A DNA stretch of 64,000 nt, from assembly GCA_002753505.1 (NCBI GenBank), contig PEAG01000001.1:62001-126000 (forward strand), given 5' to 3'. Below the pieces are notes generated by a model. The model was not told the DNA's origin and ran no database searches. It saw nothing but the letters and a program-made list of their open reading frames with translations. The first letter of the stretch is position 1, and every line of letters starts with the position of its first letter. The position numbers and the translations under genes were made by a program. Source of the stretch: Magnetococcales bacterium HCHbin5. GTDB taxonomy: Bacteria > Pseudomonadota > Magnetococcia > Magnetococcales > Magnetaquicoccaceae. Positions 1-64,000 of this stretch are shown piece by piece.

Positions 1-1
1 G

Positions 2-496
2 TTGGATGTTTCCGTGATCGAAAGTGGCTCCTTTATTCTCAACAAACGCAGTGGCAGCTTGGCCATTTTGTTGACGGAGCGGGTTCGCCTGGCCCAGTTT
101 GCGGCCCAGACCAAGCGTACCACCATCCATTACAAGGACAACCTGGCCGCCCTGGCCCAGTTTGACGCCGGGCGTTTGGGACAAGTGATGGATAATCTGC
201 TCTCCAACGCCATCAAGTTTTCACCTGCGGGCAGTCAAATTTGGGTCGAGCTGATTGACAAACCCGATCATGTAGGGTTCGCGGTGACCGACGAGGGGCC
301 GGGCATTACAGCCAAAGAGCAGGCGCAACTTTTTGGTTCTTTTCAAAAATTGAGCAATCAGCCCACCGGTGGCGAAAAGTCGACCGGACTCGGGTTGGCC
401 ATCAGCAAAAAAATTGTGGTGGCCCACGGGGGCACGATCCAGGTGGAGCCTGCTGCCAAAGGAGGGAGCCGCTTTACCGTCACTCTGCCCCGGTAA
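2..496 (+). CDS. Sensor histidine kinase, C-terminal fragment (cut by window edge)
   Basis: The 5' part of the gene lies outside the window, so only about 164 C-terminal residues are visible. They form a GHKL (HATPase_c) ATP-binding domain. The N box reads DNLLSNAIKFSP, the G1 box DEGPGI and the G2 box GLGLAISKKIV, and the protein ends in the usual RFTVTLPR strand. This domain phosphorylates a histidine in the missing dimerisation domain. Sensor input, HisKA type and any receiver domains cannot be judged. The stop codon is followed at once by a REP-like palindrome and then by the convergent fadL gene. Confidence 0.85.
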   Translation: MDVSVIESGSFILNKRSGSLAILLTERVRLAQFAAQTKRTTIHYKDNLAALAQFDAGRLGQVMDNLLSNAIKFSPAGSQIWVELIDKPDHVGFAVTDEGPGITAKEQAQLFGSFQKLSNQPTGGEKSTGLGLAISKKIVVAHGGTIQVEPAAKGGSRFTVTLPR

Positions 497-535
497 GCAG
501 GGGTCCGGGGAGCATCACGCTCCCCAGGCCGCTGC
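497..535. repeat. REP-like palindrome, copy A
   Basis: The core is GGGGAGC, five bases, GCTCCCC at 507-525, enclosed by GCAG at 497-500 and CTGC at 532-535. It lies between the convergent ends of the kinase gene and fadL. Copies with nearly the same core occur near 1991-2050, 4121-4150 and 51900-51940, always between genes. A bidirectional terminator or mRNA-stabilising role is possible; neither strand has a clear U-tract. Confidence 0.7.
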
Positions 536-574
536 AATCGTTTGAACAGATCAGGAAGAGCACGGGTGTTGGGA

Positions 575-1855
575 TCAAAATTTGTAGGTCCACCCCAACT
601 CCACAGAGTTTTGGGACATCTCCAGGGAACCGGTCTGGAACGGGGTGTTGGGGCTGCTGCCGTTGATGCTTTTGTCAAACGCATGGATATAGGCCAGATT
701 GATGGTGTTTTTGGCATCAAAAGACCAGCCGGCCCCAAGGGAGATATGGTCCGTCACGGTAGCCGGGGCAATGATGTTGAACAGACCCTGCTGGCCAGGA
801 ATCACCTCGTTGCCCTTGCTGTAACCAGCCCGAAAGGCCCATTCACTGGTTGGGGTCCACTGCGCGCCGATTTTGTAGACAATCATGTCATCCCACCCGA
901 ACCCCAAACCGTTGTCGGTTCCCATATAGATATTGCCCGGCACCAATTGGACATTATTGGGATTGTGAATGGACTTTACATTGCTGAACATCAAATCCTG
1001 CACATCAAAGGCTACTGTTATGGCAGGGGTTGGTTTGACTGCGACGCCGGCCTGCAGGATGGGTGGAATGTCAAAGCTGCCGGACTCCGCCAACAGTCCC
1101 CGATATTTGTCAAAGCGGGTCATGTAAGTTTTGCTCTGTATCGAGGCCCCCAACGACAGCCAGTCGTTCACGGGACCATACCATCCCAGTTTGATGCCTG
1201 CGCCATAGGAGTAGTCGTACCCACGGTTGGTCACATTGTCCGGAGAGGCCGAGACCCCCGTGAAGGGTTGCAGGCCGGTGACCTCAATCCGCTGGACAGC
1301 CAAAATGGGAGCGACGCCCAGGGTGTTGTGGTCATCCAATTTCTGGGCGTAGTTGAAACCGACAAACAACTGCGCCATGTCCACCCCGGTCGGAGAGGAG
1401 GTGAAACCGGGGGCGGCAAAGTTGCCGAAAACAGCCGAATCATACTGGGTATTCATGCCGCCATTGCCACCGACACTGATGCCAATGGAACGGTTGTCGT
1501 CCAGCATTTTGTTCCAGCCAAAATAGGGAATCAGGAAAAAATCGTTACTGCTTTCGTAAGTGCCTGGTGAAATAAAGGGTACACCTGCGGGCGTGGACGA
1601 AGGGGTGTTGGCGGTAAATCCCCGATCAGGCATGAAAAGATTAACGCCAAGCGTGATCTGATTGCCAACATGTGCCATTAATGCCGGGTTGATGGCCGTA
1701 CCCATGGCATCCGTGGGAAACGCAACCCCAGCCCCTGCCATGGATTTGTTGGCGGTACCAAAACCCTCGGAAAAATAACCATTAGTGGCGAATGCGGGCA
1801 GGGACAACCCCAGGAAGGCACAGACGGACAGCGGCGCGTACAGAAACTTTTTCAT
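575..1855 (-). CDS. FadL/OmpP1/TodX-family outer membrane transport protein
   Basis: A 426-residue outer membrane beta-barrel of the FadL family, which carries long-chain fatty acids or other hydrophobic molecules across the outer membrane. The start at 1855 is chosen because MKKFLYAPLSVCAFLG opens a clear signal peptide ending near LPAFA, followed directly by the family hallmark NGYFSEGFGTANKSMAGAG. An AGAGGA ribosome site lies 6-7 bases upstream. The chain ends in ELGWTYKF with a terminal Phe, typical of BAM-assembled barrels. Length is normal for the family. It stands alone between two REP-like regions. The substrate is unknown. Confidence 0.88.
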   Translation of the reverse strand: MKKFLYAPLSVCAFLGLSLPAFATNGYFSEGFGTANKSMAGAGVAFPTDAMGTAINPALMAHVGNQITLGVNLFMPDRGFTANTPSSTPAGVPFISPGTYESSNDFFLIPYFGWNKMLDDNRSIGISVGGNGGMNTQYDSAVFGNFAAPGFTSSPTGVDMAQLFVGFNYAQKLDDHNTLGVAPILAVQRIEVTGLQPFTGVSASPDNVTNRGYDYSYGAGIKLGWYGPVNDWLSLGASIQSKTYMTRFDKYRGLLAESGSFDIPPILQAGVAVKPTPAITVAFDVQDLMFSNVKSIHNPNNVQLVPGNIYMGTDNGLGFGWDDMIVYKIGAQWTPTSEWAFRAGYSKGNEVIPGQQGLFNIIAPATVTDHISLGAGWSFDAKNTINLAYIHAFDKSINGSSPNTPFQTGSLEMSQNSVELGWTYKF

Positions 1856-1988
1856 GGCGAGTCCTCTTTCCATAGAGAGAATACAATAGGGCGGGCATGG
1901 AGGAAAGTTGATGGCGTTATTGAGAAATGTCAAGCAAAAAAGCTGTCCTATAACGAATTGCCAGTCTCCGATGCAGCAGCCACCCATC

Positions 1989-2072
1989 TGCTGGGGAGCG
2001 TGACGCCCCCAGCCCTTGCAGTAACAGGGGGCCGGGGAGCATCACGCTCGTGCAGGGGCCGAAGCCCCTGCA
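1989..2072. repeat. REP-like palindromes (copy B) and a perfect GC hairpin
   Basis: Two degenerate copies of the dispersed REP-like unit lie side by side: CTGGGG at 1991-1996 faces CCCCAG at 2007-2012, and GAGCATCACGCTC follows at about 2036-2048. After them is a perfect 9-bp hairpin: TGCAGGGGC at 2051-2059, loop CGAA, GCCCCTGCA at 2064-2072. The block sits 50-130 bases past the stop of the minus-strand chemoreceptor gene and upstream of fadL. It could end chemoreceptor transcription, but no U-run follows. Confidence 0.6.
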
Positions 2073-2120
2073 TGAGGCAGAGCGGGGGAGGGGGTGGCGG
2101 AGTGTGGGGCAGATCACCTC

Positions 2121-3995
2121 TTACACCCTGAAATAGCCAATGCTCTCCTGCATGGCCCGAGCCTGCTCCGACAGGGATTCGGCGATCTGCGACATTTCCG
2201 ACGTCGCCACGGCGTTCTCCTGGATCACCCGGTCCAGCTCCTGGATCGCCTGATTCACCTGCTGCGCTCCCTGGTTTTGCTCGGCAGAGGCGTTGGCAAT
2301 CTCCTGCACCAATTTTGCCGTGCGCTGGATGTCCGGCACCAGACGGTCCAGAGAACTGCCCGCCTCCTCGGCGGTGCGGACACTGGAACTGGCAAGGGAG
2401 GTGATCTCTCCCGCCGCCGTTTGGCTGCGTTCCGCCAGTTTTCTCACCTCCGCTGCCACCACGGCAAACCCTTTCCCATGTTCACCGGCACGCGCGGCCT
2501 CAATGGCGGCGTTCAAGGCCAGCAGATTGGTCTGGCGGGCAATCTCCTCGATTACGACAATACGGCTGGCAATCTGTTTCATCGCCACCACTGCCTGTTT
2601 GACGGATTCGCCGGTTTTGCCTGCCTCCTTGGCTGCCTGAGAGGCCAGTGCTTGTGTGGTGAGGGCGTTGTCGGCATTGTTTTGGATATTGGCAGCCATT
2701 TGCTCCATGGCTGCCGAGGTCTCCTCGATGGAAGCGGCCTGCCGCTGTCCCCCCTCGGAAACATGATGGGCAGAACTGTTGACCCGCTCGCAGTCCAGAA
2801 CAACCGCCCCGGCCACCCCCTGAACCACCCCTACCGTATCCCGCAAATGGCCCACCATGCGGCGTATGCCACCATAAATGCTTCGTTCCCGATTACAGTC
2901 CACGTTGAACGCCACCGAGAGATCGCCCCTGGTCACCTCGCTGACAATGGTCACTACCTCGCCAATCTCCGTCGTTTCGCAGCCGATTTGCTGCATTAAC
3001 TCCTGATTGACAAAGCGGACATAGCCCAAAGTCGCAACGACAATCAGGGGAATCAGGATGGAATAGAGGATCAATTGGAATTGGGCCTTCTCGGCCTGAA
3101 TGGCCGCCTGTTTGCCCAACTCCTCCGACAGGCCATCTTCAACCTTTTTCAGTTGATTGATCTTTTCGGTAATGGTGGCAAACCAATGGTTGGGATCGAT
3201 ACCAAATCCCCCGCTGCCGGCCTTGTCAAAGGCCAACTGCCGCATACGGTCCACCTCTGCCACAGCGTTGACCGACATCTGCTCTTTGAAAAGGGCCTGC
3301 ATGGCGGCAGTGGCCATGGCCGAAAAGGTGTTCAGGAAGGCCGACTGTTCTCCCGCCAACGAGCCAAAACGTTGCAAGATGCCTGGGCCAAACTTGTCCT
3401 GGGCAAAGGTGTTGGTGAGGGTGGCTCGCTCCAGACCGGCTCGCTCTTTGGCCAGCATCAGGCTGACATAGGCGGTGGTCCGGGCCGCCATCTCCGCATC
3501 CGTGGCCAACTCTGTCATCCCCCGCACCACGGTGATCAGCTTGTCAATGGTACCGGTATAATATTTGAGAACTTCCGGGGTAGATACCGCCAGACCATCC
3601 ACCCGATTGCGCCACTCCCCCAGTTGGGCAAGACTGCTGTTGGCCTCGGTCACCTGGCCCACAAACTGGCTGCCAAAACGGCTCAGACGGGTCGCCCCAA
3701 CCCCCGTTCGCCACTCTCCCAGCAGCTTGTCAGAGAGTTCCCGCTGTTTGGACAGTTCTGCTCGAAACTTTTGTCCCTTGCTGCCGAGAAAACCGGCATT
3801 CATTCCCCGTTCCTTTTGCAGTTCATGCACCAAGGCCCCTGCATGCTTGGCCAATACCGTCAAGCTGGACATGGCATCCATGCGATTGCGCAGCTCATAT
3901 TTGGCCCAGATCAACTCTCCTCCCAGCCAACAGAGGCTGAGCAGGGGAAGCAGGAGCATCAGAGCCAGTTTGGTACGCAATTTCATTGTTTTCAT
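2121..3995 (-). CDS. Methyl-accepting chemotaxis protein with NIT sensor domain
   Basis: A 624-residue chemoreceptor. An N-terminal membrane segment (about 8-27) is followed by a periplasmic helical domain with the NIT signature ([20 protein letters not shown] near residues 55-75), a family linked to nitrate/nitrite sensing. A second membrane segment lies near 308-328, then a HAMP-like region and a long cytoplasmic signalling coiled coil. The hairpin tip [19 protein letters not shown] and the following [18 protein letters not shown] are canonical for binding CheA/CheW. There is no C-terminal CheR-binding pentapeptide; it ends in SIGYFRV. GAGGG seven bases upstream supports the start at 3995. 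No che genes are nearby. Confidence 0.9.
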
Positions 3996-4120
3996 TGTTT
4001 ACCCTCGACATGAATAGTGGGTGGGTCGTCCTTGATCACAGTTTCGGTCACCACGACCTGTTATTTGTGGGTCAGAAGGCAGCTTCAGAAACGGAAACAG
4101 TCCCTGCCCCTGCACCCCGC

Positions 4121-4150
4121 CAGGGGGCGTGATGCTCCCCAGCCCTTGCA
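4121..4150. repeat. REP-like palindrome, copy C
   Basis: GGGGGCGTGATGCTCCCC followed by AGCCCTTGCA matches, in inverse orientation, the unit found at 497-535, 1989-2050 and 51900-51940. It lies just past the ilvD stop codon on the minus strand, in the gap before the chemoreceptor start. Confidence 0.6.
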
Positions 4151-4163
4151 AAAAACCGGATTA

Positions 4164-6017
4164 TTATGATGAACGGCTCCCTTGCAGCTGCCGGAGATCC
4201 CGCACGGCCCCTCGGGCAGCCGAGGTGGTCAGGGCCGCGTAGGCCTGCAACGCCTGCGAGACGACCCGCTGCCGATTGGCCGGGCGATAGCCCTGCATTT
4301 TGGCCCGCCGCTGCTCCAACAGCTCCGCTGTCACCCGCATCTGAATGGTACGGTTGGGAATGTCAATGTCGATGATGTCTCCCTCTTCCAACAGGGCGAT
4401 GGTTCCCCCTTCGGCCGCCTCCGGTGAGACATGACCAATGGAAAGCCCCGAAGTGCCACCGGAAAAACGGCCGTCGGTGATCAAGGCACATGCCTTGCCC
4501 AATCCCTTGGATTTCAAATAACTGGTGGGGTAAAGCATCTCCTGCATCCCGGGCCCCCCCTTGGGCCCCTCGTAGCGAATGACCAACACATCTCCCGGCT
4601 GAATCCGGTCGCCCAGAATCGCCTCACAGGCACTCTCCTGACTCTCAAACAGACGGGCAGGTCCAGAAAATTGCCAGATGGACTCATCCACTCCCGCCGT
4701 TTTGACAATACACCCCTCCTGGGCCAGGTTGCCGAACAGTACCGCCAATCCCCCATCCCTGGAGTAGGCATGGGCCACATCCCGGATACAGCCATTGGCA
4801 CGGTCCAGGTCCAGACTGGGCCAGCGACTGGACTGGGCAAAGGGGAGAACGGTGGCCCGGCCACCCGGTCCGGCCAAATGACGCTCTTTGGCCGCCGCGC
4901 TGGCGGTCGGACTGGCAATATCCTCCTGCATCAAGGCCGCTTCGAGAGTGGGGGCATGCACAGTCGGACAGTGGCTGTGGAGCAGCCCCGCCCGAAGCAA
5001 CTCGCCCAGAATGGCCGGAATTCCCCCCGCCCGATGGACATCCTCCATGTGGTAGCGGTCGGTGGAAGGGGCCACTTTGCACAAACAGGGAACTGTCTTG
5101 GAAAGCCGGTTGACATCTGCCATGCTGAAGGGAACCTCCCCCTCCTGGGCCGCTGCCAGCAGGTGCAAAATGGTGTTGGTGGAGCCTCCCATGGCAATAT
5201 CGAGCGACATGGCATTTTCAAAGGCGGCAAAACTGGCAATGGCGCGGGGCAGAACCGAGTCGTCCCCCTGTTCGTAATAACGTTGGGTCAATGCGACAAT
5301 CCGTTGTCCGGCCTGCAAAAAAAGCTGTTTGCGATCGGCATGGGTGGCCAGCAGGGTGCCGTTGCCCGGCAGGGCCAGGCCGAGGGCCTCCATCAGGCAG
5401 TTCATCGAATTGGCGGTGAAAAGACCGGCACAGGAGCCGCAGGTGGGACAGGCATTCTGTTCGATGGCGGCCAGGTCAGACGCCGAGACCCGGCTATCCC
5501 CCGCTGCAATCATGGAGTCGATCAGATCCAGCTTTTGCAGGTTGCCATTGCCCAACTGCACCTTGCCCGCTTCCATGGGGCCGCCGGAGACAAAAATGGC
5601 CGGAATGTTGAGACGCAAGACAGCCATCAGCATGCCAGGGGTGATCTTGTCACAGTTGGAGATACAGACCAGGGCATCCGCTGTATGGGCATTGACCATA
5701 TATTCCACGCTGTCGGCGATCAGATCCCGGGAGGGGAGGGAATAGAGCATCCCCCCATGTCCCATGGCAATGCCGTCATCGATGGCGATGGTGTTAAACT
5801 CCTTCGCAATCCCCCCCGCCGCTACAATTTCGCCGGCCACCAGGGCACCCATCTCCTTCAGATGGACATGGCCCGGCACAAACTGGGTAAAGGAGTTGGC
5901 AATGGCAATAATGGGCTTGCCAAAATCGGTTTCGGCCACACCCGTGGCGCGCCATAACGCCCTGGCACCAGCCATGTTTCGTCCGTGGGTGGAGGTTTGT
6001 GAACGATAAACGGGCAT
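4164..6017 (-). CDS. ilvD: Dihydroxy-acid dehydratase
   Basis: IlvD dehydrates 2,3-dihydroxy-isovalerate and 2,3-dihydroxy-3-methylvalerate to the 2-oxo acid precursors of valine and isoleucine in the cytoplasm. The start at 6017 ([20 protein letters not shown]) gives 617 residues, as in well-studied IlvD proteins, and has AGGAG upstream; an upstream in-frame extension exists but is not IlvD-like. Cluster and active-site motifs are visible: [10 protein letters not shown], the cysteine-rich [20 protein letters not shown], and near the C-terminus [22 protein letters not shown]. It is divergent from tsaC with 126 bases between the starts. No other branched-chain gene is adjacent. Confidence 0.97.
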
Positions 6018-6143
6018 CTTTTCGATCTCCTGAATTGAATGTAACGCACTCTGCGTATTGCCTGATGGGGAAAATGTATGCGACAATGTGTTACGAGTTG
6101 CCTCAGTATAGACACGACCAACACCGAAGGGAAATGCATTAAG

Positions 6144-6761
6144 ATGGTTCCACTCGTTAAAATTCATCCCGACAATCCGCAGGCACGCCTGATCAACCAG
6201 GCGGCGGCTCTTCTGCGTGGAGGAGGCGTGATTGTCTATCCCACGGATACCGCTTATGGCTTGGGCTGCACCCTCAGCAATCGCAAGGGGGTGGATCGCA
6301 TCATCCAGATCAGGCAACTCTCTGCCAATCATCGTTTTTCCATTCTGTGTCCCGATCTGGCCGAAATCGCCCATTATGCCCGGGTGGACAATGCCACTTA
6401 TCGGCTGTTGCGTCGCTTCTTGCCGGGGCCTTACACCTTTGTGCTGGAAGCCACCCGGGATGTGCCCAAAAATATTTTACCGCGCCGCAAAACCATTGGC
6501 CTGCGCATTCCAGGCCATTCCATCTGTCTGGCCCTGTTGCAGGCGGTGGGTGAACCTTTGCTCTCGGCCACGGTTCGCCTGCCCCAGGATGAAACGGTTC
6601 TGAACGACCCGGAAGAGATCCACAAGCGACTGGCCTCGCAGGTGGACATGGTGATCGACAGTGGCATTTTGCTTTCTGAGCCCTCGACCGTGGTCGATTT
6701 GACCGGAGATGCCCCGGTGATTTTGCGCAGCGGAGCCGGGGATCCAAACGTATTCATGTAA
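6144..6761 (+). CDS. tsaC: L-threonylcarbamoyladenylate synthase (TsaC/YrdC/Sua5 family)
   Basis: YrdC-fold enzyme that makes threonylcarbamoyl-AMP from threonine, bicarbonate and ATP, the first step of t6A synthesis at position 37 of ANN-decoding tRNAs. The 205-residue product has the family core: [20 protein letters not shown] near the N-terminus, then a KxR-type region ([11 protein letters not shown]), [12 protein letters not shown], and [12 protein letters not shown]. The start at 6144 is preferred over an upstream in-frame ATG because the YrdC domain begins a few residues later and GAAGGGAAA lies just upstream. There is no Sua5 C-terminal domain, so this is the short form. Confidence 0.93.
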
Positions 6762-6834
6762 AACACTTGACTCCCTTCCCTGATCTGCCGAAAAGAGGTG
6801 CAGGTAGGTATTCTGAAACGGCAAGGAGATGGCC

Positions 6835-7314
6835 ATGCCCGGGCGGGGAAAAGTTATTCCACTGAAGGATTTTTTGATAAAGGGTGTGCGGCATCCCAAA
6901 ACGCATGCAACCCCTGAGCTTACCGGGCCGTTGCCGACCGGTTGGGTCTCTGCCTGGGACTACTGGGTAGAGGGTGTTCGGAAGCCTGCCCAAGTGCCCG
7001 AGGAGACCATTGTCCGTCTGCGTCCGCCTTCCAGGAAAAAACCGCTGCCTCCCGAGGCATGGTTGACCGAGGAGGATGTGCTGGCCGACATCCAACAGCT
7101 GTACGCACTCAGTATCGTCCCGCTCAAGGTGGAGGAGAGGCGTCAACTCAACCAGGAAGAGGTGGAGTTGGGGGAGGTCTCTCCTGAAGAGGGTGAATAC
7201 CGGGACGTGCGCCTGGAGGAGATCCAGGAGGAACACCTGATTCGGATCGAGGGGATTGTGCATTGGTTTGTGGACAACTATTTCCGGGAATTTGAGTCGG
7301 TTGTCGAGGAGTAG
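6835..7314 (+). CDS. Hypothetical protein, 159 residues, Pro/Glu-rich
   Basis: A protein I do not recognise. AAGGAG at 6823-6828 is six bases before the ATG at 6835 and directly abuts the ATG at 6829, so 6835 (MPGRGKVIPLKDF) is the likely start. The N-terminal half is rich in Pro, Lys and Arg (for example RLRPPSRKKPLPPEAWLTEE). The C-terminal half is strongly acidic, with many Glu residues, and ends in an amphipathic helix-like HWFVDNYFREFESVVEE. No signal peptide, membrane segment or metal motif is seen. It follows tsaC by 73 bases on the same strand and could share its transcript. A cytoplasmic adaptor role is only a guess. Confidence 0.6.
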   Translation: MPGRGKVIPLKDFLIKGVRHPKTHATPELTGPLPTGWVSAWDYWVEGVRKPAQVPEETIVRLRPPSRKKPLPPEAWLTEEDVLADIQQLYALSIVPLKVEERRQLNQEEVELGEVSPEEGEYRDVRLEEIQEEHLIRIEGIVHWFVDNYFREFESVVEE

Positions 7315-7457
7315 CCTGCTTTTTGATTCGGCTCCTCGTGTTCTGTCCTACATCGGACGACAGGCCCGTCATGCCTTAAAAAAACGCAGTCCGGGATCTC
7401 GCAGAGTTGCCGGGAATGTTCCGGGATGTGCTTACCAGAGACGATCACTTGTATCAT

Positions 7458-8726
7458 TCACGTTGAACCAGCACGCTCTGGATTGGCCGCGTGAATGGTC
7501 AGTAGAAGTTCCGTGTTGTCAATCAGACGATATTCAGGCAACCGGCCAGAATTATGAAGGCTTTCCTCCATGATAATTGGCACACCATCACCACGTTTTT
7601 CCATAAAATATTGGCGTGTCAGATCTTCATCACTCTCATCGACTGGACAACGCGCCAGCAACGTTGTCAGCAATTCGTTTCGGGTTACTTGACGCAGGGG
7701 TAGACTGTCGATGGTAATCGTGTTGGGTAGTGTTCCCGGGGAATAGAGTTCAAGGCGGTTGTCAAACATGAAGAGCCGAATTTTCGACCCGGCAATGGAA
7801 TAATCCCGGTGCGCCACGGCGTTAACCACCGCTTCAAACACTGCCCTTACACTGAACTGGGGCAGTTCGACCCTGCCGGGCTGTTTGCTGGCTGCCACGG
7901 TCATGTTGCGGCGTACAAATCTCATGGCAAGCCTGATCTGTTCATCCAGGGGACCGTGGCACTCCAAGGCATCAAGCTGCTGATTGGAATCTTGCCGCGA
8001 TCCACGATAGCGAACAGCCATGATGAAGGCACTCGGCATCCATTGGACCGGTCTTCTGGAACACATCAGTATGCCAGAGACGGAGGTCCGTTCCGTGCCA
8101 TCGTCATCCGCTTTGAGCAGGCCCTGTTTGCGAAGGGTCGTCACCGGCTCAGCGATGTGTATGCCCAAAAATCGCTGCCACAGGGGTTCGTCCATATCGG
8201 ATAGCGAAGTTTCCGGAACGGGTTGTTCATCGAAGCGGATGAGTTGGGCTTGACTGCGCTGTTGAAGCAAACGGGACAACACAGGGGTATCCATCTCGCG
8301 TTTTGAACTGCCTTGGCGGTGAAAATATCCGCCAGGACTCTTGTGGACAAACAGACTGCGTGGAATTTCGACTTTCAAGATGGCTTTTGGCAATCCCATG
8401 GTGTCCGGCAGTTCCATGCGCAAGGAACGAAACAAAACAGGCGGTTTGACGCTCTCGTTGCACACTTCAAAGACATACCGTTCAACATCATCAAGATGCT
8501 GCCTGGAAAGGCCGATGATCTCCCGTGTTTTGTCGTCCACTCCAAAAACAATGACGGCGTTGGCCGTATTGGCCATGGCCGCAATCTCATCGGCCAAATC
8601 GGCGCGTGCAGGAGCCTTGACCTTGTTGCCCGCCATGACAACAGCCTTGAGTTCGAGAGAGGTATCCTCCCCCAGTTGGATTTTCCGAAGCAGCTCCTCC
8701 GCACTATCAAACACGTCGACCTCCAT
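7458..8726 (-). CDS. AlbA_2 (Schlafen-like) and HATPase_c_4 domain protein, RecG-like family
   Basis: A 422-residue protein of the family often labelled putative transcriptional regulator or RecG-like. The N-terminal 140 residues match the AlbA_2/Schlafen AAA_4 fold: EDTSLELKAVV, a small-residue helix ADLADEIAAMANTANAVIVFG, then VDDKTREIIG and YFHRQGSSKREM. Residues about 290-345 match the C-terminal HATPase-like domain: FEAVVNAVAHRDYSIAGSKI, then LELYSPGTLPN. No helicase motif is present, so RecG activity is unlikely. The gene overlaps the 3' end of the upstream PHP-SMC gene by 20 bases, which implies translational coupling and a joint function. Nucleic-acid binding is known for the fold; defence against phage is inference from the pairing. 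Confidence 0.8.
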   Translation of the reverse strand: MEVDVFDSAEELLRKIQLGEDTSLELKAVVMAGNKVKAPARADLADEIAAMANTANAVIVFGVDDKTREIIGLSRQHLDDVERYVFEVCNESVKPPVLFRSLRMELPDTMGLPKAILKVEIPRSLFVHKSPGGYFHRQGSSKREMDTPVLSRLLQQRSQAQLIRFDEQPVPETSLSDMDEPLWQRFLGIHIAEPVTTLRKQGLLKADDDGTERTSVSGILMCSRRPVQWMPSAFIMAVRYRGSRQDSNQQLDALECHGPLDEQIRLAMRFVRRNMTVAASKQPGRVELPQFSVRAVFEAVVNAVAHRDYSIAGSKIRLFMFDNRLELYSPGTLPNTITIDSLPLRQVTRNELLTTLLARCPVDESDEDLTRQYFMEKRGDGVPIIMEESLHNSGRLPEYRLIDNTELLLTIHAANPERAGST

Positions 8727-11460
8727 GAGCTATGCGGCGATAACGCCGTTCGAATGCCTCCTCGCCCCCCTCCATGATGCGACAAATTTCCTCACGGACC
8801 TTTTGTTCCTGCAAACTGCCTGTACAGGTTGGGTTGGTCTGATCATTGCTGACACCCAAGGCCATGACCAACTCCGCGTCACCATTGACCACAATGTTGG
8901 CATTATGCGTGACCACAATGACTTGGCGATTTTGCTTGATGGTTCTTAGTTGGGCCACAATCAGTTCATAGATCAATTGATTATCAAGATCGTCTTCGGG
9001 TTGATCCAGGATCAATGGTTCAGCGCCGTGCGACAGGAGAAAGGCGAGCATGGCCGCTGTTTTCTGTCCGGGTGACCCTGTGTGTATACTCTGAAATTTT
9101 TTCCCATTGCCGGAGCTACAGTAGCTCACATCCAATGCATCGTCTGGAAACCAGACATCCAGCCGATCCAATCGCTCAGGCGGCAATTCCCGTAATTTGG
9201 TGACAAATCTTTGATCCTTTGCGGTATATTCACTCTTTCCTGTGGCAGCGAGATCTCTGACAACCTGCTTCAGTTTGGCAACGCCATCCTCTGGATTTTT
9301 TTGCTCGATCAGCCCAATCAAACCATCCTTGCCAACTGTGCCGATATCCTTGTCAAATTTTCCTGGGTTGCAATCGATCAAACCGCGCAGACGCTCCTCG
9401 TACAGCTCAGCGTCTCCGAATCGTACCGCAGAAATTTTGACATATGGATTATTAGTCAACACCCTTTTGAGAAATTGACGGCGCATCTCTGTCAATGATC
9501 TGCGCGACGTCGCAAGATGAATCAATTTCTCGTCAGCCTGACGGCGCACCTCTTCCTGGAGTTTTCGCCGTGATTCCATGTCAACAAGTTGTTGCTCCAA
9601 GGTATGTCGTTGTTGGAGCAGTTTGCCGAACTCGTTGGGTTCTCCCGCTTTTTCTGCCCGGAGTTTGTTCCGCAAGGTTTCATATTTTTCTTCCGCATCA
9701 CGAAGGGTGGATTGCCATCTTGGGGCGAACTGTGCGGATTGCCAACGGTTCAAACAGGCATCGGCCTGTTCAGCCAACCGCGAGACGATACGCGAAATCT
9801 TTTCAAGGCGATGGAAAATATGGGAGGCTTCATCCATCGCCTCGTGGTCGGAGGTATCCTCTGGATCAAAAACAGTCTGGTCGATGGAAGCGGGAGTAAT
9901 CTCTTCTGCCATGGCCCGTAATTGGTCACCTGTACCAGACCATGAATCTTTCCATCCATTCAGGGATCGCTGTTGCTGCTTGCGATGTTGATAGACTTTC
10001 AAAATTTCGGCGTGTTCTGCCTGCTCGAAAGCAGCCAGACGACGTTTTACATCCAGCAATTCTCCCTTGATACGTTCCTCATCCTTTAACCCGGTCGCTA
10101 TTTCCCGTTCCTTGGCGCGCAACGACAGATAGGCCAATTCGGTTTCCCGCCAATTTTTTTCCCAAGTCCGGCGTTCATCTCCCAGAGCGTTATCAATGAT
10201 GTCCAGGAGTTTGCGTGGCGTCCTGGCAAACTCAAAAATCTGCTTCTGACTGAAAACCCGAACAGGAAACCGATCAGCGACAACCCCTTGTGTCGGTTGC
10301 CACACATCGGTTTCATCCATCGCGGAAAGAATTTCCTCCCCACCATGTGGTGTCCATTGGACGCGATAACGCCCGCCATCCTTGCGATATATGACCGTCA
10401 ACCGGGTGTCTGCGGTCAGCAGTCCATCATCCTGGCGTGTGTGTGCAACCTTGCTATACTTTTCAAGATCCTTCTTCAGGCTGTCGGGCCATTCGCCCTC
10501 TCGGCGCAGGGTCAAACGCAGAAATTCGGCCAGGGTTGATTTGCCGGTACCCCGTCCACCGATAATCGCATTCATCCACGGATTAAAACGGCACTCAAAA
10601 GGACTGGTGCGTCCCATATAGCGCGCCTTGTCCACGGTCAGGGATTCGATACACCATTGTCCATGTTCGTTTGGATTGATCCCCGAAAACTGGTCGGAAC
10701 GCTTAATGGATATCTTGCCATCCAGTAAAGCAAGTCGCACACCCTCCAGTGTTGGTTGTCCCATCTTGACCCAGGTAAAGTGGCTTCCTGGGCAACGCTC
10801 CCCGCTGGGGTGGTGGGCATCTGAACCTAACACTTCGGCCCAGTTTGTTTTTTTGTCAATATAGAGTTGCGGCTTTTGAATGTTTGGATCATGCACTTCC
10901 ATGGCAAAGAGATGCTCGCTGCCAATAACTGCTGACAGGGATTGCCCTTTTACTGCCTTGAAAAGTCCACTGTAATCTTCTGTATGGGCAGGGATGGCCA
11001 AACCACCCTGCCTGACGATCTCCTCAATAATCTCTACGGCCCCCTTTTCAGTGACACACTCCTGGCCATCCTTCGATGGGTAACCAACAGATCCCAACAG
11101 ATAATCAATATCTGTTTTTTTTGTTTTGATTGGATCAAACAACGCCAACAGGTGAAAACCGCCATTAACGGTCAATTCGACACCAGGGAACAGCACAAGA
11201 GGGCGAAATTCGTCCAATGGCTCGGATTCCATCTTCGACAATTCCTCTTTCAACTTGTCGATCCACGCCCCGGTATTGTGATCCGTGATGGCTACGCAAT
11301 CCACCTCAGCCCGCATAAAATCCAGCAACCACTCCCTTGGGGTGCGTTGCCGCAAGGTCTCTTGATCCGGCCCTTTCCCGTAATCATGCGATGCTGGCGT
11401 ATGGGCATGAAAATCAAACTTCCACCAACGGGCACCTGGCCATTGCCACATTGCATTCAT
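8707..11460 (-). CDS. PHP-domain/SMC-like AAA ATPase (TrlF-type)
   Basis: A 917-residue fusion. Residues about 13-270 form a PHP metal-dependent phosphoesterase: HAH at 18-20, ITDHN, GVEL, AHTEDYSG and GSDAHH supply the usual metal ligands. An ABC/SMC-type ATPase follows, with Walker A IIGGRGTGKSTLAEF near residue 300, a long coiled-coil-rich middle (about 430-700), a signature-like SPGQKTAAMLAFLL, and Walker B LILDQPEDDLDNQLIYEL near 815, then VVTHNANIVV. Cleavage of nucleic acid or nucleotide controlled by ATP is likely but the substrate is unknown. GGAGG precedes the start, and ATGA couples it to a broken ORF upstream. The AlbA_2 gene overlaps its 3' end. Sequence here looks more AT-rich than in neighbours, which suggests transfer. 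Confidence 0.85.
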   Translation of the reverse strand: MNAMWQWPGARWWKFDFHAHTPASHDYGKGPDQETLRQRTPREWLLDFMRAEVDCVAITDHNTGAWIDKLKEELSKMESEPLDEFRPLVLFPGVELTVNGGFHLLALFDPIKTKKTDIDYLLGSVGYPSKDGQECVTEKGAVEIIEEIVRQGGLAIPAHTEDYSGLFKAVKGQSLSAVIGSEHLFAMEVHDPNIQKPQLYIDKKTNWAEVLGSDAHHPSGERCPGSHFTWVKMGQPTLEGVRLALLDGKISIKRSDQFSGINPNEHGQWCIESLTVDKARYMGRTSPFECRFNPWMNAIIGGRGTGKSTLAEFLRLTLRREGEWPDSLKKDLEKYSKVAHTRQDDGLLTADTRLTVIYRKDGGRYRVQWTPHGGEEILSAMDETDVWQPTQGVVADRFPVRVFSQKQIFEFARTPRKLLDIIDNALGDERRTWEKNWRETELAYLSLRAKEREIATGLKDEERIKGELLDVKRRLAAFEQAEHAEILKVYQHRKQQQRSLNGWKDSWSGTGDQLRAMAEEITPASIDQTVFDPEDTSDHEAMDEASHIFHRLEKISRIVSRLAEQADACLNRWQSAQFAPRWQSTLRDAEEKYETLRNKLRAEKAGEPNEFGKLLQQRHTLEQQLVDMESRRKLQEEVRRQADEKLIHLATSRRSLTEMRRQFLKRVLTNNPYVKISAVRFGDAELYEERLRGLIDCNPGKFDKDIGTVGKDGLIGLIEQKNPEDGVAKLKQVVRDLAATGKSEYTAKDQRFVTKLRELPPERLDRLDVWFPDDALDVSYCSSGNGKKFQSIHTGSPGQKTAAMLAFLLSHGAEPLILDQPEDDLDNQLIYELIVAQLRTIKQNRQVIVVTHNANIVVNGDAELVMALGVSNDQTNPTCTGSLQEQKVREEICRIMEGGEEAFERRYRRIAHGGRRV

Positions 11461-11607
11461 TGTCTTTCCTCCACCCGGTTCACCGCCTGATCACGCCATA
11501 GGATCAGTTTGGGCTCTTCCTGGAGTACATTCTCCGGGATTTTTTTTTGCTACTTGGACTATGGTGGAAAAATCTCTGGCGGGAACGTACCAGCACTCCT
11601 TGGCCAT
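11457..11607 (-). pseudogene. Small ORF broken by one base at an A9 run, overlapping the PHP-SMC start
   Basis: On the minus strand, ATG at 11607 opens MAKECWYVPARDFSTIV and runs to the A9 tract (T9 at 11540-11548 on the plus strand). If that tract had eight bases, the frame would continue as KKIPENVLQEEPKLIL and end in NRVEERQ with TGA at 11459-11457, giving about 49 residues. That stop overlaps the PHP-SMC ATG as ATGA, the usual coupling of operon neighbours. The frame may extend upstream to about 11658. I do not recognise the family. It could be a decayed third component, a sequencing error at the homopolymer, or a slippage-dependent gene. Confidence 0.45.
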
Positions 11608-11767
11608 TCCTTGCAAACAGAGATCGTTCTTCCACAGATTGTGTAATAATTTTATTGATCATACCGAGCCATCCTGTCCAGGGTTTATGTGGTGTCTTCT
11701 GGAATTACGTGCGGCTTACGTGCATGAACGCTTGTAATCCGGGACGGTAAAGCGGTTTACAGACTGT

Positions 11768-12556
11768 TCACGGCTGGTCCTTGCCCACCAGAACAAACGG
11801 TGCCCAGTAATAGGGATGCCGCCAGAGGGGGTGGCTGATGAAGGTCTGTTGCGTGGCTTGCAGGGCCTCCTGTGGGGGGGTACCACGGAGAATATGGCTG
11901 TAGAACGCCTGCATGAAGGCCATGGTGACGTCGTCGCTGATGCTCCAGAGGGTGGAAAGGACGGCTTTGGCACCGGCCTCCTGGAAGGCACGTTGCAGGC
12001 CATAGACCCCTTCCCCATTGCGCACATCGCCAATACCGGTCTGACAGGCCGACAGCACCACCAAATCGGTACCGGCCAGGTTGAGATTGACAGCTTCACC
12101 GGCAGTCAGGATACCATCGGTACCGTCGCTTTGCTTGATTCCCTGCACACCGGCATTGGCTCCGGCAAAGGCCAGACCGGCACGGTTCATGGGATCGGCG
12201 ATCACCAGCACAGCATCCTTGGTGGTGGGAGTGGTGGCCGACCGGGGGGATACCGGTGTGGCTGTCGGCAACGGACTCTCCGACGGCTCCGTTGGCTGTA
12301 TCAGGGTGTCAAGAAAAAAGCCGTGCGTCGCCAGATGCAGAATCCGGGGGGCTGCGAGCGCGCTGATTGCCTGTTCACTGGCAGCAGTATCGGTCAGCAG
12401 CATGGGTTGCACCTGCTGTTGCCGCAAGAGTTCAATCAGCGTGTTGCCCTCCTGCAGAGTGCCGGGCAAATAGTCGAAAAAAAATGTCGGAAAGACGTAT
12501 CCCACTGGTGCGCGTACTGCGTTTGCCCTCCCCGGTCGACTTCTGCAAGCCGACAA
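11768..12556 (-). CDS. CHAT-domain catalytic part, downstream half of a frameshifted TPR-CHAT gene
   Basis: This frame encodes the C-terminal part of a CHAT (caspase HetF-associated with TPRs) protease domain. Its homologous part starts only at the T8 run near 12484 (FDYLPGTLQEGNTLIELL); roughly the first 24 residues upstream are probably not translated. The expected catalytic pair is present: His in ILHLATHGFF (about 12310-12340) and Cys in LVVLSACQTGIG (about 12040-12065), followed by GLQRAFQEAGAKAVLSTLW and the terminal HPYYWAPFVLVG typical of CHAT ends. Removing one T from the T8 tract fuses it in frame with the TPR gene upstream. Alone it would lack the N-terminal part of the CHAT fold. 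Confidence 0.75.
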   Translation of the reverse strand: MSACRSRPGRANAVRAPVGYVFPTFFFDYLPGTLQEGNTLIELLRQQQVQPMLLTDTAASEQAISALAAPRILHLATHGFFLDTLIQPTEPSESPLPTATPVSPRSATTPTTKDAVLVIADPMNRAGLAFAGANAGVQGIKQSDGTDGILTAGEAVNLNLAGTDLVVLSACQTGIGDVRNGEGVYGLQRAFQEAGAKAVLSTLWSISDDVTMAFMQAFYSHILRGTPPQEALQATQQTFISHPLWRHPYYWAPFVLVGKDQP

Positions 12557-15500
12557 AATAGTCCGGCGCGGCCACCACGACCGGCGCGGTGCCTGTACCA
12601 GTCAGGGGGTGCAAAACCAGATCCCGCGCTGTGGAGAGGGTAACAAGTCGGGTGGTTTCTCCCACATATCGCCCTTGGGTGTCCATGAGTGCTTTGAAAG
12701 GCAGCAGATGCAGGGCACCATCCGGTACCAGGTAAACCTTCTGCTTGTTCGCCAGCAAGGGCACCAGGGGTTGCCAGAGCGCAGCGTGCAACGCCTTGGC
12801 CGTACTATCCATGACCGTACCGGCGGCGGTCTGTTCCATGCTTTCCCGATAGCTTTTGATCAATGTTGCGATTGGCTCCAGCGGACCGATGGTGACCAGA
12901 CGCATGCTGGGCGTGGCCTGCGGATCCGTTACGACAGCCATCACCTGCCATGCTTTATAGCCGTTCAGCGGCAGATCGACCGCGTGAAACAGCAAAAAAT
13001 CCACCAATACTTCACCAGGCTGTAATGCCGCAACGACCTGCTCTGGCTCTACACGTTGCCGGTTGCGCCCCAGGATCTGTACCTCCCTGCCCAATTCGGC
13101 TTCCAGGTCATCGATCTGCTGCTGCAGTTGTACAAGCCGTGTCTTGTCTGTCATGCCGCCAAACTGCCATTGTGCCGCAGTTTTTTTTCTGCTCGCCAAG
13201 CTCTGTGCCTTTTCTCGCAGGGCTGGTTGGGCGGCACTGTGGGTGACGGCATTGACCTCTGCGGCCACACGCAGCAACAACCCCTTTCGACGCAGGGAGT
13301 AGAGCATCGCCTCGCGGGCCATGGCATCATCCGCCAACTGGGAGAGAACCGTCAAATACAGATCGATATTGTATGTACTCTGACTCAGGTAAGCCTGACG
13401 GCTTTTTTCGCTGGCACCCCAAAGAACCCGTTCCAGCAATGCGTCGGTGCTACGCATGTTGCGTGTCAACCAGGTCATGGCCTGACGGGGTTGCTGCCGC
13501 AGCAACTCCAGTGTGGCCAGGTTACTGAGTATGCTTGCCGTATTCGGGTGATCCGCACCCCACCGCCGTTCCAGAATATCCAAGGCGCGATGCAACAAAG
13601 GTTCGGCCTTGGCCAGATGCTCGGCTGTGGCACTGTCGATGTAGAGCGACTGGTACAACCCCGCCAGATTGTTCAAGCTGATGGCAACTTGTGGGTGTTG
13701 CGGACCCAGAACATGTTCCTGTATCGCCAGGGCGCGTCGCAACAGAGGCTCCGCTTCGGCATGCCCTCCCCGTTTGGCCTGCAAGCTGCCCAGACTGCTC
13801 AGGCTGTTGGCGACGTCGAGATGTTGTGGTCCCAGACTCTTTTCCCGGCTCGCCAACACCCGCTTATGCAAGGCGATCGCCACGTCGGTAAAACCTTGTG
13901 CGCTCAACCACACTGCCATGTTGTTCTGTATGGAGAGTACTGTTTCATGCTCCGGTCCGTACGCACGCTCAAAGATGGCCAGCGCGCGTTCATAAAGGGG
14001 AATGGCCTGCTCCAGGCGACCTTGCGTCTGGTACAGGGAGGCCAGATTGTTCAACGTGACAGCCACATCCGGATGATCTTTTCCCGCCCGTTGTTCCTGA
14101 ATTGTCAGGGCACGTTTGAAGAGGGGCTCGGCCTGCTCGTAACGACTCAGCCTCTTGTACAGGAAAGCGAGGTTGTTCAGGGTCAGTGCCACGTCGGGAT
14201 GATCGGGTGTCAGATTTTTTTCCCGGATGGCCAGGGAGCGTACATACAGTGGCTCCGCCTCCTCATACCGCCCCTGCAACTCGTACCATGAGGCCAGATT
14301 GTTCAACCCGATGGCCACATTGGGGTGGTCTGGACCCAGGCGTGCTTCCCAGATGGTCAGTACACGCCGCTTCAGTGTCTCCACTTGCTCATGCTGGCCT
14401 TGCGCCTCATAAATCCTGGTCAGATTGTTCAGGCTGATCGCCACATCGGGATCGTCCGGTCCGAGAACACGCTCCCGAATCTCCAGAGCCCGTTTGGACA
14501 AGGGTTCCGCTTCGGCATATTGACCCAGCCCTGCATACAATGCTCCCAGATTGTTCAGGGTCAATGCCACATCGGGATGCCCGGGCCCGAGTTTTGTTTC
14601 TCGAATGGCCAGGGCACGCTGATACAACGGTTCCGCCCGCTTGGACTGGCCACGATCACTGTAGACCGCTGCCAGGTTATGCAGTACCCGCGCCACTTCA
14701 AGATGCTCTGTACCATACGATTTTTCATAAATATCCAAGGCGCGATTCAACAGCGACTCTGCCTTGGCGAACTGCTGTTGCTCTTTGTACATCACCGCCA
14801 GATTGTTCAGGGTCAGCCCGACTTTGGGATGCTGTGGACCGTAGATTTTTTCCAGCCTGGTCAGAGTGCGGTCGTGCAGGGCTTCTGCTTTGGCACTCTG
14901 TCCCTGTTCTTTGTACACAACCGCCAGATTGTTCAGGATGGTGGTCAGGTTGATTCCTTTGCTCTCCTGGTCGGATTTCTCACTTTTTTCACATATGGCA
15001 AGGGCACGTTCCAAGGCAGAGGCGGCCTTGGCATAGTCGTGCCGTTTGGCATATGCGTGCCCCAGCAGGCCGAGTGGATCAGCCAGATCTGCATGCTCTG
15101 GGCCATGAAGCTGCTCCAACATGGCCACCGCACGTTCAAACAGTGTTACAGCTTGGTCATACTGGTTTTGTGCGCGTGATACCCCCCCTGCGTCTACGAG
15201 GAGTTGAGCTATGTAGGGATGGTTTGGACCGTATCGCTTCTCCTGGATGGCCAGGGCACGTTGCAAGGCGGCTTCCGCCTGTTCATGGTGCTCGGATGCG
15301 AAGTGAATGGCACCCAGGAGGCGCAAGCCGACGGCCAACTTTTCGTCATCCGGGCCGTACTCCTTCTCGACAATGGCATTGAATCGCTCCATGGTCTGTT
15401 GGGCATCCGAATATCGTTGCAGTCGATGCAGCGTTGTGCCCAGGCTGAGCAACGTGTTGAGTATCGGTTTTTCCCTTTTGTATCGCTGCTCCTGCAGTAC

Positions 15501-17717
15501 CAGAGTACGGCGCAATAAAGGTTCGGCCTCGGCGGGGCGATCGTACTTGTTGTAGAATTCTGCCAACTCCTCCAGCAGCTCTTTCACGAGAAAGCTGTCC
15601 TGGCCGAACATTTTTTCGTTGAGTTCCAGGGCACGTTTAAACAGCGGCTCTGCCAGCTCCGCCTGCTGGCGCGCGTTGTACAGTTGTGCCAATTCGCGCA
15701 TGGCATAGGGACTCTCCTTGATGGCCAATACCCGCTGGTAGAGTGTCTCTGCCTCCCCTGGGCGGGCTTGCTTGACGTATACCCGTGCCAGCATGAACAG
15801 GGTGTCGGCTACATCGTCATGTTTCGGGCCTGATGTTTGCTCCCTGATGTTCAAGAGACGCAGGTAGTGGGTTTCCGCCGCTGCCCACTGCTCCCGGTCT
15901 GTCGCCAACTCGGCCAGTTTCTGCACGACGTCGGCAAGGCGGTGACGACTGTTCTGGCCACCCTTGTCCAAAATGGTCAATGCCCGCTGGTACAATGCCT
16001 CTGCCTTGGCATGCTGCGCGCGGTCCGGACGGTACACATCTGCCAGCTGGGTGATGGCAAGGGTGATTCTGGGGTGATCGGGACCATATTGCTTTTCCCG
16101 GATGCGCAACGCCTGCTCATACAGTAACGCAGCTTGTGTATCTTGATGGTTCCGCTGATGAAACTTGGCCAGCGTGATCAACGTTCCGTACACCCTGGGA
16201 TCCTCGGGGCCAAAAGCCTGCTCCTCGATACGCAGGGCACGCATGTAGAACGGCTCCGCCTTCTTGTCGTCAAATCGATCGACATGATGTCTCGCCAGTT
16301 TCATCAGACTGGCAACAACAGCTGGGTGTGAGGGGCCATAAGCGGCTTCTGCTGCGGTCAGGGCATGCAGAAAGGTCTGTTCCGCTGCATCCGGGTGGTG
16401 ATCCCTGTTATGGTAGGCTGCCAGTGCATGCAGGGTTTCAATCACTTCGGGATGATTGGCACCCAGATCGCGTTGCTGCCGCTCCAGCAGGTCACGATAG
16501 ATCTGTTCCGCCTGCTGGAACTTGTAGTGGGAGAGTGCCAAACTCGCCAGTTCATGCCAGCGCAGCACGACCTGAGGATGATGAACGCCGAGTATCTTTT
16601 CCTGAATCGTTACGGCACGTCGATAGAGAGGGATCGCTTCATCAGGTCGGCCTTGCTGGTTGATCACCTGGGCCAGGTTGTATACGGTCGCGGCGATATG
16701 GGGATGCTGGGCCCCCAGGGCTTTTTCGAACAAGGCCAACACGCGCCTGAACAGGTTTTCCGCCTGTTCCGACTGTTGCTGTTGTCCATGCAGCCATGCC
16801 ACCAGATCCAGCATGAGAATGACATCGGGATGTTCCGGTCCCAGCAGCTGCTCAAATCTGGCCAGGGTCGTCGTCGCCAGCTGCAGGGCCTCTTTGGTCG
16901 CCGCAGCCAATTGCGCGGTATCGAGTGAGTTGTTCTGTAGTGGTTGCAGGATCTCCTGTCGTTTCTGCTGCAACGCCTCCTGCAATGCCCGCTGCGGGGC
17001 CATGGCGGCAAAGGCCTGGCGCATCCATGCCCGTTCGCATGCGGCCTGTTCTGACTGCCAACCGTTTTTGGCGAACAGAACAAAATCGGCTTCCGGACCC
17101 TCCACGAACGCCTGCTCCGATTTCAGGAGCGGTATGCTCTTCTCATAGTATGTGCGGGCCGTTGCCGCATCGCCCAGCAGAAGATGCGCATGTCCCAGAT
17201 TGACTGTCACCGACATTTGCCAGGGATCCAGTGCGTGCCCGCGCTGCAACACATCACGGGCCTCCGCCCATTGTCGGGCCAGAACAAGATACCACCCCAA
17301 CGTGTTGAGGCCGGCGATGTTGGCCGGAGCCAGTGCCACGACCTGCCGTGCATCCGCCAGCGCATCCGCGAGCTGATTTTGTTGTTCCCAACACTGTGCC
17401 CGTTGCAGGTAGGCTTCACTGTACTGGGAATTTCTGGCGATGGCCTGAGTCAGCAGCGTGATGGCGCGGGGACAATCCTGTTGTTCCCTGGCTTTGATAC
17501 TCTGTTCCAGCAACTCTTCGAGCGCGGGCAGTGGTTCCAACGGTAGCGTTGGAGAGGATGCAGGGGGGCCTGACGGTATGGTATGAGGCTGGGGTGCTGG
17601 CGCAGCAACCGTTACAGGTTGCGAGGATGGCTCTTCGGCCTGGAGGCAGCGAGTGCCCGTCCATGTAAACAGACATACAACCAGGGTGGTTCCCGTGACC
17701 TTGAATGCGTGCAGCAT
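12432..17717 (-). CDS. Giant TPR protein with N-terminal part of a CHAT domain; frameshifted before the catalytic dyad
   Basis: About 1,761 residues. A signal peptide is likely (FKVTGTTLVVCLFTW, cleavage near LQAEE), which would place the product in the periplasm or outside. More than twenty tetratricopeptide repeats of the kinesin-light-chain type follow, 42 residues each, with units such as LGPDHPDVALTLNNLAFLYK and AEPLFKRALTIQE. From about residue 1,500 the chain enters a CHAT domain (VYLVPDGALHLLPFKAL), but the frame ends soon after the T8 run at 12477-12484, before the catalytic His and Cys. ATG at 17717 is preferred over the adjacent GTG because GGGAGAGG lies at better spacing. Known CHAT proteins are caspase-like proteases cleaving partner proteins; no obvious substrate gene is adjacent. 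Confidence 0.8.
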   Translation of the reverse strand: MLHAFKVTGTTLVVCLFTWTGTRCLQAEEPSSQPVTVAAPAPQPHTIPSGPPASSPTLPLEPLPALEELLEQSIKAREQQDCPRAITLLTQAIARNSQYSEAYLQRAQCWEQQNQLADALADARQVVALAPANIAGLNTLGWYLVLARQWAEARDVLQRGHALDPWQMSVTVNLGHAHLLLGDAATARTYYEKSIPLLKSEQAFVEGPEADFVLFAKNGWQSEQAACERAWMRQAFAAMAPQRALQEALQQKRQEILQPLQNNSLDTAQLAAATKEALQLATTTLARFEQLLGPEHPDVILMLDLVAWLHGQQQQSEQAENLFRRVLALFEKALGAQHPHIAATVYNLAQVINQQGRPDEAIPLYRRAVTIQEKILGVHHPQVVLRWHELASLALSHYKFQQAEQIYRDLLERQQRDLGANHPEVIETLHALAAYHNRDHHPDAAEQTFLHALTAAEAAYGPSHPAVVASLMKLARHHVDRFDDKKAEPFYMRALRIEEQAFGPEDPRVYGTLITLAKFHQRNHQDTQAALLYEQALRIREKQYGPDHPRITLAITQLADVYRPDRAQHAKAEALYQRALTILDKGGQNSRHRLADVVQKLAELATDREQWAAAETHYLRLLNIREQTSGPKHDDVADTLFMLARVYVKQARPGEAETLYQRVLAIKESPYAMRELAQLYNARQQAELAEPLFKRALELNEKMFGQDSFLVKELLEELAEFYNKYDRPAEAEPLLRRTLVLQEQRYKREKPILNTLLSLGTTLHRLQRYSDAQQTMERFNAIVEKEYGPDDEKLAVGLRLLGAIHFASEHHEQAEAALQRALAIQEKRYGPNHPYIAQLLVDAGGVSRAQNQYDQAVTLFERAVAMLEQLHGPEHADLADPLGLLGHAYAKRHDYAKAASALERALAICEKSEKSDQESKGINLTTILNNLAVVYKEQGQSAKAEALHDRTLTRLEKIYGPQHPKVGLTLNNLAVMYKEQQQFAKAESLLNRALDIYEKSYGTEHLEVARVLHNLAAVYSDRGQSKRAEPLYQRALAIRETKLGPGHPDVALTLNNLGALYAGLGQYAEAEPLSKRALEIRERVLGPDDPDVAISLNNLTRIYEAQGQHEQVETLKRRVLTIWEARLGPDHPNVAIGLNNLASWYELQGRYEEAEPLYVRSLAIREKNLTPDHPDVALTLNNLAFLYKRLSRYEQAEPLFKRALTIQEQRAGKDHPDVAVTLNNLASLYQTQGRLEQAIPLYERALAIFERAYGPEHETVLSIQNNMAVWLSAQGFTDVAIALHKRVLASREKSLGPQHLDVANSLSSLGSLQAKRGGHAEAEPLLRRALAIQEHVLGPQHPQVAISLNNLAGLYQSLYIDSATAEHLAKAEPLLHRALDILERRWGADHPNTASILSNLATLELLRQQPRQAMTWLTRNMRSTDALLERVLWGASEKSRQAYLSQSTYNIDLYLTVLSQLADDAMAREAMLYSLRRKGLLLRVAAEVNAVTHSAAQPALREKAQSLASRKKTAAQWQFGGMTDKTRLVQLQQQIDDLEAELGREVQILGRNRQRVEPEQVVAALQPGEVLVDFLLFHAVDLPLNGYKAWQVMAVVTDPQATPSMRLVTIGPLEPIATLIKSYRESMEQTAAGTVMDSTAKALHAALWQPLVPLLANKQKVYLVPDGALHLLPFKALMDTQGRYVGETTRLVTLSTARDLVLHPLTGTGTAPVVVAAPDYFVGLQKSTGEGKRSTRTSGIRLSDIFFRLFARHSAGGQHAD

Positions 17718-17823
17718 CACCCTCTCCCGTCAGTGAATTTTGTTGAAACGTCCAGGTCATTATCCGAAGGTCTGGTTGCGCGAGGTCTGAAACAGGATGG
17801 GTATGCTGGTGGGTGCATCGGTG

Positions 17824-18495
17824 TTATTCAAAGCGTCCGGTGGAGATAAACTGGTAAACCATCCGGCTGGCCGTCTCGGAAAAAAGCAGCCCCATATGCA
17901 CAACCGGCAAAACCCGGTGCGCCGTGGCTCCGTCCAGGTAGGTTTCGGAGACGGCTATGGTGCCGTCGTTGGCCTCCCCTATACCCCAGAGCTTGCGCCC
18001 CACCCCCAACAGGGAACGATTGCCGGCCAAAATGCCAATCTCCCGCCCCGGCGGGGCGGAGGTCAAACCGCCCCCTCCCAGGGCACCGCTGAGACTCCGG
18101 CCCAGAATGACACGTCCCCAACTCCACTGGGCTATCTTTTTGGCCGCCACATTGCCCCGAAACGGTGTGCCCATGGCAACCATGCGGCCAATGCGGGCCT
18201 GCGGATAGCGATGCAACATTTCCAGCGCAACCATTCCCCCCAAACTGTGGCAGACCAGGTGAGGTTGGCCCGAGGGCGCGTTGCACATCTGGGGGCCAAA
18301 GTGCTGCTCCAGAAACTGCCACAGCTGCTGACTGCTCTCCGCCACACTGGCATGAACCGTGTGATACCGAAAGGGCAACGTCTGGTATCCCCACTGCCGT
18401 AAACGCTGGGCCAACCATCGCATCTCGGTGCCATTCATCCAAAGACCATGCACCAATACCACCGTTGCCTGTGGGTCCGAGTGACCGTTATGCAT
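17824..18495 (-). CDS. Alpha/beta-fold hydrolase (PGAP1/lipase-like)
   Basis: A 223-residue alpha/beta hydrolase. The oxyanion-hole region reads VVLVHGLWMNG near residue 15. The nucleophile elbow is CHSLGG (a GxSxG variant with Cys first) around residue 83, followed by MVALEMLHRYP. The catalytic His is probably in LPVVHMGLLFS near residue 205, and an acidic residue in NDGTIAVSETY would complete the triad. There is no signal peptide, so a cytoplasmic esterase or lipase is likely; the substrate cannot be predicted. It lies upstream of the TPR-CHAT gene on the same strand, about 100 bases away, so they may share a transcript. Confidence 0.82.
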   Translation of the reverse strand: MHNGHSDPQATVVLVHGLWMNGTEMRWLAQRLRQWGYQTLPFRYHTVHASVAESSQQLWQFLEQHFGPQMCNAPSGQPHLVCHSLGGMVALEMLHRYPQARIGRMVAMGTPFRGNVAAKKIAQWSWGRVILGRSLSGALGGGGLTSAPPGREIGILAGNRSLLGVGRKLWGIGEANDGTIAVSETYLDGATAHRVLPVVHMGLLFSETASRMVYQFISTGRFE

Positions 18496-18723
18496 CCTCT
18501 TCCCTCACCTGTTACCGTCAATTCACAAAGCGCATTACTATGGAAGAACTCACCCAGAAGAACAAGTGATCTTGATCAGGGGATGAGCGGATGGATTTTG
18601 GTGGACCAGGCCCCTTTTTTGTTGTATGGAGTGTGGAAACGGGAAAATTTGTAAAAATCCCTTTGCAACTGGAACAGGGGAACCCCATACTCAACTCCCT
18701 TGTCCGACTGAGAGTGGGATGTG

Positions 18724-19443
18724 ATGAGTGGCAACGCAATGGACTCCAGGCAGGGCTTGATTACCCTGCAAGGCAAAGAGCTTCCCTATCAGTTGGTGCG
18801 TGTGCGGAGCCGAAAACGGGTGAGCCTGCTGGTGAATGGCGAGGGGTTGCTCCAGGTGCGCACCCCCTGGCGCACACCGCTGCGCCAGGTTGAACAGCTT
18901 GTTTGTGACCATGAAACCTGGATCCTGCAACAACTCTCACAGGTGCAACAGACCAACGCCGCCCAGTCCACTTTACCGGAAGGGCATCCGTTGCCCTTGC
19001 TGGACGGCTTCGTGCAGTTGCGCTATGGCACCGAACAGATCAGACCCATTATTCGGGAGGATAACCAGCTATGGGTTGCGGCGCGTTATCAGGAACGCTC
19101 AGTGCTGACGGCACTGCTGGAGCAGTGGTACCGGGCCGAGGCCCGCCGTTATCTGCCCCTGCGTTTACAGCTCTGGTCGGACCAGATGCAGATCCCCTAC
19201 GCGCGTCTCACCGTTCGCAGTCAAAAAAGCCGCTGGGGCAGCTGTTCCTCCCGCAAGACCATCAGCCTGAATTGGCGTCTGGTTTGCCTGCCCGTCCGGG
19301 TGGGGGATTATGTCATGGTGCATGAACTCTCTCACCTGCGCCATATGAATCATTCGCCGGATTTCTGGGGCCTGGTGGCCCGTTATCTGCCGGAATATGT
19401 GGCCTGTCGGCAACAGTTGCGGCTGTTTTTGTCTCCCTGGTAA
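18724..19443 (+). CDS. YgjP/SprT-like zinc metallopeptidase (DUF45, M48-type)
   Basis: A 239-residue protein of the YgjP-like (DUF45) family. The metal site is VHELSHLRHMNHSPDFW: the HExxH pair plus a more distal His. The upstream family motif QKSRWGSCSSRKTISLNWRL is complete. The N-terminal 90 residues form the usual beta-rich part (YQLVRVRSRKRVSLLV, then TPWRTPLRQVEQLV). ATG at 18724 follows a GTG in the same frame. The biological role of the family is poorly known. It is divergent from the hydrolase gene and precedes glnS by 40 bases. Confidence 0.85.
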   Translation: MSGNAMDSRQGLITLQGKELPYQLVRVRSRKRVSLLVNGEGLLQVRTPWRTPLRQVEQLVCDHETWILQQLSQVQQTNAAQSTLPEGHPLPLLDGFVQLRYGTEQIRPIIREDNQLWVAARYQERSVLTALLEQWYRAEARRYLPLRLQLWSDQMQIPYARLTVRSQKSRWGSCSSRKTISLNWRLVCLPVRVGDYVMVHELSHLRHMNHSPDFWGLVARYLPEYVACRQQLRLFLSPW

Positions 19444-19483
19444 CTCTCCATCGCATTGCAATTGGTAAAGGTGTTTGCTTGAT

Positions 19484-21187
19484 ATGTCCAGAAGTGAAGA
19501 GTCTCCCCCCATTGATTTTATTCGTCAAATTGTAGCCGCTGACCGCCTAGCCGGCAAAAATGATGGACGGGTCGTTACCCGCTTTCCACCCGAACCCAAT
19601 GGCTTTCTGCATATTGGCCACGCCAAATCCATCTGCCTGAATTTTGGCGTGGCCGCTGAAAACCCCGCAGGTCGCTGCAATCTGCGCTTTGATGATACCA
19701 ATCCCCTGAAAGAGGAGGAGCTCTATATCCAGTCCATCCAGACGGATGTGCGCTGGCTGGGGTTTGATTGGGAAGACCGGCTTTATTATGCCTCCGGTTA
19801 TTTTGAACAGCTCTATCAACTGGCAGAGCAGTTGATAGAGGCGGGACATGCCTATGTCTGCAGCCTGAGTGCGGAGGCGTTGCGGGAATATCGAGGCACC
19901 CTGACACAACCGGGTCGGGAGAGCCCTTACCGCAACCGTTCCGTTGCGGACAACCTGGACCTGTTCCGCCGCATGCGACGGGGAGAGTTTCCCGATGGCA
20001 GCCACATTTTGCGGGCCAAAATTGATATGGCCTCCCCCAACATCAACATGCGGGATCCCACCCTTTATCGCATCCTGCATGCGCACCATCATCAAACCGG
20101 TGATCAATGGCCGATCTATCCCACCTACGACTATGCCCACTGCCTGTGTGATGCGTTGGAGGGGATTACCCACTCCCTCTGTACGCTGGAGTTTGAGGAT
20201 CATCGTCCCCTCTACGACTGGATTGTGGATCGTCTGCAGGGCTCATTGGGGAACCATCCGCAACAGATTGAATTTTCTCGTTTGTCGCTGGAATATACGG
20301 TGGTGAGCAAGCGGAAACTGAACACCCTGGTCAAGTCCGGCATTGTCGACGGCTGGGATGATCCCCGCATGCCCACCCTGTCGGGGTTGCGGCGTCGTGG
20401 CTATACCCCTGCGGCTATTCGTACCTTTTGTCAGCGTATCGGCATCTCCAAAACTCCCAACAATGTTGAGCTGGCCCTGTTGGAGAGTTGTCTGCGGGAG
20501 GATCTGGACAAACAGGCTCCTCGCGCCATGGCGGTCCTGAATCCGTTGCGGGTGGTGATCACCACGGTTCCCGAGGGGCAGGTGGAGGCGTTGAGTGCGG
20601 CCAACCATCCCCAGAATCCGGAGATGGGGCTGCGCAGCCTCCATTGGAGCCGGGAAATTTTTATCGAACGGGAGGATTTTTGCGAAGATCCGCCCAAGCA
20701 GTTCAAGCGGTTGGTACCCGGCGGGGAGGTGCGTCTGCGGCAGGCCTATGTGATCCGTTGTGACCAGGTGGTGAAGGATCCCCAGAGCGGTGAGATTGTG
20801 GCGTTGCACTGCTCCCATGATCCGGCCACTCTGCACGCCAATCCACCGGACCGCAAGGTCAAGGGGGTGATTCACTGGGTCTCGGCGGCCCACTCTCACC
20901 CCGTGGAGGTGCGGAGTTATGAGACCCTGTTTACGGTACCGCACCCGGATGAGGCCTGGCAGGGGGATAACTTTGCTGAATGGATCAATCCGAACTCCCT
21001 TACCGTCCTGACCGACTGTCGGGTGGAGGAGAGCCTTAAGGATGCACCGCCGGGCAGCATTTTTCAGTTTGAACGGTTGGGTTATTTTTGTGTGGACAGT
21101 AAACCGACCCAGGGGATACCGGTCTTTAACCGCACGGTAGGGTTGCGGGACACCTGGGCCAAGCAACAACAGGAACCGAAGGGGTGA
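19484..21187 (+). CDS. glnS: Glutaminyl-tRNA synthetase
   Basis: Class I aminoacyl-tRNA synthetase, 567 residues, charging tRNA-Gln directly. The class signature [20 protein letters not shown] occurs near residue 40 and the KMSKS-type loop reads [11 protein letters not shown] near 270. The glutamine pocket region [19 protein letters not shown] and the C-terminal beta-barrel anticodon-binding domains (from about 340) are present, so it is a GlnRS rather than a discriminating or bacterial GluRS. ATG at 19484 ([16 protein letters not shown]) is taken over an upstream TTG in frame. Its presence implies that this organism need not rely on the GatCAB route for Gln-tRNA. Confidence 0.96.
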
Positions 21188-21297
21188 CAATATTCCAACG
21201 GTCCGGGAGTCGGCCTGTCCCATCAGCCCGGTGGAACCAGCAGAGCCAAAATCGGTTTGGTTCGTGGCGTTTGGATAACGCATAGGGGAGCCATACA

Positions 21298-24285
21298 ATG
21301 GGATTTTTTAGTTTTCTGTTCAAAAGCAAGAAGGTTGAACCGGTCAAGCAGGCAGATAAACTGGAGAATGCTGAAACCCAGTTCAAATTGGGTATGATGT
21401 TTAGCCAAGGCCAGGGGGTTCCCCAGAACGACCTGGAGGCCATCAAATGGTTTCGGAAGGCGGCAGAACAGGGGCACCCCGTCGCCCAGGTAAAACTCGG
21501 GGTGATGTTCAGTCAAGGCCAGGGCGTGGACCAGGATAGCCGGGAGGCGATGCGTTGGTTCCAAAAGGCGGCGCAACAGGGGAATGTCTGGGGCCAGTTC
21601 AATATTGGGGTGATGTACGAGAAGGGCCAGGGGGTTGAGCAATCCCATGAAGAGGCGGCCCAATGGTATGCCAAAGCGGCGGAACAAGGGTGTGTGGAGG
21701 CCCAGTTTTTGTTGGGCTTGGGCTATGCACTGGGGCAGGGCGTGCCGCAAGAGGATGTGACGGCGGTCAAATGGTATCGTGCGGCGGCCGAACAGGGGGA
21801 TGCCAATGCCCAGTACAACCTGGGCCTGATGTACCAGCAAGGCAGAGGGGTTGCCCAGGATGACAATGAGGCGGCCCGTTGGTGTCGCAAGGCGGCCGAA
21901 CAGGGGCTGGCAGAGGGACAATCTGCGCTCGGGCTGATGCATGAATATGGCAAAGGGGTGCCCCAGGACTATTCGGAAGCGGTGCGTTGGTATCGCGCGG
22001 CGGCTGAACAGGGCTATGTCAAAGGCCAGCTCCTGCTGGGCGTGATGTATGAACGGGGCAAAGGGGTGGCACAAGACTTTGCGGAAGCGGTTCGTTGGTT
22101 TCGTCAGGGAGCGGAGGGAGGGGATCCGATTGCCCAACTGACGTTGGGGGTGATGTACGAGCGCGGTAACGGGGTGCCACAGGATATGGCGACCGCACTG
22201 CAGTGGTTTGGAAAATCAGCGGATCATGGCCATGCCAGTGCCCAGTTCAAGCTGGGGGGGCTTTACATGCTGGGCAAGGGGGTAGCCGTTGACTGGACGG
22301 AGGCGGTGCAGTGGTACCGCAAGGCGGCGGAACAGGGCCATGCCAAGGCCCAGTCCAATCTGGGGCTGATGTACAAGTTTGGCAAAGGGGTGGCCCAGGA
22401 TGACCAGGAGGCGGCCCATTGGCTGCTCAAGGCGGCCGAGCAGGGGAACGCGGAGGGGCAATTTTTGCTGGCCGGGCTTTATGAAGCCGGCAACGGGGTC
22501 TCCAAAGACCATAACGAGGCGGTGAACTGGTACCGCAAGGCGGCAGAGCGGGGCCATGCCAAGGCCCAGTCTGCTCTGGGCATGCTGTATGAGTTTGGCA
22601 GAGGCGGGCTTCCCCAGGATCACAAAGAGGCGGTGAGCTGGTACCGCAAGGCGGCGGAACAGGGGGACAGCAAAGGTCAGGTGTTGCTGGGGGTCATGTA
22701 TGAGCGCGGCAAAGGGGTTGCGCAGGAGTATACACAGGCGGTGAGCTGGTACCGCAAGGGGGCCGAACAGGGGGATGCCATCGCGCAACTGACCCTGGGG
22801 ATCATGTACGAGCGGGGCAACGGTGTTGACCAGGATGATGCCACGGCGTTGGAATGGTTTCGTCGATCGGCTGCCCAGGGTCATGCCAGCGCGCAGTTCA
22901 AGTTGGGTGAGATGTACACCCTCGGCAAGGGGGTGGAGATCGACTTTCATGAGGCGGTGAACTGTTACCGCCGGGCAGCGGAGCAGGGCCATGCCAAAGC
23001 CCAGTCCACCCTGGGCATGATGTACAAGCTGGGCAAAGGGGTGGCCCAGGATGAAACAATGGCGGTACACTGGTTTCGCAAGGCGGCGGAGCAGGGGAAT
23101 GCGGAGGGCCAGACCCGTTTGGCGCAGGTGTATGAATCCGGCCAGGGGGTGTTGGCAGATTATCAGCAGGCGGTGGATTGGTATCGCAAGGCGGCGGAAC
23201 AGGGCCATGCCAGCGGGCAGGAACGTCTTTGGCTGCTGTACAAGAGTGGCAAATGTCTACCCAAGGATGACAAAGAGGCACTCAATTGGTTGCGAAAAGC
23301 GGCCGAGCAGGGGGATATAACGGGCCAACGGCGGCTTGGTCTGATGTATGAAAAGGGCCAGGGCGTACCCAAGGATGAGCGTGAGGCGGCGTATTGGTAT
23401 CGCAAGGCGGCGGAACAAGGGGATACGACCGCTTTGCGCTATCTGGGCATGATGTATGAATTTGGCCAGGGTGTTTTCAAAAACGAGAAAGAGGCGGCGA
23501 ACTGGTATCGGCAGGCGGCCATGCAGGGGGATGCTGTTTCCCAGCGCAAACTCGGGTTGATGCACAAAAATGGTCGCGGTCTGCCCAAGGATGAGGTGAA
23601 GGCGGTGGATTGGCTGCAAAAAGCGGCGGCACAGGGCGATGCCATCGGCCAACGCTGCCTGGGGACCATGTACGAATATGGCCAGGGAATTGCCAAGAGT
23701 GATACCGCTGCGGTCGACTGGTATCGGAAAGCGGCCGAGCAGGGGGATGTCATCGGTCAGCGATTCCTGGGGATGATGTACGAGTATGGCCAGGGGGTAA
23801 GCCCGGATGAGACAGAGGCCGCCAACTGGTACCTGAAGGCGGCGGAGCAGGGAGATGCCATTGGCCAGCGACGTTTGGGAATACTGTTCGAGAAAGGCCA
23901 AGGGGTTAACAAGGATGAGGTGCGCGCGGCAAGCTGGTACCTGAAGGCGGCGGAGCAGGAGGACGCAGTCGCCCAGCGAAAATTGGGCCTGCTGTACAAG
24001 AATGGCCGTGGGGTACCCAGGGATGAGCAGGCTGCGGTGAACTGGTTTCGCAAGGCGGCAGAGCAGGGAGACCTGTCGGCACAGATCAACCTGGGGGCAC
24101 TTTACGAGCGTGGGGCAGGGGTTGCGCGGGATTATGTCCGGGCCTACATGTGGTGGAGTCTGGCGGCAGCCCAAAGGGATCCGGATGCCATCCAATATCT
24201 CGAGGAGATTGCCAAAGAGATGACCCCGGCCCAACTGGTTCAGGCACGGGACATGGCCTCCAACTGGAAGTTGACCAACTCATGA
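21298..24285 (+). CDS. Sel1-repeat protein with 26 tandem repeats
   Basis: A 995-residue solenoid of 26 Sel1-like repeats of 36 residues, with the core A-Q-x-x-L-G-x-M-Y-x-x-G-x-G-V and [10 protein letters not shown]. The N-terminus [18 protein letters not shown] lacks a cleavable signal; a short hydrophobic-basic stretch might touch the membrane. The C-terminus ends with a capping unit ([19 protein letters not shown]). Repeats 6-11 and 12-17 match as two six-repeat blocks (21925-22572 and 22573-23223), the second with one extra codon. Sel1 proteins act as scaffolds for protein complexes; the partner here is unknown. AGGGGAG precedes the start. Its stop codon overlaps the convergent kinase stop (TCATGA). 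Confidence 0.93.
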
Positions 24286-27057
24286 CGGGTTGTCATGGGG
24301 GGGCGGTTGTTCAGCACGCCAAAGCGTATCGATGGCAGCCAACACCTGCCTGGCGGTGGCAAAATCAAACTGCTCAAGGGCTGCTTCCAACTCTGTCATT
24401 TTTTGAGCGGTGGAACTCCCTTGGAGGGATGGCTTGAGGGCAAAAAAACAGGCCAACGCCTTCCCGTTGTTGCTTTGCAGGAGAAAGCCCAACTCGTCGA
24501 TCAACTCCCGTGTTCTTGCCGGTGTTGCAGCGACCGCATCGGATGATTTTGTCTCCCGCTCCAGTCGTTCCAGTCTCTGTTCCTGTTCGATCTTCTGTAT
24601 TGTTTCCAACAGAGGCGTCAGGACCTGCTCCATATGGTCCAGCATCTGCGGCCAAATCTCTTTCTGATTGTTCTTGATGGCCTCTTCAAGGAGAGTCGCT
24701 GCTCTGTGGAGTTCCAATGCGGAAATGTTCCCCGCTACGCCTTTGATCGAGTGCAGCAAACTTTTGGCAGTCAGCAAGTCATCCTGCCGTTTTCCAGATA
24801 ACGATGTGCGAACTTTGTCGGCAGACGAAGCAAAATGGCGACCGGATTCCAGCAGGAGAGAACGAAACAGATCATGATTGCCTCCCAGACGTTCCAATCC
24901 TGCCATTACGTCAATACCAGGCAAAGAGAGTGGCAATTTCCAGCCATTCGGGTCCATCGGCATCCTCTCCTGGGTGGGTACATGGACTGGCCCGGGCCGC
25001 TTTCCCGGCTGAATCCACCGCAGTAGTGCTGCATAAAGCTGTTTACGGTCGATTGGCTTGGTGATGTGGTCGTTCATACCCTGGGAGAGAGATTTTTGCC
25101 GATCTCCATCCATGGCATGGGCCGTCATGGCAACGATAGGCAGGTCGTTAAAACGGTTATTGCCCCGCATCTGGCGGGTTGCCGCATAGCCATCCATGAC
25201 AGGCATCTGAATGTCCATGAAGACCAGATCAAACGGCATGTCCAGTGCCATCCGGGTCGCCTCCAGCCCATTGTTGGCTACCGTTACCCGCAATCCCACC
25301 TGTTCCAGCATCTCCCGGGCGACCTGCTGATTGATCAGGTTGTCTTCCACCAGTAAAATCCGGGCACCGCCAATCTGCTCGACAACCGCTCTATGATCGA
25401 TACCAGGCAGCTCTGCGCCTGCATCCCGGACAACGTTTTCCCCCAGTACATTCACAATGGCATCAAACAGGCGGGAACGGGTAATGGGCTTGCTGAGAAA
25501 GGTGGTTATCCCCGCCTGTCTGGCTTGTGGTACCAGATCCTCTTCCCGTGCAAAAGCGGATAACAGGATTATCTTTGGAGCCGTGTTCTGTTTCAGCTGC
25601 GAGGAGTAGTCCGTAATCTGTTGAGCGGTTTCAATACCATTCAGTTCCGGCATCCGATAGTCCAACAGCACCAGCGGATAGGGAGTGCCCGCATCGATCG
25701 CCCTGGCCATTTCCGTCACCGCCTCAGCTCCGGTTGTTACCAGGACGGGCTGAAAGCTGAAGGAGCGCAACATGATATTAAAAATTTCCAGCGCAATGGT
25801 GTTGTCATCAACGACCAACACGGGTAGGCCTTTCAACGAAACAGGGGGTGTGATGCGGAGTTGTTCCGATTTTGGTCGTTTCTTGAAGGCAGCGGTGAAC
25901 CCAAACAGTGAACCGCACCCCGGCTCGCTCTCCACCCATATCCTTCCCCCCATCAACTCAACCAGTCGTTTACAGATGGAGAGCCCCAATCCGGTGCCAC
26001 CATATTGACGGGTTGTGGAGTTGTCGGCTTGGACAAAGGGCATGAACAGGCCATCCATTTGCGCCCGCGTCATCCCAATACCGCTGTCCCGTACCGTGAA
26101 TATCAGTACGACAAGATCATCATTTTCTGTTAGTTGCTGAGCGGTTGTGGTGTCAGATCGATTCTGTTCCACAGTAAGCCAAACCTGTACTGTCCCATGT
26201 TCAGTAAACTTGAGAGCGTTACTGATCAGGTTCATCAACACCTGCTCAAGGCGAAAGGAGTCCCCCCGCAGGGCTGTGGGACAGGTCGGATCCATACCCA
26301 TGACCAGCTCCAGTTTTTTTTCATTGGTCTGTTCCCGGAACATGTCAGCCAAATTTTCACAAACCCGCGTCAGCTCAAAATCGGTGGATTCAAGGCTTAT
26401 CTTGCCCGCTTCAACCTTGGAAAAATCCAGTATATCATTGATGATATGCAACAATGATTTGGATGCGTTGGCAATCTTGGCAAGATAATCACGCAGCTTG
26501 GGCGACATGGAGATGGAGAGTGCCAAATCGGCGAGACCGATAATGGCATTCATGGGTGTACGGATCTCATGGCTCATGTTGGCCAGAAATTCCGATTTGG
26601 CAAGGTTGGCCAACTCCGCGGCATCCTTGGCCATTCCCAGCTCTCTTGCCATGTTTTCCATCTCATCCCGTTGCCGTTTCAGTTCCAGATGGTTTCTCAC
26701 CCTGGCCGCCACAACAGTGGGATGAAACGGCTTGGTGATATAGTCGATGGCTCCAAGGGCCAACCCCTTGGCTTCATCATCGCCTGCATCTCTGGCTGTC
26801 AAAAAAATGATGGGTATCTCATGAGTGTCTGGATCGGCCTTGAGTCGCGAGCAGACCTCGTAACCATCCGGTTCGGGCATCCCAATATCCAACAGGATCA
26901 AGTCAGGTTGGTAAGCCGTGACTGCCTGCAGAGCCTCTTGTCCATCTGTGGCCACCGCCAACTCATAGTCGGAGGCCAGCATGTCCACCAACAGTTGAAT
27001 GTTGCCTGGTGCATCATCCGCAATCAAAATCTTCGGCTTTGCAGATAAACCTGTCAT
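24280..27057 (-). CDS. Soluble hybrid histidine kinase: REC-HisKA-HATPase-REC-REC-Hpt
   Basis: A 925-residue cytoplasmic hybrid kinase with no membrane segment. Order: receiver (KILIADD, phosphoacceptor in [13 protein letters not shown]), coiled linker, HisKA ([20 protein letters not shown]), HATPase ([35 protein letters not shown]), second receiver ([20 protein letters not shown]), third receiver ([30 protein letters not shown]), and an Hpt domain ([12 protein letters not shown]). GGGGAGA lies upstream of the ATG at 27057. It starts 10 bases after the stop of the membrane kinase, so the two are co-transcribed. The N-terminal receiver probably takes input from the partner kinase. No DNA-binding or enzymatic output domain is present. 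Confidence 0.92.
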
Positions 27058-27067
27058 TCTTTCTCCC

Positions 27068-29725
27068 CTACAAAGCAATATTCAACTTTTGGGCGATTGC
27101 CAGCAAGGAAGCATTGGCCTCCTTGAATTTGAACCGTTCAATCTGTTCCGTCATCTGTGTCACCTCTTGATCCAACCCACACTGCAACAACAAGGGCTTG
27201 GCGGCGAGGAAGGCAGCGGTTGACCCGATGCTGAAACGTGACAAATGATCAGACAGCTCCAGCACTACCGATTGCAACACTTTTGGGTCCAGGGGGGGGA
27301 TGGCTTGCGGGGTGTTCCTCTCCTCCTCCGGATTTGTTGCCGTTGTGCTGGCAATAGCGCGCAGAGTAACAATGGTAGTCAATATCTCTCGCAATGTCAC
27401 CTCAAACCGTTCCGTCAAAGCGGGCCACTCGGATTCGCGACCTTGCTCAATGGCCAATTCCAACTGGCGAGCGGCATCCAGCACAACCTCCGCCCCAATA
27501 TTGCCGGCAACCCCTTTGACCTGGTGGACCTTTTTTTTCGCCAGCTCGGGCTTCTGGTTGGCAAAGGCTTCACGTACCTCTGCCGCCACATTGGTGTAGT
27601 CCCGTGCGAAAGTTGCCAATAATTTCATGAACAACGCCTGATTGTTCATCAGCCGGAGTAGTGCGGATGCCCTGTTGAGACCGGGAGTGGCCATCGGATC
27701 TGTCGGGAGTGGTGGTACAGAACCTGGTCTGTACAATAGACGCTCCCGATCAACCGGTTCTCGCCGACCTGGTTTGATATGGGTCATCAGCAGCGAAAAA
27801 AACTGCTCGGGATCAATAGGTTTGCACAGGTGATCCTCCATGCCGGCTGCCAGTGATTTTTCCCGGTCGCTGTTCATGGCGTGGGCGGTCATGGCAATGA
27901 TGGGAAGTCGGGCAAAACGGGGATCTTGCCGAATGGCCCGCGTTGCCTCATATCCGTCCATGACCGGCATCTGGATATCCATCAAGACGGCATCATAATG
28001 GGAGTCCATAACCTTCTGTACCGCCTCTGCCCCATTACCGGCTACATCCACACGGATACCCACCCCTTCCAGCAGCTCTCGGGCTACCTGTTGGTTGATG
28101 GGCATGTCCTCAACCAGCAGGATCCGACTCCCGCCGATATGATGGATAATATTTTCATAATCAATGACGCTTGCAGGCGTCTCAACCCGACCCGAATTGG
28201 AATATTTTCCACAGACAATGGTGAAATGGAAACAGGATCCCTTCCCCGGTACGCTCTCCACCCCAATGCTGCCTCCCATTAAAGCCACCAGGCGTGCACA
28301 GATGGAGAGACCCAGCCCACTGCCACCATATCTTCGGGTGGTGGAGCCATCTGCCTGGACAAAGGGGAGAAACAACCCGCCTATCTGTTCCTGAGACAAA
28401 CCGATGCCGCTGTCGCGCACAGAAAATGCCATGACCGCAAGATCGGGAGGCGGGAGCAGCACCGCCTCTGCTGCGCAGTGGAATGGTGGCTGGGCAGGTT
28501 CCGCTGGCTGAGTCGTAGCAGCCCGGACATGGACACTCCCCTGATCGGTAAATTTGATTGCATTGCCGATCAGGTTCATCAAAATTTGCTCCAGTCGCAA
28601 GACATCCCCGCAGAGTGCCAGGGGACAGTCCTGGGCGAGTTCCAGTATCAATTCAATATTCTTGTCCGCAGCCTGATTGTGGAACAGATCCGACAGGCGA
28701 TCAAAAAGATCATCCAGGTAAAAGGGGGTCCGCTCCAGCGTCAGTTTTCCCGCTTCAATCTTGGAAAAATCCAGTATGTCATTGACAATCCGAAGCAGGG
28801 AAGCGGAGGCCGTGCGCATTTTGGCCAAATAGTCCTGAATCTTGGGATGTGTATTATGCTTGAGTGCCAAATCGTTCAGACCGATGATGGCGTTCATGGG
28901 GGTGCGGATCTCATGGCTCATATTGGCCAGAAAATCGGACTTGGCCCGCGTGGCCCGTTCCAGATCGGCCCGCTGACGGGCCAGATCGGTAGCCATTTGC
29001 TTGACTGTCTGCGCCAATTGACCAATTTCATCCTGGGAGTAAATGCCTATGGGTATGTCAAAACGGCCTTTGCCGATTTCAATGGTTGACAGTCGCAAAG
29101 ATTCAATGGGAATGGCGATCAGCCTCTGCAGTCGGTAGGCCAGGATAAAGGCCAACAACAACGAAAAGGAAAGAATGCCAAGCATCAGCAGTGCATTGGT
29201 GAGCAGCTGGTTTTGCAACTCCGCCAAATCGGAATGAATGACAATGGTGCCCAGTTTTTCCCCATCCAGCAGGACCGTCTGCTGCAGGATCAGGTTATTG
29301 CCCTCGTAAAGGGCGGAGTGTTCCTGGAAACTCGGTGGTTTTATAAGGTTTTCTGTCGCCAATCCAGGGTCAGGTCGGATAAAGGTGGCGAAGGGTTTCC
29401 CGTCATTGGTGAACAGAACGGCTGCATGGATGGATGGATTGACCCTCAGGGCCTCCAAATTTTTCTGGGCTGTCTGTGGATCATTGAATACCATGGCTGC
29501 ACGGCTATTGAAGGCAACAATTTCCATTTGTATGCCAACACTTTTTTCCAGATCTTCCCGCTCTTGTAAATAGGAAACCACAGAAAGGGAGATGGCTGTC
29601 AGTAGCAAGGTTAAACCACTGAGCAATACCATCATGAAAACCATTTTTTTTCTGATGGATAAGTCTATGAATCTCAAGTTTGTGTTCCTATTTGATAACC
29701 TGCCCGATCTGTAATAACGCCGCAT
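27068..29725 (-). CDS. Membrane hybrid histidine kinase: CHASE8-like sensor-HAMP-HisKA-HATPase-REC-Hpt
   Basis: An 885-residue inner-membrane kinase. TM1 is about residues 28-53 ([20 protein letters not shown]). The periplasmic loop (about 54-170) resembles CHASE8: [20 protein letters not shown], then [22 protein letters not shown]2 (about 175-200) leads to HAMP, HisKA ([20 protein letters not shown]), HATPase ([29 protein letters not shown]), a receiver ([30 protein letters not shown]) and Hpt ([14 protein letters not shown]). The start at 29725 overlaps the yfiR-like gene by 38 bases; a later TTG near 29680 is an alternative. CHASE8 is the sensor type of YfiN, which YfiR controls, so the upstream YfiR-like protein is a likely periplasmic regulator. 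Confidence 0.9.
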
Positions 29726-30230
29726 CGACCTTTAACCCGGATTGCAAGAGTATCCGATGGTTGATGACAAAACGTAACGTATCATCGGATTGAAAAAAAT
29801 GAATCATGCCGCCCTGTTGGGCAAAATCCGGCATATCGCCGACGGTCAAAATGGGTTGGTTGCGGATGGTTGCATGGATATCTGGCCATCGCTCTTGTTC
29901 GGATCGCGCAATGAACAGCAGATGACAGCCGTCAAACGGCTGTTCAGGTTGCAGGTGAACGATGGCAATTTTTCTCTTGTTGACTGTTTTTTTCGTCAAT
30001 GCCAGCAGCAGGGAGCCGAAGGGATCTTCGCCCAGAATACAGAGGCGAAAAGCCTGATGCTCATAATCAAACGCGCGGTCAGGCCAGGAAACAAATTTGC
30101 TGAAATGATACAGATAGGCCCCTTTGATCTGGTATTCAGAGGGGGCTCCGGCGCAGGAAACTCTCGCCTCGGCGCAGCAAAACAGGGTTGCCAGCAGCAT
30201 GACGGTCAGCCAGGGAAAATGCCGGCGCAT
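29688..30230 (-). CDS. YfiR-family periplasmic protein (DUF4154)
   Basis: A 180-residue protein of the YfiR/DUF4154 family. A signal peptide (RRHFPWLTVMLLATLFCCAEA) directs it to the periplasm. Family motifs are IKGAYLYHFSKFVSWPD, FRLCILGEDPFGSLL, CHLLFIARSE, PILTVGDMPDFAQQGGMIHF, and a terminal [20 protein letters not shown]. YfiR of Pseudomonas binds and represses a CHASE8-type diguanylate cyclase; here the next gene encodes a kinase with a CHASE8-like periplasmic loop. ATG at 30230 is preferred to a TTG at 30233. It begins three bases after the TonB-receptor stop codon and overlaps the kinase gene, so translation is tightly coupled. Confidence 0.88.
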   Translation of the reverse strand: MRRHFPWLTVMLLATLFCCAEARVSCAGAPSEYQIKGAYLYHFSKFVSWPDRAFDYEHQAFRLCILGEDPFGSLLLALTKKTVNKRKIAIVHLQPEQPFDGCHLLFIARSEQERWPDIHATIRNQPILTVGDMPDFAQQGGMIHFFQSDDTLRFVINHRILLQSGLKVDAALLQIGQVIK

Positions 30231-30233
30231 CAA

Positions 30234-32195
30234 TCAAAAGCTCCATTCCAGCAGCGCGAACAGAGTGCGGGGAATTTCCGTACTGGAGAGGCTTGTGCCC
30301 TGAAATTCAAGGTGCTGATTGTCAAACAGATTTTGGCCGGCCAAGCTTAACCGCACCGTTCGGCTGGGTCGCCACCCCAGCCGGACATCCATACGCAACA
30401 GGGCCGGCACATCCTGACGAGGCAGAGTGGTCACATAGTACAGAGCGGTGTCCAACTCCCAGTCATGGGGCAAATTCAGATAGGAGCGCAGTTGAATCTG
30501 ATGTCGCGGATTTTCATTGGCTATCGTCAATGAGGTGCTGTCAGTACTGTTGTGTTCCCGGTCCAGATCCATTCTAAGATAGGTGTGGCTGGCTCGCCAT
30601 TTCCATTGATCGGTGGCCTGCCACTCCACAGCAGTTTCCAGGCCGTAGGTTGTTGCAATAAGCTTGTTGTCAAACTTTTCATTTAACGTGATAATGCCAG
30701 TAGCCGGATCGAAGAGTGTGGGCAAATTTTCATGGGAAACCAACTGGTCATAGCGGTTGTAATGGGCAGCAACGTCGAGAGAAAGCCTGGGTACGGGTTG
30801 GGTCCGATATCCCAGTTCATAGGCCCAGAGCTTTTCAGAGGCGATCTCGGGATTGCCATGTACGCTGATGACAGTGGTTGGACCGGTGGGAACAGTGAGC
30901 AGGAAGCCGGTATCGGTACGAGCTGGTGTGCGGATGGCTCGGGAGACGGCAGCCCACCAAGCCTCTTGTTCATTGGGTCGCCATAGCAGCCGCGCACTGG
31001 GTTGGTATTCCAAACCAGTATAATCATTATGTTCCAATTTGGAACCAACAGTCAATTTGAGGTCGTTACCCTGCAAGGCAATTTCATCTTGCAGAAAAAG
31101 GCTGAAGGTTTGGTCGCGTTGCGCAGGAGGGGTAAAGGAGAGGAGCGGGCTGCTCTCCACTTTAATGTTGGCTTGTCGGAATCCCAACCCCCAGTTGATC
31201 TCCTGTGTTTTTGACCAGTGAAAACGATGTTGCAGGTCCAGGTCAAGGATGTCACTGTTTTCAAATGAGGAACTGGTTGTGTGATCATAATAGAACTGGA
31301 GTGACAGTTCGGCGGATTCCGGCAGGGTTCGGGTCCAACGGGCGAGAACGTTGCTGCCCCGTTTCTGGTTGTACAGTGCGCTGGGATCTTCAGACAGGCG
31401 ATACAGGTTGCCCTGCATGGTCAGCTCATCCCGTTTCGACAGGTGCCAATCCAGGCGCATACCGCCCCGTTGGGCGTTCCATCCATCGGCGGCCTGGGAA
31501 CCATCGGCCCTGTTCAGGCCCGCGTGATCCATGCCTTTGCCATAAATCCGGTACTCTGCCTGGTCGCCCAGTTGCCCGCCGTAGCGTACACTGCCCTGGA
31601 ATTTTTCCCGATCACCACCGCCCGCCGTGAGCAACCCCCCCTGGGTGTCTGCGGCCTTTTTGGTGATAATGTTGATGACACCGTTGACGGCATTGGCACC
31701 CCATACCGTCCCGCCTGGTCCCCGAATGACCTCTATACGCTCCACATCTTCCAGCAGCACATCCTGCAGATTCCAGTTCACCCCGGCAAACAGGGGGGTA
31801 TACAGAGTCCGCCCGTCCATGAGGACCAACAGCTTGTTGGAATATTGTGCGTTGAAGCCGCGGGAGGTGATGGCCCAGTTGTCGGCGTTGATGCGGGCCA
31901 CATCCAGGCCGGGCACCATGCGCAGCAGCTCAGGAATGCTCCGCATACCGGAGCGGCGTATCTCTTCCTGGCTGATCACCGAAACGGCGGCCGCGGTGTT
32001 CATCACCGTCTGATCCTTGCGGGCCGCCGAAGTCAGGTGAATTTCCGCCAGTTCCCGAACATCCATGTCCAACAGTTGCTCCATTTGAGCCTGCTGTTCA
32101 CTCTCCTCAATCGCCGACCATCCGATGGTCGGCACCGACACAGCGAGCAGGCAAAACGAAGCCAAAATGGCAGATAAAAAACCGTGTGTCGGCAT
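30234..32195 (-). CDS. TonB-dependent outer membrane receptor
   Basis: A 653-residue receptor for TonB-driven uptake. The start at 32195 (MPTHGFLSAILASFCLLAVS) begins a signal peptide ending near IGWSA; GGAGAA lies upstream. The plug domain (about 45-170) has VSVISQEEIRRSGMRSIPEL, the ANYxRG-like ITSRGFNAQYSNKLLVLMDG, and ERIEVIRGPGGTVWGANAVN, then VINIITKK. The remaining 480 residues form the 22-strand barrel, ending in LFALLEWSF with terminal Phe. The plug resembles the colicin I receptor/vitamin B12 receptor class. Substrate is unknown. It heads an operon with a YfiR-like protein and two hybrid kinases, so it may take part in sensing as well as uptake. Confidence 0.93.
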   Translation of the reverse strand: MPTHGFLSAILASFCLLAVSVPTIGWSAIEESEQQAQMEQLLDMDVRELAEIHLTSAARKDQTVMNTAAAVSVISQEEIRRSGMRSIPELLRMVPGLDVARINADNWAITSRGFNAQYSNKLLVLMDGRTLYTPLFAGVNWNLQDVLLEDVERIEVIRGPGGTVWGANAVNGVINIITKKAADTQGGLLTAGGGDREKFQGSVRYGGQLGDQAEYRIYGKGMDHAGLNRADGSQAADGWNAQRGGMRLDWHLSKRDELTMQGNLYRLSEDPSALYNQKRGSNVLARWTRTLPESAELSLQFYYDHTTSSSFENSDILDLDLQHRFHWSKTQEINWGLGFRQANIKVESSPLLSFTPPAQRDQTFSLFLQDEIALQGNDLKLTVGSKLEHNDYTGLEYQPSARLLWRPNEQEAWWAAVSRAIRTPARTDTGFLLTVPTGPTTVISVHGNPEIASEKLWAYELGYRTQPVPRLSLDVAAHYNRYDQLVSHENLPTLFDPATGIITLNEKFDNKLIATTYGLETAVEWQATDQWKWRASHTYLRMDLDREHNSTDSTSLTIANENPRHQIQLRSYLNLPHDWELDTALYYVTTLPRQDVPALLRMDVRLGWRPSRTVRLSLAGQNLFDNQHLEFQGTSLSSTEIPRTLFALLEWSF

Positions 32196-32452
32196 GGCGT
32201 TCTCCACCCGTTGTTTTTGTGATGATAAAACGGAAACGGTGGATACTAGCAGCCCGACAGCGCAATTTCTACTGTTAAAAGTACCTCCAGCAGAAAGATG
32301 AATCCACTGTACAGACGAGCGCGAATAGAGAGGTTCATGGTGGTAAACCGCAGATAGATGAGTGGAAATATTACAAATAATACAATCTGATACAACTCTG
32401 AAATTCTGGATTCCTTGACGCTGAGAGCCGTTTAATGCATGATACGTGGCCA

Positions 32453-32474
32453 GATGGGAAGGCCCATCTTTTTT
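32453..32474 (+). promoter_or_regulatory. Terminator-shaped hairpin in the icd leader
   Basis: GATGGG at 32453-32458, loop AAGG, CCCATC at 32463-32468, followed by six T residues at 32469-32474. It has the form of an intrinsic terminator, yet it lies 25 bases upstream of the icd start codon in the divergent gap between the TonB receptor and icd. It could end a short upstream transcript or attenuate icd. A candidate promoter is TTGACG at 32415-32420 with CATGAT 17 bases later. Confidence 0.5.
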
Positions 32475-32499
32475 GAACTTTTGCATCGGAGAGAAAATA

Positions 32500-34746
32500 A
32501 TGCCCGGACAGTCTACACAAAGCCAAGCGGACATCATTTATACCGTCGTCGATGAGGCACCCCAGCTTGCCAGCGGCTCTTTGCTGCCCATTATCCAAGC
32601 CTTCACCAAAGTGGCCGGTATCTCTGTTGGCACGAAAGATATTTCGCTGGCCGGTCGGATTCTGGCCAACTTTCCTGAGTACCTGACCGAAGAGCAGAGA
32701 GTACCGGACGATCTGGCAGAATTGGGGGAACTGGTTGTCAAACCAGAGTCCAATGTGATCAAACTGCCCAACGTCAGTGCCTCCATGCCCCAGCTTAAAG
32801 CCGCCATTGAAGAGCTGCAACAGCAGGGCTATAAGGTTCCCAATTATCCCGACTCTCCCCAGAATGATGCGGAGGTTGAGGCCAAGTCCCGTTATGACAA
32901 GATCAAAGGCAGTGCCGTCAACCCGGTTTTGCGGGAGGGCAACTCGGATCGCCGCGCTCCCAAGGCGGTCAAGGCCTATGCTCAGAAAAATCCACATAAA
33001 ATGGGTGCCTGGAGCCCGGATTCCAAGACCCATGTCGCCACCATGACCAGTGGTGATTTTCGTTCCAACGAAAAATCGGTCACCATCGGCAGTGAGTCGG
33101 TTGGCAATGCCCGGATCGAGTTTGTCGGCCAGGATGGCAGTGTCACCCCATTGAAAGAGAAACTGCCATTGCAACTGGGCGAAGTGGTCGACGGTACCTT
33201 CATGAGCGTTCGTGCCCTCCGCACCTTTCTGGCAGCCCAGATGCAGGATGCGAAGGAGCAGGGTATACTCTTCTCCATCCACCTGAAAGCCACCATGATG
33301 AAGGTCTCCGACCCCATCCTGTTTGGCCATGCCGTGACGGTCTACTTCAAGGATGTCTTCGACAAGCATGGTGAGACACTGGCCGCCGTGGGGGCTGATC
33401 CCAATAATGGTTGGGGCGATGTGCTCAAAAAAATTCAGACCCTGCCCGCAGAGCAACAGGCTGCCATCGAGGCCGATATTCAAGCCTGCATGGCCAAACA
33501 GCCCGATCTCTATATGGTCGATTCCGATCGGGGTATCACCAATCTGCACGTGCCCAGTGACATTATCATCGATGCCTCCATGCCCGCCATGATTCGTGGT
33601 GGTGGCAAGGGTTGGGATGCAGCCGGCAAGGCACGGGATACCAAAGCGGTGATTCCGGACAGCAGTTATTCAGGTGTCTATCACGCTACAGTGGAGTTTT
33701 GCAAAAAACATGGGGCCTTCAATCCCGCCACCATGGGCAGTGTGCCCAACGTGGGGCTGATGGCACAAAAAGCGGAAGAGTATGGCTCTCATAATCAGAC
33801 CTTCAAGGCTCCAGCCGATGGGACCATACGGGTTGTGGATGCCAATGGTCAAACCTTGCTCTCCCACGCGGTGGAGGCGGGGGATGTTTGGCGTCTCTGT
33901 CAGGCCAAGGATCCGGCCATTCAGGATTGGGTAAAGTTGGCTGTCAACAGGGCCCGCGCCACCGGTTGGCCGGCGGTGTTCTGGTTGGATAAAAACCGCC
34001 CCCACGATGCCCAGTTGATTGCCAAAGTGGAGCGTTATTTGAAGGATCATGACACCACGGGCCTGGATATCCAGATCATGCCTCCGGTCGATGCCGCCCA
34101 GTTTTCGTTGCAGCGGATGAAAAACAGCCAGGATACCATCTCTGTCACCGGCAACGTGTTGCGCGACTACCTGACGGATCTTTTCCCCATTCTGGAAGTG
34201 GGTACCAGTGCCAAAATGCTCTCGATTGTGCCCCTCATGAATGGCGGTGGGCTGTTTGAGACGGGTGCGGGCGGTTCTGCGCCCAAGCATGTGCAGCAGT
34301 TTGTCGAAGAGGGCCATCTGCGCTGGGACTCTTTGGGCGAGTTTTGTGCCTTGGCCGCCTCCCTGGAGCATCTCAGCGTGGCACGTTCCAACAAGAGGGC
34401 TGCCCTGTTGGGCAAAACCCTGGATCAGGCCACCGGGCAGTTGCTGGACAACAACAAGTCGCCGGGCCGTGAAGTCGGTGAGTTGGACAACCGAGGCAGC
34501 CACTTCTATATCACCCTCTACTGGGCTCAAGCCCTGGCAGCTCAAGATGAAGATGCCGAGTTGAAACGCCATTTTACCCCCATTGCCCAGCAGTTGGAGA
34601 GCAATGAAGCCAAAATTCTGGCGGAGTTGAACGCTCTGGGTGGCAAATCGGTGGATTTGGGTGGCTATTATCATACCGATGCCAGCAAGGTGGCTGCCGC
34701 CATGCGTTGCAGTCAGACGCTGAATGCCATTGTCTCATCCATCTAG
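32500..34746 (+). CDS. icd: Monomeric NADP-dependent isocitrate dehydrogenase
   Basis: A 748-residue enzyme of the large monomeric IDH family (usual length about 740), which interconverts isocitrate and 2-oxoglutarate with NADP. The start at 32500 ([20 protein letters not shown]) is fixed by GGAGAGA upstream. Family blocks include [77 protein letters not shown] and [18 protein letters not shown]. It heads a run of genes for the reductive TCA cycle, where it would carboxylate 2-oxoglutarate reductively. Dimeric IDH is an unrelated-length family and is excluded by size. Confidence 0.95.
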
Positions 34747-34786
34747 TTAGTCAGCCTGTACAACGTCGTCGCATTGCTCTGACCAG

Positions 34787-34812
34787 AACCGGGGGGAGTC
34801 CTCCCCCCGGTT
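34787..34812. repeat. Perfect GC-rich inverted repeat after icd
   Basis: AACCGGGGGGAG at 34787-34798 and CTCCCCCCGGTT at 34801-34812, separated by TC, form a 12-bp stem in the gap after the icd stop codon. No T-run follows on either strand. It may reduce read-through or protect the 3' end of the icd mRNA; a standard Rho-independent terminator is not supported. Confidence 0.5.
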
Positions 34813-34855
34813 CGCGGTGCGGGGGCGTGTCTGTTGCAAGGGTTTATGAGAGATC

Positions 34856-35596
34856 ATGTCCACCAAAATGGCACCTTTAATCACGATTGGCTTTGATGGG
34901 ACCGAATACCAGGTATCGCCGGGCCGGACCCTGTTGGTGGCTTTGGAAGAGGCCGGGCTCCGTTTTGTGCGGGGGGTCGGCTGCCGGGGAGGGGTGTGCG
35001 GGGCCTGTACGGTACTCTACCGATCACCGGAATCCCATGCCCTGGTGGCCGCTCTCCTCTGTCAGGAGGAGGTGAAAGAGGGTATGGAAATTTTGTCTTT
35101 GCCCTATATTCCCCAAAAGAAGGTTCCCCACTCCCTGACGCTGGCTGCCGATGACACCCCGGAATATCACGTGTTAAACCTCTACCCGGAGGTCAACAAC
35201 TGCGTCATGTGCGGGGAGTGCAGCCGTCTGTGTCCGGTTGGTTTGGATGTGATGGCCTATGTGGGGATGATCAAGCGGGGCGATTTGCGAGGTGCGGCGC
35301 AGGCCTCCTTTACCTGTGTACAATGCCAGGCCTGCGTGCTGCGGTGTCCTTCCAGCATTTCCCAGCCCAATGCCGCCCTGGCTGCCCGTCGTTTTCATGG
35401 CCGTTTCCAGGATGCGCCGGCCGATCACTTGAGCAAAGCGTTGGAAAAATTGGAAAGTGGTCATTATCGTTCCATTTTCCGGCGGGTCAGGCGGATGGAT
35501 CCCGTCTCATTTCAAGCACTCTATCAACGCCGAGAACGGGAACCGGACGATGCGCCGCCCGGTACCTGGCTTCCAGAAGATCGGACTTTACTCTGA
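34856..35596 (+). CDS. Fumarate reductase/succinate dehydrogenase iron-sulfur subunit-like protein
   Basis: A 246-residue electron-transfer subunit. The N-terminal plant-type [2Fe-2S] domain has its ligands in VGCRGGVCGACTVLY and a later LLCQ. The C-terminal domain has two full CxxCxxCxxxCP motifs, NNCVMCGECSRLCP and FTCVQCQACVLRCP. In ordinary SdhB/FrdB the last cluster is [3Fe-4S] because one Cys is missing; here that Cys is present, so two [4Fe-4S] clusters are likely. There is no membrane anchor. It ends one base before the flavoprotein start, so the two form a complex. A soluble fumarate reductase for the reductive TCA cycle is the best reading; thiol:fumarate reductase-like enzymes are relatives to consider. 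Confidence 0.85.
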   Translation: MSTKMAPLITIGFDGTEYQVSPGRTLLVALEEAGLRFVRGVGCRGGVCGACTVLYRSPESHALVAALLCQEEVKEGMEILSLPYIPQKKVPHSLTLAADDTPEYHVLNLYPEVNNCVMCGECSRLCPVGLDVMAYVGMIKRGDLRGAAQASFTCVQCQACVLRCPSSISQPNAALAARRFHGRFQDAPADHLSKALEKLESGHYRSIFRRVRRMDPVSFQALYQRREREPDDAPPGTWLPEDRTLL

Positions 35597-35597
35597 T

Positions 35598-37301
35598 ATG
35601 CCGACCAGCGAACTCAATAAATTTCCAGAAAGCATGCGTGACTCGGCCCGGGAGGTGATCAAAACCCGGGAAAGACGCTTGGCTGCACTGCGCCGGGGTG
35701 AGAGCTATCCCCCTCTGTCCTTGTCGGATCGACGGGCCTGGTTGAAAGAGTTTCATCCAGACTATCGACCGGATAGCTGCCGGCCGCTGGCGGTTGGTCC
35801 CAACAAAGGGGATCTGGTGCCGTGCGAACTGGCGGATCTGCTGGAATCCTGGCCAAGGGCCTCGGTGACGCACCATTTTGCCCTGCCAAAACGAGGGGCT
35901 TTGGCAACGGAGGCCGCAGCTGCCTCGTCGATTCAGGCCGGCAAACGGGTCGAGCCGGATTATGTGACCGATGTTTTGATCATTGGTGGTGGCGGAGCCG
36001 GTACCACCGCTGCCATTGCAGCGGCCGAGGCGGGGGTCGAGGTGTTGATTGCCACCAAGTTGCGGCATGGTGATTCCAACACCATCATGGCGGAAGGGGG
36101 GATCCAGATTGCAGATCAGGAGTCCGACTCCCCGGTTCAACATTTTCTGGACACCATGGGTGGCGGTCATTTTACCAATGAACCGGATCTGGTGGAGGCC
36201 CTGGTCACGGATGGGGCACGGGTTTTACGCTGGCTGGAAGAGTTGGGGATGCTCTTTGACAAATATCCCACCGGCCGGATGATGGTGCGCCACGGTGGTG
36301 GCACCTCCCGCAAACGGCTTCATGCCGCCGGGGATGTCACCGGGCTGGAGTTGATGCGGGTTGTGCGTGACCATGCGGAATTATATAAAAATATTAAAGT
36401 TTTAAATTTTACTCCGGCTGTTGAACTGTTGACCGATGACAATGGCCGTGCCGTTGGGGCGATTCTGGAACGGCTGTCAGCCTCTGACCAACCACCGACT
36501 CCGATCGTGGTGCATGCCAAAGCCGTGGTGATGGCGACGGGCGGTTTTGGCCGGTTGCATTTCAAGCAGTTTCCCACCTCCAACCATTATGGGGCCACTG
36601 CGGATGGTTTGGTAATGGCCTACCGGGCCGGGGTGCCGTTGCGCGATTTGCGCTATTGCCAGTACCATCCGACGGGGATTGTGTACCCGGACCGCAAGCT
36701 GGGCCTGTTGGTCACCGAAAAGTTTCGCGGTTGGGGGGCGCAACTGTTGAACCGTCACGGGGATGAATTTGTGTTTGGTCTGGAACCCCGGGATGTCACC
36801 TCGGCGGCCATTATCCGGGAGTGTACCGATCTGGATAACGGGGTGACAACCCCCAGCGGACGGACCGGGGTATGGCTGGATATTCCCCTGATCGACCTGT
36901 TGCATGGTCGGGGAACCATTGAGCGGGAGTTTCCCGGGCGGTTCAGCGAATTTATCCGCAAGGGGATGGATCTGCGTACCACCCCTATTTTGACCTATCC
37001 GACAATCCACTATCAAAATGGCGGTATTGTCATCCGTGCCGATGGAGGGACCGATATGCCGGGGCTGTTTGCAGCCGGGGAGGTGACCGGCGGGGTGCAT
37101 GGGGACAATCGGTTGATGGGTAATGCCTTGCTGGAAATTTTAGTCTTTGGATTGCGGGCCGGGCGAAGCGCAGCGGCGTTTGCCCAATCCGTGGGTGTTG
37201 GCAGCCATCCGGGGGTTTCCCATCTGGAAACGTTCATGGAGGTGTTGGCAGAGTCGTTGGGGGATACCCATCGCACCGCCCCTCTGCTGCTGCCTGGTTA
37301 A
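35598..37301 (+). CDS. Fumarate reductase flavoprotein subunit-like
   Basis: A 567-residue flavoprotein of the FrdA/SdhA/NadB superfamily. The start at 35598 (MPTSELNKFPESMRDSARE) overlaps nothing and follows the iron-sulfur gene by one base. FAD-binding LIIGGGGAGTTAAIAAAEAG lies near residue 130. Substrate-site elements are MVRHGGGTSRKRLHAAGD, RYCQYHPTGIVYPD and the C-terminal VHGDNRLMGNALLEILVFG. The residue that carries covalent FAD in FrdA (the His of SHTVAAxGG) is Asn161 here (SNTIMAEGG), so FAD is probably bound noncovalently. No gene for a membrane anchor (FrdC/D) follows. Reduction of fumarate to succinate in the reductive TCA cycle is the inferred role. Confidence 0.87.
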   Translation: MPTSELNKFPESMRDSAREVIKTRERRLAALRRGESYPPLSLSDRRAWLKEFHPDYRPDSCRPLAVGPNKGDLVPCELADLLESWPRASVTHHFALPKRGALATEAAAASSIQAGKRVEPDYVTDVLIIGGGGAGTTAAIAAAEAGVEVLIATKLRHGDSNTIMAEGGIQIADQESDSPVQHFLDTMGGGHFTNEPDLVEALVTDGARVLRWLEELGMLFDKYPTGRMMVRHGGGTSRKRLHAAGDVTGLELMRVVRDHAELYKNIKVLNFTPAVELLTDDNGRAVGAILERLSASDQPPTPIVVHAKAVVMATGGFGRLHFKQFPTSNHYGATADGLVMAYRAGVPLRDLRYCQYHPTGIVYPDRKLGLLVTEKFRGWGAQLLNRHGDEFVFGLEPRDVTSAAIIRECTDLDNGVTTPSGRTGVWLDIPLIDLLHGRGTIEREFPGRFSEFIRKGMDLRTTPILTYPTIHYQNGGIVIRADGGTDMPGLFAAGEVTGGVHGDNRLMGNALLEILVFGLRAGRSAAAFAQSVGVGSHPGVSHLETFMEVLAESLGDTHRTAPLLLPG

Positions 37302-37330
37302 AAAATGGTTTGTCGGTCGGGTCGGTTGTC

Positions 37331-37409
37331 ATGTCAGACATGGACTATTGCGGACAATCCGCTTATGATTCCGAACGCTGCTGGGATTTGATTCCCGGGG
37401 GGCGTTCGG
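37331..37409 (+). promoter_or_regulatory. Three stem-loops in the leader of sucC
   Basis: The 155-base gap before sucC has an odd palindrome ATGTCAGACAT (37331-37341), a hairpin GCGGA-CAA-TCCGC (37350-37362), and a long hairpin with CCGAACGC (37371-37378) pairing with GCGTTCGG (37402-37409) around an inner GGGA/TCCC stem. Such stacking suggests a structured mRNA leader or an operator, or processing between frdA and sucC. No known riboswitch class is recognised. Confidence 0.4.
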
Positions 37410-37456
37410 GAAGGATGAATGACGATGAATAACGTTGGAGCTAACAGGAACCTCTT

Positions 37457-38617
37457 ATGAATATTCACGAATACCAAGCCAAACAGATTATTGCCCGCTA
37501 CGGGGTAAAGGTGCCCCGTGGGCAGGTGGCCTTCACGCCAGCTGAGGCGGAAGAGGCTGCCAAGTCCTTGGGAAGTGCTGTCTATGTGGTGAAAGCCCAG
37601 ATTCATGCGGGTGGACGCGGCAAAGGGGGCGGTGTCAAGGTGGTCAAGAGTATTGAGGGGGTGCGAGAGGAGGCAACGCGCATTCTGGGTATGACCTTGG
37701 TTACCAAGCAGACAGGCCCCAAGGGCAAGGAGGTCAAACGCATCTACATTGAGGAGGGGTGCGACATCGCCCGGGAGTTGTACCTGGGTATGGTAATTGA
37801 TCGGGGCAACGGTCGCATCACCATGATGGCCTCCACTGAAGGCGGCATGGAGATTGAGGAGGTGGCGGCCCGCACGCCGGAAAAAATTTTGAAGGAGGTT
37901 ATCGATCCTGTCATCGGCTTTGCCGGCTTCCAGGCCCGCAACTTGGCGTTTGGTTTGGGATTGGTGGATAAACAGGTGGGCAAGGCGGTCAGCCTGATGA
38001 CGGCTCTCTACAATGCCTTTGTCAATTCTGATGCTTCGCTGGTGGAGATCAACCCCCTGGTGGTAACCAAAGAGGGCGAGATCATGGCACTGGATGCCAA
38101 AATGAACTTTGATGATAACGCCCTGTTCCGTCACAAGGATATTGCGGAGTTGCGGGACATCAACGAGGAAGACCCCAAAGAGGTGGAAGCTTCCAAACAT
38201 GAGCTGAACTATATCGCTCTGGACGGTTCCATCGGCTGCATGGTGAATGGAGCCGGTTTGGCCATGGCCACGATGGATATTATTCAGTTGAAAGGCAGTA
38301 AGCCGGCCAACTTCCTGGATGTGGGGGGTGGGGCCACCACCGAGGTGGTGACGGCGGCTCTCAAATTGATCTTGTCTGATCCCAATGTGAAAGCGGTTCT
38401 GGTCAACATATTTGGTGGCATCATGCGCTGTGATGTGATTGCCCAGGGTGTTGTCACGGCGGCCCGCGAGGTGGGGATTCAGGTGCCACTGGTGGTCCGT
38501 CTGGAAGGCACCAACGTGGAGAAGGGCAAGGCAATCTTGGCGGAATCCGGGCTGGCCATTATTTCGGCCGATGATCTCAACGACGCTGCCGAAAAGGCTG
38601 TGGCAGTGCTTCGATAG
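37457..38617 (+). CDS. sucC: Succinyl-CoA ligase (ADP-forming), beta subunit
   Basis: A 386-residue beta subunit with the ATP-grasp nucleotide domain. The N-terminus [20 protein letters not shown], the region [51 protein letters not shown], and [18 protein letters not shown] with [16 protein letters not shown] are canonical. With SucD it makes succinyl-CoA from succinate, CoA and ATP, supplying the substrate of the KorAB enzyme encoded downstream. Eleven bases separate it from sucD. The leader contains stem-loops. Confidence 0.97.
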
Positions 38618-38628
38618 GAAGGTGCGAT

Positions 38629-39501
38629 ATGAGTATTCTGGTTGACAAAGAGACCCGGGTTATCTGCCAAGGTTTTACCGGAGCCAATGGTACATTTCAT
38701 TCCGAGCAGGCGATTGCCTACGGAACGCAGTTGGTGGGTGGGGTGACGCCCGGCAAGGGGGGTACGCGCCACCTGGACAGACCGGTTTTTGATACGGTGG
38801 CACAAGCGGTCAAAGAGACGGGTGCCAATGCGTCGGTTATTTTTGTACCACCGCCTTTTGCGGCTGATGCCATTATGGAGGCGGCGGCGGCCAATCTGGA
38901 TCTGGTGGTTTGCATCACGGAAGGGATTCCGGTATTGGACATGGTGCGGGTCAAGCGGTATCTTCAGGGACGGAAAACCCGTTTGATCGGTCCCAACTGC
39001 CCGGGGATCATTACGCCGGGTGGCTGCAAGATCGGCATCATGCCGGGCCATATTCACCAGGTAGGTTGTGTTGGTGTGGTCTCCCGTTCGGGGACGCTCA
39101 CCTACGAAGCGGTGGCCCAGACGACGCAGGTTAAATTGGGACAAAGCACCTGTGTCGGATTGGGTGGGGATCCCATCAACGGCACCAATTTTATCGACTG
39201 TCTGTCGCTGTTTGAGACCGATGAACAGACGGAAGCGGTTGTGATGATTGGTGAGATTGGTGGAACCGCCGAGGAGGAGGCGGCCAATTGGATCAAGCAT
39301 AACATGAGCAAGCCCGTGGTCGCATTCATTGCGGGCGCGACGGCCCCTGCGGGAAAACGGATGGGTCATGCCGGGGCCATTATCTCAGGTGGCAAGGGAA
39401 CGGCTGCCGAAAAATTTGCAGCGTTGGAGTCTGCGGGCGTTTATATTGCCCGCTCCCCGGCAGAGATGGGGGTTACGCTCCTCAAGGCACTCAAAGGATA
39501 A
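38629..39501 (+). CDS. sucD: Succinyl-CoA ligase (ADP-forming), alpha subunit
   Basis: A 290-residue alpha subunit. The CoA-binding Rossmann part has [34 protein letters not shown] and [20 protein letters not shown]. The phosphohistidine is in [17 protein letters not shown] near residue 250, and [12 protein letters not shown] provides part of the active site at the subunit interface. AGGAAGGTG lies before the start. It pairs with SucC to activate succinate. In oxidative bacteria sucCD usually sits beside sucAB; here it sits beside korAB, which fits a reductive direction. Confidence 0.97.
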
Positions 39502-39616
39502 GTTCCCGCTTGTCCGGTTTTTGCAACGTGGGTATGGTTCGATTGTGCGACGCGGTGCCTTCCTTGACCGCAGCGTCTGTCAAAAACAAAAAAAAGCAGA
39601 CTAAGAAGGAGTTTCG

Positions 39617-41332
39617 ATGGTAAAGAATGACCTGATAATTCGAGTGGCTGGGGAGGGTGGAGAGGGTGTGATCTCCACGGGGGATTTTATTGCTGCGGCC
39701 TGTGCCAGGGCGGGGCTTGAAATCTACACCTTCAAGACCTTTCCGGCAGAGGTAAAGGGCGGTTATGCCATGTACCAGGTGCGGACCTCTCCTGACCGGA
39801 TTTATAACCAGGGTGACACGTTTGATGTCTTCTGCGCCTTCAATGGCGAGGCTTATGAGGTGAACAAGCACCTTTTGAAGCCTGGTACAGCCTTCGTCTA
39901 CGACTATCCGGGCGGCGATTTTGAGCCCGATGCCATTCCCGAGGGGGTGTTTGCCTATCCCATTCCCATGTCCAAGGCCGCCAAGGAGATGAAATCCTAT
40001 CGGTCCAAAAACATGGTGGCCCTGGGCGCGCTTTCCGTTTTGTTCAACATTAACGAGACCACTTTGAAGCAGGTGTTGACCAAAAAGTTTGCTCGCAAGG
40101 GGGAAGAGATCCTTAATTTTAACTTGCAGGCTTTTGAAAAGGGTAAAGAGCTGGCCAACGCCCTGGAAAAGACGGATCCCTGGCGGGTGGCCGATGCCAC
40201 TACCCCCAAAGATGTCATCGTGATTGCGGGCAATGATGCGGCCGGCATGGGGGCGTTGCTGGGTGGATTGGAGTTTTTCTCGGCCTATCCCATCACCCCG
40301 GCGACCGAGATTGCCAAATATGTGGCGACCCATCTGCCCAAGTTGGGTGGCACCCTGATCCAGGCAGAGGATGAGATTGCCTCCATTGCCCAGGTGTTGG
40401 GGGCCTCTTATGCGGGCAAAAGATCCATGACGGCCACCTCTGGTCCGGGTCTGGCCCTGATGTCGGAGATGCTGGGTATGGCTTCCATGAGTGAGACCCC
40501 TGTCATGTTGGTCAATGTGCAGCGGGGTGGTCCCTCCACCGGCCTGCCCACCAAACATGAACAGTCTGATCTCTTTTTGGCCATTCATGGTTCCCATGGG
40601 GATGCTCCCCGCATCGTGCTGTCGGTGGAGGATGTGAAGGACTGCATCGACATGACGGTGGATGCCCTGAATATGGCGGAGGAGTACCAGTGCCCGGTCA
40701 TTCTGCTTTCTGACGGTTCGTTGGCCTTTTCCACCCAGACCATTCCCCGGCCCAACCCGGCGGATTATACCATTGTCAAACGCAAAATGTGGGATGGGGA
40801 GGGAACCTACAAGCGGTATGAGCTGACCGCGGATGGCATTTCGCCAATGGTGGACCCGGGTACGCCAGGGGGCATGCATATTGCCACTGGTCTGGAGCAT
40901 ACGGAGACGGGTGCGCCCAGTTTCAAACCGGAAGCGCATGAGAGCATGCATGCCAAACGGTTCAGCAAGATCAAGCCGGTGGTAGCCCGTTACAAACCCA
41001 CCGAAGTGGATGGTGAGGGCGAGGCCGATGTGGGCATTATCACCTGGGGCAGTACCATTGGTGTTGCCAGAGAGGCGGTGGCTCGCCTGCGTGACGAGGG
41101 ACACAAGGTCAAAGGGTTTTATCCCAAGCTGATGTGGCCCATGCCGGTGGAACAGTATGAAGCCTTTGCGGCAACGTGCAAAAAAATTCTGGTGCCAGAG
41201 GTGAATTATCAAGGTCAATTGTCCCACTTTATCCGGGCTGAGACCTCCATCAAGCCGATCCCATATACGATCTGTGGGGGGCTGCCTTTCACCCCTGCTC
41301 AGATGATCGCTAAAGTCAAGGAGATACTCTGA
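39617..41332 (+). CDS. korA: 2-oxoglutarate:ferredoxin oxidoreductase, fused gamma-alpha subunit
   Basis: A 571-residue subunit in which the gamma domain (about 5-185; IRVAGEGGEGVISTGDFIAA, then FPAEVKGGYAMYQVR) is fused to the alpha, pyrimidine-binding domain (about 205-571; GALLGGLEFFSAYPITPATE, then QAEDEIASIAQVLGASYAGK and MTATSGPGLALMSE). The SGPG and PITP motifs are typical of KorA-type enzymes. With KorB it carboxylates succinyl-CoA to 2-oxoglutarate using reduced ferredoxin. AAGGAG lies before ATG 39617. Its stop overlaps the korB start (TGATG), so the two are coupled. A related 2-oxoacid substrate cannot be excluded, but the sucCD context argues for 2-oxoglutarate. Confidence 0.93.
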   Translation: MVKNDLIIRVAGEGGEGVISTGDFIAAACARAGLEIYTFKTFPAEVKGGYAMYQVRTSPDRIYNQGDTFDVFCAFNGEAYEVNKHLLKPGTAFVYDYPGGDFEPDAIPEGVFAYPIPMSKAAKEMKSYRSKNMVALGALSVLFNINETTLKQVLTKKFARKGEEILNFNLQAFEKGKELANALEKTDPWRVADATTPKDVIVIAGNDAAGMGALLGGLEFFSAYPITPATEIAKYVATHLPKLGGTLIQAEDEIASIAQVLGASYAGKRSMTATSGPGLALMSEMLGMASMSETPVMLVNVQRGGPSTGLPTKHEQSDLFLAIHGSHGDAPRIVLSVEDVKDCIDMTVDALNMAEEYQCPVILLSDGSLAFSTQTIPRPNPADYTIVKRKMWDGEGTYKRYELTADGISPMVDPGTPGGMHIATGLEHTETGAPSFKPEAHESMHAKRFSKIKPVVARYKPTEVDGEGEADVGIITWGSTIGVAREAVARLRDEGHKVKGFYPKLMWPMPVEQYEAFAATCKKILVPEVNYQGQLSHFIRAETSIKPIPYTICGGLPFTPAQMIAKVKEIL

Positions 41333-42210
41333 TGTCTGTTGCCGCTCTCCATAAAGTTGAATTGAAACCGAAAGATTACAAATCCGAGGTGAGTGTTGTC
41401 TGGTGCCCTGGCTGTGGTTATCATGGTATCCTGAACAGCATCTATCGGGCGTTGTCGGAGTTGGGGGTGGACTATTCCAACCTGATGGCCATTTCCGGCA
41501 TCGGTTGTTCCTCCCGTACGCCCTATTTTATCAAGTCCTACAAAATGCATACCCTGCATGGTCGGGCGGGACCGGTAGCCACGGGGGCGCAACTGGCCCG
41601 CCCGGACTTGGCGGTTCTGGTAACCGGTGGGGACGGGGATGGCTTTTCCATTGGTGGGGGGCACATGCCCCACATGGCCCGCAAAAATGTCAACCTGACC
41701 TATGTCCTGTATGACAACGGCATCTATGGTTTGACCAAAGGCCAGTATTCGCCCACCTCCCGACCGGAGTTGAAGGCTTACACCACCCCGTATGGTGGAC
41801 CGGATGAACCGATGAATCCGTTGCTCTACATGCTGACCTTTGGAGCTACCTATGTGGCGCAAGGGTTTGCCGGCAAGCCTCAGGTCTGCGCCGAGTTGAT
41901 CAAGGGAGCCCTGGAGCATAAAGGGTTTTCCTATGTGCACATATTCTCTCAGTGCCCGACCTATAACAATATTGACACGGTGGAGTTTTACCGTGAGTTG
42001 GTCAAGGATGTGCCGGAGGGTCATGATGTGACCGATCTGGGTGCGGCCATGGAGTTGGCGCGCCGGGATGCAGAGGGTCATGCCCCCATGGGGTTGCTGT
42101 ACAAGGTGGACAAGCCGACGCTGGATGAGCGGTTGGGTGCCATTGTCACCAAGGTGGGTGGACATGTGGGGTACGATGTGAACAAAATTATCGACCTTGC
42201 GCGTCCCTGA
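41332..42210 (+). CDS. korB: 2-oxoglutarate:ferredoxin oxidoreductase, beta subunit
   Basis: A 292-residue thiamine-diphosphate-binding subunit. Cluster ligands appear in VWCPGCGYHGIL and GIGCSSRTPYF; the TPP/magnesium motif is VTGGDGDGFSIGGGHMPHMA with downstream VLYDNGIYGLTKGQYSPTS. The length suits a two-subunit KorAB that lacks a separate ferredoxin-like delta subunit. The start overlaps the korA stop by one base, and the stop overlaps the start of the pentapeptide gene in the same way, so translation is chained across three genes. Confidence 0.94.
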   Translation: MSVAALHKVELKPKDYKSEVSVVWCPGCGYHGILNSIYRALSELGVDYSNLMAISGIGCSSRTPYFIKSYKMHTLHGRAGPVATGAQLARPDLAVLVTGGDGDGFSIGGGHMPHMARKNVNLTYVLYDNGIYGLTKGQYSPTSRPELKAYTTPYGGPDEPMNPLLYMLTFGATYVAQGFAGKPQVCAELIKGALEHKGFSYVHIFSQCPTYNNIDTVEFYRELVKDVPEGHDVTDLGAAMELARRDAEGHAPMGLLYKVDKPTLDERLGAIVTKVGGHVGYDVNKIIDLARP

Positions 42211-42845
42211 TGCACATTTTTACCCAAAAGGCCGCATTGCTGGAGGCTTTTGGCCGCGAGGGTCATCTCAACGGTGCGGATCTCTCTTTTATCGAGATCC
42301 GTGCCGTTGACTTGCGGGATGTCTCATTGGTGGGGGCCATACTGGTTGGCAGCCGGTTAACGGATGTGCAGTTATCCGGCGGCCAATTGGCCGAGTTGCA
42401 TATACAGGAGTGTTTGCTGTCCAGGGTCTCTTTTGCGGGGGCCCAGATGGGGCATGCCTTCTGTCAACGCTCCCAGTTTGTGGACTGTGATTTTTCGGAT
42501 GCTGCTTTGCACCAGGCCCGGTTTTTGTTGTGTACCATGGAGGGCAATCTGTTTTGCCGGGCCGATTTGACCTCCAGTCAGCTTCTCTCCTGCAATTTGA
42601 ATCAAGCCGATCTGACCGATGCCCGTTTGAGCAGGGGCAGTTTGCGGGAATCTTCCCTGGAGGGTACCCGTTTTGTCGGCTCCGATCTCTCCTGGGTGGA
42701 TCTGCGCAAAAGTGGTTTTCATGATGCCCACTATGAACGGGTGATCACGACGGGTGCCATTTTTTATGGCAGGTCGCCCTGGGATGGTCAGTGTTCTACC
42801 GAGGAAAATCTGGCCAAAAAACTGGTTGTTTTTGATGGAGAGTAG
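42210..42845 (+). CDS. Pentapeptide-repeat protein
   Basis: A 211-residue protein with a run of A(D/N)LxX pentapeptides from about residue 25 to 180, for example LNGADLSFIEIRAVDLRDVS and LNQADLTDARLSRGSLRESS, predicting a right-handed quadrilateral beta-helix. No signal peptide or membrane segment is present. Its ATG overlaps the korB stop (TGATG), so it is made with the oxidoreductase; whether it acts on that enzyme is unknown. Family members include DNA mimics that protect gyrase, and adaptor proteins. The 3' end overlaps the SdhE-like gene by 11 bases. Confidence 0.85.
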   Translation: MHIFTQKAALLEAFGREGHLNGADLSFIEIRAVDLRDVSLVGAILVGSRLTDVQLSGGQLAELHIQECLLSRVSFAGAQMGHAFCQRSQFVDCDFSDAALHQARFLLCTMEGNLFCRADLTSSQLLSCNLNQADLTDARLSRGSLRESSLEGTRFVGSDLSWVDLRKSGFHDAHYERVITTGAIFYGRSPWDGQCSTEENLAKKLVVFDGE

Positions 42846-43113
42846 GGAGGCTCTCTGCAAGCAGCTTGTTTTCCAGGCGGAGATCCGTTCCATGGCCGAA
42901 ATGGAGCGGATCCTGGGTCGGTTTTTGGCCGAGCAACGCCCCCACTTGACGGCAGAGATTTGCCAACGCCTTCTGCTCCTGTTGCAACACTCTGATCTGG
43001 ATTTATTGGACTGGCTGTCCGGCCTGGCAGAGCCGCCGGAGGGGGTGGACCGGGCGTTGTTGAGCTGGATTGGCCGCAGCGTCGAGCAAAACCGTCGACT
43101 TGGCCCCTGTTAA
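42835..43113 (+). CDS. SdhE/SDHAF2-like flavinylation factor
   Basis: A 92-residue helical protein resembling SdhE (YgfY), which helps attach FAD covalently to SdhA/FrdA. The region IRSMAEMERILGRFLAEQRP aligns with the family RGMLELDxxLxxF motif, with RSMAE in place of RGxxE, and LLLLLQHSDLDLLDWLSGLA aligns with the family LLExxDPDLxxWLxG block, followed by EPPEG. Length is right for SdhE. ATG 42835 overlaps the pentapeptide gene end. It ends a gene run that includes a fumarate-reductase-like flavoprotein, yet that protein lacks the FAD-linking His, so its target may be an SdhA elsewhere. The call rests on motif similarity only. Confidence 0.6.
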   Translation: MESREALCKQLVFQAEIRSMAEMERILGRFLAEQRPHLTAEICQRLLLLLQHSDLDLLDWLSGLAEPPEGVDRALLSWIGRSVEQNRRLGPC

Positions 43114-43145
43114 TCCCCCGACAGGGCCAGGGAGTTTGGTTTTCG

Positions 43146-43215
43146 AGCCGCCTAAGGCGGCTGGAGGGGGGTGTCGCTGACGCGGCCCCGCTGTTGTGCG
43201 CCGCCTGAAGGCGGC
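43146..43215. repeat. Pair of GC-rich hairpins with the same arm sequence
   Basis: AGCCGCCTAAGGCGGCT at 43146-43162 and GCCGCCTGAAGGCGGC at 43200-43215 are two short palindromes with the same GCCGCCT/AGGCGGC arms, 37 bases apart, in the gap between the SdhE-like gene and the TPR-chaperone operon. They look like a two-unit REP/BIME-type element of a kind different from the GGGGAGC family elsewhere in the window. They may mark the end of the rTCA transcript. Confidence 0.5.
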
Positions 43216-43324
43216 ATATCAGTGTCAAAATTGCAATTTTGACTATTCCGATCGCTGATCCTCTTTCTCCTGGCGACCGCAAGGATACAGAAACAGATTA
43301 ACGTCCAAATTCCGGTATCAGGTG

Positions 43325-45835
43325 ATGAAACGACGCACTGCAACGCCAGCTGTTGTTCCCGTGATTACCCTGACAGAACAGGGCAACCGTTGCATGCAAA
43401 GTGGGCAATGGCGGGAGGCTGTGGAGACGTATAAACAATTACTGAAGCAGGATCCGACCGGTGGGTGGGAACCGCTGTTGTCTGAGGCATACGAAAAACG
43501 TGCGGGAGAGTTGGCGGGCAAGGCCATGTTCAAGGAGGCCATCATCCTCCTGGACAATTCGGATCGTCTGTGGTCAACACCACGATGCACCCTTCTGCGT
43601 CTCAACTGTCTGGTGGCCCTTGGCCGATACGCACAAGCGGTCGCCTTTTTTCTGCAGGCGGAAGCCTGTTTGCAGAATGCCTACCCCAGCCAATTCCCCG
43701 TTTTGCAAGAGTATGTGGCCGCGTTGTTGCTGATGGAAGCAGATGTGGCCTCCTCCGTGGTGCCAACCGATTCCCCCTGGCACAGGCAACTCATGATGGC
43801 CCGCCAGGCGTTGGCTGCCTTTTGTCACCCCGCGCAGACGGATCTGGAGCACCATCTGCGCAATATAGCTGTGCGGTCCCCATTCAAACCCTTGCGCCTG
43901 ATACTCAAAGCACTGACGGTTGCGCGTGAACAACCAGACAAGGCACGGGAATGGATGGCTGCCATTCCGAGTGCTTCACCATGGTCTATGTTGGCCGATC
44001 TGGTGCCTCTGTGTGCTATGGACGTGACAGAACTCCTGCGCCGGGCCGACACCCTTTCCCAGCATGCGGTGGCTGTTGTCGTGGCTTGGCGGGGGATAGA
44101 CCCGGAGCAGTGGCGCGCCGTGCGGAATCTGTTGAGTGCGCCTCCGGCACGGGTTCTGAGTGCCCTGCTGAATCACACATGGTCCATTCCAGAGCTCTCT
44201 TTGCGTCGGACGGCTTTTTTGCTTTTGGTGGAGGACTCCGGCTCGTTACCCCTGTTCGAGCGACGTTTCGGGCCGTTGGATGAACTGGAAAAGAGACGGT
44301 TGACGGCCTTGAGCAAGGGGCATACATCCCATCGTGTTGCGGATGCCGTACGATGCTGGCAACTCTTTTTGAACCAGTTAAAATCCACGCCGGAACTTCC
44401 CGATCATGCCATGCGCGTGGCCGTTACCCACCGTTTTCTGGCGGTTCTGATCGGTCAAATGGATGACGAGGATCCACGAGGGCTGTTTCATTTGGAACAA
44501 AGTCTGATCTACGATCCCGGTGACCGCGACAGTCATCGCGCACTGCTCGTTTTTCATAAAGAGTTGGCAGATGGCAAGGAGCATCGCCGGGTTTTGGAAC
44601 GGGCACTCCGGCAGTTTCCTGACGATGCGGAATTTTTGTATGAATCGGTGCAGGAGGCGTTGCAAAACCGGGCGTTCAAGAAGGCCTCCCGCATGGCCAA
44701 ACGATTGTTGACATTGGATCCGTTGCATGCCGGAGTGCGCCGGGAGTTCATTGGAGCCTGTCTGGCACAAGCACGAAAGCAGGTCAAGGGCGGTCGAATA
44801 GACTTGGCAACCAAAGAGTTGTCGGAAGCGGCTACCTGGGAAAGAGCCGATGAGCGGGATGGGGTGGTGCGAATCAATCAAGCCTTGTTGGCCTGTTTGA
44901 CGGAACGGACAGTTGAGGCAAACAGCCTGCTGGAAGAGGGCAAGCAGGAGGCTGGAGGAGGGGTTGCCGCTTGTCTGCGTGTTGTGATGGAAGCAGTGCG
45001 CATGGGTTTGTCGGCCCAACAACTGACCCCTTTCACGGATAGCCTGACAGTCAGCGCGCGCGCGACGCCCACCCGGGAGAGCCTTCTTACCTTGGTACGG
45101 GTGGCGCGCGATTATGTTGGAGAGAGAGGTTTACAACAACTGCTGGCCAATCTGTCCGGGTTTTGGATGCGGGCTGCCAGTCTGGACTATACCAACGAAG
45201 AACAGCGCACCATCTGTCATTTTCTGGCAAAAACGGGCGTTTACAATATCCTGACTCGCTATGCCGCACGGGGAGAAAAAAAATGGCGGGATCAATATGT
45301 CTTCGTCTATTATCGGTTGTTGGCAAAATATGAAGGCCATAGTTCCGATCTTGCCCCGCAGGATTGGGAGAGGTTGCGTACTCTTCTGGCACAGGCGGAA
45401 GCACATCAGGACCACGAGTTGGTTGCGGATCTGGAGGATTGGCTGAACGAGGAAGATGGTTTTGATTTTGATGAAGATGAGTTCCCGGATTTTATGCCAC
45501 CGTTCATTCCCCGCCCTGGTCGCGTCACGGGTGAGGAGAGGGGGCAGATGCTTGTCCAAATGCTGACCGGGTTGGCGCGCATGCTGATGGAAACCCAGCC
45601 ACGGCCTCTCTCCCGCGACGAAGTGAGAGAACTACTGCAGCATTTTCTGGAGGGGGCACCATTTCCCCGGGAAGACAAGAAAACCTTGGCAACCCAGGGT
45701 GGTGCCATCATGGAACAGGTGTTGGATAACCTGTTCTCTTCATCAACAGGCAGGGCAACGGGCAGATCCTCCACCAGGAAACGAGGTCGTGGTGGTGGAC
45801 ACCAACAATTGGAGTTTGATTTTGGAGAGCCATGA
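43325..45835 (+). CDS. TPR-like helical protein heading an Hsp70 operon
   Basis: An 836-residue, mainly helical protein that I cannot place in a named family. The N-terminal segment TLTEQGNRCMQSGQWREAVE with YKQLLKQDP is TPR-like, and a second group of repeats occurs near residues 370-480 (LFHLEQSLIYDPGDRDSHRA, then RRVLERALRQFPDDAEFLY). A very acidic patch (NEEDGFDFDEDEFPDF) lies near 710. The C-terminus is basic and then aromatic-acidic (STRKRGRGGG, QQLEFDFGEP). ATG 43325 follows an in-frame GTG. Its stop overlaps the J-domain gene (ATGA), and grpE and hsp70 follow, so it is probably a client or adaptor of that chaperone. Confidence 0.7.
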   Translation: MKRRTATPAVVPVITLTEQGNRCMQSGQWREAVETYKQLLKQDPTGGWEPLLSEAYEKRAGELAGKAMFKEAIILLDNSDRLWSTPRCTLLRLNCLVALGRYAQAVAFFLQAEACLQNAYPSQFPVLQEYVAALLLMEADVASSVVPTDSPWHRQLMMARQALAAFCHPAQTDLEHHLRNIAVRSPFKPLRLILKALTVAREQPDKAREWMAAIPSASPWSMLADLVPLCAMDVTELLRRADTLSQHAVAVVVAWRGIDPEQWRAVRNLLSAPPARVLSALLNHTWSIPELSLRRTAFLLLVEDSGSLPLFERRFGPLDELEKRRLTALSKGHTSHRVADAVRCWQLFLNQLKSTPELPDHAMRVAVTHRFLAVLIGQMDDEDPRGLFHLEQSLIYDPGDRDSHRALLVFHKELADGKEHRRVLERALRQFPDDAEFLYESVQEALQNRAFKKASRMAKRLLTLDPLHAGVRREFIGACLAQARKQVKGGRIDLATKELSEAATWERADERDGVVRINQALLACLTERTVEANSLLEEGKQEAGGGVAACLRVVMEAVRMGLSAQQLTPFTDSLTVSARATPTRESLLTLVRVARDYVGERGLQQLLANLSGFWMRAASLDYTNEEQRTICHFLAKTGVYNILTRYAARGEKKWRDQYVFVYYRLLAKYEGHSSDLAPQDWERLRTLLAQAEAHQDHELVADLEDWLNEEDGFDFDEDEFPDFMPPFIPRPGRVTGEERGQMLVQMLTGLARMLMETQPRPLSRDEVRELLQHFLEGAPFPREDKKTLATQGGAIMEQVLDNLFSSSTGRATGRSSTRKRGRGGGHQQLEFDFGEP

Positions 45836-46161
45836 AAGATCCTTTTGCCATATTGGGTGTCGATGAGGAGGCGGATGACGACGCTGTGCGCGCAGCGTAT
45901 CTGCGACAGGTGCGGAATTGTCCTCCAGATCGGGATGCCGAAAGATTTCAGGAAGTCCGTCAGGCCTATGAGTCTATTGCAGATGTTCGCTCCCGCCTGG
46001 GTGTGCGTCTGTTCCATGCCCCCAAGCCGGATTTGGTCGCCTTGATGGCCCCTGTTCTCCGGGAGGGTGTCTCTGTGCCACCCAGCGAAAAAAACATGCT
46101 GGCTCTCCTGTCGGAATCTGTACGAGCGTTTCATTGGCCGACTGAGCGAGGGGAGTCGTAA
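45832..46161 (+). CDS. Small J-domain protein with PPD in place of HPD
   Basis: A 109-residue protein whose first 55 residues match a J domain: DPFAILGVDEEADDDAVRAA, YLRQVRN, then AERFQEVRQAYESI. The invariant HPD, which triggers Hsp70 ATP hydrolysis, reads PPD at residues 31-33 (codons 45922-45930), preceded by Cys30. Counting from Tyr23 places the family His at Pro31. No zinc-finger or client-binding domain of DnaJ follows; the rest is a short helical tail. It is coupled to the TPR gene by ATGA and ends two bases before the grpE start. It probably works only with the Hsp70 encoded here, or as a non-stimulating adaptor. Confidence 0.75.
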   Translation: MKDPFAILGVDEEADDDAVRAAYLRQVRNCPPDRDAERFQEVRQAYESIADVRSRLGVRLFHAPKPDLVALMAPVLREGVSVPPSEKNMLALLSESVRAFHWPTERGES

Positions 46162-46162
46162 C

Positions 46163-46846
46163 ATGTGGTCGCACACTCAAGAGGCCCTTTTGGCGCAGTT
46201 TCGTGCCTATCTGGAGGCGGTCTCGGCCAACGATAACGGTGCGGATCCACCCGTCGAGGTGGATCTGTATACCCTGTTCGGAGAACTGGCCGCTTTGAAA
46301 AACGAGGTTCGGATCGAATCCCGGCAGGTCAAAGGGGCATTGGATCAATTTCGTGGGTTGGTGGAACCGTTGCAGACAGGCAATGCCGCGTTGCAAGGGG
46401 AGATTGCTCATCTGCGGGATTCTGGTCGTCATGCAGTCAGAGATGCTCTGCGGCCGGTGCTGCTGGAGTTGTTGGATGTGCGGGACCGCTTGTCCGCCGG
46501 GCTGACGATGAACAAGGAGACCCCTCTTCCCAAACGGTTTTTCAAGCGGCTGTGCCGCAAGGAGCAGGCCATGCTGGTCTCTTGGCGTGAGGGTCAGGAG
46601 ATGACGCTGCGTCGTTTGGACCAGCTGTTGGCTGGTCATGACGTGGTGCCCATGGATGTGTTGGAGCGTCCGCTGGATCCCAGACTGGCGCGTGCGGTAC
46701 GGGTGGAAACTCACCCTGGTATTGCTCACGGTGTGGTGCTGACCGAGTTGCGCAGAGGATATTTCTGGCAAGGATCCGTGTTGAGACCGGCAGAGGTGGT
46801 GATTAACGTTAATAAGAACGAGATGCACGGGCGCGAGGAGTCGTAA
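46163..46846 (+). CDS. GrpE-like nucleotide exchange factor
   Basis: A 227-residue GrpE homologue. The N-terminal half is a long coiled-coil-forming helix (LYTLFGELAALKNEVRIESR, GLVEPLQTGNAALQGEIAHL); the C-terminal beta domain has the family pattern PLDPRLARAVRVETHPGIAH, GVVLTELRRGYFWQGSVLRP and AEVVIN. It would exchange ADP for ATP on Hsp70. The start at 46163 (MWSHTQEALLAQF) follows the J-gene stop by one base. It stands two bases before hsp70. Sequence differs much from housekeeping GrpE, so this is a dedicated paralogue. Confidence 0.85.
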   Translation: MWSHTQEALLAQFRAYLEAVSANDNGADPPVEVDLYTLFGELAALKNEVRIESRQVKGALDQFRGLVEPLQTGNAALQGEIAHLRDSGRHAVRDALRPVLLELLDVRDRLSAGLTMNKETPLPKRFFKRLCRKEQAMLVSWREGQEMTLRRLDQLLAGHDVVPMDVLERPLDPRLARAVRVETHPGIAHGVVLTELRRGYFWQGSVLRPAEVVINVNKNEMHGREES

Positions 46847-46848
46847 AG

Positions 46849-48603
46849 ATGGCAGAAGAGGCGGTTATTGGCATTGATCTGGGTACTACCAACTCGGAAG
46901 TGGCTATTTATCATCAGGGGCGCGTTACGGTTATCCCGGATGCCGATGGACGAAAAATTTTGCCTTCCTTTGTTGGTGTTGCGGAGGATGGTTCGCTGCT
47001 GGTGGGTGAAGAGGCGCGCAACCAGTATATCGTTTTTCCCGAGCGGACCATTCGCTCCATCAAACGCCGCATGGGCGAGTCTGCGTCGGTGCAAATGGCC
47101 GACCAAAGCTATCTGCCGCAGGAGGTCTCCGCCATTATCCTGAAACGCTTGAAGGCCATTGCCGAGGCTCACCTGGGACAGCCTGTTCGGAAGGCAGTCA
47201 TTACGGTACCAGCCTATTTTTCCGATGCCCAACGCCAGGCTACGCGCGAGGCAGGTGAAATTGCCGGGTTGGATGTGTTGCGCATGATCAATGAGCCGAC
47301 TGCTGCTGCCTTGGTTTATGAGGCGGGTAAACAGGAGGGCAAGAAAATATTGGTGTATGATCTGGGTGGTGGCACCTTTGACGTCTCTGTGGTTCGCATC
47401 GAGCAGGGGGTGGTGGAGGTCATCTCCAGCCATGGGAACAACCACCTGGGGGGTGACGATTTCGATGAAAAGATTGTCTCGCATCTTCTGGCTCAGTTGG
47501 AAGCGGTTCATGGTGTGGATGCCACGACGGATCCTCGTGCCATGGCTCGCCTGCGTCGGGCGGCGGAGATGGCCAAGAGGAGTTTGTCCGATCATCCCTA
47601 TGCCCGCATTGAAGAGGAATACCTGCTGGAATATAAGGGCAAGCCGGTCCATCTCTCCTTGGAGTTGAGTCGGGATGACTACGAAGAGATGATAATGCCT
47701 TTTATTGATCAAACACTGGATGCCGTGCATATCGCTTTGAATGGTGCCAAGTTGACCACTTCTGCGGTGGAGTCGATCCTGTTGGTTGGGGGAGCCACCC
47801 GTACGCCGTTGGTGGTACGGCGTCTCGAGGAGATTTTTGGCATGCGCCCACGTGGTGAGGTTGACCCAGATCTTTGTGTGGCCATGGGTGCGGCCATCCA
47901 GGCTGCTAGCGTGCAGGGTCAGGATGTATCAGCCGTTCTGGTAGATGTCACCCCCTACACGTTTGGTGTGTCCGCCCTGGGTGAACTGTATGGTATGCCT
48001 TCTGCCGATCTGTTTGTGCCTGTGATTCACAAAAACTCTCCCATTCCTACCCACAAAAGCGAGGTGTTTTACACCGTGGTGGAAAACCAGTCCCGCGTGG
48101 AGGTCCGGATATTTCAAGGAGAAAACAAGGATGTACGCAAGAATCGACTGATTGGTGAGTTTTTGGTGGAAGGGTTGAGTCGGGCACCGGAGAACAGCCC
48201 GGTGGTTTTGCGAATGGATCTGGATCTGGATGGCTTGTTGCATGTCTCTGCGACGGAGAAGAGAACCGGCATGTCAAAACGTGTCACCATTAACGATGCC
48301 TTAAAGCATTTGGATGCGGCCGCCATGGCCGAGGCGCGGATTCGTTTGGACGGATTGTTCGGGGAAAATGATGACGAGTCGGTTGCAGATGCGCGCACCG
48401 CAGGAGGGCACCAAGAGGGGGTGATGGTGCAAGCCCTGATTGAAAAGGCGGAACGAATGCTGGAGCAGGCCTCTTCGGATGATCAAGAGGAGATGATCAA
48501 CCTGATCGAGGAGATCCGTCAGGCATTGGAGGATCAGGATCATGGATCCATAAAAGAACTCTGTGAGGCGTTGTCAGAAATTTTGTTCTATATGGAGACG
48601 TAA
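46849..48603 (+). CDS. Hsp70-family chaperone (DnaK paralogue)
   Basis: A 584-residue Hsp70. Nucleotide-binding motifs are complete: VIGIDLGTTNSEVAI, AVITVPAYFSDAQRQATREA, MINEPTAAALVYEAG, VYDLGGGTFDVSVV, HLGGDDFDEKI and ILLVGGATRTPLV. The interdomain linker and substrate domain start at VSAVLVDVTPYTFGV. It is about 55 residues shorter than DnaK, with a reduced lid and no disordered EExDxx-like tail. It lies in one operon with TPR, J and GrpE proteins, so it forms a separate chaperone system with its own partners. HscC-like chaperones are the closest concept, but their usual neighbours differ. Confidence 0.92.
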   Translation: MAEEAVIGIDLGTTNSEVAIYHQGRVTVIPDADGRKILPSFVGVAEDGSLLVGEEARNQYIVFPERTIRSIKRRMGESASVQMADQSYLPQEVSAIILKRLKAIAEAHLGQPVRKAVITVPAYFSDAQRQATREAGEIAGLDVLRMINEPTAAALVYEAGKQEGKKILVYDLGGGTFDVSVVRIEQGVVEVISSHGNNHLGGDDFDEKIVSHLLAQLEAVHGVDATTDPRAMARLRRAAEMAKRSLSDHPYARIEEEYLLEYKGKPVHLSLELSRDDYEEMIMPFIDQTLDAVHIALNGAKLTTSAVESILLVGGATRTPLVVRRLEEIFGMRPRGEVDPDLCVAMGAAIQAASVQGQDVSAVLVDVTPYTFGVSALGELYGMPSADLFVPVIHKNSPIPTHKSEVFYTVVENQSRVEVRIFQGENKDVRKNRLIGEFLVEGLSRAPENSPVVLRMDLDLDGLLHVSATEKRTGMSKRVTINDALKHLDAAAMAEARIRLDGLFGENDDESVADARTAGGHQEGVMVQALIEKAERMLEQASSDDQEEMINLIEEIRQALEDQDHGSIKELCEALSEILFYMET

Positions 48604-48607
48604 GCGG

Positions 48608-49003
48608 ATGATGGTGAATCGGTGTCCGGCCTGCGGTGCTAGAAATCCCGGGGTGGAAGTGTGTCGTCGTTGTGAATGTGAATTATTGGGTTTGGCCCGT
48701 ATTCTGGATACGGCGCGGTATGAAGAACAACAATCCGTGCGCTGTTTATTGCGTGGGGAGATCGCCCAGGCGCGTACGCATGCTGAACACGCCAGGATAT
48801 TGGACCAGCGAGGGCTTGGCTCCGTGTTGACCGGGTTTTTATCCTGGGCTGATACAACGCAGTCTCTGGTTTCAAGTTGGCGGGCGGATGGCGTGTTACC
48901 ACCAGACAACCGGGTAGCGTCGCCCGGGTGCCAGGTTGTTGATCAGCACGGCTACCAGCAGCAGACAGAGGGCCCCCAGACCTACGGGGGCCAGCACGTA
49001 TGA
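48608..49003 (+). CDS. Small zinc-ribbon protein ending the Hsp70 operon
   Basis: A 131-residue protein, five bases past hsp70. The N-terminus MVNRCPACGARNPGVEVCRR with CECELL gives CxxC and CxxC pairs of a zinc ribbon. Residues 25-75 are helical (LARILDTARYEEQQSVRCLL, then RGEIAQARTHAEHARIL), resembling a single TPR-like hairpin. The final 36 residues (from about 48896) run antisense through the coding end of the convergent HPP gene and look low in structure, so the gene may have lost its original stop. ATG 48608 and 48611 are both possible. A role as a client or cofactor of the chaperone is inference from position. Confidence 0.6.
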   Translation: MMVNRCPACGARNPGVEVCRRCECELLGLARILDTARYEEQQSVRCLLRGEIAQARTHAEHARILDQRGLGSVLTGFLSWADTTQSLVSSWRADGVLPPDNRVASPGCQVVDQHGYQQQTEGPQTYGGQHV

Positions 49004-49468
49004 ATAACCCAGATGATGCAGCCGTTCCGAACCGATCACCGCAATCAGGGCTGTAGCTCCTCCTGGGGGGTGCAGTGTCCTGGTCAGGTGCATGCAGGCG
49101 ATGGCCAGGGAGACCGCCAGGGCAGCGGCCAGCCAGGGAATATTGCCAGTCCATTGAAACAGCATCACCCCTACCACAGCGGAAACCAGATGACCGCCAA
49201 TCAGATTGCGGGGCTGAGCCAATGGGCTGTTGGGGGCACCATAGATGAGTACAGCCGAGGCCCCGAATGAGCCGATCAACAGTGACCAATCGGCCGGTGC
49301 AAAAAAGCGGGCGTCCAAAAACGCCACCAGACCAATACCCAGTACTGCGCCCAACCAGGACCAAAAAACCTCTGCGGAGTTGACGGCAGGGGGAATTTGA
49401 CCGCCGCCCTGCATTTTTTGCAGATAGCGGCGCAGGGGGGAAGGGTGAGGGGATTCAGACACGGGCAC
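48896..49468 (-). CDS. HPP-family integral membrane protein
   Basis: A 190-residue protein with four hydrophobic membrane segments and the HPP motif (RTLHPPGGATALIAVIG) that names the family. Other typical parts are SLLIGSFGASAVLIYGAP, SPLAQPRNLIGGHLVSAVVG and the end LINNLAPGRRYPVVWW. A plant member transports nitrite into chloroplasts; the bacterial substrate is unknown. GTG 49468 is used, with AAAGGA upstream. Its 3' end overlaps the zinc-ribbon gene on the other strand by 108 bases. It follows the thiamine-binding gene on the same strand after a 71-base gap. Confidence 0.88.
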   Translation of the reverse strand: MPVSESPHPSPLRRYLQKMQGGGQIPPAVNSAEVFWSWLGAVLGIGLVAFLDARFFAPADWSLLIGSFGASAVLIYGAPNSPLAQPRNLIGGHLVSAVVGVMLFQWTGNIPWLAAALAVSLAIACMHLTRTLHPPGGATALIAVIGSERLHHLGYSYVLAPVGLGALCLLLVAVLINNLAPGRRYPVVWW

Positions 49469-49539
49469 TCTGTCCTTTGATGGAGTTACAAGGGGCTGTA
49501 AAACAACACGTTGACTCTATTGGGCATCTGAACACGCCC

Positions 49540-49851
49540 TCAGACCTTGACGGATCGCCCCAGTTTTTTGGTTACGCTGTCAATCTTACCCGTCAAGCGA
49601 CCCTCTTTGTCTTTGCGAAAATCTCCCCGCATGGAGATCGAGATGCGATTGCAGTCCGATTGCATCGTTGTCAGGCACTCTTTGACCACGGCCATACAGG
49701 CATCCCATTCCCCTTCCAGGCAGGTACCCATGGGGCCCAGCTTGTAGGGCAGGCCACTTTTGTCAATAATATCCAGGGAGCGGGCTACATAGGTACTGAC
49801 GCTTTCGCCCTTGTCCAGGGGTGTCATGGAAAACTCAAGCAACAGGCTCAT
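49540..49851 (-). CDS. MTH1187/YkoF-type thiamine-binding protein
   Basis: A 103-residue protein of the MTH1187 family (DUF77), small ferredoxin-fold proteins of which some bind thiamine or its precursors. Family features are LLLEFSMTPLDKGESVSTYV, YKLGPMGTCLEGEWDACMAV and the C-terminal basic stretch KLTGKIDSV-like (RLTGKIDSVTKKLG). It is too small to be an enzyme and probably buffers or senses thiamine. The start overlaps the AmpG-like gene end by 17 bases. Confidence 0.85.
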   Translation of the reverse strand: MSLLLEFSMTPLDKGESVSTYVARSLDIIDKSGLPYKLGPMGTCLEGEWDACMAVVKECLTTMQSDCNRISISMRGDFRKDKEGRLTGKIDSVTKKLGRSVKV

Positions 49852-51229
49852 CGACTTTTTCTCCTTCCAGCGAGGGGTGAACGACTGAAAAACGCCGCAT
49901 CATCAGCCACAACAGGGCCAAACCGGGCAGGGCGGCCAGGGTGGTTACCAGAAAAAAGGCTGTCCAACTCATGTGATCGGCCATGGAGCCTCCAAAGGAG
50001 GCCAGCAAGGTTCTGCCAAAGGCCATGAAAGAGGATAACAACGCATACTGGGTAGCCGTGTAGGCAATATTGCACAATGAGGAGAGATAGGCAACAAAGG
50101 CTGCCGTTCCCATGCCACCGCTAAAATTTTCGATGGCAATGGTTGCGGTCAAGACGCCAAGATTATGGCCTGTTTGAGCCAGAATCACAAACATGAGATT
50201 GGAGAGCATCTGCAATATGCCGCAATACAGCAGGGGTTTCATGATACCCATCCGACTGACCATGACGCCCCCCACCATGCTGCCAACCAGGGTGGCGGCG
50301 AGGCCGAAAAGTTTGCTGATGTTGGCAATGTCAATTTTTGAAAAGGCCAGTTCCAGATAAAATGGATTGCTCATGACCCCGGCCAAGGTATCACCCAGTT
50401 TATAAAACAGTATGAACAGCAAGGTGACCATCCAACTGTCCCGGCGCATAAAATCCGCAAAAGGGGCGATCACTGCCCGGGAGATCCAGCCGGTAATGCG
50501 GCCCAATGGCCCGTCCCATTGGGACCACGTTTGCAGCAAGGTGGCGATTTTTCCTTTCTGGAGCGGGTCCGCACGGTGCTCTATTTTGGCTGGTTCCGGG
50601 TTGAGCAGGATGGTGATCATGCCGACGCTCATCAGAGCCGCCATCAGCGTATAGGTGATCAGCCAACCAAAAAAGGTGGCCAAATAAAGGGCCACTGCCC
50701 CGGAGACCAGCATACCCAACCGATAGCCAAGAACGGACATGGCCGCTCCGGCTCCATATTCTTTTTCGGAAAGAATTTCAACCCGATAGGCATCGATGAC
50801 AATATCTTGACTGGCGGACCAGAAGGCGGTACACAGGGCCAGCATGGCGGTGGTGAACGGGGCCTCGCTGGGTTTGGTCAAACCCAGGAAAAAGAGGGAG
50901 ATCATCAAGGCCACCTGGGTTAAAATGGCCCAACTGCGGCGACGCCCCAACCAGGGGGTCAGCAGGGGAATGGCAAGCTGGTCTATCAATGGTGACCAGA
51001 TAAATTTAAAAGTATAGGGGATGCCTGTCAGTGCGAACAGACCGATGGAAGTTTTGCTGATGCCCTCCTCGGCCAACCAGAGGGAGAGGGTACCGAAGGT
51101 CAGTGCCAGTGGCAGCCCACTGGAAAATCCCAGCAACAGAATGCTGACCACCCGTCTTTCGGTATAGACAGAGCAGGCTTGCAGCCACTGACGGACGGGA
51201 TGAGAGCGCGGCAATAAATTGAATGGCAT
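49835..51229 (-). CDS. AmpG-like MFS permease
   Basis: A 464-residue major-facilitator transporter with about 12 membrane segments. The N-terminal region LLLGFSSGLPLALTFGTLSL, SKTSIGLFALTGIPYTFKFI, SPLIDQLAIPLL and LGRRRSWAILTQ are typical of AmpG, which imports anhydromuropeptides from peptidoglycan turnover. DIVIDAYRVEIL is another family block. The start at 51229 (MPFNLLPRSHPVRQW) is chosen because the first membrane segment follows soon after. It heads a minus-strand run with the thiamine-binding and HPP genes. Acetyl-CoA-transporter-like MFS proteins are an alternative, but AmpG fits better. Confidence 0.85.
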   Translation of the reverse strand: MPFNLLPRSHPVRQWLQACSVYTERRVVSILLLGFSSGLPLALTFGTLSLWLAEEGISKTSIGLFALTGIPYTFKFIWSPLIDQLAIPLLTPWLGRRRSWAILTQVALMISLFFLGLTKPSEAPFTTAMLALCTAFWSASQDIVIDAYRVEILSEKEYGAGAAMSVLGYRLGMLVSGAVALYLATFFGWLITYTLMAALMSVGMITILLNPEPAKIEHRADPLQKGKIATLLQTWSQWDGPLGRITGWISRAVIAPFADFMRRDSWMVTLLFILFYKLGDTLAGVMSNPFYLELAFSKIDIANISKLFGLAATLVGSMVGGVMVSRMGIMKPLLYCGILQMLSNLMFVILAQTGHNLGVLTATIAIENFSGGMGTAAFVAYLSSLCNIAYTATQYALLSSFMAFGRTLLASFGGSMADHMSWTAFFLVTTLAALPGLALLWLMMRRFSVVHPSLEGEKVDEPVA

Positions 51230-51436
51230 GGTGATTCTCTGTCGATAGGTGTAGGCTGGTTGGTATGCTAACACGCTTTGTTCTCCGGTGGAACGGCATG
51301 GCGTATTTGACGGGATTTTATTCGTCCTGGCCTGGTTTTCGTCAACATAATGACAGTCGATGCCTGTTTGTGCCATGTACCGTTGTTCCGGAGGGGGGAT
51401 GAACAGCCATATGATCGATTTGGGATGGACCATGTC

Positions 51437-51862
51437 ATGAGTATTCGCAAAACAGCCACTCTGCTCAACCATCTGGATCCGCGTCATGCCCTGAAATTGT
51501 TGGCTTATGTGGATGAAAGAGATGAGAAGCTGGCGCGTCAACTGCGTGACGAAATGTTCCTGTTTATCGATCTGTTGCGGGTGGATGAACGGGGATTGCA
51601 ACATTTATTGCGGGTGGTGGAGCAGAGTGTGTTGATCATGGCTCTCAAGGGAGCGGATTGGCCGTTGCTGGAAAAAATATTGGACAACCTTTCCCCCCGG
51701 GCGGCTGAAACGGTTCGGGAAGAGTTGGCGGCTTTGGGACCGGTCAAGGCCAGACAGGTGCAGGCGGCGCGGCAGACGGTGATGCAGACGGCGCAGCAGT
51801 TGCAGTCCAGGGGCTTGTTGTGGTTTGTCGATCAGGGGTGTAACAAGGATTATATCTACTGA
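51437..51862 (+). CDS. Orphan FliG C-terminal-domain protein
   Basis: A 141-residue protein matching only the last middle-domain helices and C-terminal domain of the flagellar switch protein FliG. LLAYVDERDEKLARQLRDEM is followed by FLFIDLLRVDERGLQHLLRV, QSVLIMALKGADWPLLEKIL, and RAAETVREELAALGPVKARQ. The charged motor-facing helix that interacts with the stator is recognisable. The FliF-binding N-terminal domain is absent, and no flagellar gene is adjacent. It may be a truncated relic or a regulator of the motor. ATG 51437 (MSIRKTATLL) was chosen by domain extent. Confidence 0.75.
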   Translation: MSIRKTATLLNHLDPRHALKLLAYVDERDEKLARQLRDEMFLFIDLLRVDERGLQHLLRVVEQSVLIMALKGADWPLLEKILDNLSPRAAETVREELAALGPVKARQVQAARQTVMQTAQQLQSRGLLWFVDQGCNKDYIY

Positions 51863-51899
51863 ATCGGGCGTGGAGGATGGTGACCGGCTTCAAACGATC

Positions 51900-51940
51900 G
51901 CAGGAGCCCGGGGAGCGTCACGCTCCCCAGACCCCTGCAA
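51900..51940. repeat. REP-like palindrome, copy D
   Basis: The cleanest copy of the dispersed unit: GGGGAGCG at 51910-51917, TCA, CGCTCCCC at 51921-51928, enclosed by GCAGG at 51900 and CCTGC near 51934. It sits between convergent gene ends and lies only eight bases from the stop of the truncated recombinase. Confidence 0.7.
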
Positions 51941-51947
51941 CCGCTTA

Positions 51948-52784
51948 CTACAGAATGCCAGGGCCCTGGGCAGTGTTGACCATTCGAAACGGAATACCCG
52001 CAGCCACCGCGCTGGCCACCAGACCGGTCCGCAAACTGAAACCACTGTACTGGGTTGGATTGAGGCCGATGGCCTGAACACGCTCTTTGACAATGAGGGC
52101 AATCCCATGGCCGGTCAAGGGCGTTCCCGACCGTTGACCATGACGGTTGATACCCTGAAAAATCGGACCATCCTCGATTTCAGCCGCCGCCAACCACTCC
52201 TTCATCGCCCGCACCGCACAAACCGAACCCCGGGCATGCAACAGCACAGCACTCCCTTCCGGCAGGTGAATCTCAATCCCTTCACGAATATACCGGAGGT
52301 CGGCAACGGTCAACGTCGTCAACTCGGAACGACGCAACCCGGCTGCAAACCCGGACAAAATCAACGCCTTATCTCTTTTGTCCTTGAGCCGGTCCCCCAT
52401 GCTGCTCACAATCGCCAACACCTGCTCCTTGACCAGAGGCGCAACCTTCCGCTGCTCTTTGCCATGACTGCGGCGAATGCCCGTCAAGACAGACTGAACG
52501 GCATCCGATTTGGTTGGGTCATCCAGCCCTTGATTGCTGTGTGCCTTTCCGATGGAAACCTTCCAGCGAACCAGGGTGGCATACTTGTGGGTCGCCGCAT
52601 GCGCCGCAAGATAGGCCGCCACAGTTTTGGAAGCAGAGGGCACAGACCCGCCCCAGTCCACATAACGACGCAAGTCACCCCAATAGGCCATACGGGTGTT
52701 GTCTGCTAGAACGCCAGCCTGAGAAAATCCCATCTGTACTGGGAATTCAAGGTTCTGGGTAACGGGTGTTGGCAAAACCTCCAT
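51948..52784 (-). pseudogene. Tyrosine recombinase/phage-type integrase, C-terminally truncated
   Basis: A 278-residue tyrosine recombinase. The SAM-like N-terminal domain (about 20-105; LADNTRMAYWGDLRRYVDWG) is followed by a catalytic domain with the first Arg in GFAAGLRRSELTTLTVADL and a Lys-bearing strand. The HxxR box is degenerate (SGFSLRTG; usually SGHSLR), and the chain stops at NTAQGPGIL, where relatives continue for another 30-40 residues with the second His/Trp and the nucleophilic Tyr. It is therefore most likely inactive. ATG 52784 with GGAG is preferred to an upstream TTG. A REP-like palindrome lies just past the stop, at the truncation point. tRNA-Ser is 540 bases upstream. Confidence 0.75.
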
Positions 52785-53326
52785 GGGATACTCCAATTTC
52801 TATTAAGGGACAAAACATAATCGAAGGGAGTACGAGCCGGCAAACAACCGGCGATACCCAACGATGAAAAAACATGAAATTACCTAAATCATATCGTCGT
52901 CGCCAACCCACCCCTGGCTGGCGCAGTACGGGGATCTCATCATGTGACCAATGAGCGGTAAAAGAGGCCCGACCTGGGAACCCACTGGGTGCCTGATATT
53001 CTTTTGCAGTAGTCTCTTTTAATTAAGCAGCAGAGCCAGCAAACACACCAGGTCGGACGTGGTGAGCATGATGCAGCAATGATGCCAAAATGGATTTATC
53101 GATTTTCAGAATCGATCCAATGTGCCAGAGAAGGGATTATCGTTGCATATCTTTCCTTTCACGCCCCGGGAGCAGCCATCCGGATGGTGACCCTGTTTTG
53201 ACCCCCATCGGGTCGGAGTGGAAAAAAGTTTGATTTTTGACGCTGGTAGCTGCCAAAGAAAAAATGGGCCGCAGCCCCCTGTCGGGGTTGACAAGAGTGC
53301 GCTTTATTGTCATTGTAGCGCGCAAA
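52785..53326. other. Gene-free 540-base gap with inverted repeats, upstream of the integrase
   Basis: No coding frame is convincing here. It contains two pairs of complementary segments in interleaved order: TAAAAGAG (52959-52966) with CTCTTTTA (53014-53021), and CCGACCTGG (52969-52977) with CCAGGTCGG (53048-53056). This order allows a pseudoknot rather than a nested hairpin. A further hairpin is ATCGATT-TTCAG-AATCGAT (53098-53116). A relic of a mobile-element end or an unrecognised structured RNA is possible. Confidence 0.35.
53288..53316 (+). promoter_or_regulatory. Candidate promoter of tRNA-Ser(GCT)
   Basis: A perfect -35 box TTGACA at 53288-53293 is followed after 17 bases by CATTGT, a weak -10 box, about ten bases before the tRNA 5' end. 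Position and the consensus -35 favour it; the -10 match is only three of six. Confidence 0.4.
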
Positions 53327-53417
53327 GGAGAGATGGCCGAGCTGGCTGAAGGCGGCACCCTGCTAAGGTGTTGTACTCGAAAGGGTACCGAGGGTTCGAA
53401 TCCCTCTCTCTCCGCCA
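53327..53417 (+). tRNA. tRNA-Ser (anticodon GCT)
   Basis: A complete class II tRNA with genome-encoded CCA. Acceptor GGAGAGA pairs with TCTCTCC; the anticodon GCT is at 53362-53364 in the loop CTGCTAA; a long variable arm (GTAC/GTAC) follows; the T arm is GAGGG-TTCGAAT-CCCTC; discriminator G and CCA end at 53417. It reads AGC/AGU codons. Confidence 0.95.
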
Positions 53418-53496
53418 TTTTTGCACCCATATCCCCTGGCTCACCGAGGGTCTCTGATCCCAACCCCCATCAAGAGCTTTCTATAAAGTCAAGACT

Positions 53497-54207
53497 GTGT
53501 TGCGACTCATCACTGCCCCTGCATTTGATCTCTCTCGCCCTGCGGCTGTTGGTGCGCGGTGTGCGCTGCTTGGGGTGATCTCCCTGTTGTTGGCAGGCTG
53601 TCCGACAGAGCAAAAACAGGAGTCGGCCTATCTTGCCCTGAATGTGCGTGAAAATGACCGCTTGCCGCTGGCTCCCCATGTACTGACCATCCGGGCCAGA
53701 CCGACACCGGCCATGGCAGCAGAGCATGTCGGCACTGCCTTGCGCTTCATGGTATTGGACAAGCGCACCCTTAAAATTCATCGTCTGGTCGCTCCCGTTG
53801 GGCAGCGTCATCCTGCTCCCTGGGGGGGAGCCCTGTATCCGATGGCGTTTGTGGACGATCTGATCTTGCGGGAAGGACGGGCACTGCATGGACCGGAAGG
53901 GTATTTCAATCCGGCGGTCTGGGCACTGTTGGAAGATGGCAATGGGCAACCGCTGCACGAGGGGTGGCTGTTTGCCCGGGATCCCGCCCAGACCGCCTGG
54001 GACCATCCCCGTTATGATATGACCTTCCTGGGGGTGGCAGAGGGGGGAAGCAAGGAGGGGGTGACCAATCTGGAGTCGGCCGGTGAGGCGTCGGGGAGTT
54101 CGGGCCGGGCATCATCCACCAACAAAAAGCGTGTGCCCTCCACCCCAGCCAGCATTCCGGAGCCGCAAGATGAAGGGATGGACACGCTTTCCGATCCAGA
54201 GGACTGA
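53497..54207 (+). CDS. DUF2155-like lipoprotein
   Basis: A 236-residue predicted lipoprotein. A hydrophobic leader ends in the lipobox LLLAGC (Cys about residue 35), so the mature protein would be lipid-anchored. The central part resembles DUF2155: ALRFMVLDKRTLKIHRLVAP, then HEGWLFARDPAQTAWDHPRY with DMTFLGV, which matches the family FxGWMFASSPALxALEHPxYD pattern. The tail of 60 residues is low-complexity and polar (Ser, Thr, Pro, Glu), as expected for a disordered linker. The start is GTG 53497; no ATG precedes the signal. The function of the family is unknown. It ends 24 bases before the deaminase gene. Confidence 0.72.
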   Translation: MLRLITAPAFDLSRPAAVGARCALLGVISLLLAGCPTEQKQESAYLALNVRENDRLPLAPHVLTIRARPTPAMAAEHVGTALRFMVLDKRTLKIHRLVAPVGQRHPAPWGGALYPMAFVDDLILREGRALHGPEGYFNPAVWALLEDGNGQPLHEGWLFARDPAQTAWDHPRYDMTFLGVAEGGSKEGVTNLESAGEASGSSGRASSTNKKRVPSTPASIPEPQDEGMDTLSDPED

Positions 54208-54231
54208 ACGACTCAACGATGCGGCACAACC

Positions 54232-54750
54232 ATGGCATTACGATACCTGTCTGATGCGCAAAGCGCGATGATTTTGGCTTTGGTGGCGGCAGGATCAGCG
54301 GGGGAACGGCAGGAGATACCGGTGGGTGCCGTGCTGCGCGATGCTGCGGGACGATTTTTGGCAGCCTGTGGCAATAGCCGGATTGCGGCCGTCGATCCCA
54401 CCGGACATGCGGAGATCCACGCTCTGCGCCAAGCCGCAACCCGTCTGGGCAATGATCGTTTGGGGGGAACAGGCTTGACGGTTACCTTGGAACCGTGCTC
54501 CATGTGTCTGGCCGCTTTGGCCATGGCACGGGTGGCTTATGTCCGCTACGAAGCCAAAAATTTCCTGCCCAATCAGGAGGAGGAGCGGCTCGATGTGTAC
54601 CATCAGTTGCCGGCGGAAGAAGAGTCTGATTTTGATTTAAATGATGATAATTCATATGTTAACAACAATATCGACGCTTTTTTCAACCAATCTGGGGTGG
54701 ATGCAGGCCTGCTGTTGCGAATTTTCTTTGATAAAAGACGCCAGATTTGA
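54232..54750 (+). CDS. TadA-like (tRNA) adenosine/nucleoside deaminase
   Basis: A 172-residue zinc deaminase. The catalytic HAE motif lies in DPTGHAEIHALRQAATRLG and the zinc cysteines in TVTLEPCSMCLAALAMARVA, as in TadA, which converts A34 to inosine in tRNA-Arg. EIPVGAVLRDAAGRFLAACG is the usual N-terminal block. TadA normally has TAHAE; here it is TGHAE. The C-terminal 60 residues (EEERLDVYHQLPAEEESDFD, then LNDDNSYVNNNIDAFFNQ) are acidic and Asn-rich and replace the usual tail helices. A tRNA deaminase is likely but another nucleoside substrate is possible. It lies between two tRNA-Ser genes. Confidence 0.78.
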   Translation: MALRYLSDAQSAMILALVAAGSAGERQEIPVGAVLRDAAGRFLAACGNSRIAAVDPTGHAEIHALRQAATRLGNDRLGGTGLTVTLEPCSMCLAALAMARVAYVRYEAKNFLPNQEEERLDVYHQLPAEEESDFDLNDDNSYVNNNIDAFFNQSGVDAGLLLRIFFDKRRQI

Positions 54751-54802
54751 TCTAATAGGCCGCTTCGTTGAACGGCGAGTCGCATTGTAGTTCATAAACC
54801 AG

Positions 54803-54893
54803 GGAGAGATGACCGAGCGGTTTAAGGTGCACGCCTGGAAAGCGTGTGTACTCCAAAAGGGTACCGAGGGTTCGAATCCCTCTCTCTCCGCCA
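54803..54893 (+). tRNA. tRNA-Ser (anticodon GGA)
   Basis: Complete class II tRNA with encoded CCA. Acceptor GGAGAGA/TCTCTCC, anticodon stem CACGC/GCGTG with loop CTGGAAA (anticodon GGA at 54837-54839), long variable arm and T arm GAGGG-TTCGAAT-CCCTC. It shares the 3' third with the GCT isoacceptor at 53327. A weak promoter-like TTGAAC lies at 54768. It reads UCC/UCU codons. Confidence 0.95.
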
Positions 54894-55035
54894 CCTTGAT
54901 GGTTGCAGTTGTTCAGCTCGCCATGGCATCTTGAAGTTTCGCGATGGCTGTACCCGCTGAGCTTGCTGCGCCTGTTTGGGAGTGGACCGAGGTTATAAGC
55001 TTGCTATCACATGATTGTATCATCCCTCATACCGT

Positions 55036-55153
55036 GGGCGGCGTTGATGGTTAGGCCGCACGCAATGAAAACCCGTAAACCCCGTCAGGACCGGAAGGTA
55101 GCAGCGGTAGCGGTGCTTTTCGTGTGCCGTGCACGGCCTGGCCGGAGCCGCCC
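55036..55153 (+). ncRNA. ffs: Signal recognition particle RNA (4.5S-like, small bacterial type)
   Basis: The hallmark apical domain is GTCAGGACCGGAAGGTAGCA followed by GCGG, close to the Ffh-binding loop of 4.5S RNA (GTCAGGTCCGGAAGGAAGCA). The ends GGGCGGC (55036-55042) and GCCGCCC (55147-55153) pair, giving a 118-base hairpin RNA, close to the 114 bases of E. coli. The gene lies directly before dnaX, an arrangement also seen in other proteobacteria. Confidence 0.92.
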
Positions 55154-55161
55154 TTAATCCT

Positions 55162-56853
55162 ATGTCCTCCTCATACGTTGTCCTGGCCCGACGTTGGCGT
55201 CCCCGCACCTTCGCCACCCTGGTGGGGCAGGGGCACGTCACTCAGGCGTTGGCCCATGCGTTGAGTACGGGTCGTGTTCCCCACGCTTTTCTCTTTTCCG
55301 GTATCCGAGGGGTCGGCAAGACGACCCTGGCCCGGTTGTTGGCCATGTGCCTGGATTGCGAACAGGGGGTGTCGGCAGAGCCCTGTGGTCACTGTATCTC
55401 CTGCCGGGAAATTGTGGCGGGCAACCACCCTGACGTTTTTGAGATTGACGCCGCTTCCCGGACCAAAGTGGAACAGATGCGTGAGGTTTTGGATATGGTG
55501 GGCTATGCTCCGGCCGTATCCCGTTACAAGATTTATATCCTCGATGAAGTTCACATGCTTTCCAACCAGTCTTTCAACGCCCTGCTGAAAACACTGGAAG
55601 AGCCTCCGGCCCATGTCAAATTTATCTTTGCAACCACGGAACCCCGCAAGATTCCCGCCACCATTCTGAGCCGTTGCCAACGCTACGACCTGAAACGTGT
55701 GCCCCGCGATCTGCTGACTGCCCATTTGAATGCGGTGTTGAAATCAGAGCAGGTGCCGTTTGATCCGTTGGGGGTTGAGGCCGTTGTACGGTCGGCGGAG
55801 GGTTCTGTACGGGATGCCCTGTCGTTGCTGGATCAAGTCATTGCCCACGGTGCGGGAGAGGTTCGTTTTGAGGCTGTTGCCGAGTTGCTGGGCTTGACAG
55901 ACCCGGAGTCCATCGTCCGGTTGCTGGAGCATGTGCTGCGAGGGCGGGGACCGGAGGTGTTGCAGGGGGCGGCCCAGTTTTACAATAATGGGGTAGAGCC
56001 GGAAAGTCTGGTCAAGGAGCTGCTGGATGCCACTCATCGGGCAACACAGCAAAAGCTGCTGGGTCGGTTGCCGACAGCGGTTCCCGTGGCGGAACCGGCG
56101 ACCCTGTCGCCGCTGGATGGCCTGGTAGAAGAGATATCGCTGGAACATTTTCAGATGGTCTACCAGGTGTTATTGCGAGGCAGCCAGGATTTGCGTATTG
56201 CTGACGATGCGTTGCAAGCGTTGGAAATGTTACTGTTGCGGGTAGCATATCTGAAACCGGTGCCCTCTTTGGAAAAGTTGCTGTCCAGCTTGCCGGGCGA
56301 TCACACGCATATGTCGGTCGGAAGACATGCAAACCAACCTTCGCCGCCAAACGTGCCATCTGTGCCAGAGTCTGTGCCAGAGTCTGTGCCGGAACCCCCA
56401 GTGATACCGCGTCAGCAATTGACTTCCTGGCAACAGTTGGTATCCTTCGCCGCTGGTACAGACAGTGGTCTGGCAGCCAAACTGGAGCGGATGGTCTGTT
56501 GTCCCCTGTACGAAGCAGGCCCGGATGGGAGACCCAGCCGGATCGTCTTGCGATTGGAGAATGATATTTATACCCCGGACAACTTCAAGCAGTTGTTGAA
56601 CAGCTTTCTGGTGGAACAGGGTGTGCGGGGGGTGCAGGTTACGGTGGAAGCGGTCTCGGATGCTCCCAAACCGGAAACTTTGGCGGAAACGGCTTTGCGC
56701 TCCCAGAAAGATCGTCAGCTTCAGTTGATGGAAAAAGTGAGCAGTCATCCGGTGGTGCAAAAGCTGATTGCCTGTTTTCAAGCGGAGATTGTCCGGGTCG
56801 AACCCCTCGTGGCAGCTCTTGGGTCATCTTTAGACAAGGGAGTATTGCGGTGA
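55162..56853 (+). CDS. dnaX: DNA polymerase III subunit gamma/tau
   Basis: The clamp-loader ATPase of the replicase, 563 residues. Start at 55162 (MSSSYVVLARRWRPRTFATL) is nine bases past the SRP RNA. Motifs are Walker A FSGIRGVGKTTLARLLAMCL, the zinc module CLDCEQ, PCGHCISC, Walker B YILDEVHMLSNQSFNALLKT and the sensor region EEPPAHVKFIFATTEPRKIP. The linker after 390 has a short repeated VPESVPESVPEPP. The tau-specific tail is short compared with E. coli (643 residues). I saw no A-rich slippery heptamer for the programmed gamma frameshift. Its stop overlaps the ybaB start. Confidence 0.96.
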   Translation: MSSSYVVLARRWRPRTFATLVGQGHVTQALAHALSTGRVPHAFLFSGIRGVGKTTLARLLAMCLDCEQGVSAEPCGHCISCREIVAGNHPDVFEIDAASRTKVEQMREVLDMVGYAPAVSRYKIYILDEVHMLSNQSFNALLKTLEEPPAHVKFIFATTEPRKIPATILSRCQRYDLKRVPRDLLTAHLNAVLKSEQVPFDPLGVEAVVRSAEGSVRDALSLLDQVIAHGAGEVRFEAVAELLGLTDPESIVRLLEHVLRGRGPEVLQGAAQFYNNGVEPESLVKELLDATHRATQQKLLGRLPTAVPVAEPATLSPLDGLVEEISLEHFQMVYQVLLRGSQDLRIADDALQALEMLLLRVAYLKPVPSLEKLLSSLPGDHTHMSVGRHANQPSPPNVPSVPESVPESVPEPPVIPRQQLTSWQQLVSFAAGTDSGLAAKLERMVCCPLYEAGPDGRPSRIVLRLENDIYTPDNFKQLLNSFLVEQGVRGVQVTVEAVSDAPKPETLAETALRSQKDRQLQLMEKVSSHPVVQKLIACFQAEIVRVEPLVAALGSSLDKGVLR

Positions 56854-57170
56854 AAAATTTAGGCAATATCATGAAGCAGGCCCAGGAGATGCAGAGCCGT
56901 ATGGCCAAAATGCAGGAGGAGTTGGCAGCGACTCAAATCAGTGGCCAGTCCGGTGGCGGTATGGTGGAGGTAACCCTCAATGGCAAACAGATTGTACAGC
57001 GGATCAAGCTGGATCCTTCCGTTGTGGACCCTGCCGACGTGGAGTTGCTGGAGGATCTGGTGGTCGCCGCCTTTAACGACGCGCAAAACAAGCTGGCCGA
57101 ACTCACCCAACAAAATTTGAGCAAGGTGACCGGTGGGCTCAATATTCCCGGTTTGAATTTGCCCTTTTGA
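56850..57170 (+). CDS. ybaB: YbaB/EbfC nucleoid-associated protein
   Basis: A 106-residue protein of the YbaB/EbfC family, dimeric DNA-binding proteins that fold like tweezers. It starts with GTG overlapping the dnaX stop (GTGA): MKNLGNIMKQAQEMQSRMAK, then QEELAATQISGQSGGGMVEV, and TLNGKQIVQRIKLDPSVVDP with the end KVTGGLNIPGLNLPF. The order dnaX-ybaB-recR is conserved across bacteria. Confidence 0.95.
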   Translation: MKNLGNIMKQAQEMQSRMAKMQEELAATQISGQSGGGMVEVTLNGKQIVQRIKLDPSVVDPADVELLEDLVVAAFNDAQNKLAELTQQNLSKVTGGLNIPGLNLPF

Positions 57171-57187
57171 CAGTGCGCGGCCAGAGC

Positions 57188-57811
57188 ATGAATGGTGCGG
57201 ATGCCCCGACGGTAGCCGTTGGGTTGCCTTCAGTGGAGCGTGCGGTCGCGCTGTTTTGCCGTTTTCCCGGTATTGGTCGCAAGAGTGCCCAACGTATGGT
57301 CCATCACCTGCTCCGGCAGGGCAAGGAGGAGGTGGAGCAGTTGCTGCGTGCCCTGCAGGATTTGGCGGACCGCGTAGGTCAGTGCGTGGTGTGCCATAAT
57401 TTGGCCGAGGGGGAGTTGTGCTGGATTTGTAACAATGACCGTCGGGATGCCAGCCTGCTGTGTGTTGTGGAAGAGTCCATGGATCTGTTGGCCATCGAGA
57501 GGGCGGGACTGTTCAACGGTTATTACCATGTGTTGGGCGGACGATTGAATCCATTGGGGGGAATGGGGCCGGAGCAACTGAATCTGACCACCCTGGAGGC
57601 CCGCTTGCGGAGTGGTCAAACGACGGAACTGATTATCGCAACCAATCCAACGGTGGAAGGGGAAGCAACCGCCCATTATGTGGCCCAGATGGCTGCCCCG
57701 CTGGTTGCGCGCCTGACCCGACTCGCCTACGGTATGCCCATGGGGGGTGAGTTGGAATATCTGGATGAATCAACACTTTATCAAGCTCTGGCAGGGCGGA
57801 GAGTTTTTTGA
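57188..57811 (+). CDS. recR: Recombination mediator RecR
   Basis: A 207-residue RecR, which works with RecF/RecO in loading RecA at gaps. It has the helix-hairpin-helix FCRFPGIGRKSAQRMVHHLL, the zinc finger CVVCHNLAEGELCWICNN, and a Toprim domain (LLCVVEESMDLLAIERAGLF, YHVLGGRLNPLGGMGPEQLN), ending in the Walker-like LTRLAYGMPMGGELEYLDES with TLYQALAGR. ATG 57188 is used; an upstream GTG or TTG could add 5-7 residues and overlap ybaB. Confidence 0.95.
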   Translation: MNGADAPTVAVGLPSVERAVALFCRFPGIGRKSAQRMVHHLLRQGKEEVEQLLRALQDLADRVGQCVVCHNLAEGELCWICNNDRRDASLLCVVEESMDLLAIERAGLFNGYYHVLGGRLNPLGGMGPEQLNLTTLEARLRSGQTTELIIATNPTVEGEATAHYVAQMAAPLVARLTRLAYGMPMGGELEYLDESTLYQALAGRRVF

Positions 57812-57939
57812 GAACCGGAAAAAATTGCGGATTAATAAATAAGCCATTGTGCAATGCAGCATAATTTTGTATTGTCGTCGCCGCTGGCCTTTGTTTGATT
57901 GTTGATTCCATTCCCACCATCTTTGGAGGGCACGTTTGT

Positions 57940-59979
57940 ATGGCCACCTTGAACGCTACAGAACAACACACCTTCCGCTTTCCAGGTATTCCCGGAACCG
58001 GGGATGGTTCGGACGCTGTTTCCTACGTGGAAACCCGGGCAACAGATGGAGCGGCGGCTTATCCCATCACCTCCTCCACCATCATGGGACAGCTCTATCA
58101 AGTAGCGGTTGCCAATGGGTTTAAAAATGTCTGGGGCCAGACTTTGGCTTGGCTGGAGTTGGAATCGGAACACTCCTCGGCCTCGGCCTGTGAGGGGTTT
58201 GCGTTGGCCGGGGGGCGGGTGACCAATTTTACCTCAGGTCAGGGGCTGATCCTGATGAAAGAGGTGCTGTATACCATTTCGGGTAAGCGTCTGCCGCAGG
58301 TGTTGAATGTGGGAGCCCGGGCGTTGACCTCCCAGGCGTTGAATGTCCATGCCGGTCACGATGATGTGATGGGCGTCTCCGACTGCGGTTGGGGCATCCT
58401 GTTTGCCCACAGTGTGCAGGCGGTGGCGGATTTGTGCCTGATCTCCCGTCGCATCTCTGAAGATGCCCGTACCCCCATGATGCATGTCCAGGATGGTTTT
58501 CTGGGTACCCATACCATTGAGAACCTGAACTTTCCAGAGGATGAGCTGATTCGGGAGTTTCTGGGCGATGGCCAGCAAAAAATGCGTCGGATCTTTGATA
58601 CCGACGCGCCTCTGCAGATTGGTGTTGTCCAGAACCAGGAAGCCTACATGCTGGGCAAGATAGCCCAACGCTTTTTCTATGACAAATTGCCGGGTATCAT
58701 TCAGTCCACGATGGATGAATTTTATGCTCTTACCGGTCGCCGTTATCATCTGGTGGATGCAATGGGGATGGAGGGGGCGGAGTATGCCATCATTGCGATG
58801 GGAACCCTGTCGGAGACAGCGGCCTCTGCCATTCATACGGTGCAGGAGCGGTTGGGCGTCCGCTTTGGCGTGGTGAATGTTACCTGCTATCGCCCGTTTC
58901 CGGCAGCCCAGTTGGTCAGCGTCATCAAAAACTGCAAAGCGGTGACGGTGATCGAGCGGTGTGATATTCCCACCATGGTGGATAATCCGCTGACCACCGA
59001 TGTGGAGGCCTCCCTGGCCAAGGCAGTGATGGGGGCACCTGGGTTTGAACGATTGGAGCGGATCCCCTTCGTTTTTTCCGGTACGGCAGGATTGGGTTCC
59101 CGGGATACCACACCGGGTCATATCGTGGCGGTCATTCGGAATATGCTGAATGGGCCGACCGAAGGTAAGGTTTACTTTTCCCTGGGTATTGACCATGCGA
59201 CGGCTCTACCGCCCGAAGAGGAGCCGGATGTCCGGCCGGCGGGCTCTTTCTCGGTGCGGGCCCACTCTGTCGGTGGATACGGTTCGGTCACGACCAACAA
59301 AATTATTGCCACCATGTTGGGAGATATTTTTGGGTTCCGGGTTCAGGCGGCTCCCAAGTATGGCTCCGAGAAGAAGGGGCTTCCCACCAATACCTATTTG
59401 ACGGTGATCCCCGAGGGAAAAATTTTGACCCACTGCGAGTTGCAGCAGGTGGATTTTGTGCCCCTGATGGATCCGACCACCTGGTATATGGGCAACCCTC
59501 TGGTGGGGCTGCAGCAGGGTGGTATCGTGTTCCAACACACAGATGAGACCACGCCAGAAGATTTGTGGGACTCTCTGCCCCCTTATGCGCAATATTTTAT
59601 CAAAGAAAATGGTATTCGTTTTCATGGCGTCGATACGGTGGAGATTGCCAGGGAGTCCTGCCTGCATGACTCCTCTCTGATTCAGCGTTTTCAAGGCGTG
59701 GTTTTGCTGGGCGTGTTTTTACGGGTGACACCGTTTCGTGCGAAGGCGGGTATGTCTGAAGAGACCTTGTTTGAACTTGTTCGCAAACCCTTGACCAAAT
59801 ATTTTGGCAAGCGGGGTGACAAGGTGGTGGAGAACAACCTGGAAGCGGTTCGACATGGGTATGAACGGGTGATGGAGGTGACGCCAGAAATCATGGCACG
59901 CACCAAACCTGAAATATTGGCCCAGGGCAAGCTGGACTGGGAAGCCAAAGGTAAGGATGTAAATGCTTTCTTCATCTGA
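57940..59979 (+). CDS. Pyruvate:ferredoxin oxidoreductase, alpha-gamma part (split NifJ type)
   Basis: A 679-residue protein equal to the N-terminal part of PFOR/NifJ. The start at 57940 (MATLNATEQHTFRFPGIPGT) has GGAGGG upstream. Domain I (pyrimidine-side) has AAYPITSSTIMGQLYQVAVA, WLELESEHSSASACEGFALA and FTSGQGLILMKEVLYTISGK; domain II includes RFGVVNVTCYRPFPAAQLVS; from about residue 430 comes the gamma domain (HSVGGYGSVTTNKIIATMLG, then FGFRVQAAPKYGSEKKGLPT). The iron-sulfur and TPP parts are in the next gene, 25 bases away. Together they interconvert acetyl-CoA plus CO2 and pyruvate with ferredoxin, as needed for CO2 fixation. Confidence 0.92.
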   Translation: MATLNATEQHTFRFPGIPGTGDGSDAVSYVETRATDGAAAYPITSSTIMGQLYQVAVANGFKNVWGQTLAWLELESEHSSASACEGFALAGGRVTNFTSGQGLILMKEVLYTISGKRLPQVLNVGARALTSQALNVHAGHDDVMGVSDCGWGILFAHSVQAVADLCLISRRISEDARTPMMHVQDGFLGTHTIENLNFPEDELIREFLGDGQQKMRRIFDTDAPLQIGVVQNQEAYMLGKIAQRFFYDKLPGIIQSTMDEFYALTGRRYHLVDAMGMEGAEYAIIAMGTLSETAASAIHTVQERLGVRFGVVNVTCYRPFPAAQLVSVIKNCKAVTVIERCDIPTMVDNPLTTDVEASLAKAVMGAPGFERLERIPFVFSGTAGLGSRDTTPGHIVAVIRNMLNGPTEGKVYFSLGIDHATALPPEEEPDVRPAGSFSVRAHSVGGYGSVTTNKIIATMLGDIFGFRVQAAPKYGSEKKGLPTNTYLTVIPEGKILTHCELQQVDFVPLMDPTTWYMGNPLVGLQQGGIVFQHTDETTPEDLWDSLPPYAQYFIKENGIRFHGVDTVEIARESCLHDSSLIQRFQGVVLLGVFLRVTPFRAKAGMSEETLFELVRKPLTKYFGKRGDKVVENNLEAVRHGYERVMEVTPEIMARTKPEILAQGKLDWEAKGKDVNAFFI

Positions 59980-60004
59980 TTAGGCATATTAGCGGAGAGA
60001 CACC

Positions 60005-61642
60005 ATGACCCAACGTGCGATCATTTATTCCGAACCGACCCCGCAGTGGTATGACAGCAAGCGGGCGCGGGAGATTATGGAAGCCTACAATTCCGGTGCG
60101 AGTTCCAACCAGCCCGCCGATGAGTTTGTCGCCTGTTCCATTATCCCTGCGGGCAGCGGCTCTTATCGTGACTTTTCCTACATTGCTCCGGATCTGCCTG
60201 AGTTCAAATCGGAAAACTGTGTGGCCTGCATGGAGTGCGTCCAGAACTGTCCGGATTCGGCCATCTGGGGTAAAGTGATCACACCGGATGGTGTCGAGAC
60301 CACCCTGGGTTCTTTCGCGCCCGAGACCCAGACCGTATTGCGTGACCAGTTGGTGCAGACCACCAAGTATTGGAAAACCTATCAGAAAAAGCATGAATCC
60401 GACCCTTCCTCTCCTGAAGGGGCCTGGTTTGGCATTTTTGTTGACCCCACCAAGTGCAAGGGGTGTGGGGAGTGTGTGACCGCTTGTGGCGATCACTTGG
60501 CACTGTCGATGATCAAAAAGACCAAAGACAATCTGCCCACTTTTTTTTCCATTTGGGATTTTTACAAGCAAAGCCCTGAGTCGCCGTTGGCCTATGTCAA
60601 TCCCAAGCTGAAAGGGGATATCATGCTGAAGTCTTCTGCCAACCAGTATGTTGGTGGAGCGGGCTCCTGCATGGGGTGTGGTGAGACTTCCGCGTTGCGG
60701 CAGTTATTGGCAATGGTTTATGAACAGGTGGGCAACCGGTATGGCATCGTGGCCAATACGGGCTGTAATACGGTGTATGGCTCCACCTATCCGTACAACC
60801 CATATCGGGCTCCCTGGGTCAACTCACTGTTTGAAAATGCGGCCACTGTCGCCATGGGCATTCGGGCCCGCTGGGATCAGATCGGTCGCCGGGACCATCA
60901 ACTGCTGGTGTTGGGTGGCGATGGTTCCATGTTGGATATTGGTTTTCAGGCATTGTCCCGCATGTTAAGCTCGGGCATGAATATCAAGGCGATTGTGCTG
61001 GATACCCAGGTCTATTCCAACACGGGCGGCCAGGCCTCGACGGCTACCTTCATCGGTCAGGAGGCCAAGATGTCTGTCCATGGTTCGGCGTTGCGTGGCA
61101 AGCAGGAGCGGCGCAAGGAGATTGCCAATATTGCCATGATGCATCCCCGTACCTTTGTGGCTCAGACGGTCGGTCCGATGATCAGCCATTTTTACAAGTC
61201 GGTAGAGCAGGCGTTGCTCTTTGATGGTCCGGCCCTTATTAATATATACACAACCTGTCAACCGGAGCATCAGGTTGCTGACGATCGCTCCTGTGCTCAA
61301 GCCATTTTGGCGGTGGAATCGAGGGCTTTTCCGGTCTTTATTTATAATCCGGAAGGGGGCCCTACCTTCTCTTCCCGGCTTTCCCTGCAGGGTAATCCCT
61401 CGGTCAAACGGGATTGGCATCGGCGCAAGAGAAAGGACGGTACCGAAGAGGTTGTCGACTTTGTCTCTTTTGCCCGTTCGGAGGGACGGTTTGCGAAGCA
61501 TTTTGACGAGACCGGGCAGCCAAGCGATGTTTTGCTTGTCTCCAAGCAGGATCGTTTGGAAAACTGGCGGTTGTTGCAGGAGTTGGCCGGTGTTTCCAAT
61601 GTGGATCAGGTGCTGGAAATCGAGGAAAAGGCGGGGGGGTAA
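60005..61642 (+). CDS. Pyruvate:ferredoxin oxidoreductase, ferredoxin-TPP part (split NifJ type)
   Basis: A 545-residue partner of the preceding gene. A ferredoxin domain with two [4Fe-4S] motifs (ENCVACMECVQNCPDSAIWG near residue 78; TKCKGCGECVTACGDHLALS near 153) is followed by the TPP domain: GAGSCMGCGETSALRQLLAM, ANTGCNTVYG, VLGGDGSMLDIGFQALSRML and VLDTQVYSNTGGQASTATFI. The split into two chains between gamma and ferredoxin domains differs from the single 1,170-residue NifJ. A T8 run at 60541-60548 keeps the reading frame. GGAGAGA precedes the start. Confidence 0.92.
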   Translation: MTQRAIIYSEPTPQWYDSKRAREIMEAYNSGASSNQPADEFVACSIIPAGSGSYRDFSYIAPDLPEFKSENCVACMECVQNCPDSAIWGKVITPDGVETTLGSFAPETQTVLRDQLVQTTKYWKTYQKKHESDPSSPEGAWFGIFVDPTKCKGCGECVTACGDHLALSMIKKTKDNLPTFFSIWDFYKQSPESPLAYVNPKLKGDIMLKSSANQYVGGAGSCMGCGETSALRQLLAMVYEQVGNRYGIVANTGCNTVYGSTYPYNPYRAPWVNSLFENAATVAMGIRARWDQIGRRDHQLLVLGGDGSMLDIGFQALSRMLSSGMNIKAIVLDTQVYSNTGGQASTATFIGQEAKMSVHGSALRGKQERRKEIANIAMMHPRTFVAQTVGPMISHFYKSVEQALLFDGPALINIYTTCQPEHQVADDRSCAQAILAVESRAFPVFIYNPEGGPTFSSRLSLQGNPSVKRDWHRRKRKDGTEEVVDFVSFARSEGRFAKHFDETGQPSDVLLVSKQDRLENWRLLQELAGVSNVDQVLEIEEKAGG

Positions 61643-61811
61643 TCCTGGTTGCCTGGGGGTTTGACCGTCCGGGGGCGAATAGGGGGGGCAGTTCTCTGGT
61701 GGTTTTTTTTGCGGGTGGTGTAGATTTTTGGTGCAAATTTGCTGTAAATGGTTTCCAATAGCCGCTGATTTCTTGGACTGACATTTGGTCAAACACCCAG
61801 AGGGAGGTATC

Positions 61812-63152
61812 ATGTCTGCAGAACAGGGTACGACAAACGCGCGCTCTTCACTTGAGAGTCTGGGGGGAGACTATTCGCCGCATTCTCTCGATCGATTGAT
61901 TGTGGAGCAGGACGGATCCTTTGGATCGAAAATGTGTTCCCTCCGAATTTCTTCAAAGTTCCAGCGCATTTTCAGCTCAACGCTTCAGCGGGGGGTTGGG
62001 TTTGAGGCATTCTGCGTGGGTACCTATCCGGACGGCTCGAGCGTGCCTTCGTCGGAGCTGTTTGAAAAGGTGTGCAGCTCAGAAGATTGGGAGTTGATAG
62101 ACCGCTTGCGGCTGCTTTTGCATCTGAAAAGCTTCAAGGCTTCCGGGGTGGAGGATCGTTGGATCTTTACCAATCTTCATCCGCGGATCATGCTGGGTCA
62201 CAAGGAGCCCGACCCGAGTTTTCTGATGGCTGCTTTGGAGTATACCGGCCTCTCCCCCAATCAAGTGGTGGTGGCTCTGCGTGAGCACTCCCAGGAGCGT
62301 CAGGCCAGGCTGGTTGAGGTCATTGAGGTGCTGCGCCAGTTGGGCTGTCTGGTGGTGTTTGATGACTTTTTGGCCGAATCGGCCAACCTGGACAGTTTGT
62401 GGAAGTTGCGTCCCGACATTGTGAAGCTGAACAGGGTCTGGCTGGAGAATGCAGCGCAGAGTGGGCGTGCCAAGCGTATGCTGGCCAAACTGGTCTCTTT
62501 GGTTCATGCCTCCGGGGCATTGGTGTTGATTGAACAGATTGCTTCCGAGGAGGAGGCTTTCATGGCCATGCGGATGGAGGCCGATTTTCTCCAGGGCACA
62601 TTCTGGGGCCCCCATGAGACCGGAGTGTCGCTGGCACGCCGTGGGGGCAAGGATTCAGCCAGTCAGATCATGGACAACTCATTCGCCGTGTTGCTGGCCA
62701 AGGGTGAACGGGTTGCGGAGCAGGATCATCGACAGGTCGATTTTGAGATGGGCTGCTTTAGTGGGGATGTGATGGAGTGCGCTTGGTCGCTGTCAGATGG
62801 GGTTCCTCTGGAGACTGCGGCCTATAATCTGCTGCACATACCCAGGGTGGAGCGTGTTTACCTGTTGAATCGGCGTGGGGTGCAGTCGGAGCCCGATCTG
62901 TTTCGCAAGGGGGAGCCGCTGCATCTGGATCCTCGCTACAAGCCTTTGCGGGATTCGACCGGTGCCACCTGGACCCGTCGCTTCAGTTTCCATGATGCCA
63001 TTCGCAATCCGGGTGTCGTGCAGCTTTCGCCCCCATACCGTTCCAACGCCAGCCGGAGTGTGTGCGTCACCCTGTCTGTTACGGTCAATATCCAGGACGA
63101 GGTTCACGTCCTCTGCTGTGACGTGGAGTGGCGGGAGGGTGTCGTACTCTAA
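61812..63152 (+). CDS. EAL-domain protein with degenerate loop, YkuI_C-like C-terminus
   Basis: A 446-residue protein. Residues about 40-275 form an EAL domain (cyclic-di-GMP phosphodiesterase fold): EAF in place of EAL, TNLHPRIM, ALREHSQE, VVFDDFLAESANLDSL, RPDIVKLNRVWLEN, LVLIEQIASEEEA and LQGTFWGPHE. Metal-binding Asp pair and Lys are kept, but loop 6, normally DDFGxGYSS, reads DDFLAESAN, so activity is doubtful and c-di-GMP binding is more likely. Residues 310-446 resemble the PAS-like YkuI_C domain. There is no membrane segment. ATG 61812 follows GGGAGG. The next gene starts two bases after its stop. Confidence 0.85.
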   Translation: MSAEQGTTNARSSLESLGGDYSPHSLDRLIVEQDGSFGSKMCSLRISSKFQRIFSSTLQRGVGFEAFCVGTYPDGSSVPSSELFEKVCSSEDWELIDRLRLLLHLKSFKASGVEDRWIFTNLHPRIMLGHKEPDPSFLMAALEYTGLSPNQVVVALREHSQERQARLVEVIEVLRQLGCLVVFDDFLAESANLDSLWKLRPDIVKLNRVWLENAAQSGRAKRMLAKLVSLVHASGALVLIEQIASEEEAFMAMRMEADFLQGTFWGPHETGVSLARRGGKDSASQIMDNSFAVLLAKGERVAEQDHRQVDFEMGCFSGDVMECAWSLSDGVPLETAAYNLLHIPRVERVYLLNRRGVQSEPDLFRKGEPLHLDPRYKPLRDSTGATWTRRFSFHDAIRNPGVVQLSPPYRSNASRSVCVTLSVTVNIQDEVHVLCCDVEWREGVVL

Positions 63153-63154
63153 CA

Positions 63155-63973
63155 ATGGATCCTATTGTTCCCAATGGTCTCTTTGAGTGTGTGCGGGCGC
63201 AGTTGTTGGCCCCAAAGGTGCTGACCGTACGGGTTGGCGGCACGATTTGTGGACTCATGGGTGTAGATGATCCACTGGACGGTCTGGCATTGGACCTGTT
63301 GCGTGCCCGTGAGCCGTTCGAGGTGGAGTTGTTGCTTTCTCCCCTGTTTACGCCTACCCATACCGAGATGGAGGCGTGTGAGTCTGTCCTGCCCCTCGAA
63401 GGAATAGGGAAGGAAGCGCAGGAACGATTGGTTACCAGTTTGGCCAATGAAGATCTTTTTTGTCCGGTCTCTTATGGCCATCGCGCTCAGGCTGTACCGG
63501 TCATGGAGGTGGTGATTGAGCGTTATGTGCGCTTGTTGCATTTAAGTTTGGCCATCCATCCCTTGTTGCGCCCTGTTGTACAGGCCTGGGTGGATGACAA
63601 GGAGCGTTCGGTGCTTTCCAGCTTGGCACGTCGTTCCGTTTGGCACTCGGAACAGAGGGCCCGGCTGCTGGGTGATGTATTGCAGGTCATGAAAGAGAGA
63701 GAGACTTTTCGGGTGGACAAAGTTCGGTTTCTGACCGATTTTGTTGTTACATACCGTCCGAATGGCAAGCAGGAGCTGTTGCACATGTTGTCCAGCCTGC
63801 TGGAAGCCTATCATCAGGACAGCGAGCATCCCATCTATAATCAGCAATTGGAGCATTACCAGGGCGGGAACATCCGCTCGCGGTACTGTGGCGCGGATGT
63901 CAGGTCATTTCGAGTGGCCATGGCGAACGCGCTGATCGCCGATTGTGACCCTTCTCCGGTAATGCCTGCTTAG
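63155..63973 (+). CDS. Hypothetical protein coupled to the EAL gene
   Basis: A 272-residue protein I do not recognise. Start at 63155 (MDPIVPNGLFECVRAQLLAP) is two bases after the EAL-gene stop, so translation is probably coupled. The N-terminal 90 residues alternate beta-like and charged stretches (VLTVRVGGTICGLMGVDDPL); the rest is helical with many charged residues (VMEVVIERYVRLLHLSLAIH, RRSVWHSEQRARLLGDVLQV, RFLTDFVVTYRPNGKQELLH). No cysteine metal motif, signal peptide or membrane segment is seen. Partnership with the c-di-GMP-related EAL protein is an inference from position. Confidence 0.7.
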   Translation: MDPIVPNGLFECVRAQLLAPKVLTVRVGGTICGLMGVDDPLDGLALDLLRAREPFEVELLLSPLFTPTHTEMEACESVLPLEGIGKEAQERLVTSLANEDLFCPVSYGHRAQAVPVMEVVIERYVRLLHLSLAIHPLLRPVVQAWVDDKERSVLSSLARRSVWHSEQRARLLGDVLQVMKERETFRVDKVRFLTDFVVTYRPNGKQELLHMLSSLLEAYHQDSEHPIYNQQLEHYQGGNIRSRYCGADVRSFRVAMANALIADCDPSPVMPA

Positions 63974-64000
63974 AGCCTGTTTTAGAACGCCTCTATCACT

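Follow-up and report, generated by a model that had tools for sequence, protein, structure and literature searches.

A mobile TrlF-Schlafen gene pair in Magnetococcales, a candidate two-gene relative of the anti-phage exonuclease Ppl

In the genome of Magnetococcales bacterium HCHbin5, two overlapping AT-rich genes raise the question of what kind of system they form, whether they travel together, and what they might do. We analysed a stretch of 64,000 nucleotides around them (contig PEAG01000001.1, positions 62,001 to 126,000; hereafter the window). A first-pass annotation made from the letters alone had proposed a candidate defence cassette at 7458-11607, with Menshen as the first comparison.

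Two overlapping genes and their products

Both reading frames are intact and lie on the minus strand, and they overlap by the 20 bases that the first-pass annotation had given (Table 1). The upper limit of 11607 had to be withdrawn. It lies outside the gene, with coding starting at about 11460 and the remainder intergenic, because the trlF frame is open for only 927 aa from stop to stop, which takes in ten codons upstream of the ATG. The overlap makes translational coupling of trlF and the Schlafen gene likely, and TrlF-Schlafen overlaps of 17-22 bp were also found in distant pairs (19 bp in two distant plasmid pairs). The pair had been described as more AT-rich than its neighbours, and in the within-window comparison it was indeed the most AT-rich 4-kb stretch, with a GC content of 0.515; none of 260 same-sized window segments outside the pair was as low (mean 0.561, sd 0.017). 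No RNA families were found in 5-20 kb of the window, and promoter and terminator scans gave matches no more numerous than in shuffled sequence.

Table 1. Positions in the window of the gene pair, its domains and motifs, and the surrounding insert.
Feature	Position	Strand	Basis
trlF gene, TrlF/Ppl-family, 917 aa, ATG start	8707..11460	minus	NCBIfam NF045780, PADLOC Ppl
PHP (CehA/McbA-type) domain, residues 11-254	10699..11430	minus	profile match and ligand pattern
Walker A GGRGTGKST, residues 301-309	10534..10560	minus	alignment
ABC signature SPGQK, residues 796-800 (SPGQ 796-799)	9061..9075	minus	alignment
Walker B and catalytic Glu PLILDQPEDDLDN, residues 815-827 (LILDQPEDDLDN, 816-827)	8980..9018	minus	alignment
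Overlap of both reading frames, 20 bp	8707..8726	minus	ORF coordinates
Schlafen/AlbA_2 and HATPase_c_4 gene, 422 aa, ATG start	7458..8726	minus	Pfam PF04326, PF13749 above cut-off
Schlafen (AlbA_2) domain, residues 20-146, putative RNase triad E20, E25, D65	8289..8669	minus	Pfam and PDB-profile alignment
HATPase_c_4 (GHKL-like) domain, residues 313-406	7509..7790	minus	Pfam
Segment absent from congener G065 (L093), containing the pair and the TPR-CHAT gene	7315..17826		flanking genes directly joined in G065

Judged by its sequence, the larger product belongs to the TrlF family and has diverged from its relative, the anti-phage exonuclease Ppl. It matched the TrlF model NF045780 with 613.6 bits (cut-off 350), residues 9-910 aligning to positions 2-943 of the 944 in the profile, and the search against defence-system models that had been proposed as a check returned PADLOC Ppl with an E value of 1e-147. 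Against the Ppl equivalog NF042955 it scored 575.7 bits, under the cut-off of 1000, which sets the window protein apart from Ppl proper and allows for a different trigger. Identity to an E. coli plasmid Ppl was 31% (alignment A1).

The first reading of this protein as a PHP phosphoesterase fused to an SMC-like ATPase with intact Walker A and B was borne out, with the motifs all present. The N-terminal region matched the CehA/McbA metallohydrolase model, which is of PHP type, with an E value of 4e-13, below the model's cut-off. All nine positions of the HHDHEHHDH pattern are kept (H18, H20, D60, H61, E95, H103, H159, D214 and H216), and we take these to be the PHP ligands from the known motif pattern. 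SMC_N/AAA_21 matches lie near the C-terminus. In the Walker A motif R303, G304, G306, K307 and S308 were invariant across 14 relatives, and H852 of the ATPase is intact. A PDB sequence search with TrlF gave no match, and structure models of both proteins, built from five-sequence alignments, were poor, with mean pLDDT values of 38 and 40. A TrlF-like ATPase of 647 aa that has no PHP domain is also present in the window's genome (L003, contig C3 of G000), and similar TrlF-like ATPases are present in other genomes of the order.

The smaller product matched SLFN_AlbA_2 (PF04326) with 62.2 bits (cut-off 25.3) and HATPase_c_4 (PF13749) with 61 bits (cut-off 26). The AlbA_2 domain named in the first-pass annotation is thus present, but its description as a nucleic-acid-binding fold fell short, as this is a Schlafen domain carrying the residues of an RNase catalytic triad. 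Schlafen RNases such as SLFN14 and SLFN13 have a catalytic triad of three acidic residues. A PDB profile search with the N-terminal part of the window protein returned SLFN14, SLFN8, SLFN5, SLFN11 and SLFN12 (best E value 1e-12). The segment ESTHVEFK...GVDDK of SLFN14 aligned with EDTSLELK...GVDDK of the window protein, which places the triad at E20, E25 and D65, and the same three residues also aligned with SLFN8. With all three acids in place, the window Schlafen protein is a putative RNase. The domain scan found no C-terminal HTH or wHTH in this protein, in which only about 16 residues follow the HATPase_c_4 domain and leave no wHTH there. A reading of the protein as a transcriptional regulator was rejected because the HTH is absent.

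Recurrence, mobility and genomic context of the pair

The first-pass annotation had held that the lack of any tendency of the two genes to occur together would speak against a cassette. A search of 398 genomes of the phylum yielded 27 full-length TrlF loci. A Schlafen gene lay directly downstream on the same strand at 17 of these loci (15 of 16 in the window's order), and all window-type loci had an overlapping Schlafen gene. The window's own genome has one SLFN_AlbA_2 gene, which overlaps the only full-length TrlF gene. On plasmids, most homologues of the Schlafen protein adjoin an annotated TrlF gene, and among the close homologues nearly all overlap it, with pairs in Klebsiella, Escherichia, the Pseudomonas syringae group and Yersinia ruckeri, conjugative plasmids included. 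One pair variant was present in 38 of 5,426 complete E. coli genomes, mostly on the chromosome, and in the two E. coli records inspected (one chromosomal and one plasmid copy) the pair lay in a Tn7-like element together with a type I R-M system. TrlF on viral contigs was mostly solo, with one pair (L104). Solo TrlF proteins are common, a close relative on a plasmid (L040, 49% identity) among them; the Schlafen partner is hence not essential to every TrlF.

Schlafen-GHKL homologues were also found on two Bacteroidota plasmids (L135 and L136), one of these genes being broken up and the other standing in an unannotated record. On an Arcobacter plasmid (L045:5732-12445), a Schlafen-GHKL protein of the same kind has a DUF87 (HerA-like) ATPase as its partner, with type I R-M genes on both sides; judging from this, the RNase appears to be a building block that combines with different ATPases.

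Housekeeping genes had been assigned to both sides of the pair in the window, and this was right for one flank, which holds ilvD (by sequence), a tsaC-like L-threonylcarbamoyladenylate synthase gene and a 161-aa gene present in 42 of 48 genomes of the order. The other flank holds a TPR-CHAT gene. In the congener G065 the pair and the TPR-CHAT gene are both missing and homology resumes a few bases past the stop codon; nothing convincing was found in the way of repeats at the ends of the insert. The congener G141 has a TrlF that is 90% identical at another place, and at the window's site it carries an OPT-type transporter gene (read from sequence). The eight window-type loci in Magnetococcales (the window and seven others) have no flank gene in common. 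The pair is therefore mobile, as the eight unrelated sites and the empty site in G065 show.

We considered the TPR-CHAT gene as a third component and rejected it. We found it beside none of the other seven window-type pairs, although it lies inside the segment missing in G065. This caspase-like gene (11768-17720, minus strand) is split into two frames, 12432-17720 and 11768-12556, whose overlap contains a run of eight T at 12477-12484; the split comes either from a genuine frameshift or from an error in the MAG sequence. In the congener G089 a gene that looks like a tyrosine recombinase, as judged from its sequence, follows the conserved 161-aa gene (L090:4941-5969), so this spot may be an insertion hotspot. 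Further along the window, a 995-aa protein with 25 Sel1 repeats (21298-24285, plus strand) is encoded beside two hybrid histidine kinases (24280-29725).

A survey of the neighbours of homologues, as had been suggested, placed some pairs inside BREX or R-M operons. In the congener locus L046 the pair is embedded in a BREX operon that also encodes BrxC, PglX, the BrxHII helicase and PglZ. Other pairs have HsdS (L047), a type IIG enzyme (L054), or an Eco57I-type methylase with AIPR (L063) close by, and a Cap4 nuclease is encoded near one solo TrlF gene (L056). No BREX genes turned up in the scan of neighbouring genes in the window, and the BREX linkage was seen only in the relative L046. With its recurrent pairing and with relatives inside BREX and R-M operons, the proposal of a mobile, defence-associated two-gene cassette was upheld, and the context makes a function of the pair in defence highly probable. 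Two side observations concern other TrlF genes. In one type I R-M operon a solo TrlF gene separates hsdS from hsdR (L055:5941-14715), and a diverged TrlF-Schlafen pair in a sister genus (L050 and L052, in G045 and G073) lies downstream of recD and an apparent recB, which might hint at surveillance of RecBCD.

We built a tree of 61 TrlF sequences. The window protein and E. coli Ppl (L066) fell together in a supported clade of 21, and the pairs fell in three well-separated clades and one long-branch row. The partner was gained or lost at least five times, against about 18 with shuffled labels, a difference that mainly reflects clade structure. When the active sites of 22 paired loci were compared, both sites were kept in 10 of 10 pairs of the window's wider clade and both were altered in the other 12, in which Lys, Gln or Glu replaces the last PHP His and the Schlafen triad lacks Glu25 or Asp65. 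This joint change is an observation on few clades, made with no statistical test and on an alignment that is gapped around Asp65 in the altered clades. Because both sites are altered in other paired clades, the function that the pairs share need not rest on both nucleases.

Comparison with described systems

Ppl is a single-gene anti-phage system, reported to be a PHP 3'-5' ssDNA exonuclease; bound NTPs keep its PHP and NTPase domains inactive, nucleotide depletion during phage infection lifts this block, and free 3' ends are required (PMC12904381). The window TrlF resembles Ppl in having PHP and ABC/SMC-like ATPase regions over its full length, with every catalytic position kept. It differs in its second, overlapping Schlafen gene, a neighbour that the inspected Ppl locus does not have, so that the window locus is not a single-gene system, and in its score below the equivalog cut-off. 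The match to the TrlF family NF045780 is full-length and above the curated cut-off, whereas that family takes in solo and paired forms alike. A literature search found no described function for members under the name TrlF. As a system, the pair is of the Ppl/TrlF kind but new in its two-gene form.

Two further reports bear on the pair. A two-gene cluster of a 'putative RNA-binding protein' and an 'AAA-like ATPase' was described near RptR and between hsdS and hsdR, and was mentioned only as a module without known function (PMC12255303). Its product names are the RefSeq names of the plasmid homologues of our pair, and like these it is embedded in type I R-M operons; matched by product names alone, it is probably the same module. 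Proteins that join a Schlafen RNase to a minimal histidine kinase and a wHTH are reported to act as backup suicidal effectors beside BREX, and as auxiliary effectors of related systems too (PMC12839542). The window protein has the same order of a Schlafen and then a HATPase domain, and a related pair occurs within BREX in L046. However, the window protein has no wHTH tail, its partner is TrlF and its site is without BREX.

The likeness to the eukaryotic Schlafen RNases SLFN14, SLFN8 and their relatives consists in the aligned motif ExxxxExK...GVDDK. This domain is all that the proteins have in common, the remainder being unrelated. Menshen, the comparison offered first, was rejected. It shares an ABC-type ATPase component, and a single match of 17.2 bits to NsnB over the ATPase stretch was obtained, but its DUF262 gene and predicted OLD nuclease (PMC10952713) were not found at the window locus.

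Candidate function and rival explanations

We read the pair as a mobile anti-phage module in which a Ppl-like sensor-nuclease is combined with a Schlafen-type RNase as a second effector, and put the probability of this reading at about 0.55. As in E. coli Ppl, the ATP- or NTP-bound ABC/SMC-like ATPase of TrlF would probably keep the N-terminal PHP 3'-5' exonuclease inactive. Phage infection, by lowering nucleotide pools and exposing DNA 3' ends, would then render the exonuclease active. The Schlafen protein, probably translated in coupling with trlF and so made in coupled amounts, would most likely be the second effector, an RNase and by analogy a tRNase. Freed through its GHKL-like domain or through contact with TrlF, it would stop translation and abort the infection. 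That both nucleases are active and both are needed is a tentative extension of this scheme. Equally tentative is a two-effector immunity in which the ATPase-gated PHP exonuclease hits DNA, the coupled Schlafen protein hits tRNA, and phages that evade one arm trigger the other. A Schlafen antiviral RNase domain would on the two-effector reading have been joined several times to a sensor of DNA ends and nucleotide pools.

The main rival is that TrlF alone provides defence, as a relative of Ppl, and that the Schlafen-GHKL protein is its regulator or antidote, which senses nucleotides, or represses or releases TrlF, without being a second toxin. Solo TrlF/Ppl genes are widespread and Ppl works as a single gene, the pairing was gained or lost several times on the tree, and in two clades the RNase triad of the partner is no longer complete, a loss that a regulator could bear. 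Yet the triad is kept in every partner of the window's wider clade, and the C-terminal HTH expected of a transcriptional regulator is absent; we consider this explanation rather unlikely. A toxin-antitoxin-like or element-stabilising module that does not target phages would fit a short overlapping two-gene operon carried on conjugative plasmids and Tn7-like elements. It is made improbable by proteins that are neither small nor TA-like, by relatives embedded in BREX and R-M operons, and by a closest studied relative that is anti-phage (PMC12904381). That the two genes are a housekeeping pair for DNA repair or RNA processing is less probable still: the housekeeping flank in the window and the related clade downstream of a recD gene (L050) would agree with it, whereas the patchy presence, the eight unrelated sites, the empty site in the congener, the low GC and the defence-operon contexts all argue against it.

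Until now Ppl has counted as a one-gene system, and the Schlafen-kinase proteins of bacteria as auxiliary BREX effectors. The TrlF-Schlafen pair recurs and is mobile, with copies in Magnetococcales, on conjugative plasmids and in 38 complete E. coli genomes. It would link the sensing of DNA ends and nucleotide pools to an antiviral RNase domain like the one in humans. A role would thereby also be assigned to two genes that a 2025 paper (PMC12255303) appears to leave as a module without known function.
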